Below, in pieces: positions 1 to 64,000 of a DNA stretch of 64,000 nucleotides. This DNA is from Paludibacter sp. (lineage in GTDB: Bacteria; Bacteroidota; Bacteroidia; Bacteroidales; Paludibacteraceae). A model generated the notes under the pieces. It was not told the origin of the DNA. It saw only the letters and a list, made by a program, of their open reading frames with translations, and did no database searches. The stretch is taken from assembly GCA_010365115.1 (NCBI GenBank), contig JAAFGX010000002.1, positions 1-64,000 on the forward strand, written 5' to 3'. Both the position numbers and the translations under genes were made by a program. How positions within the stretch are numbered: the first letter of the stretch is position 1; the number at the start of each line of letters is the position of its first letter.

Positions 1-486
1 GCATTGGTAACGGTATAATTGTATGTTCCCGGAGCTAAACCGGAAATGGTTATACTAGTTGTTGAGCCTGTTATCGCTCCCGGATTAATTGTCCAGTTGC
101 CTGCCGGTAAACCGCTTAATACCACGCTTCCTGTTGCTACCAGACAAGTAGGTTGTGTAATTGTGCCTACTATCGGTGCTGATGGAGTTGCCGGAAGAGC
201 ATTAATCACGACATTAACAGAAGCCACCGAAATACATCCCGCCGCATTGGTAACGGTATAATTGTATGTTCCCGGAGCTAAACCGGAGATGGTTGTACTT
301 GTTGTTGAGCCTGCTATCGCTCCCGGATTAATGGTCCAGTCACCTGCCGGTAAACCGCTTAATACCACGCTTCCAGTTGCTACATCACAAGTAGGCTGTG
401 TAATTGTACCTACTATCGGTGCAGTTGGTGCATTTACTGTAATTGTGCCGTTTGCAGTTGCAGATCCGCATCCTCCCGTTAAGGTT
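1..486. repeat. Near-identical 243-bp tandem repeat (81-aa Ig-like unit)
   Basis: The sequence 'gcattggtaacggtataatt' begins at base 1 and again at base 244, and the two copies stay nearly identical for most of the 243-bp unit. Each unit encodes one 81-residue module of the adhesin. High DNA identity suggests recent duplication or gene conversion. The array probably continues to the left of the window. Confidence 0.9.
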
Positions 487-1373
487 ACCGTGTAATTAAA
501 TGGACTTCCTGTAGCCGTAGTTGGCGAACCACTAATTGTAACGGTATTGCCATTAAAACTTCCGGTTACACCTGCAGGAAGACCTGTAAATGTAGCTCCG
601 GTTGCACCTGTGGAAGTATAAGTGATATTGGTTATCGGTGTATTGATACATATTGTCTGTACATTGGTTCCGGGTACTGACAGAGCTATGGTATTGTCCG
701 TCGTTACAGTAACAACATTATTATGCAAATCAATAGCACCTGCTGTTGAAAGTGCCCGACCCTGAAGAGATGAGCCCTCCAATAAGTGGATTGCCCCGTC
801 AACAATTGCGGTCCCCTTGAAAACAGAATTATCTCCTAAAGTCAATGCCCCGCCAATTTGCCAATATACATTACACAAGGATGCTGAACCAATCAGACTA
901 ACGTTTGAGGATATGCCTGTTGATAAAGCACCGCCTATCCTGATAATAAATATAGCATTAGAATTACCTTGCCCATCCAACGTTAAAGTTCCATTTAATG
1001 TTGAAGCAGCTCCAGTGCTGTAAACGCCCGGGGTAAGAGTTTGCCCGCCTAATCCAACTGATATAACAACGCCGCCTTGGTTCAAAGAGCTATAAGCAGT
1101 CGCTACATCTGTTGCCGCTTGTGCCGAAGTAGCATCAGCCACATGTTGTTGTCCAACTAATGTTCCAGGAGGGAATGCAGAGAATGCACCTACATTCGTG
1201 CCAACATCACCTGTTACAGTTGTTGACGCTCCAACATTGCTAAATGCTCCACTTGCGGTAAATAATGCAAAACTGGAAGTTGTACCTAAGGTAGGTGGTG
1301 CTTGACCAAAAAGAAAGACTGGCATTAAAAATAGCAAAACAGCCAGTACCAGATTTAGTTGATGTTTTTTCAT
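1..1373 (-). CDS. Ice-binding-like (DUF3494) adhesin with Ig-like tandem repeats, 3' end outside window
   Basis: This gene is not in the ORF track because its stop lies beyond the window. Reading the minus strand from the ATG at 1373 gives an open frame to base 1. It starts with a signal peptide (MKKHQLNLVLAVLLFLMPVF, then a cut near FGQA). About 200 residues of DUF3494 (ice-binding-like fold) follow, recognisable from 'TSSFALFTASGAFSNVG', 'TVTGDVGTNVG', 'TLTPGVYST' and 'GNSNAIFIIRIGGAL'. The rest is Ig-like or SprB-like repeats with 'GSVVLSGLPAGNWTINPG' and 'GLAPGTYNYTVTNAAGC'. DUF3494 proteins of Bacteroidota are usually surface-exposed or secreted; ice binding is known for only some, so adhesion is an equally fair guess. 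T9SS export is likely but the C-terminus is not visible. The plus-strand ORFs at 19-495 and 817-1023 are shadows of this gene. Confidence 0.88.
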   Translation of the reverse strand, partial: MKKHQLNLVLAVLLFLMPVFLFGQAPPTLGTTSSFALFTASGAFSNVGASTTVTGDVGTNVGAFSAFPPGTLVGQQHVADATSAQAATDVATAYSSLNQGGVVISVGLGGQTLTPGVYSTGAASTLNGTLTLDGQGNSNAIFIIRIGGALSTGISSNVSLIGSASLCNVYWQIGGALTLGDNSVFKGTAIVDGAIHLLEGSSLQGRALSTAGAIDLHNNVVTVTTDNTIALSVPGTNVQTICINTPITNITYTSTGATGATFTGLPAGVTGSFNGNTVTISGSPTTATGSPFNYTVTLTGGCGSATANGTITVNAPTAPIVGTITQPTCDVATGSVVLSGLPAGDWTINPGAIAGSTTSTTISGLAPGTYNYTVTNAAGCISVASVNVVINALPATPSAPIVGTITQPTCLVATGSVVLSGLPAGNWTINPGAITGSTTSITISGLAPGTYNYTVTN

Positions 1374-2321
1374 AACGGTTTTTTTTAAATTTGTATTTAT
1401 GATCTGTATACATGATTAATTTCGTGAATATTTACCTACTAATTTAATAATTTCAGCCTAATTAACAACCAAAATGTGGACTCTACTAAGTAAAATGTTA
1501 TGCAAACAAAATGAATGTGTATTATATATAACTCAAATAAAATGGTTTACTGTTAACAGATTTGAGCAGCTACAGGAATCCAGTTTCTTTAAAGTTACAC
1601 ACGTTTATATATTTTATATGAATCTAACAAGTTTTAATAAACAAAAATACTTAGTAGAATTATTGCTTATTTCATCTTAAAGGACTAAATTTCGAGAATA
1701 AAATATGTATTTTGACTAGGTCAAAAGTAGATTAGATAGGAGTAGAAAGTGTAAAGTTTTATAGTCATTTTGGATGTATATGAACCACTCCAATATGTAT
1801 AATTCTTTAATAATCAGGTAGATTTACAATTATAAAAATCATTGTAATTTTTTTAATTTTTATATAAGTACAAGAAACTAATAAAGAAAACACTAGAAAT
1901 TTAGGACATAAAAATAAAGCGAAATTACTCTGAACTCCGTTGGTCGTGAGTTGATATTTGTAAAGAAAAGTATCGTTCGTTGTCCGGCGAATGGCTCCGT
2001 CCTTGCGGATATGCTTATTAGATGTACAAATGGTGGTTCCCAGTGACAGTGCGCAACTTTGTACATTTAAAGAAGAGAGCATATATCCGTGAGGGCGGAT
2101 GGTCTGGGTCTCACATTTTTATTATTTAGCCTAAAAAATGATACTCCAATCATTTATTTACATTAAGAACTTTTTTGTTATTGATAACGTTTATAGTTAT
2201 AAAAAAAATTTATGTATGAAACGAGCATTAAAAAAGGTTTAAACCATAAGACCATGTTCATAGCGAGTACTACCGAAATATTGAGACAAGTTATCCGACA
2301 ACTTACTAAAAACCTGAACTT
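1374..2321. other. Gene-poor intergenic region
   Basis: No convincing gene is seen. ORF calls 1474-1680 (+) and 1807-2082 (-) have low-complexity or unfamiliar translations and no recognisable domain. The part from about 1930 to 2110 is clearly richer in GC than its AT-rich surroundings, which suggests a dispersed repeat or the remnant of one rather than a gene. The promoter of the adhesin should lie just above 1373 on the minus strand, but no clear promoter element was identified. Confidence 0.5.
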
Positions 2322-2738
2322 ATGAAAACAAAATTAAACTTCAAACAATCTATTTCAGCCGCTCTAATGGCAGCAGTTTCAGCTGCATTGACCAATTCTG
2401 TTCTCTTTTTTATTTTTCAAAAAACAGCTATAATTACCGATGATATTTTTGTTCGACCCAATATGCCAATGACAGTATTGCCCGTAATAATTATGAGTAT
2501 AATACCCACTATTATAGCGGGATTTATATTTTTTTTAATTGAAAAATACACCAATAAGGGGATGATGATTTTTAGTATATTATCAATATTAATACTGTTA
2601 TTATCATTCTCAAATCCATTTATGATGATTCCCGGCATTACACTTTCTTATGGTTTAGCACTTTGTTTTATGCATATTGTAGTGTTTTCATTTTTATTGT
2701 TTTTTATATACAGGGCTATAAATAAGAATATTGTATAA
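2322..2738 (+). CDS. Small four-helix membrane protein, DUF6069-like
   Basis: The 138-residue product is almost entirely hydrophobic, with four likely membrane segments: about residues 10-32, 48-72, 80-100 and 105-132. The pattern of an N-terminal 'AALMAAVSAALTNSVLFFIF' segment followed by short loops resembles the DUF6069 family of small bacterial membrane proteins, whose role is unknown. The ATG at 2322 is the first in-frame start and follows a non-coding stretch. It stands alone, with a REP-like palindrome directly downstream. The membrane prediction is firm; the family name is a recollection of pattern and less sure. Confidence 0.6.
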   Translation: MKTKLNFKQSISAALMAAVSAALTNSVLFFIFQKTAIITDDIFVRPNMPMTVLPVIIMSIIPTIIAGFIFFLIEKYTNKGMMIFSILSILILLLSFSNPFMMIPGITLSYGLALCFMHIVVFSFLLFFIYRAINKNIV

Positions 2739-2757
2739 CAAAATAAGTTATTCCCAC

Positions 2758-2830
2758 CCGCTAGCGCGAATTTGTAATCCGTGCCAACAACAAAATATGA
2801 ATGGCACAGGTCACAGACCTACACCAGCGG
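2758..2830. repeat. REP-like imperfect palindrome, copy 1
   Basis: The left arm 'ccgctagcgcgaatttgtaa' (continuing to 'tccgtgcc') can pair imperfectly with the right arm 'ggcacaggtcacagacctac' (continuing to 'accagcgg'). About two thirds of the positions match across a 17-nt loop. A second, diverged copy lies at 3610-3697. Similar palindromes are common between genes in Bacteroidota and are often mobilised by REP-associated transposases; none is encoded in this window. Confidence 0.65.
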
Positions 2831-2975
2831 AGTTTCCAGACTTTCCTATTCAATTATAATATTAAAAGTGGAGCTTTTATTTAACAACGACAAAGGCTGG
2901 AGAGCCTAAGTCTAACGTTTGCTGGTACAAGTTTTATACGCAACGGGGAACGGTGGGACTGGTTTTAAAAACTAT

Positions 2976-3269
2976 TTAATCACCTCCCACGTTGCAATCA
3001 AGGCATGCTTCCGCATAGCGGTTATACTCATCATAAGCAGGTCCGGGCTTCCCGTTTATCGAAATAATGCGGTCTATACGTACCTGCGCCCCAGAGTCAA
3101 AACACAAATACTCCTCCCGTATCTCATTCTTTTCCAATTTGGTAATTTTACCGTTTGCTTCCATCAACTCAACACCCGTACCGAAATAGATTACTTTCGA
3201 GAACTCTTTTTCCTGTTCCGCGGCAAATATTTCATCAAACACAGGATCCACAAAATTAAAATCTGTTTT
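2976..3269 (-). CDS. Small acidic protein, possibly Rho-binding antiterminator-like
   Basis: The ORF begins at 3287 (MKLSNMKTDF), but the second Met at residue 6 gives a more typical start for a roughly 98-residue protein, used here. The C-terminal half reads 'EEYLCFDSGAQVRIDRIISI', then 'NGKPGP'. This weakly resembles the Sm-like Rof/YaeO Rho-binding antiterminators, where a strand ends in '.LRLDRIxS'. The C-terminus has two Cys (EACLDC). The likeness is short, and the protein could equally be an unrelated conserved hypothetical. It is flanked on both sides by palindromic repeats and is not in an operon. Confidence 0.5.
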   Translation of the reverse strand, partial: KTDFNFVDPVFDEIFAAEQEKEFSKVIYFGTGVELMEANGKITKLEKNEIREEYLCFDSGAQVRIDRIISINGKPGPAYDEYNRYAEACLDCNVGGD

Positions 3270-3380
3270 CATATTAGATAGTTTCAATATTTCAACATAA
3301 CGTAACTCTAACTTTTTAGTTTAAACAAGGTAAGCATTTTGTATGTTTTTATATGTATCAGTTGTTTAATATATTTAATG

Positions 3381-3428
3381 TAATACCAAATGAATTTTTA
3401 TTTCAACCCAAAGTCAACTTTGGTATAG
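3381..3428. repeat. Dispersed ATACCAAA/TTTGGTAT repeat, copy 1
   Basis: The segment starts 'taataccaaatgaattttta' and ends 'actttggtatag', so its ends are inverted repeats (ATACCAAA and TTTGGTAT). A closely matching 48-base copy occurs at 54763-54810, some 51 kb away. No coding function is seen. It is probably a small non-autonomous palindromic element. Confidence 0.65.
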
Positions 3429-3429
3429 T

Positions 3430-3560
3430 GCCGATCGAGTATTTCGAGATTCCGCTTGCGGAAGGCATATCGTAGCATAGCGGAGATCCCGTCACACGAG
3501 AGAAATAAACAGTACAATCCCGTCACACGGGATGTTCCATTAGACGCACTTGCCTGTGGC
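3430..3560. repeat. Cluster of short hairpins in intergenic DNA
   Basis: Several small inverted repeats sit close together: 'attccgcttgcggaa', 'atcccgtcacacgggat' and 'gcctgtggcaggc'. A related 'attccgccatgcggaat' followed by 'ctatgctacgctatg' occurs near 31114-31146. The ORF called at 3398-3634 (-) crosses these hairpins and is very likely spurious. Confidence 0.45.
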
Positions 3561-3609
3561 AGGCAGGGTCGACATTGGACTGAATTATTTCTGCAATCGG
3601 TATTATTCA

Positions 3610-3697
3610 CCGCTGGCGCGGATTTGTAATACATGTCATTTAAAAACAGATTATTTTGTAAGAAACGGCACAGGTCACAGATCTGCTCCAGCTGGCG
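3610..3697. repeat. REP-like imperfect palindrome, copy 2
   Basis: The left arm 'ccgctggcgcggatttgtaa' is nearly the same as the left arm at 2758. The right arm 'ggcacaggtcacagatctgc' (continuing to 'tccagctggcg') matches the right arm at 2803. The loop is longer and different in sequence. Together the two copies bracket the small gene at 2976-3269. Confidence 0.65.
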
Positions 3698-3926
3698 TGC
3701 AGCTTATTTAATCTCGCTTTGATATTTTTTTGTCATGTTCAATTCATTTTTTTTATAAATCCTCACCCATTCTTAATATAATCCAACAAATTCTTTCAAA
3801 AAGTTTAGCTTTATAAGATTATGTAAATCTGCATTTTAGAACCCTATTTTAATCCTTTGTAGGGTTAAAATAGGGTTTTAGTTATTTGACTATTTTTAGT
3901 TGTAGTGTTCAAATTGGGTCAAAAAA

Positions 3927-3958
3927 TTTGTTTTAAGAAAATTCATACTGTTACTTTG
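3927..3958 (+). promoter_or_regulatory. Candidate promoter of the glycan utilisation locus
   Basis: The sequence has TTTG at 3927-3930, a 20-base spacer, and TTACTTTG at 3951-3958. This is close to the Bacteroidota consensus TTTG-N19-TAnnTTTG. It lies 38 bases before the GH3 start codon, a plausible leader length. No transcript data support it. Confidence 0.5.
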
Positions 3959-3995
3959 TGCTGTTAATTTTTATACAGTTTAAAATCACACAGCC

Positions 3996-6215
3996 ATGAA
4001 GCATAACATTATTTTTACACTTTTTGCTGCATACGTGCTTAGCTCTTGCGCTTCTTCCAATAAATCTACTATCGACGCCAAATTAGATCACAAAGTCGAT
4101 TCCGTTTTGAAGCTGATGACATTGGATGAAAAAATCGGTCAAATGGTTCTTTATACCAGCGACTGGGATATAACCGGACCTACCCTCAAAAGCGATTACT
4201 TGGATGATATCAGAAAAGGAAATTGTGGCAATATTTTCAACGCACACACGGCAGCTTACACACGCAAACTTCAAAAAATAGCTGTAGAAGAATCCAGATT
4301 AGGCATTCCTTTATTGTTTGGCTACGATGTTATTCACGGTCATAAAACCATTTTTCCTATTTCATTAGGGGAATCTGCCTCGTGGGATATAGCAGCCATC
4401 GAAAAGTCGGCACGGGTTTCGGCTATCGAAGCTGCAGCATCCGGAATAAATTGGACTTTTGCTCCTATGTGCGACATTTCGGTTGAACCACGTTGGGGTC
4501 GTGTTTCCGAAGGTGCCGGCGAAGATCCATATTTAGGATCAAAAATAGCTGCGGCTCGCGTTCACGGATTTCAGGGAAACGATTTAGCCGATTCGCTCAC
4601 CATTTTATCGTGTGTTAAACATTTTGCCGCCTATGGAGCTCCACTTGCCGGACGTGATTACAATACGGTGGACATGTCGCAACGTGTATTTCTTGACATC
4701 TATCTGCCGCCGTATAAAGCAGCCATTGATGCAGGAGCAATGAGTGTTATGACATCGTTTAACGAATACGATGGTGTTCCTGCCACAGGAAGCAAGTATT
4801 TACTTACCGATTTATTGCGTGATCAACTTGGATTCAAAGGTTTTGTAGTAACCGATTATACGTCCATCAATGAAATCGTGAATCATGGTGTGGTCTCTAA
4901 TGAAGCTGATGCGGGTTTAATGGCTATAAAAGCCGGTGTGGATATGGACATGCAAGGCGAAGTTTATTTCAAATACTTGAAAAAACAAGTGGAAGATGGT
5001 GAAATACCTCAAAAAACGATTAATGATGCTGTAAAACGAATTTTACGAGTAAAATTCATGCTGGGTTTGTTCGACGATCCATATAAATACTGCAACGAAG
5101 CACGCGAAAAACGGCTGATTTATGCTCCTGAACATCTTGAAGCAGCGTTGGATGTAGCCAAAAAATCGATGGTTTTGTTGAAAAATGATAGTAATGTTTT
5201 ACCATTGAAAAAAGGAGAAAAAATTGCAATTATTGGTGAATTAGCTACTTCCACCCGCGATTTGCTTGGTTCCTGGAAAGCGGCAGGCGACTGGGATTTT
5301 ATGAAATCGACACTTGACGAATTAAAAACTTACAACGGCGAAGCGAATGTATTGTTTGCCGAAGGTTGCAAAAAGTTTGGTGAAGACAGAAGTGGATTTG
5401 CTGCTGCAATTGCTGTTGCAAATCGTGCCGATAAAATCGTAATGGTCATTGGCGAAGATTGGGAATGGAGTGGAGAAGCGGCCAGTCGTACCAGCATTAA
5501 TATTCCGGGTGTTCAAACTGAATTGTTGGAAAAACTGAAAGCATTGAATAAACCCATCGTATTAGTTTTGATGAACGGTCGGCCATTGGATTTGTCAAAG
5601 GAAAATGAATTGGCTGATGCCATATTGGAAACCTGGTATGCAGGAACAATGGGCGGAAAAGCTATTACCCAAGTGCTTTTTGGGGAATACAATCCTTCGG
5701 GAAAACTGACCATGACATTTCCACGTAATTTGGGACAAGTACCAATATTTTATTACGAAAAAAATACCGGTCGACCACTTTACTTAGAAAACCCAAAATA
5801 CAAATCCAGATACATTGACAGCCCCAATGATCCGTTATTTCCATTCGGTTTTGGGTTGAGTTATACCACTTTTGCCTATTCGGATATAAAACTTTCAACC
5901 AACGAACTGACCGAAAAAGGAGAAATAAAAGCTTCGGTAAATGTGACCAATACTGGAGGAGTTGCTGGGGAAGAAGTGGTTCAATGTTATGTTCGAGATT
6001 TAGTAGGCAGCGTAACTCGTCCGGTTAAACAATTGAAAGGATTTGAGAAAATTGCATTGAAAGCGGGCGAAAGCAAAGTAATTACGTTCACCATTAAGCC
6101 CGAAATGCTGGCTTTTCACCGATTGGATATGAGTTATGGCACTGAACCTGGAGATTTTAAGTTGTTTATTGGCGGTAATTCGAGGGATGTGAAAGAGGTG
6201 GGGTTTAAATTATAA
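3996..6215 (+). CDS. Glycoside hydrolase family 3 beta-glucosidase, lipoprotein
   Basis: The 739-residue protein begins with a lipoprotein signal (MKHNIIFTLFAAYVLSSC), so it is probably anchored in the envelope facing the periplasm. The GH3 N-terminal barrel runs to about residue 360 and includes 'KHFAAYG' and 'GFVVTDYTSINE', in which Asp287 is the expected nucleophile. The GH3 C-terminal domain spans about 385-600 and a fibronectin-III-like domain about 640-735. This is the BglX-like layout at full length. It leads the PUL. With two GH144 enzymes nearby, the likely substrate is sophorose or longer beta-1,2-gluco-oligosaccharides, cleaved to glucose. That specificity is inferred from context; GH3 enzymes also act on other beta-glucosides and xylosides. 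Confidence 0.93.
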   Translation: MKHNIIFTLFAAYVLSSCASSNKSTIDAKLDHKVDSVLKLMTLDEKIGQMVLYTSDWDITGPTLKSDYLDDIRKGNCGNIFNAHTAAYTRKLQKIAVEESRLGIPLLFGYDVIHGHKTIFPISLGESASWDIAAIEKSARVSAIEAAASGINWTFAPMCDISVEPRWGRVSEGAGEDPYLGSKIAAARVHGFQGNDLADSLTILSCVKHFAAYGAPLAGRDYNTVDMSQRVFLDIYLPPYKAAIDAGAMSVMTSFNEYDGVPATGSKYLLTDLLRDQLGFKGFVVTDYTSINEIVNHGVVSNEADAGLMAIKAGVDMDMQGEVYFKYLKKQVEDGEIPQKTINDAVKRILRVKFMLGLFDDPYKYCNEAREKRLIYAPEHLEAALDVAKKSMVLLKNDSNVLPLKKGEKIAIIGELATSTRDLLGSWKAAGDWDFMKSTLDELKTYNGEANVLFAEGCKKFGEDRSGFAAAIAVANRADKIVMVIGEDWEWSGEAASRTSINIPGVQTELLEKLKALNKPIVLVLMNGRPLDLSKENELADAILETWYAGTMGGKAITQVLFGEYNPSGKLTMTFPRNLGQVPIFYYEKNTGRPLYLENPKYKSRYIDSPNDPLFPFGFGLSYTTFAYSDIKLSTNELTEKGEIKASVNVTNTGGVAGEEVVQCYVRDLVGSVTRPVKQLKGFEKIALKAGESKVITFTIKPEMLAFHRLDMSYGTEPGDFKLFIGGNSRDVKEVGFKL

Positions 6216-6220
6216 TAACC

Positions 6221-6246
6221 GACCCCCAAACCCGCAAAAGGGGGAT
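6221..6246. repeat. Dispersed 'cccccaa..aaaggggg' repeat
   Basis: The sequence 'gacccccaaacccgcaaaag' followed by 'ggggatt' lies just after the GH3 stop. It belongs to a small G/C-run palindrome family also seen near 10968, 34319 and 35207. It may also serve as a weak hairpin after the GH3 gene. Confidence 0.55.
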
Positions 6247-6311
6247 TAAGACTAATTTTCTGTAGGTTTGGATGAAATAAATGAGATTGTAAAAATAATA
6301 ACTTTTCTCAA

Positions 6312-7934
6312 ATGCATTACAAAACAATAAAACATTTTTTATACAAAGTCGATTTCTTAAAACCCCTTTTAGGTGTCTGGGGACTTCTTGTTTGTTTTTG
6401 TGTTTTTGCGTCAACTCCTAATTATGTGGTACCACAAAAACTCAGGGTTCAGGCTTATCCGGCACATGTGGAACTGAACTGGCAAAACAAAACAGGATTC
6501 ATTTATGTAATATACCGTTCGACAGATGAAGGAAAAAATTTCATAAAAGCTGGTGAATCAGATACTGATACGTTTATGGATTTCTTCGGAAAACCGGTGG
6601 AAAAAGAACAAACCTATTTATTCCGGATTTTACCAAAAGGTTTGTCGGTAGACAGTTCAGATGCAATCAAATTTCAAATTTCCGTACTAGTGAAACCTGC
6701 AACCGATGAAGCATTACTGGATATGACACAACGGTATACAACTCGGTATTTTTACGATTTTGCAGAACCGGTAACAGGCATGGCTCGCGAACGAAGTAAC
6801 GATATGAATGGCGATATAGTAACTACCGGAGGAACCGGTTTTGGAATTATGGCATTGATTGCAGGTGCCGAACGGAACTATTTAAGTCGCAACGAAGCGT
6901 TCAAAACCATACAAAAAGTTGTAAGTTTTTTGGATTTAACCGAACGTTTTCATGGAGCGTGGGCACATTGGTACGATGCCCGAACCAAAAAACCATTTAG
7001 TTTTAGCAAATACGACGATGGTGGTGATTTAGTGGAAACAGCTTTTTTAATGCAGGGATTACTAACTGCACGGGAATATTTTATCAATGGAAATGCTGAT
7101 GAACAGGTACTTGCAAAAAAAATAACTCATCTTTGGGAAACGGTGGAATGGAATTGGTACACCCAAGGTAGGGATTCACTTTACTGGCATTGGTCAAAAA
7201 ACTACGGTTGGAAAATGAATCATCGTATCAAAGGATTTGATGAAACGTTAATTGTTTATATTTTGGCAGCTTCGTCGCCAACTTTTCCTATTAAACTATC
7301 TGTATATGAGAAGTGTTATATTAATTCAAGTTATTATTTGAATGGAAAAAGTTACTATGGAATAAAACTCGATTTGGGAATGGAGTATGGCGGTCCACTA
7401 TTTTTTACTCATTATTCATTTTTAGGATTAAATCCCCATGGGTTAACTGACAAGTACACAAATTATTTTGAACAAAACCGCAATCATGCACTTATTCAAC
7501 GAGCTTATGCCATTGATAATCCGAAAAAACACGTGGGTTACGGAGCAAATTGCTGGGGATTCACCTCATCGGACGATCCGATTGTAGGCTACTCCTCGCA
7601 TCATCCGGGAACAAACGATGAAAATGGAACCGTCTCACCTACTGCGGCCATTTCATCAATTGTATATACTCCTAAAGAATCCCTGGATGTTATACGACAT
7701 TTTTATTTTGATAAAGGAAAACAATTGTTTGGTAAATATGGTTTTTATGATGCATTTAATCCAGGTATGGTTGAGGGACAGCAGGTTGTTCATAGTTATC
7801 TGGCCATTGACCAAGGACCAATTGCTGTTATGATTGAAAATTATAGAAGCGGATTACTCTGGAAATTATTTATGAAGAATCCGGAAATACATACAGGATT
7901 AGAAAAATTACAATTCAAAATAACCGAACATTAA
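6312..7934 (+). CDS. GH144-type endo-beta-1,2-glucanase (glucoamylase-like family), secreted
   Basis: The 540-residue product has a signal peptide whose hydrophobic core is GLLVCFCVFAS. An Fn3-like domain follows (about 40-125), then the PF10091/GH144 (alpha/alpha)6 catalytic domain (about 130-535). Family landmarks are 'TTGGTGFGIMALIAGAER', 'DLVETAFLMQGLLTAREYF', 'GGPLFFTHYSFLGLNPHG', 'YGANCWGFTSSDD' and 'AIDQGPIAVMIENYRSGLLW'. GH144 enzymes of Bacteroidota are endo-beta-1,2-glucanases releasing sophoro-oligosaccharides. It lies 96 bases after GH3 and 38 bases before susC, so it is probably co-transcribed. A diverged copy of the G/C-run repeat seems to encode part of the signal peptide (PLLGVWG), so the exact start could be later. 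A paralogue lies at 13538-15181. Confidence 0.88.
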   Translation: MHYKTIKHFLYKVDFLKPLLGVWGLLVCFCVFASTPNYVVPQKLRVQAYPAHVELNWQNKTGFIYVIYRSTDEGKNFIKAGESDTDTFMDFFGKPVEKEQTYLFRILPKGLSVDSSDAIKFQISVLVKPATDEALLDMTQRYTTRYFYDFAEPVTGMARERSNDMNGDIVTTGGTGFGIMALIAGAERNYLSRNEAFKTIQKVVSFLDLTERFHGAWAHWYDARTKKPFSFSKYDDGGDLVETAFLMQGLLTAREYFINGNADEQVLAKKITHLWETVEWNWYTQGRDSLYWHWSKNYGWKMNHRIKGFDETLIVYILAASSPTFPIKLSVYEKCYINSSYYLNGKSYYGIKLDLGMEYGGPLFFTHYSFLGLNPHGLTDKYTNYFEQNRNHALIQRAYAIDNPKKHVGYGANCWGFTSSDDPIVGYSSHHPGTNDENGTVSPTAAISSIVYTPKESLDVIRHFYFDKGKQLFGKYGFYDAFNPGMVEGQQVVHSYLAIDQGPIAVMIENYRSGLLWKLFMKNPEIHTGLEKLQFKITEH

Positions 7935-7972
7935 CCTTTTGTTAAATATAATAACTGAAAAAATACAACATT

Positions 7973-10966
7973 ATGAGAAAGATTCATCTTTATATTATGC
8001 TGGTTGTGCTTTTTGCTTCAAGTGCAATTGTTGCTCAGAATATGAATATCACAGGAATAATTGTTGATAAAAAGACAGCTGAACCTTTGATAGGAGCTAC
8101 CGTACTGCAAAAGGGATCAAACAACGGTACAATTACCAATTTTGATGGGAATTTTACTATTTCCATCCCTCTGGACTCCACATTAGTAATTTCATACATA
8201 GGTTATATTCAACAAGAAATTGTTGTTAAGAATCAAAATCCCTTACGTATTCTGATGGTAGCAGATACTGAAATGTTGGAAGAAGTAGTTGTTGTAGGTT
8301 ATGGTACACAAAAAGTAAAAGACATGACTGCACCCATTTCCACCGTGAAAGGAAGCGACTTGAACAAACAAACTACTTCCAACGCAATGTCTGCATTACA
8401 AGGTAAAATGTCGGGCGTTCAAATTGTAAACAGTGGAGCCCCTGGAGCGGGGCCGAACGTGAAAATCCGCGGTGTTGGTTCTATTGGAGATTATGCCAAT
8501 CCATTGTATGTAGTTGATGGTGTTTTTGTCGACAATATTGACTTTTTGAGTAGTAGCGATATCGAAGATTTAACCGTTTTGAAAGATGCTTCGGCGGCTG
8601 CTATTTATGGCGTACGCGCTGCCAATGGAGTTGTGTTGGTAACTACCAAAAAAGGAAAAATTGACCAGACCAACATCAGTTACGATGGTTATGTGGGATT
8701 TCAAATTCCTGTAAACGTAATGAAACTGGCAGATAAGGATCAATATGTTGAATTGTTGAATATGGCCAATATCAATACATCGGGTTATGTTCCAAAAATT
8801 GCGGCGAATTATCCTGCCAGTACCGATTGGTATAGTAAATTAATCCGAAATGCAATTATGCATAATCATTCGGTGGATATTTCGGGCGCAACCGAAAAAA
8901 CCAATTATTCGTTGGGAATGAACTATTTCTTCCAAGAAGGAATTATGAATACCAAAAACGATTACGAGCGCTATAATTTCAGAGCAAGAATTGATCAAAA
9001 AGTAACTGATTGGATGAATATGGGCTTTAATACAGTGATTTCCAATTACAAAAAAAACAATCCCAATGACAATGCTTTTTTCTCTGCATTTGTAAATCCA
9101 CCGGTTTACAATGTGTACGATGATACCAATTCGGCTGCTTACCCTGTTCGGTTTGCATCACCTCAACAATACGGTTACGGAAATCAATATGGAAATCCGG
9201 TAGCATCGGCTTATTATAACAATAGTAAAGAAGATGGACTTAAAATGGTTTTCTCCACTTTTGCCGAGTTTAATTTGATTCCAAATAAATTAAAATTTAA
9301 GACTTCGTATAATCTTGATTTTGGGTTTTGGAAATCTCAAAACTATACCCCAGAGTTTAACGTAGGAGGTTCGCAAGGCGTTCGAAAATCAAATTTAAGT
9401 AAGACGCTAGGCGTAAGTACAAAACAAATTATTGATAATTTACTGACATATAACGATAAAGTTGGTCAACATAGTTTTACTGTTTTGCTGGGACAATCCA
9501 CCCGTATGGAAAAACAATCATACTTGACTGGAACTGCTCAAGATGTTCCTGGTTTCGATAATCAATCCATTTATTTAACTACTGGTTCGTTCAAAGATAG
9601 ATATGCTAGTGATGGCGCGTATGCTTATAATGGTCTTTCGTTCTTTACTCGCGGTACTTACAATTATAACGATAGATATTTGGCCACACTTACTTTCCGT
9701 GCCGATGCAAGTTCAAAATATCAGGAAAAGTGGGGCTATTTTCCTTCAATTGGGTTGGGCTGGATATTGACAGGAGAAGATTTTATGAAAAATCAATCCA
9801 CTTTTGATTTTTTAAAGCTACGTGCCAGTTGGGGATTGCTCGGCAATGATAATATACCTGCAAATTCAGCAGTTATACTGGGCTCTTCTGGAGCAGGCAG
9901 TTCAGGAATTTTTGGAGATAACTTAGTGGACGGCGTAGGAGCACAAACCGTAGTTCAACGCTATCTGAGATGGGAAGTTGTAAATGAATTTAATGTGGGT
10001 ATTGATTATAGTTTCAATAATACACCTTTAAAAGGAGAGATTGATTATTATAACAGAGTTACAAACAATGTGGTGTTTTTTGCTCCTATTGCCACAGGTG
10101 GAGGTGTCGCCCAACTGTTGAGTAACAATGGAACTGTTCAAAATCAAGGTGTTGAATTAAGCCTAAACTGGTCGAAAAAAGTAAATGATGATTTTTCATA
10201 CCATATTGGTCTTAATGCAACTACTATTGCCAATAAAGTGTTGAAACTGGCTGGTAGGGATTATATACCAGGTGCATCAGTCCGTGGAATTTTTGCTACA
10301 CGAACTCAAGTGGGACTTCCAATTGGTGCATTTTGGGGCTACGAAACAGATGGTGTTTTTGCCAGCGAATCAGAAGCACTTCGTAATCCGGTCAGTCAGG
10401 ACTATAAAAGAGCAGGTTTTTTCAAATACAAAGATCAAAACGGCGATAATATTATTGATGCTAAAGATGAAGTGTTTTTGGGAAGTCCAACTCCTTGGCT
10501 GATTGCTGGTTTTGATATTGGTGCTAGTTATAAAAAAATGGATGTTAGCGTAACTATTCAGGGGCAGTTAGGAAATAAAGTGTTGAATGCAAAACGAATG
10601 AACCGCGATGTTTTTTCGGATGGTAATTACGACTTGAATTTTTATAAAAACGCATGGACAACTACTAACCTTTCAACTACTTATCCTTCGGCCGAAGCGT
10701 ATACTATCGATAGGGTAATAAACGATTTTTTTGTAGAAGATGCCTCCTATTTTCGGATACAGAACATACAAATTGGATATACTTTCGGCAAAATTATGGG
10801 AATTTCGGCTTTGAGAATTTACGCTTCTGCTCAACGTCCATTCACCTATTTTGGGTACAATGGTTTTACCCCCGAAGTCAGTGGTTCACCCATCAGCAAT
10901 GGTGTTGATACTTCAGTTTATCCAATGCAAGCAATTTACAGTATAGGACTAAAAATGAATTTATAA
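7973..10966 (+). CDS. susC: SusC-family TonB-dependent outer-membrane glycan importer
   Basis: The 997-residue protein has a signal peptide ending near IVAQ. A carboxypeptidase-D-like regulatory domain follows (about 25-100; 'GIIVDKKTAEPLIGATVLQK'). A TonB-box-like stretch 'EEVVVVGYGTQKVKD' comes next, then the plug (about 110-225; 'IRGVGSIGDYANPLYVVDGV') and a beta-barrel ending in 'SIGLKMNL'. SusC proteins import oligosaccharides through the outer membrane using TonB energy, capped by a SusD lipoprotein. susD follows 63 bases downstream, the classic pair. In this locus the cargo is probably beta-1,2-gluco-oligosaccharide. The symbol denotes the family, not starch specificity. Confidence 0.95.
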   Translation: MRKIHLYIMLVVLFASSAIVAQNMNITGIIVDKKTAEPLIGATVLQKGSNNGTITNFDGNFTISIPLDSTLVISYIGYIQQEIVVKNQNPLRILMVADTEMLEEVVVVGYGTQKVKDMTAPISTVKGSDLNKQTTSNAMSALQGKMSGVQIVNSGAPGAGPNVKIRGVGSIGDYANPLYVVDGVFVDNIDFLSSSDIEDLTVLKDASAAAIYGVRAANGVVLVTTKKGKIDQTNISYDGYVGFQIPVNVMKLADKDQYVELLNMANINTSGYVPKIAANYPASTDWYSKLIRNAIMHNHSVDISGATEKTNYSLGMNYFFQEGIMNTKNDYERYNFRARIDQKVTDWMNMGFNTVISNYKKNNPNDNAFFSAFVNPPVYNVYDDTNSAAYPVRFASPQQYGYGNQYGNPVASAYYNNSKEDGLKMVFSTFAEFNLIPNKLKFKTSYNLDFGFWKSQNYTPEFNVGGSQGVRKSNLSKTLGVSTKQIIDNLLTYNDKVGQHSFTVLLGQSTRMEKQSYLTGTAQDVPGFDNQSIYLTTGSFKDRYASDGAYAYNGLSFFTRGTYNYNDRYLATLTFRADASSKYQEKWGYFPSIGLGWILTGEDFMKNQSTFDFLKLRASWGLLGNDNIPANSAVILGSSGAGSSGIFGDNLVDGVGAQTVVQRYLRWEVVNEFNVGIDYSFNNTPLKGEIDYYNRVTNNVVFFAPIATGGGVAQLLSNNGTVQNQGVELSLNWSKKVNDDFSYHIGLNATTIANKVLKLAGRDYIPGASVRGIFATRTQVGLPIGAFWGYETDGVFASESEALRNPVSQDYKRAGFFKYKDQNGDNIIDAKDEVFLGSPTPWLIAGFDIGASYKKMDVSVTIQGQLGNKVLNAKRMNRDVFSDGNYDLNFYKNAWTTTNLSTTYPSAEAYTIDRVINDFFVEDASYFRIQNIQIGYTFGKIMGISALRIYASAQRPFTYFGYNGFTPEVSGSPISNGVDTSVYPMQAIYSIGLKMNL

Positions 10967-10967
10967 G

Positions 10968-10990
10968 ACCCTCAACCCCCTAAAGGGGGC
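10968..10990. repeat. Dispersed 'cccccta-aaggggg' repeat between susC and susD
   Basis: The sequence 'accctcaaccccctaaaggg' followed by 'ggc' can form a short G/C hairpin. It is one of at least four related copies in the window. In this position it could reduce read-through or protect mRNA ends, but that is speculative. Confidence 0.6.
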
Positions 10991-11029
10991 TTAAATAAAT
11001 GCAGTGAATAACTTCAAAATTATAATCTT

Positions 11030-12514
11030 ATGAAAAACACTATATTATTAACAGTTTTAAGTGTATTCTTGTTAGCTGGGTGCAGCGATTTTCTGGATAT
11101 TCGCCCTGAAGGTACAGTTCCCTCCACTGGAATGGATTATACAAAATCGGAGAATATTTTTCTTCCAATCAGTGCAGCTTATGCAAAAATGCGTACAGGA
11201 AATACCCATGCATTTTCATATATTGGAGCATTCGAAATTACATCTGATAATGCCGATAAAGGAAGTACCCCCGAAGATAATCCTACTATGAAGCAATTGG
11301 ATGAATTTACTTATGGACCAACCAATACAGTGATAAATGACTTATGGACAGGTTATTTCGATATGGTGAGTGGTGCAAATCATGCAATTAGTCAAATGTC
11401 GTTGTTTGAGGTTGCATTGCAAAACGAAGACCTTAAAACATTTACCCGACAATGTGCAGGCGAAGCAAAAACAATACGAGCTTATGCTAATTTCAATCTC
11501 ACGAGATTATTTGGACGAGTTCCTTTAATTGAAACAATACTCACGGCCGAAGAATTGGCTGCTAAAACACAAGCTACAAAATCGCAATTATACGATTTCA
11601 TAGAGAAAGATTTATTGGAAGCAATAGCTGTTTTGCCTGAATCATACTCAAAAGATTGGGCTGGAAGAATAAATAAATATACCGCAATGGCATTGAAAGC
11701 AAAAGTACATCTATATCAAAACGAATGGGATTCTGTTGCCTCTCTTACCGATCGCATCATGGCATCAGGGAAGTATGATTTATTGCCTAATTTTAGAACC
11801 GTATTCTCGCTCGATGGTGAAAATAGTATTGAATCACTTTTCGAAATTCAAAGTTCAACTTTAGGAAAATCATCAGGCGATGGTACCTATCTTGAGTATG
11901 GTTTTGTTCAGGGTCCACGCGGTAATACCCCCGCCAATATGCAGGGTTGGGGATTCTGTACGCCAAGTGCCAATTTGATAAACTTCTTTACTTCAAGAGG
12001 TGAAACCGTAAGGGCGGCTACTACTTTCTTGTATCGGGGTACTAAAACACCCGAAGGTGATAGTATAAAAATGGCTTGCAGTAATCCTGTTTACAATGGA
12101 AAAGTGTATACGCCTTCTCAATACAATCTATGGAGCTTTAATGGTTACGGATTTGACCAAAATGTAAGGATTATTCGATATTCGGATGTACTTCTTATGT
12201 TTGCCGAATCTAAGATAAATGGAGCAAGTTTCCCAACTTCAAGTGGCTTTACAGCGCTTACTGCAATTAACAAAGTACGTGAGCGAGTTAAACTATTGCC
12301 TTTAAACACGGTCACTTTGCAAAATGTGTGGGATGAACGTCGTGCTGAGCTGGCATTGGAAGAAGATCGGTTTTTTGACTTAGTACGTACAGGTCAAGCG
12401 GCCACATTGTTGACAAGTAAAGGATATATTCCCACAAAGAACAATGTTTTTCCAATACCGAGTGCGCAAAGTCAATTGAATACGAATCTAGAACAAAATC
12501 CAAATTATAACTAA
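11030..12514 (+). CDS. susD: SusD/RagB-family surface glycan-binding lipoprotein
   Basis: The 494-residue product starts with a lipoprotein signal (LLAGC, Cys near residue 18) and 'SDFLDIRPEG', which is typical of SusD N-termini. The C-terminal RagB/SusD region has 'RIIRYSDVLLMFAES', 'AINKVRERVKL' and 'WDERRAELALEEDRFFDLVR', all hallmark segments. SusD forms the lid over the SusC barrel and captures oligosaccharides at the cell surface. It is placed directly after susC. Length is normal for the family. The ligand is inferred from the GH144 and GH3 neighbours. Confidence 0.95.
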   Translation: MKNTILLTVLSVFLLAGCSDFLDIRPEGTVPSTGMDYTKSENIFLPISAAYAKMRTGNTHAFSYIGAFEITSDNADKGSTPEDNPTMKQLDEFTYGPTNTVINDLWTGYFDMVSGANHAISQMSLFEVALQNEDLKTFTRQCAGEAKTIRAYANFNLTRLFGRVPLIETILTAEELAAKTQATKSQLYDFIEKDLLEAIAVLPESYSKDWAGRINKYTAMALKAKVHLYQNEWDSVASLTDRIMASGKYDLLPNFRTVFSLDGENSIESLFEIQSSTLGKSSGDGTYLEYGFVQGPRGNTPANMQGWGFCTPSANLINFFTSRGETVRAATTFLYRGTKTPEGDSIKMACSNPVYNGKVYTPSQYNLWSFNGYGFDQNVRIIRYSDVLLMFAESKINGASFPTSSGFTALTAINKVRERVKLLPLNTVTLQNVWDERRAELALEEDRFFDLVRTGQAATLLTSKGYIPTKNNVFPIPSAQSQLNTNLEQNPNYN

Positions 12515-12592
12515 TCAAATTTAATCAATCAAAAAATCAATCAAAAAAACAATTTTATTAATTATTTAATTTTCTAAAACACAATTATTATC

Positions 12593-13456
12593 ATGAAAAA
12601 GTTAAAATTATTCAGTGTATTCACTGTATCCGCCTTATTTATTGGCATGTCGTTTACTTCTTGCAAAACAACCGAACCCGATCCAAATGATGGAAAAACA
12701 GATCCATCAACCATTGCAACAAGTAATTTGGTAGCTTATTTTCCATTTAATGGAAATGCAACAGAAGCTATTGGTACTTTAACCCCAGAAGTTCAGCCTA
12801 ATGTGACTTATGTTACCGGTAGACGTGGAAAAGCTTATCAGGGTGCAACAGGGGCTCATTTGCGTTATGCTTTGCCAGCTGCAAGCAAACTTAAAAGCTT
12901 GACTTCTTTTTCCGTTGGTATGTGGTTTAAATCTCCACTAGTTACAGGTGATCCTGAACCAATTTTTTTTCAAATTGGAAAATCGGATGATTTATTCTGG
13001 GGAAATATGACACTTGCACTCAATCGGTTGGCTGCAACTGCCGACTCATTGCAGTTTAAAGCATTTTTCCTGAAGACAGGTGTTGAATGGTCTGGTCAAA
13101 GTGTTGGTTTTTCGAAAAATACATTCAAAATAAACAATTGGATGCATTTAGTTTTCGAGTATGATGCTGCAACATCTAAGTACAAAATTTTTAAAGACGG
13201 AGTACAGGTTGTAACAAATACAGGTGTTGAAGACCGCAAATCTGGTCCTACAGGTGCAGCTCTCGGAGCTTTAGCTTTTGATAAAGCCGATAAAATTAAT
13301 ATTGGTGCATGGCGTCCAAAAACCGAAGGTACAGCTACCGATGTGTGGATGGGTTGGTTTATGGGCAACCTTGATGAACTTCGTGTTTACGATAAAGCAT
13401 TAACTGCTGTCGAAGTAAAAGCATTGTACGATGCTGAAGTAACTCAAGTGAACTAA
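12593..13456 (+). CDS. LamG/concanavalin-A-like surface lipoprotein, probable glycan-binding protein
   Basis: The 287-residue product has a lipoprotein signal (FIGMSFTSC) and a short Asp/Pro-rich linker. One LamG-type jelly-roll domain (about 45-285) follows, recognised from 'LVAYFPFNGNATEAIG', 'TSFSVGMWFKSP', 'WMHLVFEYDA', 'YKIFKDGVQV' and 'GNLDELRVYDKALTAVEV'. It lacks any obvious hydrolase motif. Located right after susD, where Bacteroidota loci usually keep the surface glycan-binding protein (SGBP), it most likely binds the polysaccharide outside the cell. A weak glycosidase activity cannot be excluded, since some LamG-like proteins are enzymes. Confidence 0.82.
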   Translation: MKKLKLFSVFTVSALFIGMSFTSCKTTEPDPNDGKTDPSTIATSNLVAYFPFNGNATEAIGTLTPEVQPNVTYVTGRRGKAYQGATGAHLRYALPAASKLKSLTSFSVGMWFKSPLVTGDPEPIFFQIGKSDDLFWGNMTLALNRLAATADSLQFKAFFLKTGVEWSGQSVGFSKNTFKINNWMHLVFEYDAATSKYKIFKDGVQVVTNTGVEDRKSGPTGAALGALAFDKADKINIGAWRPKTEGTATDVWMGWFMGNLDELRVYDKALTAVEVKALYDAEVTQVN

Positions 13457-13474
13457 TTTTTTAAAACTCTCGTT

Positions 13475-13510
13475 ATACAGGGAGAATGTTGATTCATTCT
13501 CCCTGTATTT
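13475..13510 (+). terminator. Strong hairpin inside the PUL
   Basis: A 13-bp stem, 'tacagggagaatg' with 'cattctccctgta', closes on a 6-nt loop and is followed by 'tttttaattt'. It sits between the LamG gene and the second GH144 gene. It may terminate or attenuate the susCD transcript. Confidence 0.75.
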
Positions 13511-13537
13511 TTAATTTGGTAATTCTAACGCCCCGAC

Positions 13538-15181
13538 ATGAAAACTCCGAATCTTTTATTGGTAGCCATATTATTACTCTTCTCTTGCTGCAAAGTAGAA
13601 GAACCTCTTCCTCAATTAAAAAATACATATATCGAATCGGTAACTATCAACGGAACCGAAGTTTGGAGTGGGGGAAATGCTATTCAAATTCGACCTGATT
13701 CAGTAGTTTTTCGGGTTGTTTTTTCGAATCCCATATCCAGAAGTAATATCAATCCATTAAAATTATTCGTAAGTAGTAACATTGATACAAGTTTTATTCT
13801 CCTGAATGAAACCGATTCAAATGTTCTATCTTTCAAAATTGCCAAAACACTCAATTATTACACCACTTATAAACTGTTTTTTATTTCAGGTGAAAACCTA
13901 GGCGTAAAACTCATTGATAATTACGAATATACTTTTGTTACCGATTTAGATCCAACACCAAAATTTCCCATCATTTCCGACGATAGTTTACTCACCTTGG
14001 TTCAGAAAAAGACATTTGATTATTTCTGGAGTTATGCGCACCCGGTTTCAGGTTTAGCCCGTGAACGACTTGGTTCAGGAGAGACTGTTACTTCTGGTGG
14101 TTCGGGTTTTGGTATCATGACAATTCCTGTAGCCATCGAACGCGGATTTATTACCCGTCAACAAGGTTACGAACGAATGAATATCATTGTAAATTTTCTG
14201 AATACCAAAGCCGACAGGTTTCATGGAGCTTTCCCCCACTGGCTCAACGGAACAACCGGAAAAGTACAAGCTTTCAGCACAAAAGACAATGGTGCCGATT
14301 TGGTAGAAACGGCTTTTTTAATCCAGGGATTATTGACTGTACAGTCCTATTTTAAAAATGGAAATACTGCCGAAAAAACAATGTGTGCCAATATACAAAC
14401 TATTTGGGAAAACGTGGAATGGACGTGGTTTCAGAAGAATAACGAACAAAAGCTGTACTGGCATTGGTCGCCAACCTACAACTGGGACATGAATATGCCT
14501 GTAACCGGTTGGAACGAAGGATTGATTATTTATGTACTAGCTGCTTCTTCACCCACTTATCCAATCACAAAATCGGTTTACGACAATGGTTGGGCGAGAA
14601 ATGGTGCTATGAAAAATGGAAAAACTTTTTATGACATTATTTTGCCACTTGGCGAGGATAGAGGTGGACCGCTATTTTTTACCCACTATTCATTTTTAGG
14701 TTTAAATCCTCATAATTTATCCGATACTTATGCCAATTATTGGGAACAAAACACTGCTCATGCACAGATTAATTATAGCTATTGCGTGGTCAACCCCCGA
14801 AATCATTATGGTTATGGTGCTAATTGTTGGGGATTAACGGCCAGCGATATTCAAAATGGTTATACCGCTTCATCGCCTCATAACGATGGAGGTACAATTG
14901 CTCCTACAGCCGCACTCTCATCGTTTCCTTATACACCGTTGGAAAGCATGAGGGCTATGCGATTTTTCTATTATACATTGGGCGATAAAATTTGGGGCGA
15001 ATATGGTTTTAAAGATGCTTTCAACCTTAATCAGCGTTGGTTTGCCAGTTCATATCTGGCTATAGATCAAGGTCCGATTGTGGTGATGATTGAAAACCAC
15101 CGCACCGGTTTGCTTTGGAATTTATTTATGCAAAATGATAATGTAAAAGCAGGGTTGACAAAATTGGGATTCAGTTATTGA
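13538..15181 (+). CDS. GH144-type endo-beta-1,2-glucanase, lipoprotein with N-terminal Ig-like domain
   Basis: The 547-residue product starts with a lipoprotein signal (ILLLFSCC). An Ig-like domain follows (about 28-135), then a GH144/PF10091 catalytic domain (about 148-547). It shares with the 6312-7934 paralogue 'GGSGFGIMTIPVAIER', 'DLVETAFLIQGLLTVQSYF', 'GGPLFFTHYSFLGLNPHN', 'YGANCWGLTASD' and 'AIDQGPIVVMIENHRTGLLW'. Being a lipoprotein, it is well placed to be the surface endo-enzyme that cuts polymer before SusCD import, while the other GH144 would act in the periplasm. That split is inference. A hairpin upstream may set its expression apart from the rest of the locus. Confidence 0.88.
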   Translation: MKTPNLLLVAILLLFSCCKVEEPLPQLKNTYIESVTINGTEVWSGGNAIQIRPDSVVFRVVFSNPISRSNINPLKLFVSSNIDTSFILLNETDSNVLSFKIAKTLNYYTTYKLFFISGENLGVKLIDNYEYTFVTDLDPTPKFPIISDDSLLTLVQKKTFDYFWSYAHPVSGLARERLGSGETVTSGGSGFGIMTIPVAIERGFITRQQGYERMNIIVNFLNTKADRFHGAFPHWLNGTTGKVQAFSTKDNGADLVETAFLIQGLLTVQSYFKNGNTAEKTMCANIQTIWENVEWTWFQKNNEQKLYWHWSPTYNWDMNMPVTGWNEGLIIYVLAASSPTYPITKSVYDNGWARNGAMKNGKTFYDIILPLGEDRGGPLFFTHYSFLGLNPHNLSDTYANYWEQNTAHAQINYSYCVVNPRNHYGYGANCWGLTASDIQNGYTASSPHNDGGTIAPTAALSSFPYTPLESMRAMRFFYYTLGDKIWGEYGFKDAFNLNQRWFASSYLAIDQGPIVVMIENHRTGLLWNLFMQNDNVKAGLTKLGFSY

Positions 15182-15203
15182 TTTTTTGATATAAGAATAC
15201 ATG

Positions 15204-15247
15204 ACAAAAAAGCCCTTTTCCAATTGGAAAAGGGCTTCTGTATTTTT
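15204..15247. terminator. Bidirectional terminator between GH144 and rpsT
   Basis: A perfect palindrome, 'agcccttttccaattggaaa' plus 'agggct' (15211-15236), has an A-run before it and T-rich sequence after it. It can therefore end transcripts from both converging genes. Confidence 0.85.
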
Positions 15248-15259
15248 TGTAAGAAGCTA

Positions 15260-15514
15260 TTATGCTAATTTATTTACGTAAAGAGTCAACTTCGATTTCA
15301 AGTTGCTAGCTTTGTTTTTGTGAATGATGTTACGTTTAGCCAATTTGTCTAACATTGCACTGATTTTAGGTAACATTTCAGAAGCTTCTGTTTTATCGGT
15401 TGTTGCGCGCAATTTACGAACAGAGTTACGAGCTGTTTTTGCAAAATAGCGATTGTGCAATTTTTTTCTGTCAGCTTGACGTATTCTCTTAATTGATGAT
15501 TTATGATTTGCCAT
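15260..15514 (-). CDS. rpsT: 30S ribosomal protein S20
   Basis: The 84-residue, strongly basic protein begins [21 protein letters not shown] and has '[12 protein letters not shown]' and '[19 protein letters not shown]', all typical of S20. It binds 16S rRNA in the small subunit and is full length. It lies directly after tRNA-Glu on the same strand, and the two probably share the promoter at 15674-15704. Confidence 0.98.
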
Positions 15515-15554
15515 CTCAATCTATTTTAATTCTTTTAAATTTCTAGTTATTTAG

Positions 15555-15626
15555 TAGTCCCTAGGGGAGTCGAACCCCTCTTTCCAGGATGAAAACCTGG
15601 CGTCCTAACCGATAGACGAAGGGACC
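15555..15626 (-). tRNA. tRNA-Glu (anticodon TTC)
   Basis: The minus strand folds as a cloverleaf of 72 nt, starting GGTCCCTTCGTCTATCGGTT. The acceptor stem is GGTCCCT with AGGGACT (a G-U closing pair), and the T-loop is GGTTCGACTCC. The anticodon stem is CCAGG/CCTGG with loop TTTTCAT, giving anticodon TTC. CCA is not encoded. Confidence 0.96.
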
Positions 15627-15673
15627 ATTGCTGGTCGTTTGCTAGTAAGAAGTGTTCCTCTCAATAGCGGGTG

Positions 15674-15704
15674 CAAATATACGGCACTTTTTTGAATCTA
15701 CAAA
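15674..15704 (-). promoter_or_regulatory. Promoter of tRNA-Glu/rpsT
   Basis: On the minus strand the sequence is TTTG, exactly 19 bases, then TATATTTG. This is a perfect match to the Bacteroidota housekeeping consensus TTTG-N19-TAnnTTTG. It ends 48 bases before the tRNA 5' end. Confidence 0.85.
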
Positions 15705-15845
15705 ACCTTTACTTCAAATATTTTTATTTTATTTGTAAAATGCTATTTATCAATATGTACGAACCCAAATACAATAGAAATATTCTGTGTTCACATCCAA
15801 TTTACATGGATATTTTGTTACATTTGTAGTCTCAACCATCATTTT

Positions 15846-16568
15846 ATGCAGGTAAAAACCAGAGGAATTATACTTCATAGCATTAAATATTCCGATTCGG
15901 CATCCATTATTACTGTTTATACTGAACAATTCGGACGGGCATCCTATATGGTTCATGGCATAAATAAAAAGAAATCGGTATGTCGACCGGCCATGTTACA
16001 ACCTCTTTCGTTAGTCGAAATGGATGTTTTTCATACCCCTGGTAAGGAACTCCATCGGATTAAAGATTTGCAAATGGCGTATACTTTTACACGCGTGCCT
16101 TATAATCCGATTAAGAATTCGTTGGCGTTGTTTCTCTCCGAAATGCTTTTCAGAACCTTGCGACAAACCGAACCTGACGAGAATTTGTTCTTTTATTTGG
16201 AAAATTCCATTCAGCAATTGGATGGTTGCGAAGCAGGATTAGCAAACTTTCATTTGGTGTTTTTGCTCAAGCTGACGCGTTATTTGGGTTTTGAACCCAA
16301 CAGCGATGAGGAAACATTCCGATATTTTGATTTAATGAACGGCATTTTTCAGAACAACAAGCCCTTACATGTGCATTATCTGACTGAAGAGGAATCGGTT
16401 GATTTTGCGGCATTATTACATGCCGATTACAACAATATGCATCAACTGGTTTTTTCGCGCCAGAAACGCATTAAACTGCTCGAAAGCATAGTAGATTATT
16501 ATCGTCTGCACATTCCCGATTTCCATGGGGTACATTCGTTAGAGGTGTTGCAACATCTTTTCGATTGA
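15846..16568 (+). CDS. recO: DNA repair protein RecO
   Basis: The 240-residue product has the RecO N-terminal OB-fold (about 1-80; 'TRGIILHSIKYSDSASIITV', 'FGRASYMVHGI') and a helical C-terminal domain with 'LALFLSEMLFRTLRQTEPDENLF'. RecO loads RecA on SSB-coated DNA together with RecR in gap repair. The length is typical. The Cys zinc-finger present in some RecO proteins is not seen, as is usual in this phylum. A TACATTTG element at 15819-15826 could be its -7 box. The gene is transcribed alone and converges on the SIMPL gene. Confidence 0.95.
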   Translation: MQVKTRGIILHSIKYSDSASIITVYTEQFGRASYMVHGINKKKSVCRPAMLQPLSLVEMDVFHTPGKELHRIKDLQMAYTFTRVPYNPIKNSLALFLSEMLFRTLRQTEPDENLFFYLENSIQQLDGCEAGLANFHLVFLLKLTRYLGFEPNSDEETFRYFDLMNGIFQNNKPLHVHYLTEEESVDFAALLHADYNNMHQLVFSRQKRIKLLESIVDYYRLHIPDFHGVHSLEVLQHLFD

Positions 16569-16577
16569 AGCCAATCG

Positions 16578-17309
16578 TTATTTTACCTGATATTGCATTT
16601 TTACTGTTATAGTTGCGGTTTTCTTTTTGGAACTAGTGTTAAATGCTCCGCCCCAACTATAATATTCGGATGAGTTTTGGGCAATAATTTGGAAAACACC
16701 CATGGTGGAATTTGTCATTTTACCTAACTTTCCTTCTCCATTTTCGGCAATCGTTTTGGCTCTCACATAACCATCCTGAGCTGCATTGGCAAGCATTGCC
16801 ACTTTCAAATCGGATAATTTGGTGTAGTAATATTCTGGTGCTAATGATGTGATTTCGATGCCACTGTTAATTAGTTCTGTAACTTCGCGTGAAATACTTT
16901 CCACTTTTTGTACATCGGTGGATGAAATTGTAACTTGTTGAGTCAATCTGTATCCATCAAAATTTGAAACAGTATTGCCGTTCGAAGTTATATAAACAAA
17001 TTCTTTTGTAATTTCGGCTGCCGACACTGTCATTTCGCTGGCTAATATTCCTTTAGTTCCCAAAAATTTTCGGGTAGATTCACTTTGCTTTTTCAGTTCG
17101 GCATAAGCGGTGGTTAAATTCTGGTCTTTAACCGTGAACTGACTTTTCCAAACTATCAAATCTGATTCGAAATTACGTTCGGCCATGCCGGTTACAGCAA
17201 TCACGTTTTCTGAAGCATTTCGGTTTTTTATGCCATCAACAACTATAAAAACAGAGAGGATCAAACAAACCGATACGATCAAAGTGATAAGCAACTGATT
17301 TGATTTCAT
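16578..17309 (-). CDS. SIMPL-domain (DUF541) periplasmic protein
   Basis: The 243-residue product has an N-terminal hydrophobic helix (about 7-26) that anchors or exports it, followed by a SIMPL/DUF541 domain. Landmarks are 'VIAVTGMAERNFESDLIVWK', 'GNTVSNFDGYRLTQQVTI' and 'LKVAMLANAAQDGYVRAKTI'. SIMPL proteins form oligomeric periplasmic assemblies whose role is largely unknown; one member was linked to signalling in mammals and others to oxidative stress. It is 11 bases after the NlpC/P60 gene stop on the same strand, so co-transcription is likely. Confidence 0.9.
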   Translation of the reverse strand: MKSNQLLITLIVSVCLILSVFIVVDGIKNRNASENVIAVTGMAERNFESDLIVWKSQFTVKDQNLTTAYAELKKQSESTRKFLGTKGILASEMTVSAAEITKEFVYITSNGNTVSNFDGYRLTQQVTISSTDVQKVESISREVTELINSGIEITSLAPEYYYTKLSDLKVAMLANAAQDGYVRAKTIAENGEGKLGKMTNSTMGVFQIIAQNSSEYYSWGGAFNTSSKKKTATITVKMQYQVK

Positions 17310-17320
17310 AAAAATAAGTG

Positions 17321-18796
17321 TTAAATGGTTTTTGAATAGATAATTAATTTATCGCCTGTGTTTAATTTGTTTTCCGATTTATTGTTCCACTCTTTTAAAT
17401 TATCAATGGTGCAACGATAAGTTTTGGCAATGCTATAGAATGATTCACCCGACTTCACTTTGTGCGTTAATTTCTCGCTTTTTTCAACTTTTGCAAGTGT
17501 TTTTTCATCCGATTGACTCAAGATGAGTTTTTGTCCAGGCTGTATTTTGCTGTTTGTCAATTGATTCAATTTTTTCAGTTCGTCAATAGAGATGTTAAAC
17601 TTTTTTGAAATGCTAAACAACGATTCGCCCGATTCTACTTTATGTGTTGTAGTTGCTAGAATTTCAGCTTTATTGGCTTTGTTAGTTTTAGAAGCTTCAG
17701 AATTTAAAATTGGAGTTTTTGCAGTTTCTGTCTTTGCGATTTCTGGTTTAACTTCTATATTCAGTTTTATTTCGTCGCCAAAATGAATGTTGCTGATTGT
17801 AATATTATTGATTTTTTTTAAATCATCAATAGAGATGTCATATAATTTTGAAATACTGAAGAGTGTTTCACCCTTTTTTACGGTATGTGAAGCAAGAGTT
17901 GTTTTTGTAGAGGTAAGTGATTCTGGCTTCTCGGTTTCTTTTGTATTCCCTTTTTCAATGGTTTTATTTTCAGCTAATTGTATAGTTTCTACTACTAAAA
18001 TAGTTTCTTTATCTTTTATTTTTAGCTGCTGTTTTGGTTTAATTTTGCTGCCATTTAAGTCGTTTTTTCTTTTCAATTCTGCAACTGTAATGCCATATTT
18101 ATCAGCAATAATACTTAAATTTTCGCCCGATTTTACCCGATGATATTTTGCAGGAATAATCTTCTTTGTTTCTTTTGAAGGAACTGCAACAGGTGTAGAA
18201 ATCAGTTTATCTGCAATTTGGTTTTCACGTACGGCATCACAAGGGAGTATAGCCAACATTTTGTGTTCGCAAATTACCCTATTGGCTTTAATATAGCGTT
18301 TCTTATAATAATCTTCTTGAGAATTTGAGATAATAACTCCTCTTTGGACTGAGGCATGTATAAAATCGAAATTTCCGTCCTCTTTAGCCTCTACTACAAT
18401 GCCTACATGCCCTACACGACTGCTTCTATGGCGACCGGAGAAATACACCAAATCACCGGATTTGAGTTGGTTTCGTTCCACGGTATCGAACTGATGTGCC
18501 TGATTAGATGACGATCGTTCCAGATTATAACCAAAATTACTATAAACAAAAGAAGTAAATCCTGAACAATCGAATGATGAAGTTCCTGATGATCCATAAC
18601 GATAAGGAGTATCTAAAAATATTTTTCCATAATTAACAATTGAATCTGTTATAGATATTTGATTTGGAGATAAATAGTCAATTTTGGTGGAATCGGTTGG
18701 AGGTGAAAATTGTTTATCCGAAAGCTTCTGAGCCATCGAAATATGTATTGAAAAAAAGAGAGTTAAAACGAAGAATAATTGTTTTTTAAACGTCAT
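17321..18796 (-). CDS. NlpC/P60 peptidoglycan endopeptidase with four LysM domains
   Basis: The 491-residue product has a signal peptide ending SMAQ. An NlpC/P60 cysteine peptidase domain follows (about 50-165), with Cys77 in 'SFDCSGF', His130 in 'VGHVGIV' and His147 in 'FIHAS' forming the expected triad. Four LysM modules come next (about 215-260, 300-345, 380-430 and 440-490), each starting like 'HKVESGESLFSISKKF'. It likely cuts stem peptides during wall growth and division, held on glycan strands by LysM. Ser/Thr/Lys-rich linkers separate the modules. Four LysM copies at the C-terminus is rich but not rare. The SIMPL gene follows closely. Confidence 0.94.
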   Translation of the reverse strand: MTFKKQLFFVLTLFFSIHISMAQKLSDKQFSPPTDSTKIDYLSPNQISITDSIVNYGKIFLDTPYRYGSSGTSSFDCSGFTSFVYSNFGYNLERSSSNQAHQFDTVERNQLKSGDLVYFSGRHRSSRVGHVGIVVEAKEDGNFDFIHASVQRGVIISNSQEDYYKKRYIKANRVICEHKMLAILPCDAVRENQIADKLISTPVAVPSKETKKIIPAKYHRVKSGENLSIIADKYGITVAELKRKNDLNGSKIKPKQQLKIKDKETILVVETIQLAENKTIEKGNTKETEKPESLTSTKTTLASHTVKKGETLFSISKLYDISIDDLKKINNITISNIHFGDEIKLNIEVKPEIAKTETAKTPILNSEASKTNKANKAEILATTTHKVESGESLFSISKKFNISIDELKKLNQLTNSKIQPGQKLILSQSDEKTLAKVEKSEKLTHKVKSGESFYSIAKTYRCTIDNLKEWNNKSENKLNTGDKLIIYSKTI

Positions 18797-18859
18797 AGAA
18801 ATATATTCAGCTGATTATGGACTACTTGCAAAGATATATTTTTTTGAAGAACTATTCAA

Positions 18860-18895
18860 CTTGAAATCTTTTTTTTAAATAAAAAAAGATTTTGT
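18860..18895 (-). terminator. Terminator after the LD-carboxypeptidase gene
   Basis: An AT-rich hairpin ('aaatcttttttt', loop, 'aaaaaaagatttt') lies 13-48 bases beyond the stop of the minus-strand gene at 18908. It has a long A/T stem and U-run character. Confidence 0.55.
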
Positions 18896-18907
18896 TGTCA
18901 GAAAAAA

Positions 18908-19801
18908 TTAAAATTTAAGTTGAACAATGTTTTCTTTTACTACTAAATTTACAATTTTTCCCATTATTAATGGCAAATTATACTCTACATGTCCCGCCGG
19001 GAAATTGAAACAAACAGGATACTTGTATTCTTTAATCGATTCGAAAATGATTTCGGAAATGGTTTGCATCATCAATGGATCTTCCTCGCAGTCGCTGAAT
19101 TGACCAACTACCAATCCTGAAAGTTGTTCCAAAACGCCACTTAATCGCAGGTTCTGCATCAACCTGTCGATATGATAGGGCTTTTCATCAATTTCTTCGA
19201 TAAATAAAATGGCATTTTTATAATTCATATCAAATTTACTTCCACGCAACCCCATAAGCACAGAAAAATTTCCACCGATTAACTTTCCTTCTGCAGTTCC
19301 AATTCTATTGAACGGTTGCGACGGAATTTCGTAAACCGGTAATTTTCCAAATAATACTTCTTTCAACCTTTGTACCTGTTCAGAATTTTTAGGCAATTCC
19401 GTTAGATGCTTGGCCATAATCCCGTGAATTGAAGCAATGCCCAGGTTGGAAATAGCATTGTGCAAAATGGTAATATCACTGAACCCAATCAGCCACTTTG
19501 GTGATTTAATAAATTTTGTAAAATCAAGTTTATCAATGATTTGAGCCAAACCGTATCCACCTCTGCTACAAAGAATTGCTTTTATGTTTGGATCGTCCAA
19601 TGCTTCCTGAAGGTCGTAAATGCGTTGCTCCTTAGTACCTGCAAATCTTCCGTATTCCGTGCGGGCAAATTTGCCTTCGGTAACTTGCAATCCCCAATTA
19701 GTGAGTGTTTTTTTTGCTCCGTCAATAAATTCAGGTTGGATGAAACCCGAAGGTGAAACAATTCTGATTTGGTCCTTGGCAATGAGTAATGGAGGTATCA
19801 T
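18908..19801 (-). CDS. ldcA: LD-carboxypeptidase, S66 family
   Basis: The product is a serine peptidase of the LdcA/MccF family. Landmarks are 'IRIVSPSGFIQPEFIDGA' and 'LCSRGGYGLAQIIDKLDF', the nucleophile-elbow segment 'IGFSDITILHN' with Ser, 'FIEEIDEKPYHIDRLMQNL' supplying the Glu region, and 'PAGHVEYNLPLIMG' with the catalytic His. LdcA removes the terminal D-Ala from cytoplasmic murein tetrapeptides during recycling. The ORF track starts at a GTG (19825). The ATG at 19801 (MIPPLLIAKDQ) fits the family start better and gives 297 residues. Confidence 0.92.
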   Translation of the reverse strand: MIPPLLIAKDQIRIVSPSGFIQPEFIDGAKKTLTNWGLQVTEGKFARTEYGRFAGTKEQRIYDLQEALDDPNIKAILCSRGGYGLAQIIDKLDFTKFIKSPKWLIGFSDITILHNAISNLGIASIHGIMAKHLTELPKNSEQVQRLKEVLFGKLPVYEIPSQPFNRIGTAEGKLIGGNFSVLMGLRGSKFDMNYKNAILFIEEIDEKPYHIDRLMQNLRLSGVLEQLSGLVVGQFSDCEEDPLMMQTISEIIFESIKEYKYPVCFNFPAGHVEYNLPLIMGKIVNLVVKENIVQLKF

Positions 19802-19860
19802 ACTTTGATTTAAATGATAAAACACAAAAGTAATAAAATTTTACATTTAATCGAATAAAA

Positions 19861-19895
19861 TTGGCGGTATGACTTTGTCAAAGCTATACCGCCAA
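19861..19895 (-). terminator. Terminator after the Cys-module T9SS gene
   Basis: The 10-bp stem 'ttggcggtat' pairs with 'ataccgccaa'. On the minus strand it is followed by 'ttttatt'. It lies 25 bases after the stop at 19920. Confidence 0.8.
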
Positions 19896-19919
19896 CATTA
19901 CATTACATCAGAAATATCC

Positions 19920-22163
19920 CTAATCTTTAATTAACTTGATTGTTTTGTCTCCAATTTTAACGAAGAATAATCCTTTACTCAATGTGTTTAAATTCAACAC
20001 GTTTGTTCCTGAATTCAATTGTTTTTGCATTAACAATTGTCCCGTTGTATTGAAAATGGTTATATCACTGTTCTTAATCAATTCTACTGTCAGGTTATCG
20101 ACAACCGGATTGGGATAGATGGTCAACAAATTGATTTTTCGGTCAGGAATGTCGGTACTTTCTAACTCGCGTTTCAGCATCAAGTCTGCGTTTACTGTTG
20201 TGTTGGCAGAAGTCAGGCTTACAGGAAATTCAGCAATTGCCGCCGCAGTTTCCGAAACAACTTTATAATTATCCAATGCAATGTTTTCGAAAGCGTAATT
20301 TCCATAAGCATCTGTCATTGTCCAGGCCACAGCTGCATTGTCAGAATTCAATAATAAAACCGGAATATTAACAGCAATATTTGCTGCAACTTCGGCGTTA
20401 ATTTTTCTCATTCCATTTTCGGCCATTACGGTATCTTTCAAAGCAATAGTTTCAAAAAAGATATTTCCGTAAATTTTGCCTGTTCCAACGGGCATTTTAT
20501 AATTCTTCAATTCTACTGTCAAGTATTCAATATTGTCATTCAGAGTTATATAATCAGCCGTTTTGAAGAATATTTTATTGATATAGAAAGTTGGCAAATA
20601 ATTCTTGTACAGATTTATGTCGGGTATAACATAAACAGTGTATTCAGCCTGCGGCAAACCTGCAAATACGAATGATCCATCGGTAATAGGATATGAAATT
20701 AATGCTTTTCTGTAGTTTTTATTAAATAAAAGGGCAGATCCCGATTTCATCAATTCATTTCCGGCCATGGCTTTACCAGTAAGCGAATAGGTTTCGGGTG
20801 TAGTTATTTTTGAATAACAAGCAACCATTCCAACAACAGGACAGAGAATAGTCAGTGAATCTTTTGCTATATCGTAACTGCCAAAGCGTACATAATCTCC
20901 AATTTTCAGAGTAGAAGTATCTGCAATTTTGTATAGCCTTGTATAAGCAACAAGCTCTTTCGTCATTTCTTTTAAAAATAATTGGCCTGTACACCCATCA
21001 ATGCCCGGAACTACTATTCCTTTTTTGTTCATAATACATCCCACAGGAGGAATATTTCTTAATTCGTAGCATGTTGCAATCCCAATAATGCGACAAGAGT
21101 TAGTCGTGTTCGAATCGTTCCTTACATAATAACCGCCAAAGACAACTTCATCGCCTTCTTTAACACCAATTCTGGTAGAATTGTAAAGATTTGCACTAGC
21201 AGGATTAACATTCGGAATTGTATTATTGTCATCAATTTTTATAGTAAACAATTGACGAACTGAACTAATCGGCGAATATTCTTGAATTAATAATTGTCCA
21301 TCACATTTTACAACTACACCTTTTTTATCCTTTACACAATTTGTAATGTCAATTAATTCGTAGCAGGTTGCAATACCGACCGTAAAACATAAATTCACAG
21401 CACTGGAGTCGATTGCAGTTTTGTAGCCGCTAAACTTTACACGGTCCCCGGCTTTCAGATTGGTTGATAACGGGCTTATGACATAACGTTGAGGAAAAGC
21501 AGTCATTACACGGGTATCTTCAATAAACATTTTTCCGCTACATCCATCAATGCCTGCCACTACTATTCCATCTTTGTCCAGTGGACATGCCGAGGTTTCT
21601 ACTACCGTATAACATTCCACAATATTATAACACGGAGTGGTAATACATTGAATCTTTGTACCTTTGAATTTTACAGTTGTGCCCGTTGGAAGCAATTTAT
21701 CCCTGATTTCAAAAAGATCACCGGTGGAGTTGTCTTTTAAAATTGAAAAATTTATGCTCTTCCCGGTTACCACACCCATTCTATCCATGGTGCAACTCGC
21801 ATAGATTGTTTTTATTAAAGTTCCATCAAAATATATTTCGGTATTTTCCGAAACAGTTCCTAAATTTAGTATTGTTTTAAATTTTGAAATTACTTGAGTG
21901 CACATCATTCCCAAATCAGGAAGTCTCTTTTTGGAAACATAAATTTTGTTCACAACGACTGAGTCTTTTGCCAGAAAATAATCGGGGCAGCCGTCGTTTG
22001 AAACATAAATATACGCTACATATATGCTATCAGTGGCACTGGGGTTTGAGGGATAAACCTCAGCGAAATACTGTTCAGTGGGCATTATCTGCGACCATGC
22101 AGACATGAAACTTAACATGCTGATAATAAATAGCAGCATTGTTTTGGGTAGAATTTTTTTCAT
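19920..22163 (-). CDS. Secreted T9SS cargo with four Cys-rich repeat modules
   Basis: The 747-residue protein has a signal peptide ending SAWSQ and an N-terminal domain of about 100 residues. Four related modules follow (about 124-187, 193-268, 276-367 and 376-450). Modules 2-4 begin like 'CVKDKKGVVVKCDGQLLIQE' and end like 'VGIATCYEL', with paired Cys and a central 'LKxGDxVxFxGY' strand, an OB-like pattern. A CarboxypepD/SpaA-like beta domain follows (about 455-545; 'DGSFVFAGLPQAEYTVYVIP') and another near 575-660. A T9SS type A sorting domain closes it ('YPNPVVDNLTVEL', ending 'VKIGDKTIKLIKD'). It is surely exported, but I do not recognise the Cys module, and the function is unknown. It is a single-gene unit with its own terminator. 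Confidence 0.85.
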   Translation of the reverse strand: MKKILPKTMLLFIISMLSFMSAWSQIMPTEQYFAEVYPSNPSATDSIYVAYIYVSNDGCPDYFLAKDSVVVNKIYVSKKRLPDLGMMCTQVISKFKTILNLGTVSENTEIYFDGTLIKTIYASCTMDRMGVVTGKSINFSILKDNSTGDLFEIRDKLLPTGTTVKFKGTKIQCITTPCYNIVECYTVVETSACPLDKDGIVVAGIDGCSGKMFIEDTRVMTAFPQRYVISPLSTNLKAGDRVKFSGYKTAIDSSAVNLCFTVGIATCYELIDITNCVKDKKGVVVKCDGQLLIQEYSPISSVRQLFTIKIDDNNTIPNVNPASANLYNSTRIGVKEGDEVVFGGYYVRNDSNTTNSCRIIGIATCYELRNIPPVGCIMNKKGIVVPGIDGCTGQLFLKEMTKELVAYTRLYKIADTSTLKIGDYVRFGSYDIAKDSLTILCPVVGMVACYSKITTPETYSLTGKAMAGNELMKSGSALLFNKNYRKALISYPITDGSFVFAGLPQAEYTVYVIPDINLYKNYLPTFYINKIFFKTADYITLNDNIEYLTVELKNYKMPVGTGKIYGNIFFETIALKDTVMAENGMRKINAEVAANIAVNIPVLLLNSDNAAVAWTMTDAYGNYAFENIALDNYKVVSETAAAIAEFPVSLTSANTTVNADLMLKRELESTDIPDRKINLLTIYPNPVVDNLTVELIKNSDITIFNTTGQLLMQKQLNSGTNVLNLNTLSKGLFFVKIGDKTIKLIKD

Positions 22164-22861
22164 AATTGTAAATTTCTAAACGGCTCTTATTTGAATTGAC
22201 TTTTCCATTCAACTTCTACATTAGAGAAAAATCCATTTTTCGAGTTGTGGATTTTTATATCATTTTATTTATTGATGCAATTGGATTTCAAATTGTTGCA
22301 TCAATCACAGGGCAAATACAATTATAAATTATCAATCGTTGTAAAATACTTAAAGTGAGTGTTAGAGATTGGGTTTGTTTAGTTTTTCTATAACCTCTAA
22401 ATTGAAAACCCGACAATCCCTCCCAGAAGATTTATCATCATCAATATAGGAACAAGTATAATTGGGTCATTTTCTGCAATTATAAATACAGGCGGAAGAA
22501 AAACTAATAACTTATTGCAATCTCAATTTTTGTAACACCATTGGAACTACATCAATATTGCCAGCAATTACACCTGATCATCTTTTTTTCATCTTTATTA
22601 TTTCTTTCAACAAATATAAAACACTAATGTAGGAATAAATGTTTTACATGAAATCACATCAATAAAATTATTCTAAATCAAGCAATTGTAGAATAAGTTA
22701 GTAATCCGTTCAGTCTTCATTTTTTTTATTGTGAATAGCTTTTGCGTCCAAGCCTCCCTACAATTCTTTGTAACCATAATTTTGAAAAATGGAATAAGTT
22801 TAGTTTTTTGACAACACACTAAGGCGACATTCAGATTTACTTTCATCAAAAAGTCTTCTTT
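22164..22861. other. Intergenic region without recognised features
   Basis: About 700 AT-rich bases separate two minus-strand genes. No ORF with a recognisable product, tRNA or clear hairpin was seen. The promoter of the T9SS gene should lie in its left part. Confidence 0.5.
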
Positions 22862-24187
22862 TCAATATCTCAACCACTTCCACATTTCCGTCCAGGTCAC
22901 TTTTTTACCATACATCAATATTCCTGTTCTATATATTTTGCCAGCCATCCAGGTTGTTCCAATAAATGACAAAACGAGAATTGACAATGACAAAATGATT
23001 TGCCATGCCGGCACATCAAATGGAAGTCGCACCATCATGACGATGGGCGATGTAAACGGAATCATCGAACACCAAAACGCCAGCGGTCCGTCGGGATTTT
23101 GGGCGCTGTAAATGGCCGCATAAATACCAAAAATAATTGGCAATGTGAGTGGAAGGGAGAATTGTTGCGTGTCGGTTTCGTTATCTACTGCCGATCCAAC
23201 CGCTGCAAAAAGGGATGCGTACAACAAATATCCACCAAGAAAATAAACCACAAATAAAACAATGATTTGCGTAAAATCAAATCCATTCAACATCGAAAAA
23301 AGTTGTTGGATTTCATCCGGATTTTGATTGACAGGTAGGTTGGTTTGCATTCCCATTTGGTTGGCTTGTTGCAATGAATTCATATCCACGTCACCGCCCA
23401 TTAAACTGCCCGCCGCCATAGAAATGGCCAATGTGAGCACAACCCATAACATAAATTGCGTCAATCCCACCATGGCAATGCCGATGATTTTCCCCATCAT
23501 CAGTTCAAACGGCTTAACTGACGAAATCATAACTTCCACAATGCGACTTGTTTTTTCCTGCACCACGCCGCTCATTACCTGAGCACCGTAAATAACTATA
23601 AACATGTATATTACAAATGCTGAAATCATACCTATAACCAATGCTAATTCTGCCGAACCTTCTTTTTCCTGACCGTTGTCGCCCCATTTTATGGTTGGGA
23701 TGTCAATGTCTGTTTTCGACTTTTCAACCATTTCTTTCAAGTTGGGAATATTATACGAAGCCAGTTTTTGCTGTTCCACATGTTGGTTCAGCAGTCTGGC
23801 AATGTAATTTTTTAACTCCATATTCACTTGTTTGTCTGAATAAAGCGAAGCTGCTTTTGGGTTTTTTGCTAAATTATCCGAGATAACTAACAATGCTGTG
23901 AATTCATTTTCAGTTTTGTTTGTGCTTTCTTTTTTTACTTCATCAGCAGCTTTATCTACAAAATCGAACACATACGTTTCGTTGTTTTTCAACACTTCCG
24001 AGTAGCTATTAGTTCTGTCAATCACCACAATATGTTTTTTATTTGTGTCCTTTATGCTCGATAACCACAGCGGAACAGTAATCATTCCGGCAAATAGGAG
24101 AGGAGTAAGGAAGGTAAGGATGATGAACGATTTTTTCATCACGCGGGTAGTGTATTCCCGTTTTATAATAAGAGTTATTTTTGACAT
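22862..24187 (-). CDS. ABC-2 type exporter permease (NatB-like)
   Basis: The 441-residue protein begins MSKITLIIKREYTTRVMKKS with a first membrane helix at about 20-42. A roughly 140-residue extracytoplasmic loop follows, then five C-terminal helices (about 180-205, 235-260, 315-345, 350-375 and 395-420). 'VVQEKTSRIVEVMISSVKPFELMMGKIIG' is the signature of the NatB/COG1668 ABC-2 family. It pairs with the ATPase at 24650-25546. Substrates of this group include Na+ and unknown compounds, so none is assigned. The two transporter genes are separated by an inserted four-helix-bundle gene. Confidence 0.92.
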   Translation of the reverse strand: MSKITLIIKREYTTRVMKKSFIILTFLTPLLFAGMITVPLWLSSIKDTNKKHIVVIDRTNSYSEVLKNNETYVFDFVDKAADEVKKESTNKTENEFTALLVISDNLAKNPKAASLYSDKQVNMELKNYIARLLNQHVEQQKLASYNIPNLKEMVEKSKTDIDIPTIKWGDNGQEKEGSAELALVIGMISAFVIYMFIVIYGAQVMSGVVQEKTSRIVEVMISSVKPFELMMGKIIGIAMVGLTQFMLWVVLTLAISMAAGSLMGGDVDMNSLQQANQMGMQTNLPVNQNPDEIQQLFSMLNGFDFTQIIVLFVVYFLGGYLLYASLFAAVGSAVDNETDTQQFSLPLTLPIIFGIYAAIYSAQNPDGPLAFWCSMIPFTSPIVMMVRLPFDVPAWQIILSLSILVLSFIGTTWMAGKIYRTGILMYGKKVTWTEMWKWLRY

Positions 24188-24195
24188 AAAAGAAT

Positions 24196-24230
24196 AATGG
24201 TTAATGGTTAATTATCAATGATAAATTGTC
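24196..24230. repeat. Left flanking repeat of the four-helix-bundle gene
   Basis: The sequence 'aatggttaatggttaattat' continues 'caatgataaattg'. Its reverse complement resembles the segment 24620-24651 on the other side of the four-helix-bundle gene. The pair forms an inverted, internally tandem 'ggttaat' repeat. Confidence 0.5.
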
Positions 24231-24244
24231 AATATATGGGATTT

Positions 24245-24619
24245 TTAATTACTATGTTTTGTTTTGTTCAGATTTGCTTTTGCTGTCTTGATAATACTTG
24301 TAATAAGTTTTATAATTTCCAAAGCATCATTATTAATATTTTCAAATTGTTCTTCACTTATGTAATCAGTTTTTGTCAATAGCTCTAGCCAATAGATTGT
24401 CTCATTCATTTCTTTTTGAGCAATTGCCATTTTATGAATAAAATCTAACGGAGATTCAGCATGTTCAGCTTCGCAAACCATAGCTCCTACACTAGTCCCG
24501 CTTCGTAAAACTTGTTTAGATAAAACATATTCCTTTTTTATTTCTGTTAAATGCTTATAAAGTTTTACAATGCGAATTGCAAACAAAATGCTCTTGTCCT
24601 TAACTACATTATCTCTCAT
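24245..24619 (-). CDS. Four-helix-bundle protein (23S rRNA intervening-sequence protein family)
   Basis: The 124-residue protein matches the S23/TIGR02436 four-helix-bundle family. Landmarks are 'SILFAIRIVKLYKHL', 'LSKQVLRSGTSVGAMVCEAEHAES', 'DFIHKMAIAQKEMNETIYWLELL' and a final helix 'EIIKLITSIIKTAKAN'. The family was first seen in rRNA intervening sequences but is mostly found elsewhere in genomes, often next to repeats, with unknown function. Here it lies between the ATPase and permease genes of one ABC transporter and is flanked by short inverted repeats, which suggests it was inserted. It leaves the transporter genes in the same order and orientation. Confidence 0.9.
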   Translation of the reverse strand: MRDNVVKDKSILFAIRIVKLYKHLTEIKKEYVLSKQVLRSGTSVGAMVCEAEHAESPLDFIHKMAIAQKEMNETIYWLELLTKTDYISEEQFENINNDALEIIKLITSIIKTAKANLNKTKHSN

Positions 24620-24651
24620 AATTTATAATTAACCATTTATAATTAACCATT
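24620..24651. repeat. Right flanking repeat of the four-helix-bundle gene
   Basis: The sequence 'atttataattaaccatttat' continues 'aattaaccatt', a short tandem repeat. It is roughly the inverse of the left flank at 24196-24230. It overlaps the final bases of the ATPase gene. Confidence 0.5.
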
Positions 24652-25546
24652 ATTTTCTGACAGTTTCAATAAAAATTTCGTTCATGCTGGGCAATAATTC
24701 TTCGAAAGAAAGAATTTCGGTTTGTTTAATTATTTCGCTCAACAATTGATTATTGCCGCCCGTGCTCAATTTCTTTATGGTACTTTCTGTTACGCCGTTG
24801 TTTTGCTTTACGGTTAGCAGTTCAAAATCATGATTTCCAATAATTGGATTAATGGAATTAATCTTATATGTTTTAGTGGCATACGAGTTTTTTATGTCGC
24901 TTACCTTTCCCTGTAATACAATTTTAGCATTATCAACCAGCGAAATATTTTCGCAAAGGTCTTCCACTGTTCCCATGTTGTGGGTGGAAAAAATAACCGT
25001 TGCACCATTATCGCGGAGGTTCAGAATTTCACGTTTCAACAGTTCTGCATTTACAGGGTCGAAACCGCTGAATGGTTCATCGAAAATCAGCAATTTTGGT
25101 TCGTGCAAAATAGTGGTGATAAATTGCACTTTTTGCGCCATTCCTTTCGATAGTTCCTCTACTTTTTTATCCCACCACGCCTGAATTTCGAATCTTTCGA
25201 ACCAATATTTCAAGGATTTAAGTGCGTCGGCTTTTGACATTCCTTTCAACTGTGCCAGATAAAGCGCTTGTTCTCCCACTTTCATTTTTTTGTACAAACC
25301 CCGCTCTTCTGGTAAGTATCCGATATGTTGCACATCAGCTGGTGTCATTCGTTTTCCGTTCAGTCGCACTTCGCCGCTATCGGGAGCGGTAATGCAATTG
25401 ATAATGCGAATAAGCGTGGTTTTTCCAGCGCCATTTGGACCGAGTAATCCATATACCGAATTTTCGGGAACTAACAGGCTTACGCCATCCAATGCCCTGT
25501 GTCCGGCAAATTGTTTTACTACGTTTTCTACTTCAAGGAGTATCAT
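24650..25546 (-). CDS. ABC transporter ATPase (NatA-like)
   Basis: The 298-residue ATPase shows Walker A 'GLLGPNGAGKTT', signature 'ELSKGMAQKVQ', Walker B 'KLLIFDEPFSGFD' and an H-loop 'VIFSTHNMG'. The C-terminal tail of about 80 residues resembles the NatA/DUF4162 regulatory end. It powers the permease at 22862-24187. The ORF track starts at 25636 (MAEFRFCQ), but that extension is encoded by a palindromic repeat. The conserved N-terminus is MILLEVENVVKQFAGHRALD, so the ATG at 25546 is chosen. Confidence 0.94.
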   Translation of the reverse strand: MILLEVENVVKQFAGHRALDGVSLLVPENSVYGLLGPNGAGKTTLIRIINCITAPDSGEVRLNGKRMTPADVQHIGYLPEERGLYKKMKVGEQALYLAQLKGMSKADALKSLKYWFERFEIQAWWDKKVEELSKGMAQKVQFITTILHEPKLLIFDEPFSGFDPVNAELLKREILNLRDNGATVIFSTHNMGTVEDLCENISLVDNAKIVLQGKVSDIKNSYATKTYKINSINPIIGNHDFELLTVKQNNGVTESTIKKLSTGGNNQLLSEIIKQTEILSFEELLPSMNEIFIETVRK

Positions 25547-25560
25547 ATTTGTTGTTTTTG

Positions 25561-25638
25561 GGATGGCAGAATTCCGATTCTGCCAATAACTTATGAAAAA
25601 TTGATTAAATATCTGGCAGAATCGGAATTCTGCCATCC
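25561..25638. repeat. Perfect 25-bp inverted repeat between radC and the ABC ATPase
   Basis: The arms 'ggatggcagaattccgattc' (plus 'tgcca') at 25561-25585 and its exact reverse complement at 25614-25638 flank a 28-nt AT-rich spacer. It begins 7 bases beyond the radC stop and ends 14 bases before the ATPase start. It is a REP-like or small mobile palindrome and may act as a terminator or mRNA-end structure. Confidence 0.85.
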
Positions 25639-25645
25639 AAGCGCT

Positions 25646-26347
25646 TTACATTTTTCCTTCATCAGCAAAACTATAATATTGTCCTTTTGCAATGATAATA
25701 TGATCCAGTAGAGAAATGCCAATGGCTTCGCAACCTGATTTTATACGCTTTGTTATTACTTCATCTTCGTGACTCGGGCGGTTTTGTCCCGATGGATGAT
25801 TGTGCGCCACAACGATTGATAATGCCGATTTTTCCAACGCCATTTTCAAAATCATAGGAATATCCACCACGGTTTGGCGGGTTCCGCCTTGGGTTAAGCG
25901 TTTAATCTCTATAACTTTGTTGGCTCCATTTAGCAGCCCAACCCAGAATTCCTCGTGTGCTAAATCAATTAAAACGGGTTCGAATAAATCAAAAAGATCC
26001 AAACTGGAAGTAATTTTTTTGCGCTCCAGATTTTCGCTCATTTTCCTACGTTTTCCCATTTCCAATGCAGCTATAATGGTAATGGCTTTTGCTTCGCCAA
26101 TGCCTTTAAAACGTTTACACAAATCGGAAATGGTAAGTTGTGCCAATTCATTCAGGTTATCGTGGCAATCGTGCAAAATACGCCGCGAAAGTTCCACCAC
26201 GGTTTCATTTCTGCTCCCAGATCCAATTAGAATCGCCAGTAGCTCAGCATCCGAAAGGCTTTGTGAGCCTTTTCGCAGCATTTTTTCACGCGGTCGGTCG
26301 TCCTCAGCCCATTCTCGAATGGTCAATCGTTTTTCGTCTGTTAGCAT
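25646..26347 (-). CDS. radC: RadC/JAB-domain protein
   Basis: The 233-residue protein has the RadC N-terminal helix-hairpin-helix part ('RPREKMLRKGSQSLSDAELL', 'FKGIGEAKAITIIAALEMGKR') and a JAB/MPN metalloprotease-like domain. The metal-binding motif is 'VVAHNHPSGQNRPSHEDE'. RadC was once thought a repair protein, but its role is unsettled. Length is standard. It heads a minus-strand run with the ABC genes, separated from them by a strong palindrome. Confidence 0.95.
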   Translation of the reverse strand: MLTDEKRLTIREWAEDDRPREKMLRKGSQSLSDAELLAILIGSGSRNETVVELSRRILHDCHDNLNELAQLTISDLCKRFKGIGEAKAITIIAALEMGKRRKMSENLERKKITSSLDLFDLFEPVLIDLAHEEFWVGLLNGANKVIEIKRLTQGGTRQTVVDIPMILKMALEKSALSIVVAHNHPSGQNRPSHEDEVITKRIKSGCEAIGISLLDHIIIAKGQYYSFADEGKM

Positions 26348-26411
26348 GCGTCAAAAATACTAAAAAAGTTTTAGTTAACAAGCACATCTTTAAAACATTC
26401 TATTTCAAACA

Positions 26412-26450
26412 AAAAAAGCTGTTTCAGATTTTGATCCGAAACAGCTTTTT
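26412..26450 (-). terminator. Terminator after the queuosine-precursor transporter
   Basis: The stem 'aaaaaagctgtttc' with 'gaaacagctttttt'-like sequence flanks a short loop. On the minus strand it ends in a T-run. It lies 25 bases after the stop at 26475. Confidence 0.8.
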
Positions 26451-26474
26451 AAGGGTATGCTGAATGTTTATATT

Positions 26475-27161
26475 TTATAGATCGTTTATTTTTAATGGAT
26501 TATACGAAATGTCGGTGTCGTACACATCAGTTTCTTCTCGTTTTTTCACCCATTTTACCAAGATATTGGTGAGTGGCAAAGCAATAATTTCGTAACCTGT
26601 TTTCATGGCCGTTTGGGTGAGAATAAGCATAATCAAAGCGGGAGTTGGAATTATACCGCTAAATGCCAATGAAAAGAAAACCACCGAATCGGCTCCTTCG
26701 CCCACAATGGTAGAAGCCACCGCGCGAATGGAAAAACCACGACCATGTTGCATGATTTTCATTTTACTCATTACAAAAGCATTGAGGAATGCTCCGAAAA
26801 GGAATGCGACGAAACTGGCGGCCACAATACGTTCGGTATTGCCCAACACCATGTTGAACGCGCTCTGGTGTTCTGCTGTAAAATTTTCTGAACCCGGAGC
26901 CCAAATGCTGAGACGGAAAACCACAACGGCCAGAAAGTTCATCAGGAAACCGTTCCAGATAATAAGGCGCACTTTGCGATAGCCCCAAACTTCGGCTATC
27001 AGGTCGTTAATAATGTAGGAAATGGGGAAAATGAGCAAGCCGGCTGTGGCTTCGATTGGACCGATTTGAATCAGTTTTTGCTCAACAATGTTGGAAACGA
27101 TTAGGCATACCGTAAACAGTAGCCCACACACCATAAAGGCTACGGAAACTTGTTTTTTCAT
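26475..27161 (-). CDS. yhhQ: Queuosine precursor transporter (YhhQ/DUF165)
   Basis: The product is a membrane protein with about six helices. Family landmarks are 'IVSNIVEQKLIQIGPIEATAGLLIFPISYIINDLIAEVWGY', 'FRLSIWAPGSENFTAEHQSAFNMVLG' and 'RAVASTIVGEGADSVVFF'. YhhQ proteins import the queuosine precursors preQ0 or preQ1 for tRNA modification. The track starts at 27227, but residues 1-22 are polar and unusual. The ATG at 27161 (MKKQVSVAFMVCG) gives the normal start and about 228 residues. A hairpin 'tttttgcacgatgcaaaaa' lies upstream, but no preQ1 riboswitch could be recognised. Confidence 0.9.
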   Translation of the reverse strand: MKKQVSVAFMVCGLLFTVCLIVSNIVEQKLIQIGPIEATAGLLIFPISYIINDLIAEVWGYRKVRLIIWNGFLMNFLAVVVFRLSIWAPGSENFTAEHQSAFNMVLGNTERIVAASFVAFLFGAFLNAFVMSKMKIMQHGRGFSIRAVASTIVGEGADSVVFFSLAFSGIIPTPALIMLILTQTAMKTGYEIIALPLTNILVKWVKKREETDVYDTDISYNPLKINDL

Positions 27162-27800
27162 TTTTTCTTGTTTTTTTGACGTGGTATTCAAGCACACGTT
27201 TTTGCATCGTGCAAAAATCGATTGCAAAGGTAATTTATTTTAGGGAAGTTCCAACTAATGGAATACTCCTTAATAGGGTTTCAAAAAATGTAATTGAAAA
27301 TTGAAACACTGACGGAGTTTTTATACGTTCAGTTTTCGGATTACGCAGATCTAGCTCAGCAGTTGCTACCAAGGAGAGTAATTTTGTAATCCCACTTTCA
27401 GTTTCAATAAAGGAATCAATCCGCTAACTTTCAAATAGTAGAATGTTTTCATCTTTGCGTTGATGAATAAAGATATATCGAAATTCACTATTAACCGACT
27501 TTTGATATTAGTCGGTTGATGGTGATAAAATATTAAAAATAATTTTAGATTGTGAATTGCTATTTCAAAAAAAGTATTAATTTTGCATTATGAATTATAA
27601 ATTAACTACGCTTAGTATCACAAAAAATAAAATTGGGGATAACTAAAGTTTAAGCAAAAAGGAATATCACTAAAACAAAGATTTATTCGTAAAATATAAT
27701 CAACTGTTTAAAACTTGTTTTTTCTTATTATATCATTAAATGTTATCATAAAGGACTTTTAATTAACAAATTCACAACTATAATTCTTAGTTTACACATC
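27162..27800. other. Divergent intergenic region with promoter candidate
   Basis: It holds the leader of yhhQ (minus), a small hairpin 'aaccgac...gtcggtt' at 27493-27517, and a TAATTTTG element at 27578-27585. That element could be the -7 box for the large plus-strand gene, with a leader of about 200 bases. No other gene is seen. Confidence 0.4.
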
Positions 27801-30800
27801 ATGAAAAAAACAATTTTAAGTATTATTGCGTTTTTTCTTTTCATTACTATTCAACTTAATGCAACCATTGAGGCTGGTAGTCCAACAATTTTTTGTTCGG
27901 TGAATTCACTTTCCGATTTTAAATATACAGTTGGTAGTGGGCCATCGGTCGAACAAGCATTTACAATAAGTGCTGAAAATCTTACATCAAACCTTGTTGT
28001 TACAGCACCTACCAATTATGAAATTTCCCCATTGTTGGGCACATCGTTTATTTCGATGAATAACATAACCATCGCACATTCAGCTGGAATTGTGAGCGAT
28101 ATTGTACTTTATGTACGATTGAAGCAAGGATTATCGGCAAATAGTTACATCGGCAATATTAGTTCAACTTCGGTTGGTGCAACAACTAAAAATATCGTAT
28201 TAAGCGGTAATGTAATGAATCCTCCGTCAATAAGTACATCGGTAACCAGCATTACCGGGCTTTTCAATTTTTATAATATTGGCCAATCCGTCATTAAATC
28301 GTTTGTAGTTAGTGGTACCGATTTAAAATCAGGCATTATAATAACTCCACCATACAATTTTGAAATTTCAACTACAGGATCAAGCTTTACAAATTCAGCT
28401 ATTACATTACCCTTTTCAGGATCAACATTCTCACCAACTACAATTTATGTTAGATTAAATCCAAGCATATATCCTTCGTATAATTATACCGGAAATTTAT
28501 CAATTAGCACTGTTGGTGCTGTAACAAAGACAGTTACTTTAGAAGGACGTAGCTCTTACAAACCCAGTATTACGACTTCTAAATCCGCAATAAGTGGATT
28601 GAATTATTTTGCAAGTTCAGGTCCATCGGCTGAACAATTGTTTACATTGAACGGAAATGACATGATGGACGTAATGGTAGTAACAGCACCTACCAATTTT
28701 GAAATTTCAAAAACTGGTGGAAGTAGTTTTGTTGGTCAATCATCGCTTACATTTAATGCCACAAATTATATGTTAGGAACAACCACGGTATATGTTCGAC
28801 TGAAAGCAGGGCTCACTGCAAACAGTTACAGTGGAAACCTAACCTGCGAATCATCAAATGCAACAACTAAAACAATTGCATTAAGTGGTATTGTGTCGAA
28901 CAAACCTGTACTAAATGTAACCGGAAGCCCGGTTAGCGGACTTAATTACAATTTAAACAACGGTCCATCGGTCGATAAGTCATTTACGGTAAGTGGTTCA
29001 TCACTTAGTTCGTTGGTATTTGTTTACGCACCTGCCAATTTTGAAATTTCGACAACTTCAGGTAGCGCCTTTTCGGCAACGAATGCTATTATTTTGCCTC
29101 AATCAGGTGGAAATGTTGGTCAAACAACAATTTATGTTCGACTAAAAGCGGGATTAAATGTCGGAAATTATAATGAGAATGTAATAGTAGCATCGACAGG
29201 CGCAACTAACCAAACTGTTTCACTTTCGGGAATGGTGATAGATCAATTTGGATTAACAGTATCTGAAACGGCCTTTACAGGTTTAGATTATTTGAGCGGT
29301 TCAGGTCCATCAGCCGATAAACTGTTTACAGTTTCTGGGAATTCCATTAACTCAATTGTAATTATTACGGCGCCAACAAATTTCGAATTATCTACCTACT
29401 CCGGCGCTTCATTTCAGGGAAGTAATCAATTGATATTACAACCTGTTTACGGTGTTATATACACAAAATCCATATTTGTTCGATTAAAATCAGAATTGCA
29501 GGTAGGAACATATACCGGCAACATAACAGTATCGACAGCAGGATACGCAACGAAAAGTCTTTCGCTTACAGGCAAAGTTTCAACCCCTGTAGTGTTAACT
29601 CCTGAATCGGCCTATTATGAACCTCGAAACAATGGAACACTTACGTTTTCGAATAATTGGTTGTTTTCGCGTAATATAGGAAATTATGTGAACCTTAACG
29701 ACCAATTAGGAGCTGAACAAATGGTGCGAAGCATGACAGTCCGTAATGGTAAAATGTTATTCTGCAATAGAAGTAATGGAAATCAGATTGTTAGCGTGGA
29801 TGGCGTTACAGGAATACGAAATACCTTGACATTAGCCAACAATGTATTTACTTATATTGATCGTAATAAAACATATACTGCTGACAGTGTTTATTCAGCT
29901 GTTACACCTTGTAATGATATTAAAGTCGATAATTCTGGAAATGTTTTAGTAGGTAACATGATTACAAATGGTACTTTACACTATCAAATTTGGAAAATTG
30001 ATATGGCAACAGGTAATGGATCGGTTTTAATTGATCAAAAAGATTTAGATATTTTATTCCCAGGTAGATTAATACGATTTGATTATTTTAATGTGTCTGG
30101 AAATGTGAATGATTCAGCTTTTATTTATGCTGTTTGTACTTCATTAAACTCTGTTCGAGAAATGTATCGTTGGACCATTACAAATGGTGTTGCAAGCCCA
30201 AGACCGGAAATTATACCACTTGATAAGGCACAAGATCCTGCATTTGGCTCATCTATTATGGTTTGCCCTATTGATAATGAGAATTTTTATTTTGACGGCG
30301 ATAAAACATATCCATTCAAGTATAATATTAGAACTGGAATTAATGACTCTTTCAAAAATTATTCAGCAATTGTTGACTCTGTAACTATGCCTGGCAGATT
30401 CTGGAAAATGTCTCAAAATATAAATGGAATAAAAGAGTTTAAGATTGGTGATGAAACATTCTTAATTGTAGCGGCTACAAACAATTCATTCACATCACTA
30501 TACCCATCATCCACTTTCCGCATTTTTAAATATCCAAAAAACAATAATGATATTGGTAAATTGCAATGTTTATGGTCATTCCCTCAGGCTGGTATGGGAA
30601 ATGGTGTTCAATATTATCGAGCAGCTATACCCGAAGTTGAGGTAAATGGTGATAAGGCTACTATTTATGTGTACTATGGGGAGAATGGTTATGGTGTTTA
30701 TGAACTGACATCAAAACCGGATGGTACGTATACAAATGTCGAAGAATTAACAGATAAAATTACACTTCATATTGCAGAAAACAATATTGTTTCAAATAAA

Positions 30801-30959
30801 ATGCTTGAGCGAATTGAAGTTTATTCACTCACAGGACAGTTGTTGAGATCAGCGGTTAATACAATGTCGGTTCAAAAACCCGGGATACAAGGGGTTTATA
30901 TTGTTAAAATGAATAATGGTTCGGGTGTACAACAATCGCAAAAAATTGTTATTCGATAA
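27801..30959 (+). CDS. Large T9SS cargo with five Ig-like repeats and a DUF4623-like domain
   Basis: The 1052-residue protein has a signal peptide (IIAFFLFITIQLNA). Five repeats of about 110 residues follow (about 32-595), each of the form 'SGLNYxxxxGPSxxxxFTVSG', 'VTAPTNFEIS', 'TTIYVRLKAGL' and 'GATTKxxxLSG'. A beta-propeller-like segment resembling DUF4623 comes next (about 605-985; 'MTVRNGKMLFCNRSNGNQIVSVDG', 'DIKVDNSGNVLVGN'). A T9SS type A sorting domain ends it ('IEVYSLTGQLLRSA', 'GVYIVKMNNGSG'). It is probably surface-bound or released; the ligand is unknown. It is expressed alone, with a terminator at 31033. The DUF4623 name is from memory of pattern. Confidence 0.82.
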   Translation: MKKTILSIIAFFLFITIQLNATIEAGSPTIFCSVNSLSDFKYTVGSGPSVEQAFTISAENLTSNLVVTAPTNYEISPLLGTSFISMNNITIAHSAGIVSDIVLYVRLKQGLSANSYIGNISSTSVGATTKNIVLSGNVMNPPSISTSVTSITGLFNFYNIGQSVIKSFVVSGTDLKSGIIITPPYNFEISTTGSSFTNSAITLPFSGSTFSPTTIYVRLNPSIYPSYNYTGNLSISTVGAVTKTVTLEGRSSYKPSITTSKSAISGLNYFASSGPSAEQLFTLNGNDMMDVMVVTAPTNFEISKTGGSSFVGQSSLTFNATNYMLGTTTVYVRLKAGLTANSYSGNLTCESSNATTKTIALSGIVSNKPVLNVTGSPVSGLNYNLNNGPSVDKSFTVSGSSLSSLVFVYAPANFEISTTSGSAFSATNAIILPQSGGNVGQTTIYVRLKAGLNVGNYNENVIVASTGATNQTVSLSGMVIDQFGLTVSETAFTGLDYLSGSGPSADKLFTVSGNSINSIVIITAPTNFELSTYSGASFQGSNQLILQPVYGVIYTKSIFVRLKSELQVGTYTGNITVSTAGYATKSLSLTGKVSTPVVLTPESAYYEPRNNGTLTFSNNWLFSRNIGNYVNLNDQLGAEQMVRSMTVRNGKMLFCNRSNGNQIVSVDGVTGIRNTLTLANNVFTYIDRNKTYTADSVYSAVTPCNDIKVDNSGNVLVGNMITNGTLHYQIWKIDMATGNGSVLIDQKDLDILFPGRLIRFDYFNVSGNVNDSAFIYAVCTSLNSVREMYRWTITNGVASPRPEIIPLDKAQDPAFGSSIMVCPIDNENFYFDGDKTYPFKYNIRTGINDSFKNYSAIVDSVTMPGRFWKMSQNINGIKEFKIGDETFLIVAATNNSFTSLYPSSTFRIFKYPKNNNDIGKLQCLWSFPQAGMGNGVQYYRAAIPEVEVNGDKATIYVYYGENGYGVYELTSKPDGTYTNVEELTDKITLHIAENNIVSNKMLERIEVYSLTGQLLRSAVNTMSVQKPGIQGVYIVKMNNGSGVQQSQKIVIR

Positions 30960-31032
30960 TAGAATTCGTATTTTATTTAAACAGTCCAAGTGGATATAAC
31001 CTATTAGAGAATAGCTAAAAGGTGGCACTGAT

Positions 31033-31060
31033 AGGTGGGATTTCCGAATCCCACCTTTTC
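31033..31060 (+). terminator. Terminator after the five-repeat T9SS gene
   Basis: A 10-bp stem 'aggtgggatt' pairs with 'aatcccacct' around a tccg loop, followed by 'tttc'. It lies about 75 bases after the stop. Confidence 0.75.
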
Positions 31061-31258
31061 ATATCCCATAACACTCAATATATCCCAATATCAACTCCGT
31101 TTCATTGACCTTTATTCCGCCATGCGGAATCTATGCTACGCTATGATTTGGATTTATTTTTGTGAAGTTCCAAAGAAATGAAATTTCTGTAGAAAACTTT
31201 AAACAAAAGTTGCAATAAACAACTGTATATCAGAAATTAATACTGATAATTGTAGTTG

Positions 31259-32230
31259 CTATTTGCGTCCCGATTTTCCTCCTGCTTTGTTTCCATAACT
31301 GCCTGAGGAGGATTTTCCGCCACGTGAAAAACTGGTTTTAGCACTATTGGCATTGGAATTTCCGCGTAATTCCTTGGATTTTGGATTTGGATTGTCGGAG
31401 CGATCGGTTTTTTTTGAGAGTTTGGAGTTTTGCATTCCGAGTTTAGGGTTCCGAGTTCCGAGTTTTGTGTTTCGGTTTTCGGTTTTTAAGCCGTTTTTTG
31501 GAGGGAGAGGTTCGGATGATGAATCTGAAATTTCCTTCATTATCTGATCCATTTCGTCCGGTTGAAGTTGTCGCCATTCGCCAAGTGGAATGCCTTTCAG
31601 ATTAATATTCATAATACGAATGCGTTCCAGTTTCACTACATCGTAACCGAAATATTCGCACATACGACGTATTTGGCGGTTGAGACCCTGTATTAATACA
31701 ATTCGAAAACTGAAAATTGATTCTTTCTCAACCTTGCATTTTTTAGTAGTTTCTCCCATGATTGGAACACCGTTACTCATTTTCAGAATAAATTCGTCGG
31801 TAATGGGTTTGTTTACGGTAACGAGGTATTCTTTTTCGTGTTTATTTCCGGCACGTAGAATTTTGTTTACAATATCGCCATTGTTGGTAAGGAAAATTAA
31901 ACCTTGAGACTCCTTATCTAATCTTCCAATGGGGAAAATGCGTTCGTGATAACCGATATAATCAATAATGGAATCTTTTACTCCAATTTCAGTGGTGCTA
32001 ATTATTCCAACGGTTTTATTGAATGCCAGAAATACGAAATCAGTTCCTGTTTTGGCTTCAATCGGATTGCCGTTTAACAGCACTTTATCGTGCTTTGAAA
32101 CAAGCGTACCCACAGCAGCTCTTTTTCCATTTACAAAAACATGACCTTGTTCGATGTATTTGTCAGCTTCGCGACGCGAACAAACACCACTGTCGCTGAT
32201 AAATTTATTTAATCGGATTTTTTCGGTCAT
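31259..32230 (-). CDS. rluF: 23S rRNA pseudouridine synthase, RsuA/RluF type, with basic tail
   Basis: The 323-residue protein starts with an S4 RNA-binding domain (about 5-50; '[21 protein letters not shown]'). The catalytic domain has the active-site Asp in '[17 protein letters not shown]' and '[25 protein letters not shown]'. That pattern points to RluF, which modifies U2604 of 23S rRNA, although RluB or RsuA relatives cannot be fully excluded. After about residue 240 comes a low-complexity Lys/Asn/Ser/Gly tail encoded partly by a short tandem repeat. Such basic tails occur in Bacteroidota homologues. The Nudix gene lies 36 bases upstream on the same strand. Confidence 0.9.
31410..31490. 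repeat. Short imperfect tandem repeat inside the rluF tail
   Basis: The plus strand repeats 'ttccgagttt' variants ('ttccgagtttagggttccga', then 'gttccgagttttgtgtttcgg'). In the gene this encodes '[17 protein letters not shown]', a repeated K-L-G/S pattern. Confidence 0.7.
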
Positions 32231-32266
32231 AAATTGTTAGTTTGTAAAGTTTATAAAGTTTTAAAG

Positions 32267-32893
32267 TTAGTTGATCAAGTCAAGCAATTCGCTGATGACC
32301 ATTGCACTGGCTCCCCATATTTCGGCATTGGTCACATCAAAATATGGAGCTTTGGATGATGCATTTAATGAGCTTACGAAAAACTCCTTTTCTTTAATTA
32401 GATGGGGTTTAAAAAAATCTCCGAAAGGAACTTCAATCACTTCTTCCACTTCTAGTTCTTCGATTTTATACATCGGTTTTTCGTCCAAATAACCAACAAA
32501 TACACTAATCAGAAAATTGCTTGGCGGAATATAAATATCAGACAGTTGACCGATAATTTCAATTTTATCTTTCGTAATGCCAATTTCTTCTTCTATTTCA
32601 CGCAAAGCAGTGGTCATTACGTTTTTATCTTCCTCTTCGTAACGCCCACCTGGAAATGCAATCTGTCCGGCATGTATACCCACATAGTTGCTGCGACGTA
32701 TGACAATCATTTTCAAGTCATCGTTTTCGTGGTAAAACAAAATAAGTACAGCGCCTATTTTCGCTTCTTTAAAGCCGTCGTCATAACTCATTAACTGTTC
32801 AGCTCGATGTTCGGGAGCCATTTTCAAGTGCGAATGAATTCCCGGCAGCGGTTTAGAGAGTTTGAGCTTTAATTCCTGTTTGCTGAGTAACAT
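32267..32893 (-). CDS. CoA pyrophosphatase-like Nudix hydrolase
   Basis: The Nudix box is 'GGRYEEEDKNVMTTALREIEEEIGI'. The preceding 'RRSNYVGIHAGQIAFPGG' is the UPF0035 signature of CoA/acyl-CoA pyrophosphatases (NudL/PCD1 type). Metal-dependent cleavage of CoA to phosphopantetheine and ADP is expected. The track start at 32932 adds 13 odd residues; the ATG at 32893 (MLLSKQELKLKLSKPLPG) gives 208 residues and is preferred. It lies upstream of rluF on the same strand. Confidence 0.9.
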   Translation of the reverse strand: MLLSKQELKLKLSKPLPGIHSHLKMAPEHRAEQLMSYDDGFKEAKIGAVLILFYHENDDLKMIVIRRSNYVGIHAGQIAFPGGRYEEEDKNVMTTALREIEEEIGITKDKIEIIGQLSDIYIPPSNFLISVFVGYLDEKPMYKIEELEVEEVIEVPFGDFFKPHLIKEKEFFVSSLNASSKAPYFDVTNAEIWGASAMVISELLDLIN

Positions 32894-32981
32894 GTTTTTG
32901 TAAAATTTCCCGTAGATTGTACAGATTCCCACAGAATTGGTCTCTGCGTTTATCTGCGCAATCTGCGGGAATTATTTTAGA

Positions 32982-34385
32982 TTACTGACAAATAACGCAA
33001 CCTTCGCATTTTGATAATTCGCCACGAAGCCTTTTTTCTACCAATATTTTGATACGATCTTGCAATGCAGGAATACGCATATTTTCAATTACATCGTTGG
33101 TGAATGCAAACATCAGCAACAAACGTGCTTCGGATTCAGAAATTCCGCGAGATTGCATGTAGAATTTTGCCGTCTCGTCTAACGAACCGATGGTGGCGCC
33201 GTGCGAACATTTTACATCGTCGGCATAAATTTCCAGTTGCGGTTTGGTACGCATTTTTGCCGTTTTGTTCAATAAAATGTTTCGGTTGGTTTGGAACGCA
33301 GCCGTTTTCTGTGCATCTTTTGCAACATACAGCTTTCCTGTAAATCCGCCTTTTGACATGTCGTCCAACACGTATTTAAACAATTCGCGACTGTTGCAAT
33401 TTGGTTTATTGTGAATAACCGAAGTGAAATTATCTACTTGTTGATTTTTATCGGCAATTACCATTCCGCAAAGCAAGGTTTCGCAGTTTTCGCCATCCAA
33501 ATCAATTTCAATGTGGTTGCGTGTGACTCCATTGTGCAAGGTAATTACATTTGCCAACACACTGGAAGATGCGCTTTGATCAATAAGTAAAGTAGCTAAA
33601 TTGGTTGTTTTTGTATGCGTATTCTCCAATTTGTAATGCTCATAAGTAGCATTTTCGCCCACAAAAACCTCGGTAACCCGGTTGGAAAGAAAACGAACAT
33701 CGTCTACCGTATGATCACAAACCAATAATTGTGCTTTCGAACCTTCTTCCAGAATAATGAGATTATGACTGTTGGCCATAAAATCTACATCAGAACGCAT
33801 AATATTAATCAGTTGTACCGGTCTGTCTAATTCCACATTTTTTGGAATGTACATGAAAAATCCGTCTTGAGCAAAAGCACCATTGAAAGCTATTAAACCA
33901 TCTTTTTTTAGGGTGCTTAATTTTCCAAAATAATCTTTTAAAAGCTCGGGATGCGTAGTTGCAACTTCCTTTAAACTCCCAATAATCACACCATCTGGCA
34001 ATTGGTTGGATTGAGTCTCGTCAGTTGCATAAAAAGCATCGTTCACTACAAAATAGAGATAGGAATGAATTCCCGGCACATCGCATTTGAAAACATCGTA
34101 TGGATTTACAGGAATCGGAATGCGATTGATGTTCAATCCGTAATCAACTGCTAGCGGTTCTTTCAAATCAGAATACTTGTAATCTTCTAGCTTTGAAGTT
34201 GGGAAATGCAGTTCTTCGAACAATGCAAAAGAAGCGTCGCGCGTTTCGTTCATCACTGGTGCCGAATGCTTTTTTATGCTCTCGTGATGTTCTTTGTATA
34301 AATCGATATAAGAAGAAGCCCCCTCACCCCCTGAAGGGGGAATTGAAGACTTTGTTGCGTGTGTTTTTGTATTTTCGTCAGTCAT
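32982..34385 (-). CDS. sufD: Fe-S cluster assembly protein SufD
   Basis: The 467-residue protein has the SufBD beta-helix core. Its conserved C-terminal region is 'DDVKCSHGATIGSLDETAKFYMQSRGISESEARLLLMFAF', which contains the His important in SufD. It ends in 'CEGCVICQ', a Cys-rich tail usual in this phylum. SufD joins SufB and SufC2 as the scaffold for new Fe-S clusters. The residues SSIPPSGGEGAS near the N-terminus (about 13-24) are encoded by a dispersed G/C-run palindrome that has entered the frame. It follows sufC by 53 bases. Confidence 0.96.
   Translation of the reverse strand: MTDENTKTHATKSSIPPSGGEGASSYIDLYKEHHESIKKHSAPVMNETRDASFALFEELHFPTSKLEDYKYSDLKEPLAVDYGLNINRIPIPVNPYDVFKCDVPGIHSYLYFVVNDAFYATDETQSNQLPDGVIIGSLKEVATTHPELLKDYFGKLSTLKKDGLIAFNGAFAQDGFFMYIPKNVELDRPVQLINIMRSDVDFMANSHNLIILEEGSKAQLLVCDHTVDDVRFLSNRVTEVFVGENATYEHYKLENTHTKTTNLATLLIDQSASSSVLANVITLHNGVTRNHIEIDLDGENCETLLCGMVIADKNQQVDNFTSVIHNKPNCNSRELFKYVLDDMSKGGFTGKLYVAKDAQKTAAFQTNRNILLNKTAKMRTKPQLEIYADDVKCSHGATIGSLDETAKFYMQSRGISESEARLLLMFAFTNDVIENMRIPALQDRIKILVEKRLRGELSKCEGCVICQ
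34319..34342. repeat. Dispersed G/C-run palindrome inside sufD
   Basis: The sequence 'ccccctcaccccctgaaggg' plus 'ggaa' belongs to the same family as the copies at 6221, 10968 and 35207. Here it is read through in frame as part of the SufD N-terminus. A degenerate 'ttccccttt-cggggtt' relative sits at 34412-34428 between sufC and sufD. Confidence 0.75.
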
Positions 34386-34438
34386 TGTTTTTTATTTAAG
34401 AATTGGTCTTATTCCCCTTTCGGGGTTAAGTAGGCATC

Positions 34439-35197
34439 TTATTTAGTTTCGTCCACTTCTTTTTTAATCCAGTCGTAGCCTTTGTCTTCCAGTTCCAATG
34501 CCAATTCTTTTCCACCCGTTTTTACAATGCGTCCATCGTACAATACATGCACAAAATCAGGCACAATATATTCCAAAAGTCTTTGATAATGAGTAATTAC
34601 GATACTTGCATTATCCGGACGTTTCAGTTTGTTCACGCCGTTGGCAACAATACGCAATGCATCAATATCAAGCCCTGAATCGGTTTCGTCAAGAATTGAC
34701 AAACGTGGATCAAGCATCGCCATTTGAAAAATTTCGTTACGCTTTTTTTCCCCACCCGAAAAACCTTCGTTTACCGAACGGTTGGCCAGTTTGTTATCCA
34801 TTTCTACCAATTCTTTTTTCTCACGCATAGTGCGTAGAAAATCTGTTGCCGAAAGCGGTTCCAATTGTTTGTATTTCCTGTGTTCGTTCAAGGCGGCACG
34901 CATAAAGTTGACCATGCTAACACCCGGAATTTCTACCGGATACTGAAAGCTTAGAAAAATTCCTTCGCGCGATCGGTTTTCAGGAGAGAGCTCCAAAAGG
35001 TTTTTACCATAAAAAGTAACATCGCCATCTGTCACTTCAAAAGCCTGATTGCCTGTAAGAACCGAAGCCAATGTAGATTTTCCGGCACCGTTTGGCCCCA
35101 TTATGGCGTGTATTTCACCCGGACGAACCACCAGATCCAATCCTTTTAATATTTCCTTGCCATTAATGTTGGCGTGTAAGTTTTTAATTTCTAGCAT
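34439..35197 (-). CDS. sufC: Fe-S cluster assembly ATPase SufC
   Basis: The 252-residue ABC-type ATPase has Walker A 'GPNGAGKSTLASVLTG', signature 'EGFSGGEKKRNEI', and Walker B with the SufC-specific 'LSILDETDSGLDIDAL'. SufC drives conformational change of SufBD during cluster assembly. It lies between sufB and sufD on the same strand; a G/C-run repeat occupies the 117-base gap from sufB. Confidence 0.97.
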   Translation of the reverse strand: MLEIKNLHANINGKEILKGLDLVVRPGEIHAIMGPNGAGKSTLASVLTGNQAFEVTDGDVTFYGKNLLELSPENRSREGIFLSFQYPVEIPGVSMVNFMRAALNEHRKYKQLEPLSATDFLRTMREKKELVEMDNKLANRSVNEGFSGGEKKRNEIFQMAMLDPRLSILDETDSGLDIDALRIVANGVNKLKRPDNASIVITHYQRLLEYIVPDFVHVLYDGRIVKTGGKELALELEDKGYDWIKKEVDETK

Positions 35198-35206
35198 AAT
35201 AAACTG

Positions 35207-35230
35207 CCCCCCAACCCCCTAAAGGGGGAA
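35207..35230. repeat. Dispersed G/C-run palindrome between sufB and sufC
   Basis: The sequence 'ccccccaaccccctaaaggg' plus 'ggaa' is the clearest copy in the window of the repeat family. It can form a short ccccct-aaa-ggggg hairpin in the suf transcript. Confidence 0.75.
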
Positions 35231-35314
35231 CTTCCCATATTTACAAAGGGGTGAGAAGTATATATAATTTAATGTAATAACCAATACTAACTAAAATTCG
35301 CTCTTTAGCGGCTT

Positions 35315-36751
35315 TTATCCAACTGAGCCTTCCAGCGTTATTTGCAACAATTTTTGTGCTTCCACGGCAAATTCCATTGGTAGTTTGTTGAGAACTTCTT
35401 TAGCATAACCGTTTACAATCAAACCCACCGCATCTTCAGTGGAAATACCCCGTTGATTACAATAAAATATTTGATCTTCATTGATTTTCGAAGTGGTGGC
35501 TTCGTGTTCTACAATGGCCGAATCGTTGTTCACTTCCATATATGGGAAAGTATGTGCACCGCATTTATCGCCCAATAGTAAACTGTCACATTGAGAGAAA
35601 TTACGGGAGTTTTCGGCTGCCGGATTTATCTTCACCAACCCACGATAACTGTTTTGTCCGAATCCGGCCGAAATACCTTTTGACAGAATATGACTGGTGG
35701 TATTTTTACCAATATGAAGCATTTTTGTTCCTGTATCGGCTTGTTGGTAATGATTGGTTACTGCAACAGAATAGAATTCAGCCGACGAATTGTCGCCCAG
35801 CAAAATGCAACTTGGATATTTCCAGGTAATGGCCGAGCCTGTTTCCACTTGCGTCCACGATAATTTTGAATTTTCGCCTTTGCAAATGCCACGTTTGGTA
35901 ACAAAATTATAAATACCGCCTTTTCCGTTTTTATCGCCCGGATACCAGTTTTGAACGGTGGAGTATTTTACTTCTGCATTTTTCATAACCACAATTTCCA
36001 CAATGGCTGCATGGAGCTGATTTTCGTCGCGCATTGGAGCAGTACATCCTTCGAGATACGAAACGTAACTGTCCTCTTCGGCAATAATTAATGTACGCTC
36101 AAACTGTCCGGTATTTAAAGCATTGATACGGAAATAAGTAGAAAGTTCCATAGGGCAACGAACGCCTTTTGGAATATATACGAATGAACCGTCGCTAAAA
36201 ACGGCGCAATTCAACGTGGAGAAAAAGTTATCGGTGTAAGGAACAACCGAGCTCATGTATTTTTGTACCAGATCAGGATGATTTTGTACGGCTTCGCTAA
36301 ACGAACAAAAAATGATTCCCAGTTCTGCCAAATGTTCTTTAAAAGTTGTTTTTACCGAAACGCTATCCATTACAGCATCCACTGCAATACCTGATAACGC
36401 CATGCGTTCGTGAAGTGGGATTCCTAATTTTTCAAATGTTTTGAGCAATTCAGGATCCACTTCATCCAGACTTTTTGGTCCGTTTGTGCGAGGCGCAGCG
36501 TAATAGGCTATGCTTTGGTAATCAATTTCGGGGATTTTGAGATGCGCCCACGTGGGCATTTTCATGGTCAGCCAGTGTCGATAGGCTTTCAGTCGGAATT
36601 CGAGCATCCATTCAGGCTCATTTTTCTTTGCCGAAATAAGACGGACAACATCCTCATTAATTCCGATGGGAATAATGTCCGTTTCAATATCGGTGGTAAA
36701 ACCGTATTTATAATCTGCCTGTGTTACTTGGTCTAATATATTTTCTGACAT
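35315..36751 (-). CDS. sufB: Fe-S cluster assembly protein SufB
   Basis: The 478-residue scaffold protein has '[28 protein letters not shown]' and '[13 protein letters not shown]'. Near the C-terminus it has '[31 protein letters not shown]', including the conserved Cys that helps hold the nascent cluster. It ends with the SufB/D sequence '[21 protein letters not shown]'. It is full length and first gene of sufBCD. A TACCTTTG element at 36814-36821 (minus) is a plausible promoter. Confidence 0.97.
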
Positions 36752-36813
36752 AATATTATTAATTCATAATTCGTAATTCACAATGCAATGAATCACAAAT
36801 ATTTTAGAGATTG

Positions 36814-36821
36814 CAAAGGTA
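36814..36821 (-). promoter_or_regulatory. Candidate -7 element of the suf operon
   Basis: On the minus strand TACCTTTG matches TAnnTTTG, 62 bases before the sufB ATG. The matching -33 box is poor (ATGC instead of TTTG at the right spacing), so it is only a candidate. Confidence 0.45.
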
Positions 36822-37042
36822 CAAAAAAATGTGTTTTTAAGCATGTATTTAGTCCTTTTATAGCTCAAATCATAACACATCTATGCTTATTATTGTTTTG
36901 AAAAGCAGGGATATTGACGTTTTTTGATAAAATATAGCGTTTGAAAACGATATTATAAATACATCAGAACTATATCGATTCTACTATAATGCGCTATAAA
37001 TTTGATTCATCGAAAATCAGTTAAGACAGAAATCAACTAGTT

Positions 37043-37094
37043 TTGAATAATAATCACTTGATTTAATAATTTAAATCAAGTGATTATTATTCAA
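37043..37094 (-). terminator. Long perfect AT-rich hairpin after ric
   Basis: A 24-bp arm 'ttgaataataatcacttgat' (plus 'ttaa') is followed by a taat loop and its exact reverse complement. It lies 53 bases after the ric stop on the minus strand. It likely serves as the operon terminator, although no U-run follows; a perfect stem this long could also be a mobile-element relic. Confidence 0.6.
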
Positions 37095-37147
37095 TATATT
37101 AGCAAATACAATTTCATGGTCAATCATCTAAACAACTTGGTTCAATG

Positions 37148-37852
37148 TCAAATCTGATTTCGTGCAAGAGCTAGTGATTTAGGATACAAAATATTATTTT
37201 CGAGGTGGACGTGAATATGCAAATCGTCTTCAAATTCCTCCAACAGTTTATAGGTAACAAAATATGTGTTGCATCCATCACTTGGCACAAGATAATTTTT
37301 GCTCAAAGTGTTTATTTTGTCCATAGCACCACCTGCAAATTCATGTTCATTCGACATTCTTTTGATTTCAGATACGATGGTTGCTTTTGACATTGGACTA
37401 TTTGTTTGCATCAAATCTTTAATTGCTGGAAATAAAACTTCTTCTTCGTTTTTTAGATGTTGTAAAAGTTCAGAATTTATTTGATAAAATAATGAAGCTA
37501 TTTCAGATAATTCCGGATGATGCGAACCATGAACTTCCGCAATTTTCTGAGTATATGCTTTTAACTGAGGCAAGAGTCTCAAAACAGTTTTATGATGTGT
37601 ATTGACAATATAGTCGCATAAAAAATCTAAACTCCATTGGTTGAAATCATGAGATGCATCTTTATTAGAATTTTTAAGTTCATTTAATTTACTTTCGAGG
37701 GTTGAAATGTCTATTTTTTTGTCATTACAAGCCTGTTCTAAACTCTGATTTCCGCCGCAGCAAAAATCTATTCCGGCATTTTTAAATATTTCCGCCGCCC
37801 TGAAATCATTTGTAACAATTTCACCTATTTTTATTGTTTTGTAATTATCCAT
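37148..37852 (-). CDS. ric: RIC-family di-iron protein for repair of iron-sulfur clusters (ScdA/YtfE)
   Basis: The 234-residue protein starts with the DUF542/ScdA-N domain ('GEIVTNDFRAAEIFKNAGIDFCCGGNQSLEQAC'), which carries the conserved Cys pair. A hemerythrin-like domain follows with His/Glu iron ligands ('YIVNTHHKTVLR', 'HGSHHPELSEI', 'HLKNEEEVLFPAI', 'EHEFAGGAMDKI', 'DLHIHVHLENNILYP'). RIC proteins repair Fe-S clusters damaged by nitric oxide or peroxide. It is the last gene of an Rrf2-cupin-BFD-ric operon and overlaps the ferredoxin gene by 8 bases. Confidence 0.95.
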   Translation of the reverse strand: MDNYKTIKIGEIVTNDFRAAEIFKNAGIDFCCGGNQSLEQACNDKKIDISTLESKLNELKNSNKDASHDFNQWSLDFLCDYIVNTHHKTVLRLLPQLKAYTQKIAEVHGSHHPELSEIASLFYQINSELLQHLKNEEEVLFPAIKDLMQTNSPMSKATIVSEIKRMSNEHEFAGGAMDKINTLSKNYLVPSDGCNTYFVTYKLLEEFEDDLHIHVHLENNILYPKSLALARNQI

Positions 37853-38033
37853 TTTTGCTAATTATTTCATTTATAATTTCTTCAATATCAGGAATACAAC
37901 TGCCACAAACTGTTCCGGCATTTGTTTCATCCTGTACTTCTTCTACTGTTTTTAAATTCTTTATTTTAATAGCTGTTACAATTTCGCTTTTCATAATATT
38001 GAGGCAACTACAAATTTCAATATCTTTTTCCAT
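37845..38033 (-). CDS. BFD-like [2Fe-2S] protein
   Basis: The 62-residue protein has four Cys at 8, 10, 43 and 46 ('EICSCLNIM', 'TVCGSCIPDIEEI'). This is the CxC-x32-CxxC layout of bacterioferritin-associated ferredoxin domains. It probably carries electrons or iron for ric, with which it overlaps by 8 bases (translational coupling). It is smaller than a classic ferredoxin but normal for BFD. Confidence 0.9.
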   Translation of the reverse strand: MEKDIEICSCLNIMKSEIVTAIKIKNLKTVEEVQDETNAGTVCGSCIPDIEEIINEIISKNG

Positions 38034-38040
38034 ACGTTAT

Positions 38041-38406
38041 TTAACTTGACTTGAGAATGTTTTGGATTGCTTGTTTGTTTTGAGTGTTAGTTGGTTTTGG
38101 CGTTTTCACTACCAATACCCTGAAATCTGCATTTCCCTCGTTATAAAGGCAATGGGGGATGTTTTTAGGACTATCAACGAGCATATCTTTGGTTACGGTC
38201 TGCTTTTCGTTGCCAATTTCCACAATTCCTTCACCTTCTAAAATGTAAAAAAACACATCTACGGGAGTTGCATGTTTCTTTAAGCATTCACCTGCTTTCA
38301 GCACAATATGAACGACCTGTACATTTTCATTTTCATGGATTTTTCTGGCGTCAACTCCATGTGGATTTTTAACCGTTTCAACTCCTTTAAAACTTATCGT
38401 TTTCAT
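38041..38406 (-). CDS. Small cupin-domain protein
   Basis: The 121-residue protein is a single cupin barrel. It has 'LKAGECLKKHATPVDVFFYILEGEGIVEIG' (first cupin motif, with one His-type ligand) and 'VDSPKNIPHCLYNEGNADFRVLVVK' (second motif with His). Its substrate is unknown. Its place between an Rrf2 regulator and the BFD/ric genes, 7 bases before the former, suggests a role in iron or NO stress. Confidence 0.85.
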   Translation of the reverse strand: MKTISFKGVETVKNPHGVDARKIHENENVQVVHIVLKAGECLKKHATPVDVFFYILEGEGIVEIGNEKQTVTKDMLVDSPKNIPHCLYNEGNADFRVLVVKTPKPTNTQNKQAIQNILKSS

Positions 38407-38448
38407 TTTATTGTAAATTATTTTTAAAAATATAAGGGAATAATAAAT

Positions 38449-38468
38449 GCTACCTCAGTATAGTATAT
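38449..38468 (-). promoter_or_regulatory. Candidate regulator half-sites before the cupin gene
   Basis: The plus strand has 'atgctacctcagtatagtat', with an ATRCTA-N8-TAGYAT arrangement at its ends. It shares 'ctacctc' with the dyad in front of the Rrf2 gene. It could be a second binding site of the same regulator. Confidence 0.35.
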
Positions 38469-38481
38469 ATAGATAAAAAAA

Positions 38482-38895
38482 TTAGTATCTCATTATTTTA
38501 TCAAAGTTCAAATTTGACAATTTTGTTTCACGAAACAATTTGTTTAAATCGGTTCTTACTACCTGCCAATTGTCATGCATAGCGCAAGGGTTTGTGCATG
38601 AGCACTTTTCAAATCCCAACAAACATCCGTTCAGTTTGTCCATTCCTTCAACAGAATCAATTATATCATACAAAAGGATGTCATTTATGCTTTTTGTAAA
38701 TGTATAGCCACCGTCTCTGCCTTGAACGCTTCGTATAAATCCCGATTTTGACAAATCGGTCATCAAACGGCGCAAGTATTTGTCAGATACATTCAATTCC
38801 TTCACCAACTGTTTTGCAGTGTACAATAGTGATGGCTCTTTTGCCATAAAGATCAATATTCGTAATGCGTATTCAGATGTTTTGGATAATTTCAT
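38482..38895 (-). CDS. Rrf2-family regulator with Fe-S-type Cys cluster (NsrR/IscR-like)
   Basis: The 137-residue protein has the Rrf2 winged helix ('KTSEYALRILIFMAKEP', 'TAKQLVKELNVSDKYLRRLMTDLSKSGFIRSVQGRDGGY'). A Cys cluster at 91, 98, 100 and 104 ('GCLLGFEKCSCTNPC') fits binding of an Fe-S cluster that senses NO or redox state, as in NsrR. Being first in the operon with ric, it likely controls nitrosative-stress defence. A near-perfect 14-bp dyad overlaps its promoter (38899-38936), so autoregulation is plausible. Whether it is NsrR proper cannot be told from sequence alone. Confidence 0.9.
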   Translation of the reverse strand: MKLSKTSEYALRILIFMAKEPSLLYTAKQLVKELNVSDKYLRRLMTDLSKSGFIRSVQGRDGGYTFTKSINDILLYDIIDSVEGMDKLNGCLLGFEKCSCTNPCAMHDNWQVVRTDLNKLFRETKLSNLNFDKIMRY

Positions 38896-38898
38896 TAT

Positions 38899-38936
38899 AT
38901 ACTACCTCTTTGTATTATATTGCAAAGAAATAGTAT
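38899..38936 (-). promoter_or_regulatory. Operator-like dyad before the Rrf2 gene
   Basis: Two 14-base arms ('atactacctctttg' and 'caaagaaatagtat') match at 12 of 14 positions as an inverted repeat, with a 10-base spacer. The left end lies 4 bases from the start codon. The minus-strand TTTCTTTG inside one arm could be the -7 box, so binding would block transcription. Confidence 0.6.
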
Positions 38937-39032
38937 TTTTGTGGGATGTGCAAGAAATTTGAAATGTTTAACGCAATTATTTTTATTGGAAAATGAAAAA
39001 TGCGTTTGAAAATTATCTGGTAATTCAGATTT

Positions 39033-40328
39033 TCACTTCTTTTCCAGCTGTTTTTGAATCTTTTTAATAGCTGTTTCAATTGATTTTTCGGGTTCAATCA
39101 CATTGTATTCGCCCCAGAATTCGGGGTCGGAAAAGCCAGATGCTTCATCGCCTATGATAACCGACGGACGAAGCCGTTCTTTTGGGCTTATGGTTGTGTT
39201 TTCTTTGTTTATTTCCCAGTCGGTCACGGCCATTTCTATAGTGGAAAAAAAGTTGGTATTGAATAGCTTTTTCTTCCAGTTAATTTTTAATCCAAACTCA
39301 ATGCGGCTGAAACCATAGTACCATCTTCCATCTTTTTCGCGGTAGTCGATGCGGTAGTTTGCTTCTATCGGATACACTTTAGCATTAAATGGTTTTTTGA
39401 CGATAAACATTCTGGCGGCTTCGTCCCTATTGGAGAGATTTAGTTTGAAAACGGCACTTTTCAGGGCTAAATTTTGTGCGTCGATATAGAGTTTTCCATA
39501 ATATAATGGTTCGGTTTTACCGGGTCGTTGTTTGAAATCCAGCACATAAATAAGTTGGTTGTCCATGTATGTTGAACGATCAAAAGTAAATTCGTAATTC
39601 GACATCATATTATCCGTAAAAATCATATCGGGATTTTTCATAATATCCAGGTATAATGAATTGAACGGACCTCCCTGAAGTTTGAAAGTGATGGTGTCTA
39701 ATTTAGAATAATCTGCATTTTTTCGGGCTTTGTAAAGTTTTACAATGTCCGGTTTGTACGAAGTGCTAGGCTGTTTATTTATTTCAACAACCGCCTCGGA
39801 TAGAGATACATAGGTGCGGTTTTTTTTGATTGCTTCACGATAGAAAGCGGTCATCATAGCGGTTTTGTCGAAATAATTTTCACCTTTTTTATCCATAACA
39901 GCAAGTATCAGCGCTTCCGCATCTTTTGATACTACACTAATTTCGGGCAAAACAACCGAAGTAAGATCCATTTCAATGCGCACTTTTTCGCGGTTTAAAT
40001 CGGCAACAGACAATTGTTTGTTTTTGTAGCCAATGAAACTGACAATTACTTTTGGGTTTTGAATTTCTTTCGATATTTTCAATGAGAATTCACCGTCTGT
40101 ATTGGTCACAGTTGAAACATTGGTGCCTACTACCATCAAATTGGCAAAGGCCAGAACGTTTCCTGTTTTTCGGTCGACAATTATACCTTTGTATTCGGTA
40201 TAATTATCCATTTCGCTTTTAACCGGAATTGGAGTAATTGCAAATGCATTAGTAGATGAAAAGAGCAAAAATAGAGCTAAACATATTGAAGGAAGGCGGT
40301 TGATGAAAAAGCGCATTTGTGTTCTCAT
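39033..40328 (-). CDS. CarboxypepD_reg-like domain protein (DUF5686-like), exported
   Basis: The translation from 40403 contains a likely later start: the ATG at 40328 (MRTQMRFFINRLPSICLALFLL) begins a good signal peptide ending near TNAFA. A CarboxypepD regulatory-like domain follows ('YKGIIVDRKTGNVLAFANLMVVGTNVSTVTNTDGEFSL'). Then comes a large region with 'YFDKTAMMTAFYREAIKKNRTYVSLSEAVVEI', typical of Bacteroidota envelope proteins related to DUF5686. The molecular role is unknown; envelope beta-rich proteins of this sort are often periplasmic or outer-membrane associated. An ATG at 40316 is another possible start. Confidence 0.75.
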   Translation of the reverse strand: MRTQMRFFINRLPSICLALFLLFSSTNAFAITPIPVKSEMDNYTEYKGIIVDRKTGNVLAFANLMVVGTNVSTVTNTDGEFSLKISKEIQNPKVIVSFIGYKNKQLSVADLNREKVRIEMDLTSVVLPEISVVSKDAEALILAVMDKKGENYFDKTAMMTAFYREAIKKNRTYVSLSEAVVEINKQPSTSYKPDIVKLYKARKNADYSKLDTITFKLQGGPFNSLYLDIMKNPDMIFTDNMMSNYEFTFDRSTYMDNQLIYVLDFKQRPGKTEPLYYGKLYIDAQNLALKSAVFKLNLSNRDEAARMFIVKKPFNAKVYPIEANYRIDYREKDGRWYYGFSRIEFGLKINWKKKLFNTNFFSTIEMAVTDWEINKENTTISPKERLRPSVIIGDEASGFSDPEFWGEYNVIEPEKSIETAIKKIQKQLEKK

Positions 40329-40466
40329 AATATTTTGTAGCCAGAGGTGAATTTTTATACAAAAATACAAATAATTATAATAAATCTGTTTTATTCCTAT
40401 CAAATTTACATGCTTTTATTTATAACAAACAAACTGCTATATTGTTGATGTGATTTTGGTTATGCT

Positions 40467-41540
40467 TTATCTGAAAATCATAAATTTTCCGACTTTGCGC
40501 TTATTGGCAGTATAAACAACTATTAGGTACAATCCATTTTTTAGATCGGCAACAGAAGTTGTACCATTGGATGAAAATTTATCTGTTTGCAGTAGAATTC
40601 CATTGATGCTTAGAATAAAGTAAGTTGCTTCTTCAGGTTTGCTCAGTTTTACAGTAATAAGGTTTGTTGCTGCGTTAAATTTAGCAGTGAAAGTACTTTT
40701 CGTTTCGGCAGGACCAACACCAACCGACCATGATTCTATCATTCTGTTTCCCCAAATAAATTCAGCCAATTCTGGATGGTCAATATAGGGATTTCTATTG
40801 TGTTGAAAAGAATAAACGGCATTGTTCCGCTTGATTTCTTTGTCGCTCACCATATCCTGACTATTCCACTTTAACAACAAATTCACCGCATAAGGTTTAA
40901 AAGTAGGATACGTATTGGTATAAAGCATACTGGAAGTTCCAAGGCTTTGCCAAATTGGAGCATAATTTTCGTAACAGGTTACCATGTACATATAAGTTCG
41001 TGCAAAGTCGCCTTTATACTCGTCAATCGGCTCAAAAACAGTCCCATTATAACCCGGAAAAGTATTTGGACCCACTTTTACAATGGTATTCGGAAGAATG
41101 GAAGAACCATCTGCTTCGCCTAAAGCATAGTTCGACTTAGCTGAATTGGCGTTAGCATCCGAAGGATAAAGATTATGTAAATCGGAACCTATCGGTTCAG
41201 AATTCACCTCATCGGATGAAATGCCAAACCAACTTTTGGGCATGGAGTGCTCGCGGTTCATTCCGCCTCCACTCCAAACGGTTCGTTTGTAATTGGAATA
41301 CATATCCCAAAAATATCCGTTGGGATGCCAGTCGGTAGTACGAAAATAAGTACTCGAACTGTAGTATTCAAGCTGCGTATGGTTTTTTATTGTATTGTAC
41401 AAAGCCGTTTTTAAAGCAGCCTGATTTTTTCCTTCGGCCAACGAATAATATCCTTCCGGTTCTTGCGCCCAAAGTTGGGTAGCAAGTACCAGCATTAAAC
41501 TGAAGAGTATTCCTTTATAGATGTGCCGGATAATTTCCAT
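40467..41540 (-). CDS. Secreted endonuclease I family protein, paralogue 1, T9SS sorted
   Basis: The 357-residue protein has a signal peptide ending QLWAQ. An endonuclease I (PF04231) domain follows (about 25-260), with catalytic-site segment 'MNREHSMPKSWFG', then 'SDLHNLYPSDANANSAKSN' and 'HNRNPYIDHPELAEFIWG'. The C-terminus resembles a T9SS sorting domain ('FSSNGTTSVADLKNGLYLIVVYT', ending 'KVGKFMIFR'). The family degrades DNA non-specifically using a His-metal finger. It is the most downstream of four adjacent paralogues and 15 bases from the next. Confidence 0.92.
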   Translation of the reverse strand: MEIIRHIYKGILFSLMLVLATQLWAQEPEGYYSLAEGKNQAALKTALYNTIKNHTQLEYYSSSTYFRTTDWHPNGYFWDMYSNYKRTVWSGGGMNREHSMPKSWFGISSDEVNSEPIGSDLHNLYPSDANANSAKSNYALGEADGSSILPNTIVKVGPNTFPGYNGTVFEPIDEYKGDFARTYMYMVTCYENYAPIWQSLGTSSMLYTNTYPTFKPYAVNLLLKWNSQDMVSDKEIKRNNAVYSFQHNRNPYIDHPELAEFIWGNRMIESWSVGVGPAETKSTFTAKFNAATNLITVKLSKPEEATYFILSINGILLQTDKFSSNGTTSVADLKNGLYLIVVYTANKRKVGKFMIFR

Positions 41541-41555
41541 TTTATTACGAGATAA

Positions 41556-44396
41556 TTATTTCAAGAATTTTCCTGTAAAGGAATATTGATTATTTTGAAC
41601 ACGTAAAATGAAAATTCCAGTTTGAGGAAATGAAATATCCATTTGACTGGCATTTGCAATGATTTTATAAAGACCGATTCCGGTAAGCGAGAAAATCTGA
41701 ATCGATTCATTTCCTTGTAAACCAATGACCGAAAGCTGATTATTTTTCGAAATAATCTTTATTGATTGTGTAGTTTCTTTTTTAATTTTGTTGTTCAATA
41801 AAGTTTGAACCGCTATTGTTTCGGAAGGTAAAGAAACGGCAGACCCCAATGTAGCACGTACATTATAATAATACAATTGGTTTTCATTTAAACCGGTAAT
41901 AACCCCACGAGTTGTTGAAAACGGTATGTCTTTTTGAATGAAAACGGTTTCCTGACCTCCATAAGTAGCTGATACATCGTCTATAGCAATATTTCCACTT
42001 CCCACTTTGTTGTATTTAAAACGCAAAGCTGTAATATTTTGCGTTGGAGTAAATGTGTATACTGGATATATTTTGGAAGTAGTACCTGCATAAGGAATGC
42101 TGTCAATCTTTAACCAATCCAATCCATTGAACCCATGCACTACAAACGAAGAACCTGCACTCGCCGAAGCATATCTGTACATATATTTAAAAGTTGAAAC
42201 TGGATTCGGATATACTTTAGTTTGAAGTATTTCGCCAGCCAATTTTAAATTTATCGAAGGTATGGCTACGCCAGAACTGGTGGCTGAGGTGTAAGTTCCA
42301 CTTGCAGTTCCGCTCCATCCAATTGGCAATGGAGTTCCGTTTGATCCCACATTATTGAATCCTTCAATAACTGTAGTATAAGCTGCACCTTTAAGTTCAA
42401 ACACATTTATTAAATATCCGTTTGCAAAAAGTGTTTCTTCCCAGTTGGCAGTAAAACCGCTCGTGTGAATATCGGTTTCCAGCATTAGAATTGGAATATC
42501 CAAGGTTGAAGTATGCAATTGCATGGTATTAATTGCTGCAACATTTCCTCCTGGTTTTATTGCTTCTACCGAATAGGTATAGGTGTTTTCGGGCGATAAG
42601 TTCTGAATGGGAAATTGGGTGGTTTTTCCTGTCAGCACATTTTGAATAACGGTTGGTTCGCTAGTACTGAAGTTTATTTGATGATTCTTCAACATGGAAT
42701 AAGAATCAATAGGTAATTTTGTCCATTGCTTTTCGTTATAATTCTTTGATGGATGTGTAACATTTGATTTTCTTTCCAAACTAATATCTTTACCCCAATC
42801 ATTCGCTGCACCTGCATCAGCAATTCCCACCTGATCAATAATTACACCCCCGCGAGTTAAGATAACTGCATCGTTACCGTTGAAATTAATAAGCGAGTCC
42901 AGTTTTTGTGCTATTGAAGTTAAAGCAGTAGTTGTACATCTGCTATTCACAAGAATATAACTTGAGTTATTTTGCAAAGTTCCGGTTAATTGAATTCCTG
43001 AACCAAAATCACCTGCACCGTTCCATTGTTTTAAAACACTATATTTCGATAAATCTACAGTTTTGCCTGTGCCATTATATATTTCCAATGCTTTATTCCA
43101 ACTGTCGCCTTCCACGTAAGCCGAAATTATCAAATCACCCGCTTGTTTGTCGCCCTGATACACCTTCAATCTATAATCTGTAGCCAAAGGATCGGAAATC
43201 CATTGCAAGGTTCCACCTATAGGCGAAATCTGGTCGGGTTCAAGGGTAATAAAATCAGCAGAAGCCAGTGCTTTTATAGGAATGCGAAGACTTTCCGACA
43301 AACCGCCGCCCTGAATCAGAAGCGTATCGCGAACTAAACCGGAAGTGTTGGGCGTGAAAGTAATTGTCAAATCAATTCCATTTAAAGCAGTTGCAACAGG
43401 AACAGTGCTAGTCGACAATGATAAAGCGGCATTGTTTTTAATAAATGATAGTTGAACATTGGAATTAATATTAACTCCCTGAATATGTAAAACTTGCGAG
43501 CGTTTATCATTTTGCAAAATCACTCCAAAATCCATGGTAATTCCACGACGAGGAGCAACCAGAAAAGGATTTATTTCTACCGGGAAAGGATAAACTTTAG
43601 TGCTGTCGGCGCCCCAGATATATTCAGCCAAATCGGGATAATCGATAAACGGATTTCGATTGCCTTGAATATTATAAATCGTTTCTATTCTTTTCAATTC
43701 TTTTGCACTTACAGGATCCTGGCGATGCCATTTCAACAATAAATCCAATGCCCACGGTTTCCAAACTGGATACGTATTATTGTTCAACATGGGCGATTGC
43801 CAAAGTTGTGAGAAATTTTCATAAATAGTGGAAATATAAAAATACGAACGCGCAAAATCACCTTTATATTCGTCGGCAGGTTCAAAACATTTGTCGGTAT
43901 ATACTGTTCCAAAGCCGTTGGTGCCAATTTTTGTAACTCCATTGTAAAGTGTTGGTGCGCCTGTGACTTCGCCCAAAGGCAAATTACTTTTGGTAATATT
44001 GGTGGTGGCATCGGCAGGATATAAATGAAATAAATCTTTGTAGGCATTATTATCATAAGCTCCCCACCAACTTTTGGGGAAAGAATGCTCAATGTGCATA
44101 CCTTCAATCGACCAGAATCCACTGAAAGTACGAACTGTGTTGGAATACATATCCATCACCGTATTGTCAGTATTGCGGTCGGTGTAGTAAAACCCTTCCC
44201 ATGTAAAACCCGGGCCGCTGCCATAATATAATTCTTTCATGGGAGCACAATACGTATGAAGCGCAGTCTTTAATTCAGCTTTCTTTTTGTTTTGGGCAAA
44301 GTAATAATAACCTGCAGGAACAGTAGCAAAAACAGTGGAAAATGCCAGAATGGAAATTCCAAAAAACAATAAAAACTTAATACTGAATTTAGACAT
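41556..44396 (-). CDS. Secreted multidomain endonuclease I with lamin-tail domain, paralogue 2, T9SS sorted
   Basis: The 946-residue protein has a signal peptide (FSTVFA). The endonuclease I domain (about 25-270) shows 'MHIEHSFPKSWWG', 'LFHLYPADATTNITKSN' and 'GNRNPFIDYPDLAEYIWG'. A HYDIN/ASPM-like beta domain follows (about 275-390), then a lamin-tail domain (about 425-575; 'GDSWNKALEIYNGTGKTVDLSKYSVLKQWNG'). An Fn3-like and galactose-binding-like part and a C-terminal sorting domain ('IQIFSLTGIGLYKI', 'TGIFILRVQNN') complete it. The lamin-tail domain is common in secreted nucleases and may aid substrate or surface binding. It starts 4 bases after paralogue 3. Confidence 0.92.
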   Translation of the reverse strand: MSKFSIKFLLFFGISILAFSTVFATVPAGYYYFAQNKKKAELKTALHTYCAPMKELYYGSGPGFTWEGFYYTDRNTDNTVMDMYSNTVRTFSGFWSIEGMHIEHSFPKSWWGAYDNNAYKDLFHLYPADATTNITKSNLPLGEVTGAPTLYNGVTKIGTNGFGTVYTDKCFEPADEYKGDFARSYFYISTIYENFSQLWQSPMLNNNTYPVWKPWALDLLLKWHRQDPVSAKELKRIETIYNIQGNRNPFIDYPDLAEYIWGADSTKVYPFPVEINPFLVAPRRGITMDFGVILQNDKRSQVLHIQGVNINSNVQLSFIKNNAALSLSTSTVPVATALNGIDLTITFTPNTSGLVRDTLLIQGGGLSESLRIPIKALASADFITLEPDQISPIGGTLQWISDPLATDYRLKVYQGDKQAGDLIISAYVEGDSWNKALEIYNGTGKTVDLSKYSVLKQWNGAGDFGSGIQLTGTLQNNSSYILVNSRCTTTALTSIAQKLDSLINFNGNDAVILTRGGVIIDQVGIADAGAANDWGKDISLERKSNVTHPSKNYNEKQWTKLPIDSYSMLKNHQINFSTSEPTVIQNVLTGKTTQFPIQNLSPENTYTYSVEAIKPGGNVAAINTMQLHTSTLDIPILMLETDIHTSGFTANWEETLFANGYLINVFELKGAAYTTVIEGFNNVGSNGTPLPIGWSGTASGTYTSATSSGVAIPSINLKLAGEILQTKVYPNPVSTFKYMYRYASASAGSSFVVHGFNGLDWLKIDSIPYAGTTSKIYPVYTFTPTQNITALRFKYNKVGSGNIAIDDVSATYGGQETVFIQKDIPFSTTRGVITGLNENQLYYYNVRATLGSAVSLPSETIAVQTLLNNKIKKETTQSIKIISKNNQLSVIGLQGNESIQIFSLTGIGLYKIIANASQMDISFPQTGIFILRVQNNQYSFTGKFLK

Positions 44397-44399
44397 TTT

Positions 44400-46448
44400 T
44401 TAGTTGTTTATTTTAATTGTTTTGAACCTTTGATGGTATTCTATTTGCAACAAATATAGACCTTTTTGTGGTAAATGAATTAGCATTTCAGTACTATTTG
44501 CAGTATATGATCCGATTCGTCTTCCCATCCTATCGAAAACATACAATTTTGAATTTGGTTTTAAATTTGAAATGCAAACACCCATGCCAGATACTGAATA
44601 CTGAATAGGTTCGATTTCATTTTTTTCTATACCGTTTATCAAAGTTGTGTGAACTGAAATGGCATTGGAAATGGAAGCTGAATTTCCTACGGGTTGAACC
44701 GTAAAATAATAAGTTGAATCGCTCATTAATTCATCAACTGCGAAATTCATCACATTTCCCACCGATTTTGGAAAACCCAGCACTGAAACAGCAGTTTGAA
44801 CACTTCCTTGTGTGGCTACCTTCACATAATCAACATACACACGACTTCCGCTTACAGCCGACAAAGCAATAACCGAAGAACTTGTACTTTGTGGAATATT
44901 CACAATAAAATCCTGATTCGCAACTCCTGTTGTCCAAACTGCTAATGGTTGATTATTGAGAGTGGCGGTAAGTTTTGCTCCTGCATCGTTTACATATTGT
45001 CGGGCTTTTACAGTCAAAACAGTTCCGGTAGATGATAAATTGAGTGCCGGAAAAATGATTTTTCCGGGATTGCTACCCGAAGCCAACCGCATGGAACTTG
45101 ATGTTTGATTATCGGTATAACCTTCCGTTGTCCAGCCGCTTGGCAGTCCGTTTAAAAATTCATCCTGAAGAATGGTTCTCGATTCCGTGGCACCATTGCT
45201 TTGTAGAGAATATACATTGAGACTGTAACCATTAGCAGCTGCCGAAACCGTCCAGTTGGCTGTAAATCCGTTGTGTCTAATATTGGTGGCTGGCAAAGCC
45301 AAAAATTCGTCGGAGGAAAGGGCTTTAATGCTAAATGAAGCAGCTGTAATTCCACCGCCCGAAATGTTGAGTTGAGCAGTTTGAGAACCAACAGTTTGCG
45401 CCGAATATTTTACAACCAGATTATAGCCAGCTTCTGCATTCGATTTTGAAATTAAAGAGTTTGTAACTGAAAAATTGGCTGCATTTGTTCCTGTTATTGA
45501 GATGGATAAATCTCCGGTTAAATTCAAAGCTTTCAGATTTACAGTCAAATTTGCGGTTTGTAGGTAAGCTACTTTTCCAAAATCAAAAATAGTTCCATTG
45601 GAAGGTGTGCTTAAATAAGGATAATCCACTTTTCCATCTGGAGAAAATGGCACAGAAGTAAGTTTTCCCCAAACATATTCGACCATAAGCGGATAGTCAA
45701 TGTATGGGTTTCTATTTCCCTGAATTTTGTATACTTCATTATTGCGGGTAATTTCTTTTTGACTTATCGGATCTTGCTCACACCATTTCAGCAATAAATC
45801 CACCGTCCATTGCTCAAAAACTGGATAAGTATTATTATCGAGCTGATTGACTGAATTTCCAGTCCATAATGTTGAATAATCTTCATAGGCAGTAACCATG
45901 TACATATATGCACGCGAGAAATCACCTTTATATTCATCGGCAGGTTCCCAAGCATCAATCAATCCACCCGGCCGGCTGCTCGATTTTCCGACTTTAATTG
46001 CACCGTTTGAAAAGGTGGTTGTACCATCAACAACTGCCATCGGCCAACTTCCTTTTGCCGAATTGGCCGTGCTATTCGATGGAGCCAAATGCATCACATC
46101 CTGAGCTGCTTGTCGTCCATCGCCCCACCAACTTTTTGCAAAGGAGTGTTCGATGTTCATTCCGCTGGCAGCAGAATTTCCATTAAAAGCTACATGATTG
46201 TTGGAATACATATCCCATACCGTTCCATCTGTCGGACGAACATCCGTTTTGGTAAATGCAGCCCATGTACTGCCCGTACCGCTTCCATAGCTTGGCACAT
46301 TGGCATTTTTTATTTTCAAATGCAGAGCGGTTTTTAATTCTGCTTGTTTTTTACCGATGGCGTTATCGTAATAACCGGCAGGAATTTGAGCAAAAACCGA
46401 GAATAATAGTAAGTGGAGGACAAAGGAAAGTAAAAATGTCTTTTTCAT
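44400..46448 (-). CDS. Secreted endonuclease I with Ig/Fn3-like C-terminus, paralogue 3, T9SS sorted
   Basis: The 682-residue protein has a signal peptide (LLLFSVFAQ). The endonuclease I domain (about 22-260) has 'MNIEHSFAKSWWGDGRQ', 'VMHLAPSNSTANSAKGS' and 'GNRNPYIDYPLMVEYVWG'. A HYDIN-like beta domain follows (about 280-385), then a jelly-roll and Fn3-like part and a C-terminal sorting motif ('YVFDRMGRRIGSYT', 'QKGLYLLQIEYHQR'). Note 'FAKSWWG' where two paralogues have 'MPKSWFG/IPQSWFG'; the catalytic His is kept. It lies 4 bases before paralogue 2, strongly suggesting one transcript. Confidence 0.92.
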   Translation of the reverse strand: MKKTFLLSFVLHLLLFSVFAQIPAGYYDNAIGKKQAELKTALHLKIKNANVPSYGSGTGSTWAAFTKTDVRPTDGTVWDMYSNNHVAFNGNSAASGMNIEHSFAKSWWGDGRQAAQDVMHLAPSNSTANSAKGSWPMAVVDGTTTFSNGAIKVGKSSSRPGGLIDAWEPADEYKGDFSRAYMYMVTAYEDYSTLWTGNSVNQLDNNTYPVFEQWTVDLLLKWCEQDPISQKEITRNNEVYKIQGNRNPYIDYPLMVEYVWGKLTSVPFSPDGKVDYPYLSTPSNGTIFDFGKVAYLQTANLTVNLKALNLTGDLSISITGTNAANFSVTNSLISKSNAEAGYNLVVKYSAQTVGSQTAQLNISGGGITAASFSIKALSSDEFLALPATNIRHNGFTANWTVSAAANGYSLNVYSLQSNGATESRTILQDEFLNGLPSGWTTEGYTDNQTSSSMRLASGSNPGKIIFPALNLSSTGTVLTVKARQYVNDAGAKLTATLNNQPLAVWTTGVANQDFIVNIPQSTSSSVIALSAVSGSRVYVDYVKVATQGSVQTAVSVLGFPKSVGNVMNFAVDELMSDSTYYFTVQPVGNSASISNAISVHTTLINGIEKNEIEPIQYSVSGMGVCISNLKPNSKLYVFDRMGRRIGSYTANSTEMLIHLPQKGLYLLQIEYHQRFKTIKINN

Positions 46449-46536
46449 AGAATATAATTTCTGTAGACTAAAAGAGAGAATCTGCTGATTGGTTTTTCAG
46501 CAGGTTCCCTCAAAAATAGGAGTAAAAAAGTGTTGG

Positions 46537-47589
46537 TTATTTGCTGACAATAAATTTTTGAATTGATTTTCGGTTACCCGATTTGAGTTGAAGCAAATAC
46601 ATACCGTTATTCAATTGTTCCAACGAAATAGTTTTTGAAATACTCAATTGATCTTCTTTAATCAACTGACCGCTTAAGTTGTAAATGGAATATGCCAGAT
46701 TGGATTCGTCCGAATTAATGGTCAATTCATTCTGAACCGGATTGGGAGAAACAGAAAAAGCAATTTTCACTTTATCAATTGCTGAAACCAACGACCATGG
46801 TTCGCCTTTGCGTGTTCCCCAGATAAATTCGGCCAGTTCGGGATGATCGATAAAAGGGTTGCGGTTGTGTTGAACAGATTCTACGGTATTATTTCTATTT
46901 TTTTCCTTAATGCTAACAGGATCCTGACGATGCCATTTTAAAAAGATATCTTTTGCATAGGCACTTAGTCCTGAGAATGAAGAGCTAAAAACTCCACCAC
47001 TCCAGTTTTCACATGCTCCAGAATAGCGAGTAGCCATATAAAAATAGGTTCGAGCAAAATCACCTTTGTATTCGTTAATAGGCTCAAAGACAGTGCCTGA
47101 ATAGCCGGAAAAACTGGAAGATCCCAATTTACTTCCATTTCCTGTTGTATTTGTAGCAGAACCAACTTCACCAAATGGATAACTGCCTCGGATCCCATTG
47201 ACTTTACTGTCAGTCGGATAAACATGGAATGCATCACTCACCATTGGAGAGGCTTCTCCAAACCAACTTTGTGGAATAGAGTGTTCACGGTTATAATTTA
47301 AACATTCAGCTCCAGTAGTTCCTGAATTTTGATCAGTTCTCCAAGTAAAACTACAGTTTGAATACATATCCCAAATTTTCCCTGTGGATGGATTGATGTC
47401 AGTACTACCATATGCAGTCCATAATCCATTATAGCTTGTAACGCTGTGTCCTTCTGCAATAATTGTTTTTAAACTTGTTCTTAAAGCTGCATCTGCTTTA
47501 CCCACCGCATTATTATAATATCCGCTTGGCTCGGCAGCAAAGATGAAAACAGAAAGAGTGACCAGAAAGAGAGTAAAAAGTTTTTTCAT
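46537..47589 (-). CDS. Secreted endonuclease I, paralogue 4, T9SS sorted
   Basis: The single nuclease domain has 'YNREHSIPQSWFG', 'DAFHVYPTDSKVNGIRG', 'NEYKGDFARTYFYMATRY' and 'HNRNPFIDHPELAEFIWG'. A clear T9SS type A sorting domain follows ('VSPNPVQNELTINSDESNLAYSIYNLSGQLI', ending 'KSIQKFIVSK'). The track start at 47604 adds MKNDF; the ATG at 47589 (MKKLFTLFLVTLSVFIFAAE) starts the signal peptide directly. It is the first gene of the array and the most compact. Confidence 0.93.
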   Translation of the reverse strand: MKKLFTLFLVTLSVFIFAAEPSGYYNNAVGKADAALRTSLKTIIAEGHSVTSYNGLWTAYGSTDINPSTGKIWDMYSNCSFTWRTDQNSGTTGAECLNYNREHSIPQSWFGEASPMVSDAFHVYPTDSKVNGIRGSYPFGEVGSATNTTGNGSKLGSSSFSGYSGTVFEPINEYKGDFARTYFYMATRYSGACENWSGGVFSSSFSGLSAYAKDIFLKWHRQDPVSIKEKNRNNTVESVQHNRNPFIDHPELAEFIWGTRKGEPWSLVSAIDKVKIAFSVSPNPVQNELTINSDESNLAYSIYNLSGQLIKEDQLSISKTISLEQLNNGMYLLQLKSGNRKSIQKFIVSK

Positions 47590-47742
47590 AAAATCATTTT
47601 TCATTTAATTGAAACACATTTTCAAAAATGCAGGGAGCAAATATAATGAATATGTTTTGAATAATAATACCATTTTGTCTTTTTAAGAGACCACAGATAA
47701 AAATAACGCACAGCAAAAATAGAAGTATAATTTACCAGAAAT

Positions 47743-48750
47743 TTATTTGCCATTTTGGCTCATAAATTTACACACTTGGTCAATGCAACGGGAAACCGGC
47801 GTAAAACCAAATCCTATTGCATCTTGAATTTTTCGACTCGAATAATATTCCCTGTTCGTTGCCGAAAGTGCCGTTCCACGGTCGATAAGTGGCTTGAAAT
47901 GAAAAACTTTCCCAAGAATTTCTGATATAATTCCTACAAGCCAGAGTGTTCGTTTGCCAATGTTTATAAATGGTCGTTGTTTTCCATATCCATCGGCCAT
48001 CCAACTGAGCACATCTTTGTTTGAACAATTTTCGGCAACCAAAATAAACCGTTCGCCCGTTATTTCAGAATTAACCAGTTGAATCATCACTTTTGCCACA
48101 TCCTTCACATCTACGTAGCCACTTCCGCCATTGGTATAAAATTTCAAGCCTTTTTTTATTTGATAAAACAATTGCGAACTGCCTGAATTGGTTCCCGAAA
48201 CGCCAAGTATAACTCCCGGATTGACAATTACTGCATTCAGTCCTTTTTCAATTCCTTTCCACACTTCTTGCTCCGAATAATATTTGCTTCGTGCATAGAG
48301 CGAGCGGTTTTGATTATCTTCCCAAACAGATTTTTCATCAATCTTTTCGGTTCCCACTGCACGTCCGCAAGCAGCGATGGAACTCACAAAACAAAATTTC
48401 TGGACACCAGCTTCTAGTGCTGCTTCTACCATATTTCTGGTGCCTGCGACATTGGTATCCAATAAAATATCAGCATTATTTCCTAACGAAACAACTGCTG
48501 CACAATGATACACAGTATTGACGTTAATCATTGTTTCATGCAAAGAACCAGCATCTAACACATCGCCTATTTTCCAGTCGATGCGGGCAATATATTCATC
48601 CGGATATGGTGTGTAAAATCTAAAAATAGTCCGAAGAGAATCCAACTTGCTTGTGGATCGACAAATGGCGGTGACCCGTTCATTTTTTTGCAACAGATGC
48701 CATATTAAATTACCTCCTACCAATCCTGTTGCACCTGTTACCAATATCAT
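47743..48750 (-). CDS. NAD(P)-dependent epimerase/dehydratase (extended SDR)
   Basis: The 335-residue protein begins with the Rossmann motif 'MILVTGATGLVGGNLIWHLL'. It has the active-site 'YARSKYYSEQEVWKG' (YxxxK), preceded by 'FVSSIAACG', so it is a typical extended short-chain dehydrogenase. Many homologues act on sugar nucleotides or as flavonol-reductase-like enzymes; the substrate is not predictable here. It is transcribed away from the LOG gene; the two share a 99-base promoter region. Confidence 0.9.
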   Translation of the reverse strand: MILVTGATGLVGGNLIWHLLQKNERVTAICRSTSKLDSLRTIFRFYTPYPDEYIARIDWKIGDVLDAGSLHETMINVNTVYHCAAVVSLGNNADILLDTNVAGTRNMVEAALEAGVQKFCFVSSIAACGRAVGTEKIDEKSVWEDNQNRSLYARSKYYSEQEVWKGIEKGLNAVIVNPGVILGVSGTNSGSSQLFYQIKKGLKFYTNGGSGYVDVKDVAKVMIQLVNSEITGERFILVAENCSNKDVLSWMADGYGKQRPFINIGKRTLWLVGIISEILGKVFHFKPLIDRGTALSATNREYYSSRKIQDAIGFGFTPVSRCIDQVCKFMSQNGK

Positions 48751-48797
48751 TTTTAGTCATTTTTATTTTGATGCTCAAAAATACGGAAAGAAAACTG

Positions 48798-48805
48798 TAT
48801 TTTTG
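48798..48805 (+). promoter_or_regulatory. Candidate -7 element of the LOG gene
   Basis: TATTTTTG matches TAnnTTTG and lies 44 bases before the LOG start codon. No good -33 box accompanies it. Confidence 0.4.
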
Positions 48806-48849
48806 CATACAAATTCACTAAAAAGCTGATAATTGTTCATCCTACTACC

Positions 48850-49428
48850 ATGAAAACTATTTGTGTATACTGTGCATCCAGCTCACAGGTTAAACCAAGT
48901 TACTTTGTAGCAACTGCCCTTCTGGGGAAAATTCTTGCTGAGGCAAATTTATCAATTGTTTACGGTGGTGGCTCCATGGGACTTATGGGAATGCTTGCGG
49001 ATAGTACTTTGGAAGCCGGAGGAAAAATAATTGGCGTAATTCCCCGTTTTATGTGCGAAGTGGAATGGAACCACACCAATCTCACTGAATTGATTCTGGT
49101 GGATTCCATGCATGAAAGGAAAGAAAAAATGGCAATGATGGCCGATGCTGTGGTGGCTTTGCCGGGCGGTTGTGGTACGTTGGAAGAATTATTGGAAGTA
49201 ATTACCTGGAAACGATTGGGGATTTTTACCAAACCGATAATAATTGTAAACCTCGAAGGCTATTTCGATGACCTAATAACCATGCTTAACCGTGCTGTTG
49301 ACGAGCATTTTATGCGTGAAGAACACCGTAAAATGTGGGAAGTGGTAGTAAATCCAGAAGATGTTTTAAATGCAATTCAATTTTCGACAAACTGGGACGA
49401 AAATGCCCGAAGCTTTGCCGCACTTTAA
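48850..49428 (+). CDS. LOG family nucleotide phosphoribohydrolase
   Basis: The 192-residue protein has the LOG signature 'VALPGGCGTLEELLEVITW' and the Rossmann segment 'IVYGGGSMGLMGMLADSTLEAGGKIIGVIP'. LOG enzymes split nucleoside 5'-monophosphates (such as cytokinin ribotides or AMP) into base and ribose-5-phosphate. Length and motifs are complete. It is followed after 9 bases by the DUF4271 gene, so the two are probably co-transcribed. Confidence 0.94.
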   Translation: MKTICVYCASSSQVKPSYFVATALLGKILAEANLSIVYGGGSMGLMGMLADSTLEAGGKIIGVIPRFMCEVEWNHTNLTELILVDSMHERKEKMAMMADAVVALPGGCGTLEELLEVITWKRLGIFTKPIIIVNLEGYFDDLITMLNRAVDEHFMREEHRKMWEVVVNPEDVLNAIQFSTNWDENARSFAAL

Positions 49429-49437
49429 TTTTAAACA

Positions 49438-50247
49438 ATGACACTGCCGGATACAATACAAATAGTAAACGATACTTCTGTAGTTTTACCAATGGATTCA
49501 TTGGTAAAAATGGATTCGCTAGCATTGGTTGACTCATTAAGAATTGTTGATTCAATAAAATCAATTATCCCAATCCCAACCGGGTTTATTGGAATTCCTC
49601 ATCCTTCGCTCCCTCAAACAGAAGGTTGGGTATTTGGTGTTTTACTTATTTTCTTCTTGTTAATGACGTATTCAATTTCCCATTCTGCCGGTTTGTTAAC
49701 GGACTCATTGAAGACTTTTTTTCAGGTAAAGCTGCGCTCAAGCATTTTTAGTAGGGCAACGATAAATGATTTACGTTTCCGGTTTTTTATAATAGCTTTT
49801 TCTATTGGAGTAGCCTGTTTCTATTTATATCTCGCTCTTAATCATAATTATACTGAATTTTCATTTCTCAAATATGGTAGTATTTATCTTGTAACTGCAC
49901 TTTTTTTCCTTTTAAAATCATTTAGTTTCGATTTAATAGGGTATGTTTTCTTGGATTCTGCAAACTTGAAAATGGCAAAAGAAAGTTACTTCAATATTCT
50001 ATCCTATGCCGGAATTGTATTATTTCCTTTGTTAATATTGAGAATTTATATTCTATCAGAATTGATTCCAATTGTCGACACTATATCTCTGATTGTGAGC
50101 ATTATCGCCTTTATTTTAGTTCTAATTAAACTATTTCAAATATTTCTTCACAAAATAGTAGCATCTTTTTACATTATGTTGTATCTTTGCACCCTCGAAT
50201 TTTTACCCCTGGTTGCATTATATCTGGTGTATCAATTAATTATATAG
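49438..50247 (+). CDS. DUF4271 membrane protein
   Basis: The 269-residue protein has a polar N-terminus with a repeated 'VDSLxxVDS' stretch (about 10-40), then about six membrane helices from residue 62 onward. 'SIFSRATINDLRFRFFIIAFSIGVACFYLYL' and the C-terminal 'FYIMLYLCTLEFLPLVALYLVYQLII' are typical of DUF4271, a Bacteroidota-specific family. It is commonly found just before hemD, as here. Its role is unknown. A TATCTTTG element inside its 3' part (near 50175) could serve hemD. Confidence 0.88.
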   Translation: MTLPDTIQIVNDTSVVLPMDSLVKMDSLALVDSLRIVDSIKSIIPIPTGFIGIPHPSLPQTEGWVFGVLLIFFLLMTYSISHSAGLLTDSLKTFFQVKLRSSIFSRATINDLRFRFFIIAFSIGVACFYLYLALNHNYTEFSFLKYGSIYLVTALFFLLKSFSFDLIGYVFLDSANLKMAKESYFNILSYAGIVLFPLLILRIYILSELIPIVDTISLIVSIIAFILVLIKLFQIFLHKIVASFYIMLYLCTLEFLPLVALYLVYQLII

Positions 50248-50274
50248 ATTGTTATATGTCTAAAATTTATTGCA

Positions 50275-51033
50275 TTGAAAATAAAGAAGATACTAGTATC
50301 ACAGCCACAGCCGACTTCTGAAAAGTCTCCCTATTTTGACATCAGCAATAAGTACAATGTCAAAATTGAATTCCGACCATTTATTAAAGTTGAGCCGATT
50401 CTTGCAAAGGATTTCAGAACTCAACGTGTCAATATTCTGGATCATACTGCAATTATTTTTAATGCACGTCATGGTATTGATCACTTTTTCAGATTGTGTG
50501 AAGAAATGCGGGTAACAATTCCTGAAACCATGAAGTATTTTTGTGTTTCCGAATCTGTTGCTTTATATTTGCAACGTTACATTCATTATCGTAAACGCAA
50601 GGTTTTTTACGGTGCATCAGGCAAAATGGCCGATTTGGTTATTATAATGAACAAACATTTGGATGAGAAATACCTGTTAATCACCTCGGATGTTCAAAAT
50701 GAAGATACAATGGCGATGATTGAAAAATCAAAAATTTCTTTCAATAAAGCCATTATGTACAAAACCGTTAGTAACGATTTTGGTACAAACGAAGATTTTA
50801 ACTACGATATGCTGATATTTTTCAGTCCTCAGGGAATTTCATCATTACTCAAAAATTTCCCGAATTTCGAACAAGGCGACATTCAAATCGGATGTTTTGG
50901 GGTAGCTACTGCACAAGCAGTTCGGGATGCCGGAATGAGACTTGATATTGAAGCTCCTGTAGCGGGAGTTCCTTCAATGACAATGGCTTTAGAAAATTAT
51001 TTAAAAGAGAGTAATAAAAAAATACGAAAATAA
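50275..51033 (+). CDS. hemD: Uroporphyrinogen-III synthase (TTG start)
   Basis: The 252-residue product matches Bacteroidota HemD: 'MKIKKILVSQPQPTSEKSPY', 'VKIEFRPFIKVEPI', 'ILDHTAIIFNARHGIDHFFRLCEEMRVTIPE' and 'QIGCFGVATAQAVRDAGMRLDIEAP'. The enzyme closes hydroxymethylbilane to uroporphyrinogen III for haem or cobalamin-type tetrapyrroles. No in-frame ATG precedes the conserved N-terminus, so the start codon is TTG. An out-of-frame ATG at 50256 opens a 21-codon reading frame across this start. A strong terminator follows. Confidence 0.92.
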   Translation: MKIKKILVSQPQPTSEKSPYFDISNKYNVKIEFRPFIKVEPILAKDFRTQRVNILDHTAIIFNARHGIDHFFRLCEEMRVTIPETMKYFCVSESVALYLQRYIHYRKRKVFYGASGKMADLVIIMNKHLDEKYLLITSDVQNEDTMAMIEKSKISFNKAIMYKTVSNDFGTNEDFNYDMLIFFSPQGISSLLKNFPNFEQGDIQIGCFGVATAQAVRDAGMRLDIEAPVAGVPSMTMALENYLKESNKKIRK

Positions 51034-51055
51034 AATACGTTCAAAAAAAAATGGT

Positions 51056-51098
51056 CTATCCCAAAAGTATCGAAGTTTTTTCTTTACTTTTGGGATAG
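51056..51098 (+). terminator. Terminator after hemD
   Basis: A perfect 14-bp stem, 'ctatcccaaaagta' with 'tacttttgggatag', is followed by 'tttattt'. It lies between hemD and rnpA. Confidence 0.85.
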
Positions 51099-51113
51099 TT
51101 TATTTACAGATTA

Positions 51114-51521
51114 ATGATTCATCTAAATTCTTTTCCCAAATCGGAACATTTATGCGGCGAGAAACGCATAACTCGTTTGTTTACTCAAGGTAAGGCTTTT
51201 ATAGCTTATCCTTTAAGGGTGATTTATTTAATTGAATCAAAGAAGGATGCTGAAGCGGCGAGCGTTATGGTAAGTGTCCCCAAAAAACGCTTTAAAAGAG
51301 CAGTGAAACGTAATCGGTTGAAACGTTTAATGCGTGAAGCGTATCGATTAAACAAACAAATGTTAATTGAAAAATTGAATGAAAAGGAACTTCAAATTCA
51401 AATTGCTTTTAATTACGTATCGGACGATGAACTTGATTTCGCTACGGTTGAGAAAAAGATGAAGCTCGCTCTTCAGAAAATTATTGATATAATTGAACTT
51501 TCAGATATAAAAATAAGTTAG
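51114..51521 (+). CDS. rnpA: Ribonuclease P protein component
   Basis: The 135-residue basic protein has 'FTQGKAFIAYPLRVIYL' and the RnpA signature 'KRAVKRNRLKRLMREAYRL'. It is the protein cofactor of RNase P for tRNA 5' processing. It sits between hemD and yidD, a common order in this phylum. The start ATG at 51114 is only 16 bases past the hemD terminator, so its promoter may overlap that hairpin. Confidence 0.96.
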   Translation: MIHLNSFPKSEHLCGEKRITRLFTQGKAFIAYPLRVIYLIESKKDAEAASVMVSVPKKRFKRAVKRNRLKRLMREAYRLNKQMLIEKLNEKELQIQIAFNYVSDDELDFATVEKKMKLALQKIIDIIELSDIKIS

Positions 51522-51546
51522 AAAATGGTAACCCACTAAATCCAGA

Positions 51547-51588
51547 CCTCACTCCAACCATCTCCTTGAGGAGAGGGTTGGAGTGAGG
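51547..51588. repeat. Palindrome between rnpA and yidD
   Basis: The arms 'cctcactccaacc' and 'ggttggagtgagg', with inner 'tctcc'/'ggaga', form a nearly perfect hairpin. This kind of C/T-rich palindrome is a known dispersed type in Bacteroidota. It may also stop transcription after rnpA. Confidence 0.75.
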
Positions 51589-51638
51589 AGGATTTTAAGA
51601 CTTGTTCTACATATAATTCAGTGAAAATCGAATTTATT

Positions 51639-51860
51639 ATGAAAAAGGTACTCCAATTTATCGTTTTACTTCCGGTGTATTTTTATCGATACAGCATATC
51701 TCCTCTTATACCACCAAGTTGTCGTTATACCCCTACTTGCTCCGATTATACCATACAAGCGGTGAAAAAACATGGAATTATAAAAGGCGGATGGTTATCG
51801 ATAAAACGTATTGGCAGTTGTCACCCATGGGGTGGAAGTGGTTACGATCCGGTGCCATGA
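51639..51860 (+). CDS. yidD: Membrane protein insertion efficiency factor YidD
   Basis: The small protein has the YidD hallmark '[31 protein letters not shown]' and '[15 protein letters not shown]', with the three conserved Cys. It helps YidC insert proteins at the membrane. The track start at 51621 is a GTG; the ATG at 51639 ([15 protein letters not shown]) gives the usual 73 residues. It follows rnpA as expected. Confidence 0.95.
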
Positions 51861-51935
51861 GATTGAGTTGGTATTTATTTAAAATTTCATTTTTTTTGAA
51901 AAGGTTAGGAATAGTGATTTTTATTCAAAAAAATG

Positions 51936-51943
51936 TATCTTTG
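51936..51943 (+). promoter_or_regulatory. Candidate -7 element of lpxK
   Basis: TATCTTTG matches TAnnTTTG, 37 bases before the lpxK start. No consensus -33 box is seen at N19. Confidence 0.45.
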
Positions 51944-51979
51944 TCATTCTCTTAATTTTCTTTTGACAATCGAATACAA

Positions 51980-53068
51980 TTGAAGAAGCCCAGACGAAAT
52001 ATTATTCTTTACCCATTTTCACTCCTTTACGGATTAGTGATTGCCATTCGTAATTGGCTGTTCGATCAGGAAATATTTCGTTCTACCAGGTTCAACATTC
52101 CTGTCATTTCAGTTGGAAACCTTGCTGCAGGGGGCACCGGCAAAACTCCTCATGCCGAGTTTATTCTATCAATTTTAAAAGACGAATGGAAATCGGCGGT
52201 TTTGAGTAGAGGGTACAAACGCTCGACAAAAGGTTTCATACTTGCCGACCAAAATTCAACTGCTTCTACTCTGGGAGATGAACCGTTTCAAATTCAACAA
52301 AAATTTTCGGATGTTACCGTTGCTGTCGACGAAAAAAGAGTTCACGGTGTAAAAAAACTGCAGGAACTTATTCCCGATTTGCAGTTGGTAGTTCTTGACG
52401 ATGCTTTTCAGCACAGGTATATTGAACCGGGATTATCCATCTTATTAACTGATATTGCTAATTTGTATAGTCGTGATTTACTGCTTCCTGCCGGAAATTT
52501 AAGGGAATGGAGAAGTGGTAGCAAACGAGCTGACATTATTGTTGTCACTAAATGTCCGGATGATTTTAAACCTATCGATATGCGTTTGATTGAAACGGAG
52601 TTGAAAATAGAAACCAATCAACTATTGTTTTTCTCGAACTATGTTTACGACGAAATAGTACCGGTATTTCCCGATTCATTGCCTGAAAAATGGAACTACG
52701 AAATGTTGGGCGAGACAAAAGCCAACATTTTGCTGGTGGCAGGAATTGTTTCCCCTCAATCGATTGTCTTACATTTAAATAAGTATTGTGATACTGTAAA
52801 AACCTTATTTTTCGACGATCATCATGCTTTTCAACCCAAAGATTTTAATTTAATTTTCCATACATTTGACAAATTGCCTTCGACAGAAAAAATAGTGTTG
52901 GTAACCGAAAAAGATGCTTCACGAATGGTATCGAATCCGTATTTCCCCGAATCATTAAAATCTAGGACTTTTGCATTGCCAATTCGTGTAAAAATTTTAC
53001 ACAATCAAGAAAATATATTCATTCAAAAAATTAAAGATTATGTTATTGAAGATTCAAGAAACAGCTGA
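51980..53068 (+). CDS. lpxK: Tetraacyldisaccharide 4'-kinase (TTG start)
   Basis: The 362-residue protein has the LpxK Walker A segment '[20 protein letters not shown]' and '[23 protein letters not shown]'. It phosphorylates the lipid A precursor at the 4' position on the inner-membrane face. The conserved N-terminus ([21 protein letters not shown]) starts from a TTG, with no in-frame ATG nearby upstream. Its last 29 bases overlap punA, implying coupled expression. Confidence 0.94.
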
Positions 53069-53846
53069 TTTCCTGCGTTCCAGAATTCCAATGAAACCAA
53101 AAACAGGTATTATACTTGGTACCGGTTTGGGAAATCTGGTTACTCAAATTACAGATAAAACAGAAATTCCATACGAAATAATTCCAAATTTTCCTATATC
53201 GACAGTTGAAGGCCACAGTGGAAAACTGATTATTGGAAAGCTGGGTGAGGTTGAAGTATTAGCTATGCAAGGCCGTTTCCATTATTATGAAGGCTACGAT
53301 ATGAAAGCTGTTACGTTTCCTGTTCGGGTTATGAAAGCTCTTGGAATTGAAACATTGCTGGTTTCAAATGCTTCGGGTGGCGTGCATCCCGACTTTGAAA
53401 TAGGCGATTTGATGATTATTACCGATCATATCAACCTTTTTCCGGAACATCCGCTCCGTGGGAAAAATAATGCTGAATTAGGAACTCGTTTTCCCGATAT
53501 GAGCGAAGCTTATTCGAAAGAATTAATTGCTAAAGCAAAGCTTATAGCAGCCAAAAACAATATTAAAGTAGTGGAAGGTGTGTATGTAGGAACTACCGGT
53601 CCTACTTTCGAAACGCCAGCCGAATATCGTTATTTCCGTACTATCGGGGGCGATGCTGTTGGTATGAGCACTGTTCCAGAAGTGATTGTTGCAAATCATG
53701 CCGGAATGCGATGTTTTGGGATTTCAATTATAACCGATTTGGGAGTTCCGGGTAAAATAGTGGAAGTAAGTCACGAGGTGGTTCAGCAAATTGGCAATTC
53801 GGTTCAACCGCTTATGACGCTAATTATGAAAGAACTGATTCAATAA
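53040..53846 (+). CDS. punA: Purine nucleoside phosphorylase
   Basis: The 268-residue protein has '[16 protein letters not shown]', '[14 protein letters not shown]', '[27 protein letters not shown]', '[18 protein letters not shown]' and '[16 protein letters not shown]', all signatures of trimeric type PNP. It splits purine nucleosides with phosphate for salvage. It overlaps lpxK by 29 bases; this lpxK-punA pair is common in Bacteroidota. Full length. Confidence 0.96.
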
Positions 53847-53954
53847 ATTTACCCAGATCTTTTTTTTTAAAATTCCAATTTTAAGATACATTTTTCATTA
53901 TTGTTGTTTTTTTAAGAAACAAAAAAAATGCAATAACATTAAATATTAATTTTT

Positions 53955-54683
53955 ATGAACAAAAAAAATCTTTTCAAATTTGTTGTTTCATTACTTTTTT
54001 CCTTTTCACTTGCAGCTTGTGTTGGGATGTTTGGTGTAACCGGCACAGGTGATATAATTACTGAAATTCGACCTGTAAGTAATTTTAAATCAATTGATTT
54101 GCTCACTTCGGCTGATGTGGAAATTGTAAAAGGCGATTCGTTTAAAGTGGAAGTGTCGGATTATGAAAACATTATTCAATACATTTCACTAAAAGTAGTT
54201 GCCCGCAATTTGGTTATTTCTGTTAGTCCGATAACCACATTATTGGTAAACAGTAAAGCAAAAATAATGATTACAATGCCCGATTCACTTTCATCAGTTT
54301 CTAATGCTGGAAGTGGAAATGTGGTGTTGAACTCATCTTTCAAGGATTTGGAGTTATTTATCAATACCGGAAGTGGTGATATTATTGCATCCAAAGATCT
54401 GAATATCAAAAAAATGAATGCCAGCATTTTAGGTAGCGGAAATATTACAGCTAAAGGAACTGCTGAAACATTAACTACATTGATTTCGGGAAGCGGTGAT
54501 ATTGATTTTTCAAATCTTATTTCAAATACGGCTGATTGTACTACTACGGGAAGCGGAAACACGTATGTAAATGTAATTAATACTTTGAAAGCTAAGATTT
54601 CAGGTTCAGGGAATATTGAATATGAAGGATCTCCGGTAATTACTGCAACTACTCCGGGAAGCGGTACTTTAAAGCCACTTTAA
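53955..54683 (+). CDS. GIN-domain (DUF2807) lipoprotein, adhesin-like beta-solenoid
   Basis: The 242-residue protein has a lipoprotein signal (FSLAAC) and a head-GIN/DUF2807 domain. The domain starts 'ITEIRPVSNFKSIDLLTSADVEIVKGD' and continues with recurring 'GSGNI/GSGDI' turns, suggesting a beta-solenoid. Such proteins are usually surface-facing; their function is unsettled. It is a stand-alone gene with its own terminator. Confidence 0.9.
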   Translation: MNKKNLFKFVVSLLFSFSLAACVGMFGVTGTGDIITEIRPVSNFKSIDLLTSADVEIVKGDSFKVEVSDYENIIQYISLKVVARNLVISVSPITTLLVNSKAKIMITMPDSLSSVSNAGSGNVVLNSSFKDLELFINTGSGDIIASKDLNIKKMNASILGSGNITAKGTAETLTTLISGSGDIDFSNLISNTADCTTTGSGNTYVNVINTLKAKISGSGNIEYEGSPVITATTPGSGTLKPL

Positions 54684-54705
54684 TTTTAAGTTTATCAATT
54701 TTTGG

Positions 54706-54738
54706 AGGGAAAGGCTTTGGCAGTTCCCTTTTTTTTGC
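54706..54738 (+). terminator. Terminator after the GIN-domain gene
   Basis: The short stem 'agggaa' with 'ttccct' encloses a 12-nt loop and is followed by eight T. It lies 23 bases after the stop. Confidence 0.7.
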
Positions 54739-54750
54739 ATAAAAAATATA

Positions 54751-54758
54751 TATCTTTG
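54751..54758 (+). promoter_or_regulatory. Candidate -7 element of corA
   Basis: TATCTTTG matches TAnnTTTG. It is followed by the dispersed repeat at 54763-54810 and then the corA start at 54833, so the repeat would lie in the mRNA leader. Confidence 0.5.
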
Positions 54759-54762
54759 CCCG

Positions 54763-54810
54763 TAATACCAAATGAGTTATTATATCAATCCAAAGCCAGT
54801 TTTGGTATAA
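54763..54810. repeat. Dispersed ATACCAAA/TTTGGTAT repeat, copy 2
   Basis: The sequence begins 'taataccaaatgagttatta' and ends 'ttttggtataa'. It matches the copy at 3381-3428 over most of 48 bases. It sits between the corA promoter candidate and its start codon. Confidence 0.65.
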
Positions 54811-54832
54811 GTATTTATAAAAAAACTAAATC

Positions 54833-55897
54833 ATGTCCAGATTAACTTTAAAGAAAAGAGAAGAAATCGGTTTGTCGCCGTATGCACTGGTTTTTAGGGG
54901 ACAACATAAAACCGATCCAATCGGTCTGCGTATTATGGACTTCGACATGGATGAAGTCCGCGAACCGGAGATTAAATCGACAAGTGATATAATTAAATTA
55001 AAACAGACCAAATCAATTAGTTGGTTGAATATCGACGGATTACACAATGTGGAATTAATGCAAGAAATTGCCAAAATATTCAATTTGGAAAATAATGTGC
55101 TTTCTGATGTTATGAATCCATCCATTCGCCCCAAAGTTCAAGAAATTGATAATGGAATTTTTATTACCATCAAAATGTTACAATATAAGGAAGCTGACGA
55201 AAGAATATCGGTAGAGAACCTTAGTTTGATTGTAACAGAAACAACGCTTATCTCTTTTCAGGAACAAATAGGTGACGTTTTTGAACCTGTACGTGAGCGC
55301 ATCCGAAAGCATAAAAATAAAATCAGAACTTCTGGAGCCGATTATCTGGCTTTTGCACTGTTGGATATTGTGGTTGATAATTACATTTACATTATCGGAC
55401 AGCTTGGCGACAAAATTGAAAGCCTGGAAGAAAATATGACGAACGATCCTAAAAAAGAATTGTTGGATAATATCAATATTTTTAAAAGAGAACTAAATTT
55501 TTTGCGCAAAAATATAAAACCGGCCAAAGAAATGATATTAAATCTTGGAAAAATGGAGACGGAATTTAAACACGATGAAAACCGGATGCACTTTAAAGAA
55601 CTTCACGACAATATCAATGAAGCAACCGATCTTTCCGATAGTTATCGTGAAATTTTGTACGATCAGTTAAATATTTATCATACGGTGATGAGTACCAAAT
55701 TAAATGACATAATGCGCATTCTAACAGTGTTCTCAGTAATATTTATCCCGCTTACTTTTATTGTAGGAGTGTATGGAACCAATTTCGAGAACTTACCTGA
55801 ACTTCGTTGGCATAACGGTTATTTTATTATGTGGGGAGTTATGATTCTTATTACTTTATGGATGTTATGGTTTTTTAAACGGAAAAAATGGTTCTGA
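54833..55897 (+). CDS. corA: CorA-family divalent cation transporter with GTN motif
   Basis: The 354-residue protein has a long cytoplasmic N-terminal domain and two C-terminal membrane helices. The family region is 'KLNDIMRILTVFSVIFIPLTFIVGVYGTNFENLPEL'. The usual pore signature GMN is replaced by GTN (about 315-317; codon acc). CorA proteins carry Mg2+ (or Co2+, Ni2+, Zn2+) as pentamers. The C-terminus 'FFKRKKWF' is normal. It precedes zwf but probably has a separate promoter. Confidence 0.93.
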   Translation: MSRLTLKKREEIGLSPYALVFRGQHKTDPIGLRIMDFDMDEVREPEIKSTSDIIKLKQTKSISWLNIDGLHNVELMQEIAKIFNLENNVLSDVMNPSIRPKVQEIDNGIFITIKMLQYKEADERISVENLSLIVTETTLISFQEQIGDVFEPVRERIRKHKNKIRTSGADYLAFALLDIVVDNYIYIIGQLGDKIESLEENMTNDPKKELLDNINIFKRELNFLRKNIKPAKEMILNLGKMETEFKHDENRMHFKELHDNINEATDLSDSYREILYDQLNIYHTVMSTKLNDIMRILTVFSVIFIPLTFIVGVYGTNFENLPELRWHNGYFIMWGVMILITLWMLWFFKRKKWF

Positions 55898-55989
55898 AAT
55901 GAGTTTCATTTGAACGATTCTTTAGTACAATTGTTTAACGAAAGAATAGATTTCAATATTCAAAATGATTTGTGAAATAAAAATAATAC

Positions 55990-57528
55990 ATGGAAGAAAG
56001 TATAAAAAAAGCGCGAAAAAATTCGGTTGAAAATCAGATTTTGGTCATTTTTGGTTCCAATGGCGATTTAGCTAAACGCAAACTTCTGCCCGCCATTTTT
56101 CAGTTATATCTCGATAATTTATTGCCAGAAAATTTTGCAGTAATAGGAGCGGGGAGCCAGGAAAAAGATGAGGAAACAAATAGAAATGATGTGAATTCTA
56201 CTTTGTTGGAATTTGCCAACACCGGAGCAACCGAGTTTCCCGAGAAATTGACTAGTTTTCTGACCTATGTATATTATCAAAAAGTTCACAATCAGACCGA
56301 AGAAGATTTTGGATCATTAAAAACATATATTGATACACTTTCTTCGAAATTGAATATTCCTCAAAATATTATTTTTTATTTTTCCATTCCTCCGTTCTTG
56401 TACGAAATTGTAGCGGCTAGTATGGTTAAATTCGGAATGAATACAGAAGACAATGGTTGGAAACGAATTATTATCGAAAAACCTTTTGGATATAGTTTGG
56501 ATACAGCTATTGATTTAGACAAAAAAATACGAAGCGGATTCAACGAAGACCAGATTTATCGTATCGATCATTATTTAGGAAAAGAAACGGTTCAGAACAT
56601 AATGGTAACCCGCTTTTCTAATGGTTTTTTCGAACCTATCTGGAATCGTAAATATGTTGACAGGGTTGAAATTACAGCCTCCGAAAAAATTGGTGTTGGA
56701 TCTCGTGGCGGTTATTACGATACTTCGGGAGCCATGCGAGACATGGTTCAGAATCACTTGTTACAAGTGCTGGCTGTTGTTGCCATGGAACCGCCATCCA
56801 TTTTCGATTCGGAATCCATTCGAAATGAAAGTGTGAAAGTATTGCAGTCTTTACGCCCCATAAAACCTACTGAAGTGACTGAAAACGTTGTTAGAGGTCA
56901 GTATATCGAAACGATGGTGGATGAAGTTATTCAAAAGGGTTATCGACAAGAAAAGGATGTTGCGCCCAACTCAAAAACCGAGACTTTTTTAGCCATGAGA
57001 ATTTTTGTGGACAATTGGCGATGGGGTGATGTTCCATTTTATATTCGTACCGGAAAAAATTTGCCCGAGCATGTCACCGAAGTCGTTATTCATCTGAAAC
57101 CCGCTCCCCATCAATTGTTTAAACGACGATGTGTTGCACAATCAACGAACATGATTATTCTACGCATCAATCCCGATGCAGGTGTTGCAGTTGATTTTGG
57201 TATGAAAATTCCCGGCGCAGGTTACAAAGTTCAGAATGTGAACATGGCATTTCATTACTCCGATTTGGCTCAGAATAAAATTTCGGAAGCATATGAAAGA
57301 TTATTGCTGGATTGTATGATTGGCGATTCTACTCTCTATGCGCGTGCCGATGCAGTGAAAGCAAGTTGGAAATTTGTAGACCCTATTATACAAGCTTGGA
57401 AAAATAATCCAGATATTCCACTTTATTTTTACGAAGGTAACACTTGGGGACCAAAAGAAGCAAATGCCCTTTTTGGAGATAAAGAATTAAAATGGAGAGC
57501 GCCGTTTAAAAAGTTTAAAACAGATTGA
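55990..57528 (+). CDS. zwf: Glucose-6-phosphate 1-dehydrogenase
   Basis: The 512-residue enzyme has an N-terminal Rossmann motif 'LVIFGSNGDLAKRKLLPAIF', the active-site 'YRIDHYLGKETVQNIMVTRF' with catalytic His, and 'EKPFGYSLDTAIDLDKKI'. It oxidises glucose-6-phosphate to 6-phosphogluconolactone, the first step of the oxidative pentose phosphate pathway. pgl lies 112 bases downstream. No gnd gene is in the window. Confidence 0.97.
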   Translation: MEESIKKARKNSVENQILVIFGSNGDLAKRKLLPAIFQLYLDNLLPENFAVIGAGSQEKDEETNRNDVNSTLLEFANTGATEFPEKLTSFLTYVYYQKVHNQTEEDFGSLKTYIDTLSSKLNIPQNIIFYFSIPPFLYEIVAASMVKFGMNTEDNGWKRIIIEKPFGYSLDTAIDLDKKIRSGFNEDQIYRIDHYLGKETVQNIMVTRFSNGFFEPIWNRKYVDRVEITASEKIGVGSRGGYYDTSGAMRDMVQNHLLQVLAVVAMEPPSIFDSESIRNESVKVLQSLRPIKPTEVTENVVRGQYIETMVDEVIQKGYRQEKDVAPNSKTETFLAMRIFVDNWRWGDVPFYIRTGKNLPEHVTEVVIHLKPAPHQLFKRRCVAQSTNMIILRINPDAGVAVDFGMKIPGAGYKVQNVNMAFHYSDLAQNKISEAYERLLLDCMIGDSTLYARADAVKASWKFVDPIIQAWKNNPDIPLYFYEGNTWGPKEANALFGDKELKWRAPFKKFKTD

Positions 57529-57640
57529 AATAACAACATGTTTTGCTTAATGTAATTGAATTTAATCAGCCATTGGCAATATTTATTTTAAAAATTTAGT
57601 TTTTTTCAAAGTTGTTTAATTCCTAATTAAAATATTTTCT

Positions 57641-58369
57641 ATGTCACCAGATATTCATATTTTTGATACTCCTGAAGATACTGCTAGAGCAGTTGCCGAA
57701 TTGATTTTGGTCAAAGCCAAAGAAAAAAATAAAAGTTCGCTTCCACTGAATATTGCCATCTCTGGTGGAAGTACACCGAAATTGCTTTTTACGATTCTGG
57801 CAAGTGATTTTTCTGAGTCAATTCCCTGGCATTTTATTCGGATATTTTGGGTGGATGAGCGTTGTGTCCCACCTACTCATCCCGAAAGTAATTTTGGAAT
57901 GACCTTTAATAGTTTGCTAAAAAATGTACCTATTCACGAAGCAAACATTTTCAGAATACAAGGCGAAAATGATCCACAAACCGAAGCCTTTCGTTATCAA
58001 ACATTACTTGAAAGAGAACTTCCTATAAAAAATGGATTTCCTCAATTTGATCTTATTCTTTTAGGCATGGGCGATGATGGACATACTGCTTCCATTTTTC
58101 CCAACGATATGAGTTTGTTGCATTCTCATTTATCTGTTTCGGTGGGTGTTCATCCGGTCACCGGTCAGAATCGTATTACTTTAACCGGGAAAACAATCAA
58201 TCAGGCGCAACAAGTTGTTTTTTTAGTTACAGGAGATTCCAAAGCCGATGTTCTTAAAGAAATAAGACATCACAAATCATCTTCCGCTAAATTTCCAGCT
58301 TCTTTTATGCATTCTAATAATGAACAGGTAGAGTTTTATATCGATAAAGCTGCTTCTAAAGGTCTGTAA
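57641..58369 (+). CDS. pgl: 6-phosphogluconolactonase
   Basis: The 242-residue protein has 'LNIAISGGSTPKLLF', 'IRIFWVDERCVPPTHPESNFGM' and 'FDLILLGMGDDGHTASIFP', the DevB/Pgl signatures. It hydrolyses the product of Zwf. The 112-base AT-rich gap from zwf does not show a strong terminator, so co-transcription is likely. Confidence 0.96.
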   Translation: MSPDIHIFDTPEDTARAVAELILVKAKEKNKSSLPLNIAISGGSTPKLLFTILASDFSESIPWHFIRIFWVDERCVPPTHPESNFGMTFNSLLKNVPIHEANIFRIQGENDPQTEAFRYQTLLERELPIKNGFPQFDLILLGMGDDGHTASIFPNDMSLLHSHLSVSVGVHPVTGQNRITLTGKTINQAQQVVFLVTGDSKADVLKEIRHHKSSSAKFPASFMHSNNEQVEFYIDKAASKGL

Positions 58370-58567
58370 ATCTGTATTATGAAAATTCAATTGCATTCTT
58401 GTTGATGCAAAACCATATAACTTACCGGAATTTAGATACTCCCATTATTCTTGAATTTCAGCCATTTAATTCCTGTCGTTTCGCTTATTTCAATTTTTTA
58501 TCAAAATAAAGTTGAATAGTTGAAGTTTTTGTGTTAATTTTGGAACAAAAATTTATTATTTAAAACG

Positions 58568-59494
58568 ATGAAAAAAATATTTCTACTTTTTCTTTTTGGG
58601 GCTTTAATTCCTTCTGTAGTTGGACAAATAAATTCAGAGGATTCCACCGCACAGATTATAGGTTACTGGGATAAAAACGAAAAACAAACCTACACAATTA
58701 CTGAAAACAGCTATCAGATTACAAATGCCACTGACACTACCAAACGTCAACTTTATTCTTATAATGTGGACGTGGAAGTGATTGACTCATCTGCTAATAG
58801 CTATACTTTAAAATGGTTGTACAAAAATTTCAACATAAAGGAAACCTGGAATCCTGCTATGGAAAAGCTGATTTCAATAAGTAATAATTTGCCTGTAATA
58901 ATTAAAACAGATGAATATGGTACTTTCCAGGAAGTGGTAAATTGGGAAGAAGGACGTGATTTTATTAAGAAGGGAGTTGATTTATTGAGGAATGATTACA
59001 AAGCCATTCCCAATTTCAATATCTTTTTGGATCAGTTGGTCTCATTATTTTCAACCAAAGAAGCCATCGAAAATTCAGCAATCGAAGAGGTTCAACAATT
59101 TTATGCCTTTCATGGCGTAAAGTATAAATTAGGTGAAGAAATTAACGCTAAAATTAAATTACCGAATAATTATGGTGGTGAGCCTTTTGATGCCGATTTA
59201 ACCGCAGAATTGGATCAAATAAATGAAGAAGACGATAATGTTATTATAAGACTTTGGCAGACTGCAAATTCAAAGCAAGTAACAGATGCTGCTTACGAAT
59301 TTGTAAAATCAATGCAAAAAACCTTAGGAGGTACTCAAATTAATCGCGAAGAATTTCCGTTGTCGAACAACGAAGTGCGCACCGCATCAAGTATTGATGG
59401 CTCTAGCGGCTGGGTAATTTATAGCATTCAGACTAAAGAAGTGTCTGCAAATAATATTCTTCAAATAAATGAACGTACTATTGAACTTCAATAG
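58568..59494 (+). CDS. Secreted protein of unknown function
   Basis: The 308-residue product has a signal peptide (MKKIFLLFLFGALIPSVVGQ). A mostly beta region with 'QIIGYWDKNEKQTYTITENSYQI' follows, then a helical middle (about 135-190). No Cys, metal or catalytic motif stands out, and no family was recognised. The end lies 25 bases before the next start, so it is probably co-expressed with the DUF1080 gene. Periplasmic or secreted location is likely; it lacks a T9SS tail and a lipobox. Confidence 0.75.
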   Translation: MKKIFLLFLFGALIPSVVGQINSEDSTAQIIGYWDKNEKQTYTITENSYQITNATDTTKRQLYSYNVDVEVIDSSANSYTLKWLYKNFNIKETWNPAMEKLISISNNLPVIIKTDEYGTFQEVVNWEEGRDFIKKGVDLLRNDYKAIPNFNIFLDQLVSLFSTKEAIENSAIEEVQQFYAFHGVKYKLGEEINAKIKLPNNYGGEPFDADLTAELDQINEEDDNVIIRLWQTANSKQVTDAAYEFVKSMQKTLGGTQINREEFPLSNNEVRTASSIDGSSGWVIYSIQTKEVSANNILQINERTIELQ

Positions 59495-59519
59495 CATCAA
59501 ATTGAAATTTATATCGATA

Positions 59520-60158
59520 ATGAAAACAAACATCAAAATCCTATTCGTAATCGTTTTGTTTTTAGAATCTGCTTTAACAATAGTTCAAGCAGGTAACAGT
59601 AAAAAACAAAAGATATTTAGTAGTTCAGATGCAGTAAATTGGGAATACATCATCAAAGATGCGTCACTTAATCCTCAGGATGTTTTTAAAATGGACAATG
59701 GCACTCTGAAAATATCAGGAATTTCGTCCGGATATTTGCGAACTAAGAAAAGTTACAGCAACTACACACTTAAACTTGAATGGCGCTGGACAAAATCACT
59801 CGGAAACAGTGGTGTATTAGTTCACATTCAACCCAAAGACACTATTTGGCCAGTGTGTTTCCAGGTGCAGCAAAAGGAAGATGCGGCAGGCGATATCATT
59901 TGCATGAATGGAGTATGGGCAAGAGAGTGTACTGATTCCGTGAAGTTTACAGTAATGAAGATGAATGCTTCCAATGAAAAAACCTTGGGTGAATGGAATG
60001 CAATGAAGGTAATCTGCAAAAAAAGCAGTATTACAGTTTTCGTAAATGGAGTATTACAAAATAAAATTTCCGGACTTACAGTAAATAAAGGGTATATTGG
60101 TTTTCAAAACGAAGGGATACCTATCGAATTTAGAAATGTAATTATAAGTAAACTATAA
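59520..60158 (+). CDS. DUF1080 (3-keto-disaccharide hydrolase-like) secreted protein
   Basis: The ATG at 59520 (MKTNIKILFVIVLFLESALTIVQA) starts a signal peptide; the track start at 59469 overlaps the previous gene. The domain has 'NGTLKISGISSGYLRTKKSYSNYTLKLEWRW', 'NSGVLVHIQ' and 'GYIGFQNEGIPIEFRNVIISKL', typical of DUF1080. Members include 3-keto-glucoside hydrolases, and many are of unknown specificity. At 212 residues it is a single jelly-roll domain. Confidence 0.88.
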   Translation: MKTNIKILFVIVLFLESALTIVQAGNSKKQKIFSSSDAVNWEYIIKDASLNPQDVFKMDNGTLKISGISSGYLRTKKSYSNYTLKLEWRWTKSLGNSGVLVHIQPKDTIWPVCFQVQQKEDAAGDIICMNGVWARECTDSVKFTVMKMNASNEKTLGEWNAMKVICKKSSITVFVNGVLQNKISGLTVNKGYIGFQNEGIPIEFRNVIISKL

Positions 60159-60244
60159 AAGTAAAAATAGTTTGGAACGGTTTTGGGATAAATTTTATGA
60201 TATTATTATCAGAAATTTCTAGAGTGTTGCAATGCAAAAAGTAG

Positions 60245-60282
60245 AAAAAAGGAATGAAGTACTGAACTTCATTCCTTTTTTT
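60245..60282. terminator. Bidirectional terminator
   Basis: A 10-bp stem 'ggaatgaagt' with 'acttcattcc' has an A-run before it and a T-run after it. It ends the DUF1080 transcript and the converging small-protein gene. Confidence 0.85.
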
Positions 60283-60301
60283 AATCCTTTACTGGAAAGA
60301 A

Positions 60302-60424
60302 TTATTTTTTCTTTTTAAAATCGTCCTCAAACGGTGTTTCTGTTGAAGTCTGATAAGCCGGAACATGTTTCACGTGTTTACCTGACGAAGTCTTTTTCGG
60401 TTTTTTATTTCCCGCTGCTGCCAT
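60302..60424 (-). CDS. Small basic 40-residue protein of unknown function
   Basis: This gene is too short for the ORF track. It translates as MAAAGNKKPKKTSSGKHVKH and then VPAYQTSTETPFEDDFKKKK, with an ATG at 60424 and stop TAA at 60302. A purine-rich GGAGG lies 8 bases before the start, which is unusual in this phylum and supports translation. It is followed by a good terminator. The product is highly charged with lysine at both ends and a short acidic patch. Function is unknown; nucleic-acid or ribosome contact is a guess. Confidence 0.75.
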   Translation of the reverse strand: MAAAGNKKPKKTSSGKHVKHVPAYQTSTETPFEDDFKKKK

Positions 60425-60747
60425 AATAAGTTCCTCCAAATTTTAATTAAATAAAACATTTTATTTAATACTTAGTTTGCGCTTGGTAAATGATACCAAT
60501 CGTATTATTTTGCAATTTAGTGAAAATAAAAAGGAATCTCTTAAAATCAGTGAATTATGTAACAAATAAAGCTGAAAATAACGAGGTAAGTGATTCGAAA
60601 TATACTAAAGATTGATAAAATGCTGCATAATAATGCTCAATTTATTAGTTTGAACATCCGTAATTATCCTATTTCGAAAAAATGTTTTAAAATCATTATA
60701 ATCAAAACATTAAACCAATAAAAGGTTGCAAAAGAATAGGAATGAAG
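60425..60747. other. Intergenic region, AT-rich
   Basis: It holds the leader of the small basic gene (Shine-Dalgarno-like GGAGG at about 60433-60437) and the downstream side of the receptor gene. No other gene or clear hairpin was seen. Confidence 0.45.
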
Positions 60748-62793
60748 TTAAAACTTGTATGAGACAGAAGCTCGAATTGAGCGTCCGGGCATAGGGAAAA
60801 ATCGGATAATAGAATAATTTTTGTTCATCAGGTTCAGAATCTCGAAGTTTGTAGAAATAATACCGGATTTTAATTTAAAAATTCGTGAAACGGAAATACT
60901 GTGATCACCAAATCCGGGGAGTCTGTTTTCGGCGTAGTTCTGAAAAAGTGTATATCTTTTACCTGACCATAGAAGTGAATAAGAAACAGATATGACAGGT
61001 GTTTCGATGCCAATTTTTCCGGAACCTGAAATGCGAGGTGTATACGGAATTTGATTTTTAAATTCCAAATCGGAAGAATTGGTTACGTTTAACGCTCGCT
61101 GGTAGGTATACGAAGTTCCAATAATTATGGCAATTTTGTCGGATGGCTTTAAAGCTGTTTCTGCAGTAAAATCAATTCCATCGATGTTCACTTTTCCCAG
61201 ATTTAATGTTGTCCATCCAAAGGTATTTTTGTTTGGAAACGAAACAATTTTGTCCAATACTTCATTATGATAACCATCTAATGTCAGCGAAAATAACGGC
61301 AACCATTTTCCGATAGAAACTGTGTACGTTAATCCAATATTAAATTGATTTGCATTTTCGGGTTTCAAATTTCGGTTACCAAAGCTCGGGTAATATAAAT
61401 CATTGAATGTTGGTACTTGAAAAATATTTTTATAAAACATACGAACTCTAAAATCGGTCCTTTCAATTGGTTTTACCGATATACTGATAAAGGGAGATAG
61501 TTTATTGTATTGTTGATCTGTAGATCCAATTTTTAGCTTTTCGGTCAACATAGTTCCTAACAAACTTGATGTTATTAGAAAGTTATTTGTAACATATTTT
61601 GCAGCAATATCCGATAAAAAGCTAAATCGTTCGGGGAAAGAAAAATGGTTTAAATCTGAATTTAAAGAAGTAAATGCAGCATCCGTTGAAGCCGAAAAAG
61701 AAAGATGTTCGAAGGCGCGAAACAAAACAGAAGCTGAGCCGTAAATTTCCTGCTGTAAATAGGAGTTTTCCAATTTTTCATCTGAATTTAAATAAGTCGG
61801 ATCTAAATAATGCAAGTATCCACTATTATATTTAGCATTGGTTTGAAAAACCCATTTTTTTGAAAATTCCTTTTGAAAATGACCTTGGGTAAAAAAGGTA
61901 TTGTCCCAGACTCGTTGTTTGGATGAACTTTCGGCATTGTAAAAAACGGTTGCACCTGGCAATCCTCGTTCAGATTGATAAAAATAGCTTTTTATATAGC
62001 CGGATTCTTTTTCAGAAAAATTTCCATACAAAGCTCCTTCTATCCTAAGATTTTTTACATCCGTGTTTTGTCTGGTTTCTGTTGAAATACTGTCAGTTTC
62101 ATGTGGACCGTATTTCAAAGTATAGGGATATTTTCCGTTCGCCGAAAGCCATTCACCGCTGAAAGTTGCCGATATTTTTGGGTTAATTTCACTTTCAAGC
62201 CACAACGAAGGATTCAATAAACCAAACGATCCGGCTTTCATGCCAATTTTTCCATTTATCTTTTTATTTCCAACAAATGAAGGAGAGATTGTCCGAATAT
62301 TTAGAACAGAGGAAGATGCAAACAGTCGCGCGGGTTGGAAAATATTATCACTTTGCCCATTATTCAACGAAATCATATCAACATTTTCCAACGAAAATCG
62401 CCCCAAGTCAATTTGACCGGTTTGACAATCTGTCAAAGTGATTCCATCGTAACTTACAGCAGTATGATTGGCTCCCAAACTGCGCACCGAAACGGTTTTC
62501 AATCCGCCAATTCCGCCATAATCCTTTACAGTAACTCCTGAGAAATGCTTCACTGCATCCGAAACTTGAAGCACATTCAGTTGCTCTATTTTTTTTGAAG
62601 AAAGAATTTGAAGTGGAGCGGTAGAGCGAACTTCGGTGTTTCTGAAATTTTCGGTTACAGTAATTTCTGATATGGAATATATTTTTGTCGTATCTACTTT
62701 TTGTTGAGCCGTAACTATTTCGCACAAAAATACCAGACACAAGGAAATCGTTGTGAACTTAATGAAGAATTTTTGATTGGAAACAATTGACAT
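60748..62793 (-). CDS. btuB: BtuB-like TonB-dependent outer-membrane receptor, probably for cobalamin
   Basis: The product has a signal peptide starting at the ATG 62793 (MSIVSNQKFFIKFTTISLCLVFLCEIVTAQQ). The track start at 62868 adds a second hydrophobic stretch and is less likely. A TonB-box-like 'YSISEITVTENFRN' precedes the plug ('APLQILSSKKIEQLNVLQVSDAVKHFSGVTVKDYGGIGGLKTVSVRSLGANHTAVSYDGI'). The 22-strand barrel ends 'GRSIRASVSYKF'. A cobalamin riboswitch lies upstream, so vitamin B12 or a related corrinoid is the likely cargo. No btuFCD genes follow in the window. Confidence 0.92.
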   Translation of the reverse strand: MSIVSNQKFFIKFTTISLCLVFLCEIVTAQQKVDTTKIYSISEITVTENFRNTEVRSTAPLQILSSKKIEQLNVLQVSDAVKHFSGVTVKDYGGIGGLKTVSVRSLGANHTAVSYDGITLTDCQTGQIDLGRFSLENVDMISLNNGQSDNIFQPARLFASSSVLNIRTISPSFVGNKKINGKIGMKAGSFGLLNPSLWLESEINPKISATFSGEWLSANGKYPYTLKYGPHETDSISTETRQNTDVKNLRIEGALYGNFSEKESGYIKSYFYQSERGLPGATVFYNAESSSKQRVWDNTFFTQGHFQKEFSKKWVFQTNAKYNSGYLHYLDPTYLNSDEKLENSYLQQEIYGSASVLFRAFEHLSFSASTDAAFTSLNSDLNHFSFPERFSFLSDIAAKYVTNNFLITSSLLGTMLTEKLKIGSTDQQYNKLSPFISISVKPIERTDFRVRMFYKNIFQVPTFNDLYYPSFGNRNLKPENANQFNIGLTYTVSIGKWLPLFSLTLDGYHNEVLDKIVSFPNKNTFGWTTLNLGKVNIDGIDFTAETALKPSDKIAIIIGTSYTYQRALNVTNSSDLEFKNQIPYTPRISGSGKIGIETPVISVSYSLLWSGKRYTLFQNYAENRLPGFGDHSISVSRIFKLKSGIISTNFEILNLMNKNYSIIRFFPMPGRSIRASVSYKF

Positions 62794-62914
62794 ACAATTA
62801 ATTGGAATAAACGATTTATCAAAAGCAGCTTGCAGGAGGAGATAAATTAATAATGCAAAAGGATGCACGACTGGGTCTTAGCTCTGTCCTCGAAAGCTTT
62901 AAAACTGATGTTGC

Positions 62915-63148
62915 ATGGCAGGTCTTCTGACTTATTCCTGTTTTTGAGCGCCTTCCCGAATGGGTTGATTCGTTAATTTGTTGATTTATGATGAGTTTTT
63001 TATACTATCAATTTTCAACGTTCAACCGGTTTTTCAGTGGCAAAAGTATTGCCCAAAACGTAATTGGAACTTACAGCAGCGGGACTGTTGCCGATTTTCA
63101 CGGCATTCCCTTTTCATCACTTTCTCCAGAAATAGAGTTTGTGAACCA
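62915..63148 (-). ncRNA. Cobalamin riboswitch
   Basis: The minus strand shows the conserved core in order: 'aaaagggaatgccgtgaaaa', then 'tcggcaacagtcccgctgct' plus 'gtaa', 'ttttgccactg', 'ttcgggaaggcg', and the B12 box 'aagtcagaagacctgcc'. This matches the RF00174-type aptamer. It ends about 120 bases before the btuB start and likely lowers expression when adenosylcobalamin is bound. Confidence 0.94.
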
Positions 63149-63157
63149 ATACAAGGG

Positions 63158-63188
63158 CAAAGATAAACGAAAATAAATGAATTTGAAA
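63158..63188 (-). promoter_or_regulatory. Promoter of the riboswitch-btuB transcript
   Basis: On the minus strand TTTC, 19 bases, then TATCTTTG, close to TTTG-N19-TAnnTTTG. It lies about 10 bases upstream of the riboswitch 5' end. Confidence 0.7.
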
Positions 63189-63351
63189 ATTAGTCTAATT
63201 GCAATAATCTTTGAAAACGAGGAAATGAACCTTTGAAATAAAAATTGACTTATTATTTAATTTCGAGAATTTTCAAGATTTTTGAAACAGGTAAATCTCT
63301 AAATTTGTATAACTTGTCCTTGTTAAAATGAATTTTCAAATTGATTTTTCG

Positions 63352-63359
63352 TATCTTTG
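63352..63359 (+). promoter_or_regulatory. Candidate -7 element of the TerB/J-domain gene
   Basis: TATCTTTG lies 30 bases before the ATG at 63390. The -33 box is not evident. Confidence 0.45.
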
Positions 63360-63389
63360 TCCTCCTAAAAAATATTAAATTACAGCTTT

Positions 63390-64000
63390 ATGGGGAATTA
63401 TGCTAAATGGATTGGTGCCGGATTGGGTTTTTGGGCGTTGGGCGGACCCGTTGGTGCATTAATCGGATTTGCAGTTGGGTCAATGTTTGATACTACTGGC
63501 AGTGCAGTTACAACTCGCACAGTTAGAAGCGGTCAAACCAACGAAGGTGATTTTAAAATGAGCCTTTTAATACTCATGGCTTGCATAATGAAGACCGATG
63601 GCCGTGTTGATAAATCTGAACTAGCCGTTGTAAAGAAATTTTTAGTGACGAATTTTGGAGAACAAAGTGCATTGGAAGCTTTACAAATTTTAAAGAAACT
63701 TCTGGAGCAAAATATCAATGAATCTGAAGTGGCAAAGCAAATTGGACTTCAAATGAACTATTCTTCCAAATTGGAATTGTTGCATTTACTTTTCAAGATT
63801 GCTTATGCCGATGGCGAAGTTGTAGCTTCAGAATTATCAACTATTCAACGGATTTCAATTATATTCCGGATTGACAGACTAGATTTTGAATCGATCAAAG
63901 CTCCCTATATAAAACATTTAGATGCGAATTGGGCTTATAAATCGCTGGAAATTGAAACCACAGCAACTAATGATGAAATTAAAAAAGCGTATAGAACAAT
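63390..64000 (+). CDS. TerB-domain and J-domain protein (DjlA-like), 3' end outside window
   Basis: This gene runs past the right edge and is absent from the ORF track. It starts MGNYAKWIGAGLGFWALGGP, a glycine-rich hydrophobic segment (about 7-30) that may enter the membrane. A TerB-like helical domain follows (about 52-175; 'MSLLILMACIMKTDGRVDKSELAVVKKFL' and 'LLFKIAYADGEVVASELSTIQRI'). The beginning of a J domain closes the window ('YKSLEIETTATNDEIKKAYRT'). This is the DjlA layout: a membrane-linked co-chaperone for DnaK. The ORF on the other strand at 63533-63718 is a shadow. Confidence 0.9.
   Translation, partial: MGNYAKWIGAGLGFWALGGPVGALIGFAVGSMFDTTGSAVTTRTVRSGQTNEGDFKMSLLILMACIMKTDGRVDKSELAVVKKFLVTNFGEQSALEALQILKKLLEQNINESEVAKQIGLQMNYSSKLELLHLLFKIAYADGEVVASELSTIQRISIIFRIDRLDFESIKAPYIKHLDANWAYKSLEIETTATNDEIKKAYRT

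Follow-up and report, generated by a model that had tools for sequence, protein, structure and literature searches.

A probable NsrR-like, nitric oxide-responsive repressor of Bacteroidota and its paired operators in a Paludibacter repair operon

What controls a compact set of iron-sulfur repair genes in Paludibacter sp., and in answer to which signal, is the question raised by the locus described here. Within the window (the whole stretch of 64,000 nucleotides that was analysed) four genes follow one another on the minus strand, and they had been predicted to encode a cysteine-cluster regulator, a cupin, a [2Fe-2S] protein and an iron-cluster repair protein. Genes, positions and families are as claimed (Rrf2, Cupin_2, BFD and RIC; Table 1), the largest gap being the 75 nt that separate rrf2 from the cupin gene; 7 nt then precede the BFD gene, which overlaps that of RIC by 8 nt. 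Our analysis suggests that the set is probably governed by an NsrR-like, nitric oxide (NO)-responsive repressor, representing a repressor subfamily of Bacteroidota. The regulator carries an Rrf2 domain, of the winged-helix fold (PF02082, 100 bits). RIC exceeds the NCBIfam cut-off for its family (204.7 bits), associates a ScdA_N domain (PF04405) with a hemerythrin domain (PF01814) and resembles the solved structures of ScdA and YtfE (PDB 9r7j, ScdA, E=5e-34). The four cysteines of the BFD protein, as read from its sequence, are C8, C10, C43 and C46. A similar reading of the cupin finds only two histidines at the motif positions, the complete His3-Glu metal motif being absent; cupin genes 73–81% identical to it come after rrf2 in genomes of the same genus. 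Downstream of the RIC gene an inverted repeat is followed by sufB, sufC and sufD. By its position alone this repeat is a possible terminator; the minus strand shows no clear T-run there.

Table 1. Features of the rrf2 locus, in the order of transcription (positions are those of the window)
Feature	Position	Strand	Description	Basis
Candidate −33 element	38951–38954	minus	CTTG, 20 nt before the −7 box	Sequence reading; putative role
Candidate −7 element	38923–38930	minus	TTTCTTTG, Bacteroidetes TAnnTTTG type	TTTG recurrence in relatives; putative promoter role
Dyad of the original prediction	38899–38936		38 bp, overlap of O1 and the −7 region	At chance level
Operator O1	38899–38918	minus	ATAATAC-N6-GTAGTAT, 3 nt upstream of the rrf2 start codon	Orthologue alignment; 30.1 bits
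rrf2	38482–38895	minus	Rrf2-family, putative NsrR-like Fe-S cluster repressor, 137 aa	Pfam/NCBIfam, orthologue alignment, tree
T7 tract	38475–38481	minus	Directly 3′ of the rrf2 stop codon (38482–38484), 8 nt before O2	
Operator O2	38447–38466	minus	ATACTAT-N6-GTAGCAT, between rrf2 and the cupin gene	PWM, 23.6 bits
Cupin gene	38041–38406	minus	121 aa	PF07883 (Cupin_2), 47 bits
BFD-like gene	37845–38033	minus	[2Fe-2S] protein, 62 aa, C-x-C ... C-x2-C	PF04324 (Fer2_BFD), 60 bits
RIC/ScdA gene	37148–37852	minus	Di-iron Fe-S repair protein, 234 aa	TIGR03652, 250 bits
Inverted repeat	37043–37094		Perfect, AT-rich, 24 bp, 4-nt loop, RIC–sufB interval	Computed from sequence

Where the regulator would bind is best seen by comparison with relatives. 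The original prediction, real in outline and right in spirit, misplaced the operator. It had retained as such a near-perfect inverted repeat covering the promoter, and this dyad exists: its 19-nt arms pair at 15 of 19 positions and its outer 14 nt at 12 of 14. As an operator, however, it had to be rejected, since dinucleotide shuffling of the 150 nt upstream produced an equally good dyad 13 times in 300, and since it is not conserved, the best of 70 relatives pairing at 12 of 19 positions over the same 38 bp. The predicted true operator is shorter and lies inside the dyad, with its core centred elsewhere. Aligned upstream regions of rrf2 orthologues display the conserved consensus ATAMTAC-N6-GTAGYAT. 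It is bordered by A-rich and T-rich sequence, and in most cases 2–5 nt separate it from the start codon. This consensus is found exactly in 31 of 81 distinct orthologue loci and with at most two mismatches in 64, while shuffles give a mean of 0.37 for the latter, counts to be read knowing that the seed pattern was derived partly from the loci afterwards counted, and that these loci are phylogenetically related and not independent. A spacer of 6 nt is clearly favoured, weaker matches with spacers of 3 and 9 being taken as partial self-overlap of the motif. The promoter consensus of Bacteroidetes combines −7 elements of the TAnnTTTG type with −33 elements, and TTTG recurs at similar distances upstream of O1 in relatives; the outer arm of the rejected dyad overlaps the likely −7 box. 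Two further exact matches to a looser pattern in the whole genome, at C67 (inside a menB-like gene) and at C92 (with no obvious NO gene closely downstream), were taken as chance.

A site related to that of the promoter had also been reported before the cupin gene, and this one is real. With a position weight matrix (PWM) trained exclusively on O1 sites from other genomes, the window yields O1 and O2, then a next best score of 10.6 bits, nothing else exceeding 11 bits and no operator being found near sufB. In 51 of 76 loci the interval that follows rrf2 holds a site of the O2 type, where control stretches of equal size do so in 0.13% of cases, and the site before the cupin gene is, by sequence, a second copy of the O1 operator. 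A scan of 295 genomes of the order, made independently of rrf2, returned 21 exact sites, distributed over 15 genomes, compared with a single one for a reversed control pattern. Nineteen of them flank an rrf2 orthologue, mostly with an adjoining gene for a quinol-type NO reductase (qNOR); the other two precede genes for a NapA-like nitrate reductase (L237 5381) and a PepSY-type membrane protein (L238 1796), possible additional members of the regulon. The operator was absent from distant Rrf2 loci with an adjoining RIC gene, which fall outside the clade (L023–L025). To judge from linkage and operators alone, the sites would define a regulon of NO-detoxification genes. An autoregulated Rrf2 protein with a cysteine cluster, controlling an operon for NO and Fe-S repair, finds support, once its operator is corrected to the consensus given above.

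The company kept by rrf2 in relatives, which the original prediction missed, is telling: the orthologous regulator normally stands directly upstream of NO reductase. Downstream sequence suffices for comparison at 72 loci. The gene recognised first behind rrf2 is that of qNOR in 42 of them, belongs to a COX2-like–COX1-like pair in 12 and is a cupin gene in eight, so that an NO reductase or NOR-like oxidase comes first in 54. The identity of qNOR is given by PF22085 and by the qNORs of the PDB. PF00115 places the COX1-like protein among the heme-copper oxidases, with weak similarity to cbb3 oxidases, and its context suggests that it may act as an NO reductase. The window operon is without NO reductase, and orthology would provide its link to NO. 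In the absence of NO, a dimer of the Rrf2 protein loaded with an Fe-S cluster would bind O1, downstream of the −7 box and abutting the start codon, keeping rrf2 expression low through autoregulation. Binding at O2, the operator that ends the T7-N8-operator arrangement after the rrf2 stop codon, would turn off the genes for the cupin, BFD and RIC. NO would destroy the cluster, the repressor would leave both sites and the repair genes would be made, with RIC as the di-iron repair protein, the BFD protein as a probable partner for electrons or clusters, and the cupin made alongside them.

Residues of the regulator bear on the nature of this signal. In the alignment, C91, C98, C104 and H107 are invariant in all 80 orthologues. 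Escherichia coli IscR, an Rrf2 protein which controls isc and suf, has the same Cys3-His ligand set; it differs from the window protein by that control, by the lack of an acidic residue at position 8 and by its operators. Position 8 is E in 67 of the 80 orthologues and otherwise mostly Q, and R12 is present in 73, while NsrR from Streptomyces (ScNsrR) has D8. In structures of ScNsrR, Asp8 is the fourth cluster ligand and forms a salt bridge to Arg12 (PMC5411485), whence the window protein unites candidate ligands of the NsrR type with one of the IscR type. Its NCBIfam scores fall far short of the cut-offs for NsrR (equivalog, 52 bits for 182), IscR (56.8 bits for 207.6), RirA and the SUF regulator, and we therefore describe it as most likely working like NsrR, without filing it as NsrR. 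In a tree built from few columns, a branch with an SH-aLRT of 92 has all 80 orthologues on the same side, the E. coli NsrR and IscR proteins sitting on long branches that make their placement unreliable.

Because H107 is a ligand of the IscR type, the NO signal keeps some uncertainty, and Fe-S status or redox state is a possible alternative. The protein would then sense Fe-S supply, iron or redox in the manner of IscR, RirA or RsrR, and NO reductase and repair genes would respond since NO also damages clusters. The invariance of a histidine that is a ligand in E. coli IscR speaks for it (IscR shows CCC-H where E. coli NsrR shows CCC-K), as do RirA and IscR scores on a par with that of NsrR, and the presence of sufBCD downstream of the operon. 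Yet suf genes are outside the conserved neighbourhood of the rrf2 relatives, the window has no operator near sufB, E8 and R12 resemble D8 and R12 of NsrR, and an NO-reducing or NOR-like enzyme leads the downstream genes in three-quarters of the loci just described. We consider this alternative unlikely and retain NO-responsive repression as the probable reading.

How does such a unit compare with what is known? The NsrR regulons of Proteobacteria, Bacillus and Streptomyces (PMC1274295, PMC5411485) resemble the window system in an Rrf2 protein that carries three cysteines and, as a candidate ligand, mostly an acidic residue 8, and in a small regulon of NO-detoxification genes, predicted for the window system, that includes norB and dnrN/RIC. 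The NsrR operator, by contrast, is gATGyAT-N5-ATrCATc where the window has ATAMTAC-N6-GTAGYAT, and the window system differs further by its invariant H107, by a score under the NCBIfam NsrR cut-off and by the pairing of O1 with O2 and its T7 tract. The closest gene set described is nsrR-nsrS-nsrT of Thermus thermophilus, where the genes that follow the Rrf2/NsrR gene encode proteins with a ScdA domain and a Cupin_2 domain, next to NO reductase genes, with a separate promoter suggested after nsrR (PMC5748679). There, however, RIC is reduced to an N-terminal domain of 65 aa, BFD is lacking, the operator is CTTGACC-NN-GGTCATGG and NsrR-Th activates Pnor (PMC5748679), where the window protein would repress. 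The HcpR regulons of Bacteroides and Desulfovibrio also answer NO stress, but through a regulator of the CRP/FNR family and an unrelated operator; NO strongly induces a cupin gene that adjoins hcp in Desulfovibrio (PMC1274295, PMC5701242). A survey reported NsrR in gamma- and beta-proteobacteria, Bacillus and Streptomyces, described no NsrR regulon for Bacteroidota and assigned the NO response of Bacteroides to HcpR (PMC1274295). Rrf2 genes, many of them assigned to Bacteroidetes, have been noted near Clade II nos clusters, with no motif given (PMC6264515). In the open-access papers searched we found no description of this operator or regulator in Bacteroidota; one may exist elsewhere, for instance in subscription papers or RegPrecise entries. 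Bacteroidota would gain a clear candidate for an NO-responsive repressor, with an operator defined sharply enough to make NO-reductase and RIC regulons predictable. As a regulatory system the unit would be a variant of the NsrR kind that has a T7-operator element; the operon itself is ordinary, an accessory variant.

This element, a T tract coupled to the second operator, had escaped the original prediction. Counted from the O2 core, positions −15 to −9 are seven Ts in 37 of 52 loci and comprise at least six in 48, and the gap from the T-run to the operator core is 8 nt in 39. A run of at least six Ts accompanies O2 in 46 of the 52; it is seen in 4 of the 26 loci that lack O2 and at some 9% of 451 other stop codons, a comparison in which shared descent makes simple-table p-values overstate certainty. 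The register is held across lineages and base compositions, the tract being retained in loci with up to 54% GC. At O1 the TAnnTTTG-type box has variable spacing and seven Ts never occur in the T7 register; the solo operator sites that lead operons have no T tract either. In 396 genomes of the phylum, few of them previously used, the T7-N8-operator composite has three exact matches: one is that of the window, and each of the remaining two immediately follows an rrf2 orthologue and precedes a qNOR or a COX2-like gene. Exact matches alone were used, because the same scan at one mismatch is mostly background (34 matches listed, the reversed control matching as well), and as the tract was noticed post hoc, this phylum scan is the sole test of it made on mostly new data. 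As a side observation, a third operator preceded by a T-run lies at L101 1036, between an HD-domain gene and the cupin gene, which would fit T-tract operators accompanying internal sites in general.

This precise and widely kept arrangement may be understood in several ways. The tract is quite possibly, though at somewhat less than an even chance, the core of a second, variant promoter whose start site the repressor covers. Relative to the operator its register is nearly that of TTTG in the O1 promoter, and it is followed by G or A in 44 of 52 loci; still, neither TAnnTTTG nor a conserved upstream box is found at O2, and the tract varies less than the O1 box, both in sequence and in spacing. 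More tentatively, the composite could be a repressor-gated transcription stop placed just after the rrf2 stop codon. Basal transcription would cover rrf2, the repressor bound at O2 would halt RNA polymerase at the T tract and prevent any leak into the NO-defence genes, and NO, by removing it, would allow read-through. With the usual footprint of RNA polymerase the geometry is borderline, as the stall would come at the start of the tract and not within it. If true, Bacteroidota would widely use a terminator that needs no hairpin and is controlled by a ligand; the open-access papers searched yielded no roadblock with a U-tract. An ordinary intrinsic terminator was rejected, no hairpin being found ahead of the tract. 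It is rather improbable that the tract serves as a DNA-shape element, a narrow minor groove strengthening repressor binding: its constant distance to the operator core and its retention in GC-rich loci would fit, but it is on one side only of a palindromic site, and it is missing from O1 and from the operon-leading solo sites. That O1 and O2 would be RNA hairpins acting in attenuation or translation control, and not protein-binding DNA, is very hard to sustain: both are inverted repeats in transcribed leaders, but operator pairs show no covariation (A opposite G at pair 3–16 in 33 of 64 sites, A–C at pair 2–17 in 20, no compensation) and nothing hairpin-like precedes the T tract.

If the repressor and its sites are widely shared, the gene set of the window is not. 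The original prediction looked to conservation of the four-gene order, and this fails: rrf2-cupin-BFD-RIC occurs at the window locus only among the 72. Its suggestion of a fuller repair module than RIC alone fares better in part, as 12 of the 72 loci have a cupin in their rrf2-headed operon and BFD relatives adjoin hcp or NO-reductase genes, but none of the other loci combines cupin, BFD and RIC. Elsewhere in the order, BFD relatives lie beside hcp or beside qNOR-cupin, which makes BFD a recurrent companion of NO stress and not a random neighbour. Five loci have BFD relatives next to or near genes for Hcp, the hybrid cluster protein (L228, L232, L233, L236 and L240). The window genome's own hcp (L247), preceded by genes for a cupin and a 4Fe-4S protein, is not among the operator sites found. 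Relatives of the same genus, of which G028:C83 is the nearest in the sample, have the fuller form rrf2-cupin-HHE-(ferredoxin)-RIC-qNOR-DUF438, and at the syntenic place in G020, behind the same upstream gene, rrf2-cupin-HHE-Fd-RIC-qNOR is split over two contigs. The window operon is therefore a repair-only variant with BFD and without NO reductase. The same assembly holds a paralogous operon on contig C93 (L035, G000:C93:76000–88000), ordered rrf2-cupin-HHE-RIC-qNOR-Fd-DUF438, with an rrf2 paralogue 55% identical to that of the window. The tetranucleotide usage of this contig fits the genus (0.89); given the 7.2% contamination listed for the assembly, the operon could come from a close relative. 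A further qNOR gene lies at C93:19895. Finally, two adjacent endonuclease I-like proteins, with motifs NREHSMPKSW and HIEHSFPKSW, are encoded at 40467–44396 of the window, and G020 likewise has them upstream of its rrf2 locus (L041).

Follow-up and report, generated by a model that had tools for sequence, protein, structure and literature searches.

Endonuclease I genes and their surroundings

The window analysed here, a stretch of 64,000 nucleotides from a Paludibacter sp. contig, contains four neighbouring genes for Endonuclease I proteins, which we designated A to D and which are transcribed in the order D, C, B, A (Table 1). The open reading frames together fill positions 40467-47604, with intergenic gaps of 3 bases between B and C, 15 between A and B and 88 between C and D. 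The sequence-only reading had located the cluster correctly to within one base; of the gaps that it gave (4, 15 and 88 bases), the last two agree with ours and the first should read 3. The end that it gave for the cluster, 47589, is a second in-frame ATG of D, which yields a more typical signal start (MKKLF...) and is probably the true start of the gene.

Table 1. Positions of the endonuclease genes and associated features in the window
Feature	Position	Strand	Description
Gene D	46537..47604	minus	355 aa; first in cluster; signal-like N terminus, Endonuclease_1, strong T9SS type A tail
Gene C	44400..46448	minus	682 aa; Endonuclease_1, choice-of-anchor-D/ASH-like, fn3 seemingly split by jelly roll, marginal T9SS tail
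Gene B	41556..44396	minus	946 aa; Endonuclease_1, ASH-like, lamin tail, fn3s, jelly roll, marginal T9SS tail
Gene A	40467..41540	minus	357 aa; last in cluster; Endonuclease_1 and T9SS tail
Promoter-like element AAACATATTCATTATATTTG	47638..47657	minus	upstream of D; form AAACATATT-N3-TAnATTTG
Terminator-like hairpin and U run	46465..46517	minus	in D-C spacer; from MFE and shuffles
CarboxypepD_reg-like protein gene	39033..40403	minus	after A; PF13715, E 2.8e-14; synteny

Our Pfam profile search matched all four proteins to PF04231 over positions 4/5 to 234/235 with scores of 153-242 bits, the cut-off being 25 bits (E 2e-44 to 9e-72; D 9.4e-72, C 8.4e-45, B 2e-44 and A 1.6e-52). A whole-genome profile search found no further PF04231 gene in the source genome, a 4.79 Mb draft with an estimated contamination of 7.2%. 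The Glu-His dyad of the beta-beta-alpha metal motif, which was assigned from the Pfam-length alignment and the invariance of the residues, is present in A-D and in 99-100% of 188 related domains; the same holds for the metal-binding Asn, which aligns with Asn127 of Vvn (structures 1oup and 2pu3). The sequence-only reading had noted that the His-metal region was kept in all four copies and had named loss of catalytic residues in several copies as one observation that would speak against its proposal; no such loss was found. A-D are thus Endonuclease I enzymes with intact catalytic residues, for which nuclease activity is predicted.

The genes flanking the cluster are of other kinds, such as those for SufB, an SDR and a LOG-type protein. 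The CarboxypepD_reg-like gene adjoins the cluster in eight relatives; its product probably lies outside the nuclease function. SufB and the CarboxypepD_reg-like gene are common flanks in several relatives, and other relatives carry the cluster elsewhere. In two loci (L130 and L035) a D-E pair adjoins the same SDR-LOG pair in the opposite orientation, and in four congeners (L143, L127, L115 and L118) the cluster has a divergent upstream neighbour, a gene for a prolyl-oligopeptidase-type S9 peptidase of about 800 aa. A mobile element carrying the cluster was considered and set aside; the comparison covered the flanking genes, which vary between genomes. Elsewhere in the window, positions 17321-18796 encode an NlpC/P60 peptidase with four LysM domains.

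Putative secretion signals and domain architecture

All four proteins have Sec-like N termini, as judged by eye, and C-terminal regions resembling type A sorting tails of the type IX secretion system (T9SS). Against the TIGR04183 cut-off of 23 bits, the tails scored 53.7 (D), 33.1 (A), 20.5 (B) and 19.2 bits (C) in a scan of the whole proteins, and 57.1, 36.4, 24.2 and 24.3 bits, respectively, in a scan of the genome. The profiles thus indicate clear tails in D and A, and those of B and C appear marginal by score, though they end at the right place. The tail of D also matched PF18962 (E 5.7e-15). The description of the locus as four neighbouring endonuclease I paralogues with T9SS-type tails, clear in D and A and marginal in B and C, holds.

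T9SS machinery is present in the genome: a genome profile search for the sortase PorU (NF033707) found it twice, each time with more than 1150 bits, and about 145 proteins carry T9SS tails. The two full-length PorU genes (G000:C2:4916-8206 and G000:C23:13427-16723) may reflect a true duplication or, in a draft with 7.2% estimated contamination, a mixed bin. Two further proteins with T9SS tails are encoded in the window, at 19920-22163 (747 aa, with a weak SdrD_B match) and at 27801-30959 (1052 aa, without Pfam matches at E 1e-5). The D-type tail profile matches the tail of the Flavobacterium johnsoniae Endonuclease I NucA, which was trapped in the T9SS translocon and solved there (8GLK; PMC10994853). 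Secretion of A-D via the T9SS is therefore supported by their tails, by PorU and by analogy with the trapped NucA tail.

The sequence-only reading had assigned different accessory domains to the paralogues, and most of this is borne out. The lamin tail domain (45 bits; LTD, E 1.6e-11) and an fn3 domain (26.1 bits, E 1e-5) of B both scored above their cut-offs, and what had been called HYDIN-like corresponds to a choice-of-anchor D/ASH-like match in C that remains below threshold (NF012200, 29.3 bits; cut-off 45). AlphaFold2 models of C (mean pLDDT 81.7) and B (mean pLDDT 75.2 and a poor model of the endonuclease domain) both show a chain of beta domains, and the jelly roll of C is similar to K1, a cleaved-adhesin domain of Kgp (4itc, TMt 0.59). 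Sequence and secondary structure, taken together, suggest that the lamin tail of B is inserted in an fn3 domain and that jelly rolls are inserted in the second fn3 of B and in that of C. When the fn3 halves were joined in a splice test, the matches became longer but stayed sub-threshold (E 1e-4 and 0.004 for B and 0.002 for C), so that the insertions are likely and fall short of proven.

Ancient paralogy, gene order and putative control elements

To place the four copies, Endonuclease I domains were collected from 60 relatives and 80 other loci, and a tree of 124 domains was built. In this tree each of the four falls among its orthologues from other species (35-69% identity in the case of B), and an AU test rejected the four window copies as a single clade (p-AU 7e-7). 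Recent tandem duplication was rejected on these results, and the picture of a tandem array is misleading for this lineage: A-D are ancient, distinct paralogues and not one another's closest relatives. All 22 clusters of the genus that could be read share one gene order, namely first slot, E, C, C2, B and A, with members missing; because of their common ancestry they do not amount to 22 separate events. Loci from outside the genus (L036 and L037) are ordered differently. At least four PF04231 copies occur in 16 of 35 congeners, one of which (G001) reaches that count through a broken gene in two pieces, and seven of the 35 have no copy; the maximum among 296 sampled genomes of the class was three copies (at E 1e-20). 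The G001 gene (G001:C19:279152-279813) is interrupted by an in-frame TAA and is probably a broken copy.

Upstream of D lies the sequence AAACATATT-N3-TAnATTTG, which contains the Bacteroidota -7 box TAnnTTTG (PMC7366714). The motif was first noticed in the window and three relatives, and its exact form was then found in five more, so that eight congeners carry the element at the corresponding position before their first endonuclease gene. The exact element is a single copy in the source genome. Across this genome and the 60 relatives, an exact copy occurs in 11 genomes, never more than once per genome; nine of the copies are at the first endonuclease gene, and two (in G035 and G019) have no obvious gene at the right place; the reversed pattern, used as a control, occurs once in the same set. 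Degenerate forms, with 5-8 of nine positions matching, precede further clusters, and some clusters lack the element. A wider regulon was sought by allowing two mismatches and rejected: 47 sites were obtained versus 30 for the reversed control, with no credible regulon among them. No phosphate-responsive motif was identified for the cluster, nor was there evidence of phosphate regulation.

The first-slot genes that follow the element differ in their place in the tree. Those of L114 and L128, with the element, and those of L126, L115 and L116, with 7-8 of nine positions, fall in other clades of the tree, and a single clade of all the first-slot genes tested was rejected (p-AU 7e-5). These results suggest that the first-slot gene was exchanged while the promoter stayed. 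We tentatively go further, in a proposal that we ourselves hold to be somewhat doubtful: a dedicated, as yet undescribed regulator may read AAACATATT just upstream of the -7 box, and the first slot, from the element to the spacer hairpin, may be an exchangeable cassette into which nucleases of about three lineages were placed while the control elements were kept.

The 88-base spacer between D and C is predicted to form a long stem with a U run after it (MFE -20.7 kcal/mol, z -4.29; 0 of 200 shuffles were as stable). In 10 other clusters the first gene or the second is likewise followed by a hairpin with a GAGAA...UUCUC stem and a U run, and a hairpin model gave three further matches at endonuclease spacers or starts (L136, L114 and L149). 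In the hairpin alignment, base pairs were kept in 92.5% of cells, and changes on both sides were seen in four of 11 pairs. A new RNA family was rejected: Rfam gave no match, and a leave-one-out model built without the window scored the window hairpin at 30.4 bits and gave 40.1 bits to an ordinary terminator-like site in another part of the genome. Because this model fails to separate the window copy from ordinary terminators, we read the hairpin as a terminator-like element, a putative partial intrinsic terminator conserved in position only.

The hairpin and its counterparts in the 10 relatives suggest that transcription is partly terminated ahead of C-B-A, and D is hence probably expressed more than these genes. 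By their small gaps C, B and A look like one unit; as the short D-C spacer itself showed no -7 box, this unit would rely on read-through from D. A single transcript for all four genes, as implied by the sequence-only reading, is thus supported in part: C-B-A are tightly spaced, and the terminator-like hairpin separates D from them.

Possible roles and comparison with known systems

From the genes, their catalytic residues, tails, T9SS parts, paralogy and order, together with the element and the hairpin, all computed directly, we infer secretion, activity, substrate, expression levels and role; on balance, we consider it probable that the locus, an ordered cluster kept at the level of the genus, serves to break down extracellular nucleic acid and that its role is nutritional. 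Export across the outer membrane would run via the T9SS, after which the nucleases would either be set free or stay attached to the cell surface. D and A would act as compact enzymes, and the ASH-like, fn3 and jelly-roll modules of B and C, with the lamin tail in B, would probably anchor the enzyme to the surface of the cell, to matrix or to particles that bear DNA. A promoter with the cluster-specific element would drive D strongly, and the partial terminator would lower C-B-A. The products would then be dephosphorylated by a 5'-nucleotidase and the nucleosides imported via a NupG-type symporter.

A 5'-nucleotidase C domain and a NupG-type symporter are each encoded once in the source genome. 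The nucleotidase and NupG genes are on other contigs; no nucleotidase, transporter or phosphate gene lies inside the cluster. In the genus, the 5'-nucleotidase co-occurs with Endonuclease I (26/3/3/4; Fisher p 0.016, ignoring relatedness and completeness), which favours nutrition. The NupG-type symporter was found in 33 of 36 genus genomes; however, it also occurs in congeners without Endonuclease I and is therefore not specific. None of the 36 genus genomes, the source genome among them, has a CNT-type nucleoside transporter, and this import route was rejected. Bacteria with several extracellular nucleases were among the active DNA degraders in DNA-SIP experiments (PMC8289736), and having extracellular nucleases in several copies is a mark of active DNA degraders (PMC8289736, PMC11495043).

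The accessory modules could instead aim the enzymes at structural extracellular DNA, so that the cluster would loosen biofilm matrix or degrade DNA from lysed competitors or from host traps; nutrient gain would then be secondary. The jelly-roll, fn3 and ASH-like modules fit matrix or cell binding, and the likeness of the C jelly roll to a cleaved-adhesin domain points the same way, as do the effect of the secreted nuclease ExeM on biofilms (PMC6085458) and the listing of a Riemerella T9SS endonuclease as virulence-involved (PMC10202324). However, no killing, adhesion or biofilm genes linked to the cluster were found in the gene neighbourhoods of the cluster in the window and in relatives, and the co-occurring nucleotidase and NupG fit nutrition at least as well; we regard this explanation as unlikely. 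Mere redundancy, in which copies are kept by drift or gene dosage without division of labour, would account for the many clusters with missing members and for the congeners without any copy, but gene order, domain architecture and catalytic residues have all been kept over deep divergences, as has the upstream element, and we consider redundancy quite improbable.

The nutritional reading is compatible with a division of substrates, in which some of the enzymes would be DNases and others RNases, or would serve double-stranded, single-stranded, protein-bound or surface-bound forms. This would explain why ancient paralogues stand side by side. Members of PF04231 can use DNA, RNA or both as substrate; the four types diverged deeply, each is conserved among its orthologues, and their architectures differ. 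On the other side, we were unable to identify specificity-determining residues among the four, and the catalytic core is common to all. A division of substrates is, in our view, a serious possibility that falls somewhat short of an even chance.

Secreted nucleases mark recyclers of external DNA, which in sediments is a large source of phosphorus, and an ordered, ancient enzyme set in one Bacteroidales genus offers a testable case of labour division in nucleic-acid foraging. The unique upstream element provides a sequence handle for finding the regulator and the inducing signal. A literature search on Paludibacter nucleases found nothing relevant. The Endonuclease I family, T9SS tails and multi-nuclease DNA foragers are already known; what is new is the ancient, ordered cluster within a single genus, together with its own promoter-like element and the terminator-like hairpin between D and C.

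The DNA-degradation loci of Ca. Izemoplasmatales (PMC8289736) likewise hold several extracellular nucleases per locus, including a lamin-tail protein; however, they belong to another phylum with another secretion route, and they contain further nucleases, phosphohydrolases and ABC/phosphate transporters that are absent here, where nucleotidases and nucleoside or phosphate transporters are not co-located with the cluster. ExeM of Shewanella oneidensis (PMC6085458) is also a secreted nuclease with a lamin tail, and the lamin-tail region of B matches the ExeM model, but its catalytic domain is of the EEP type, in contrast to the Endonuclease I domain here. The T9SS surface endonuclease of Riemerella anatipestifer (NF052644; PMC10202324) is a further T9SS-dependent nuclease of Bacteroidota, and D matches its model in the tail only (23 bits versus a cut-off of 260). 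F. johnsoniae NucA (Fjoh_4723) belongs to the same EndA/Vvn family, has the same type of sorting tail and is an experimentally seen T9SS substrate by that tail (PMC10994853); the Paludibacter locus differs in comprising four ancient paralogues in a conserved, ordered cluster, two of them with long adhesive-like C-terminal regions.
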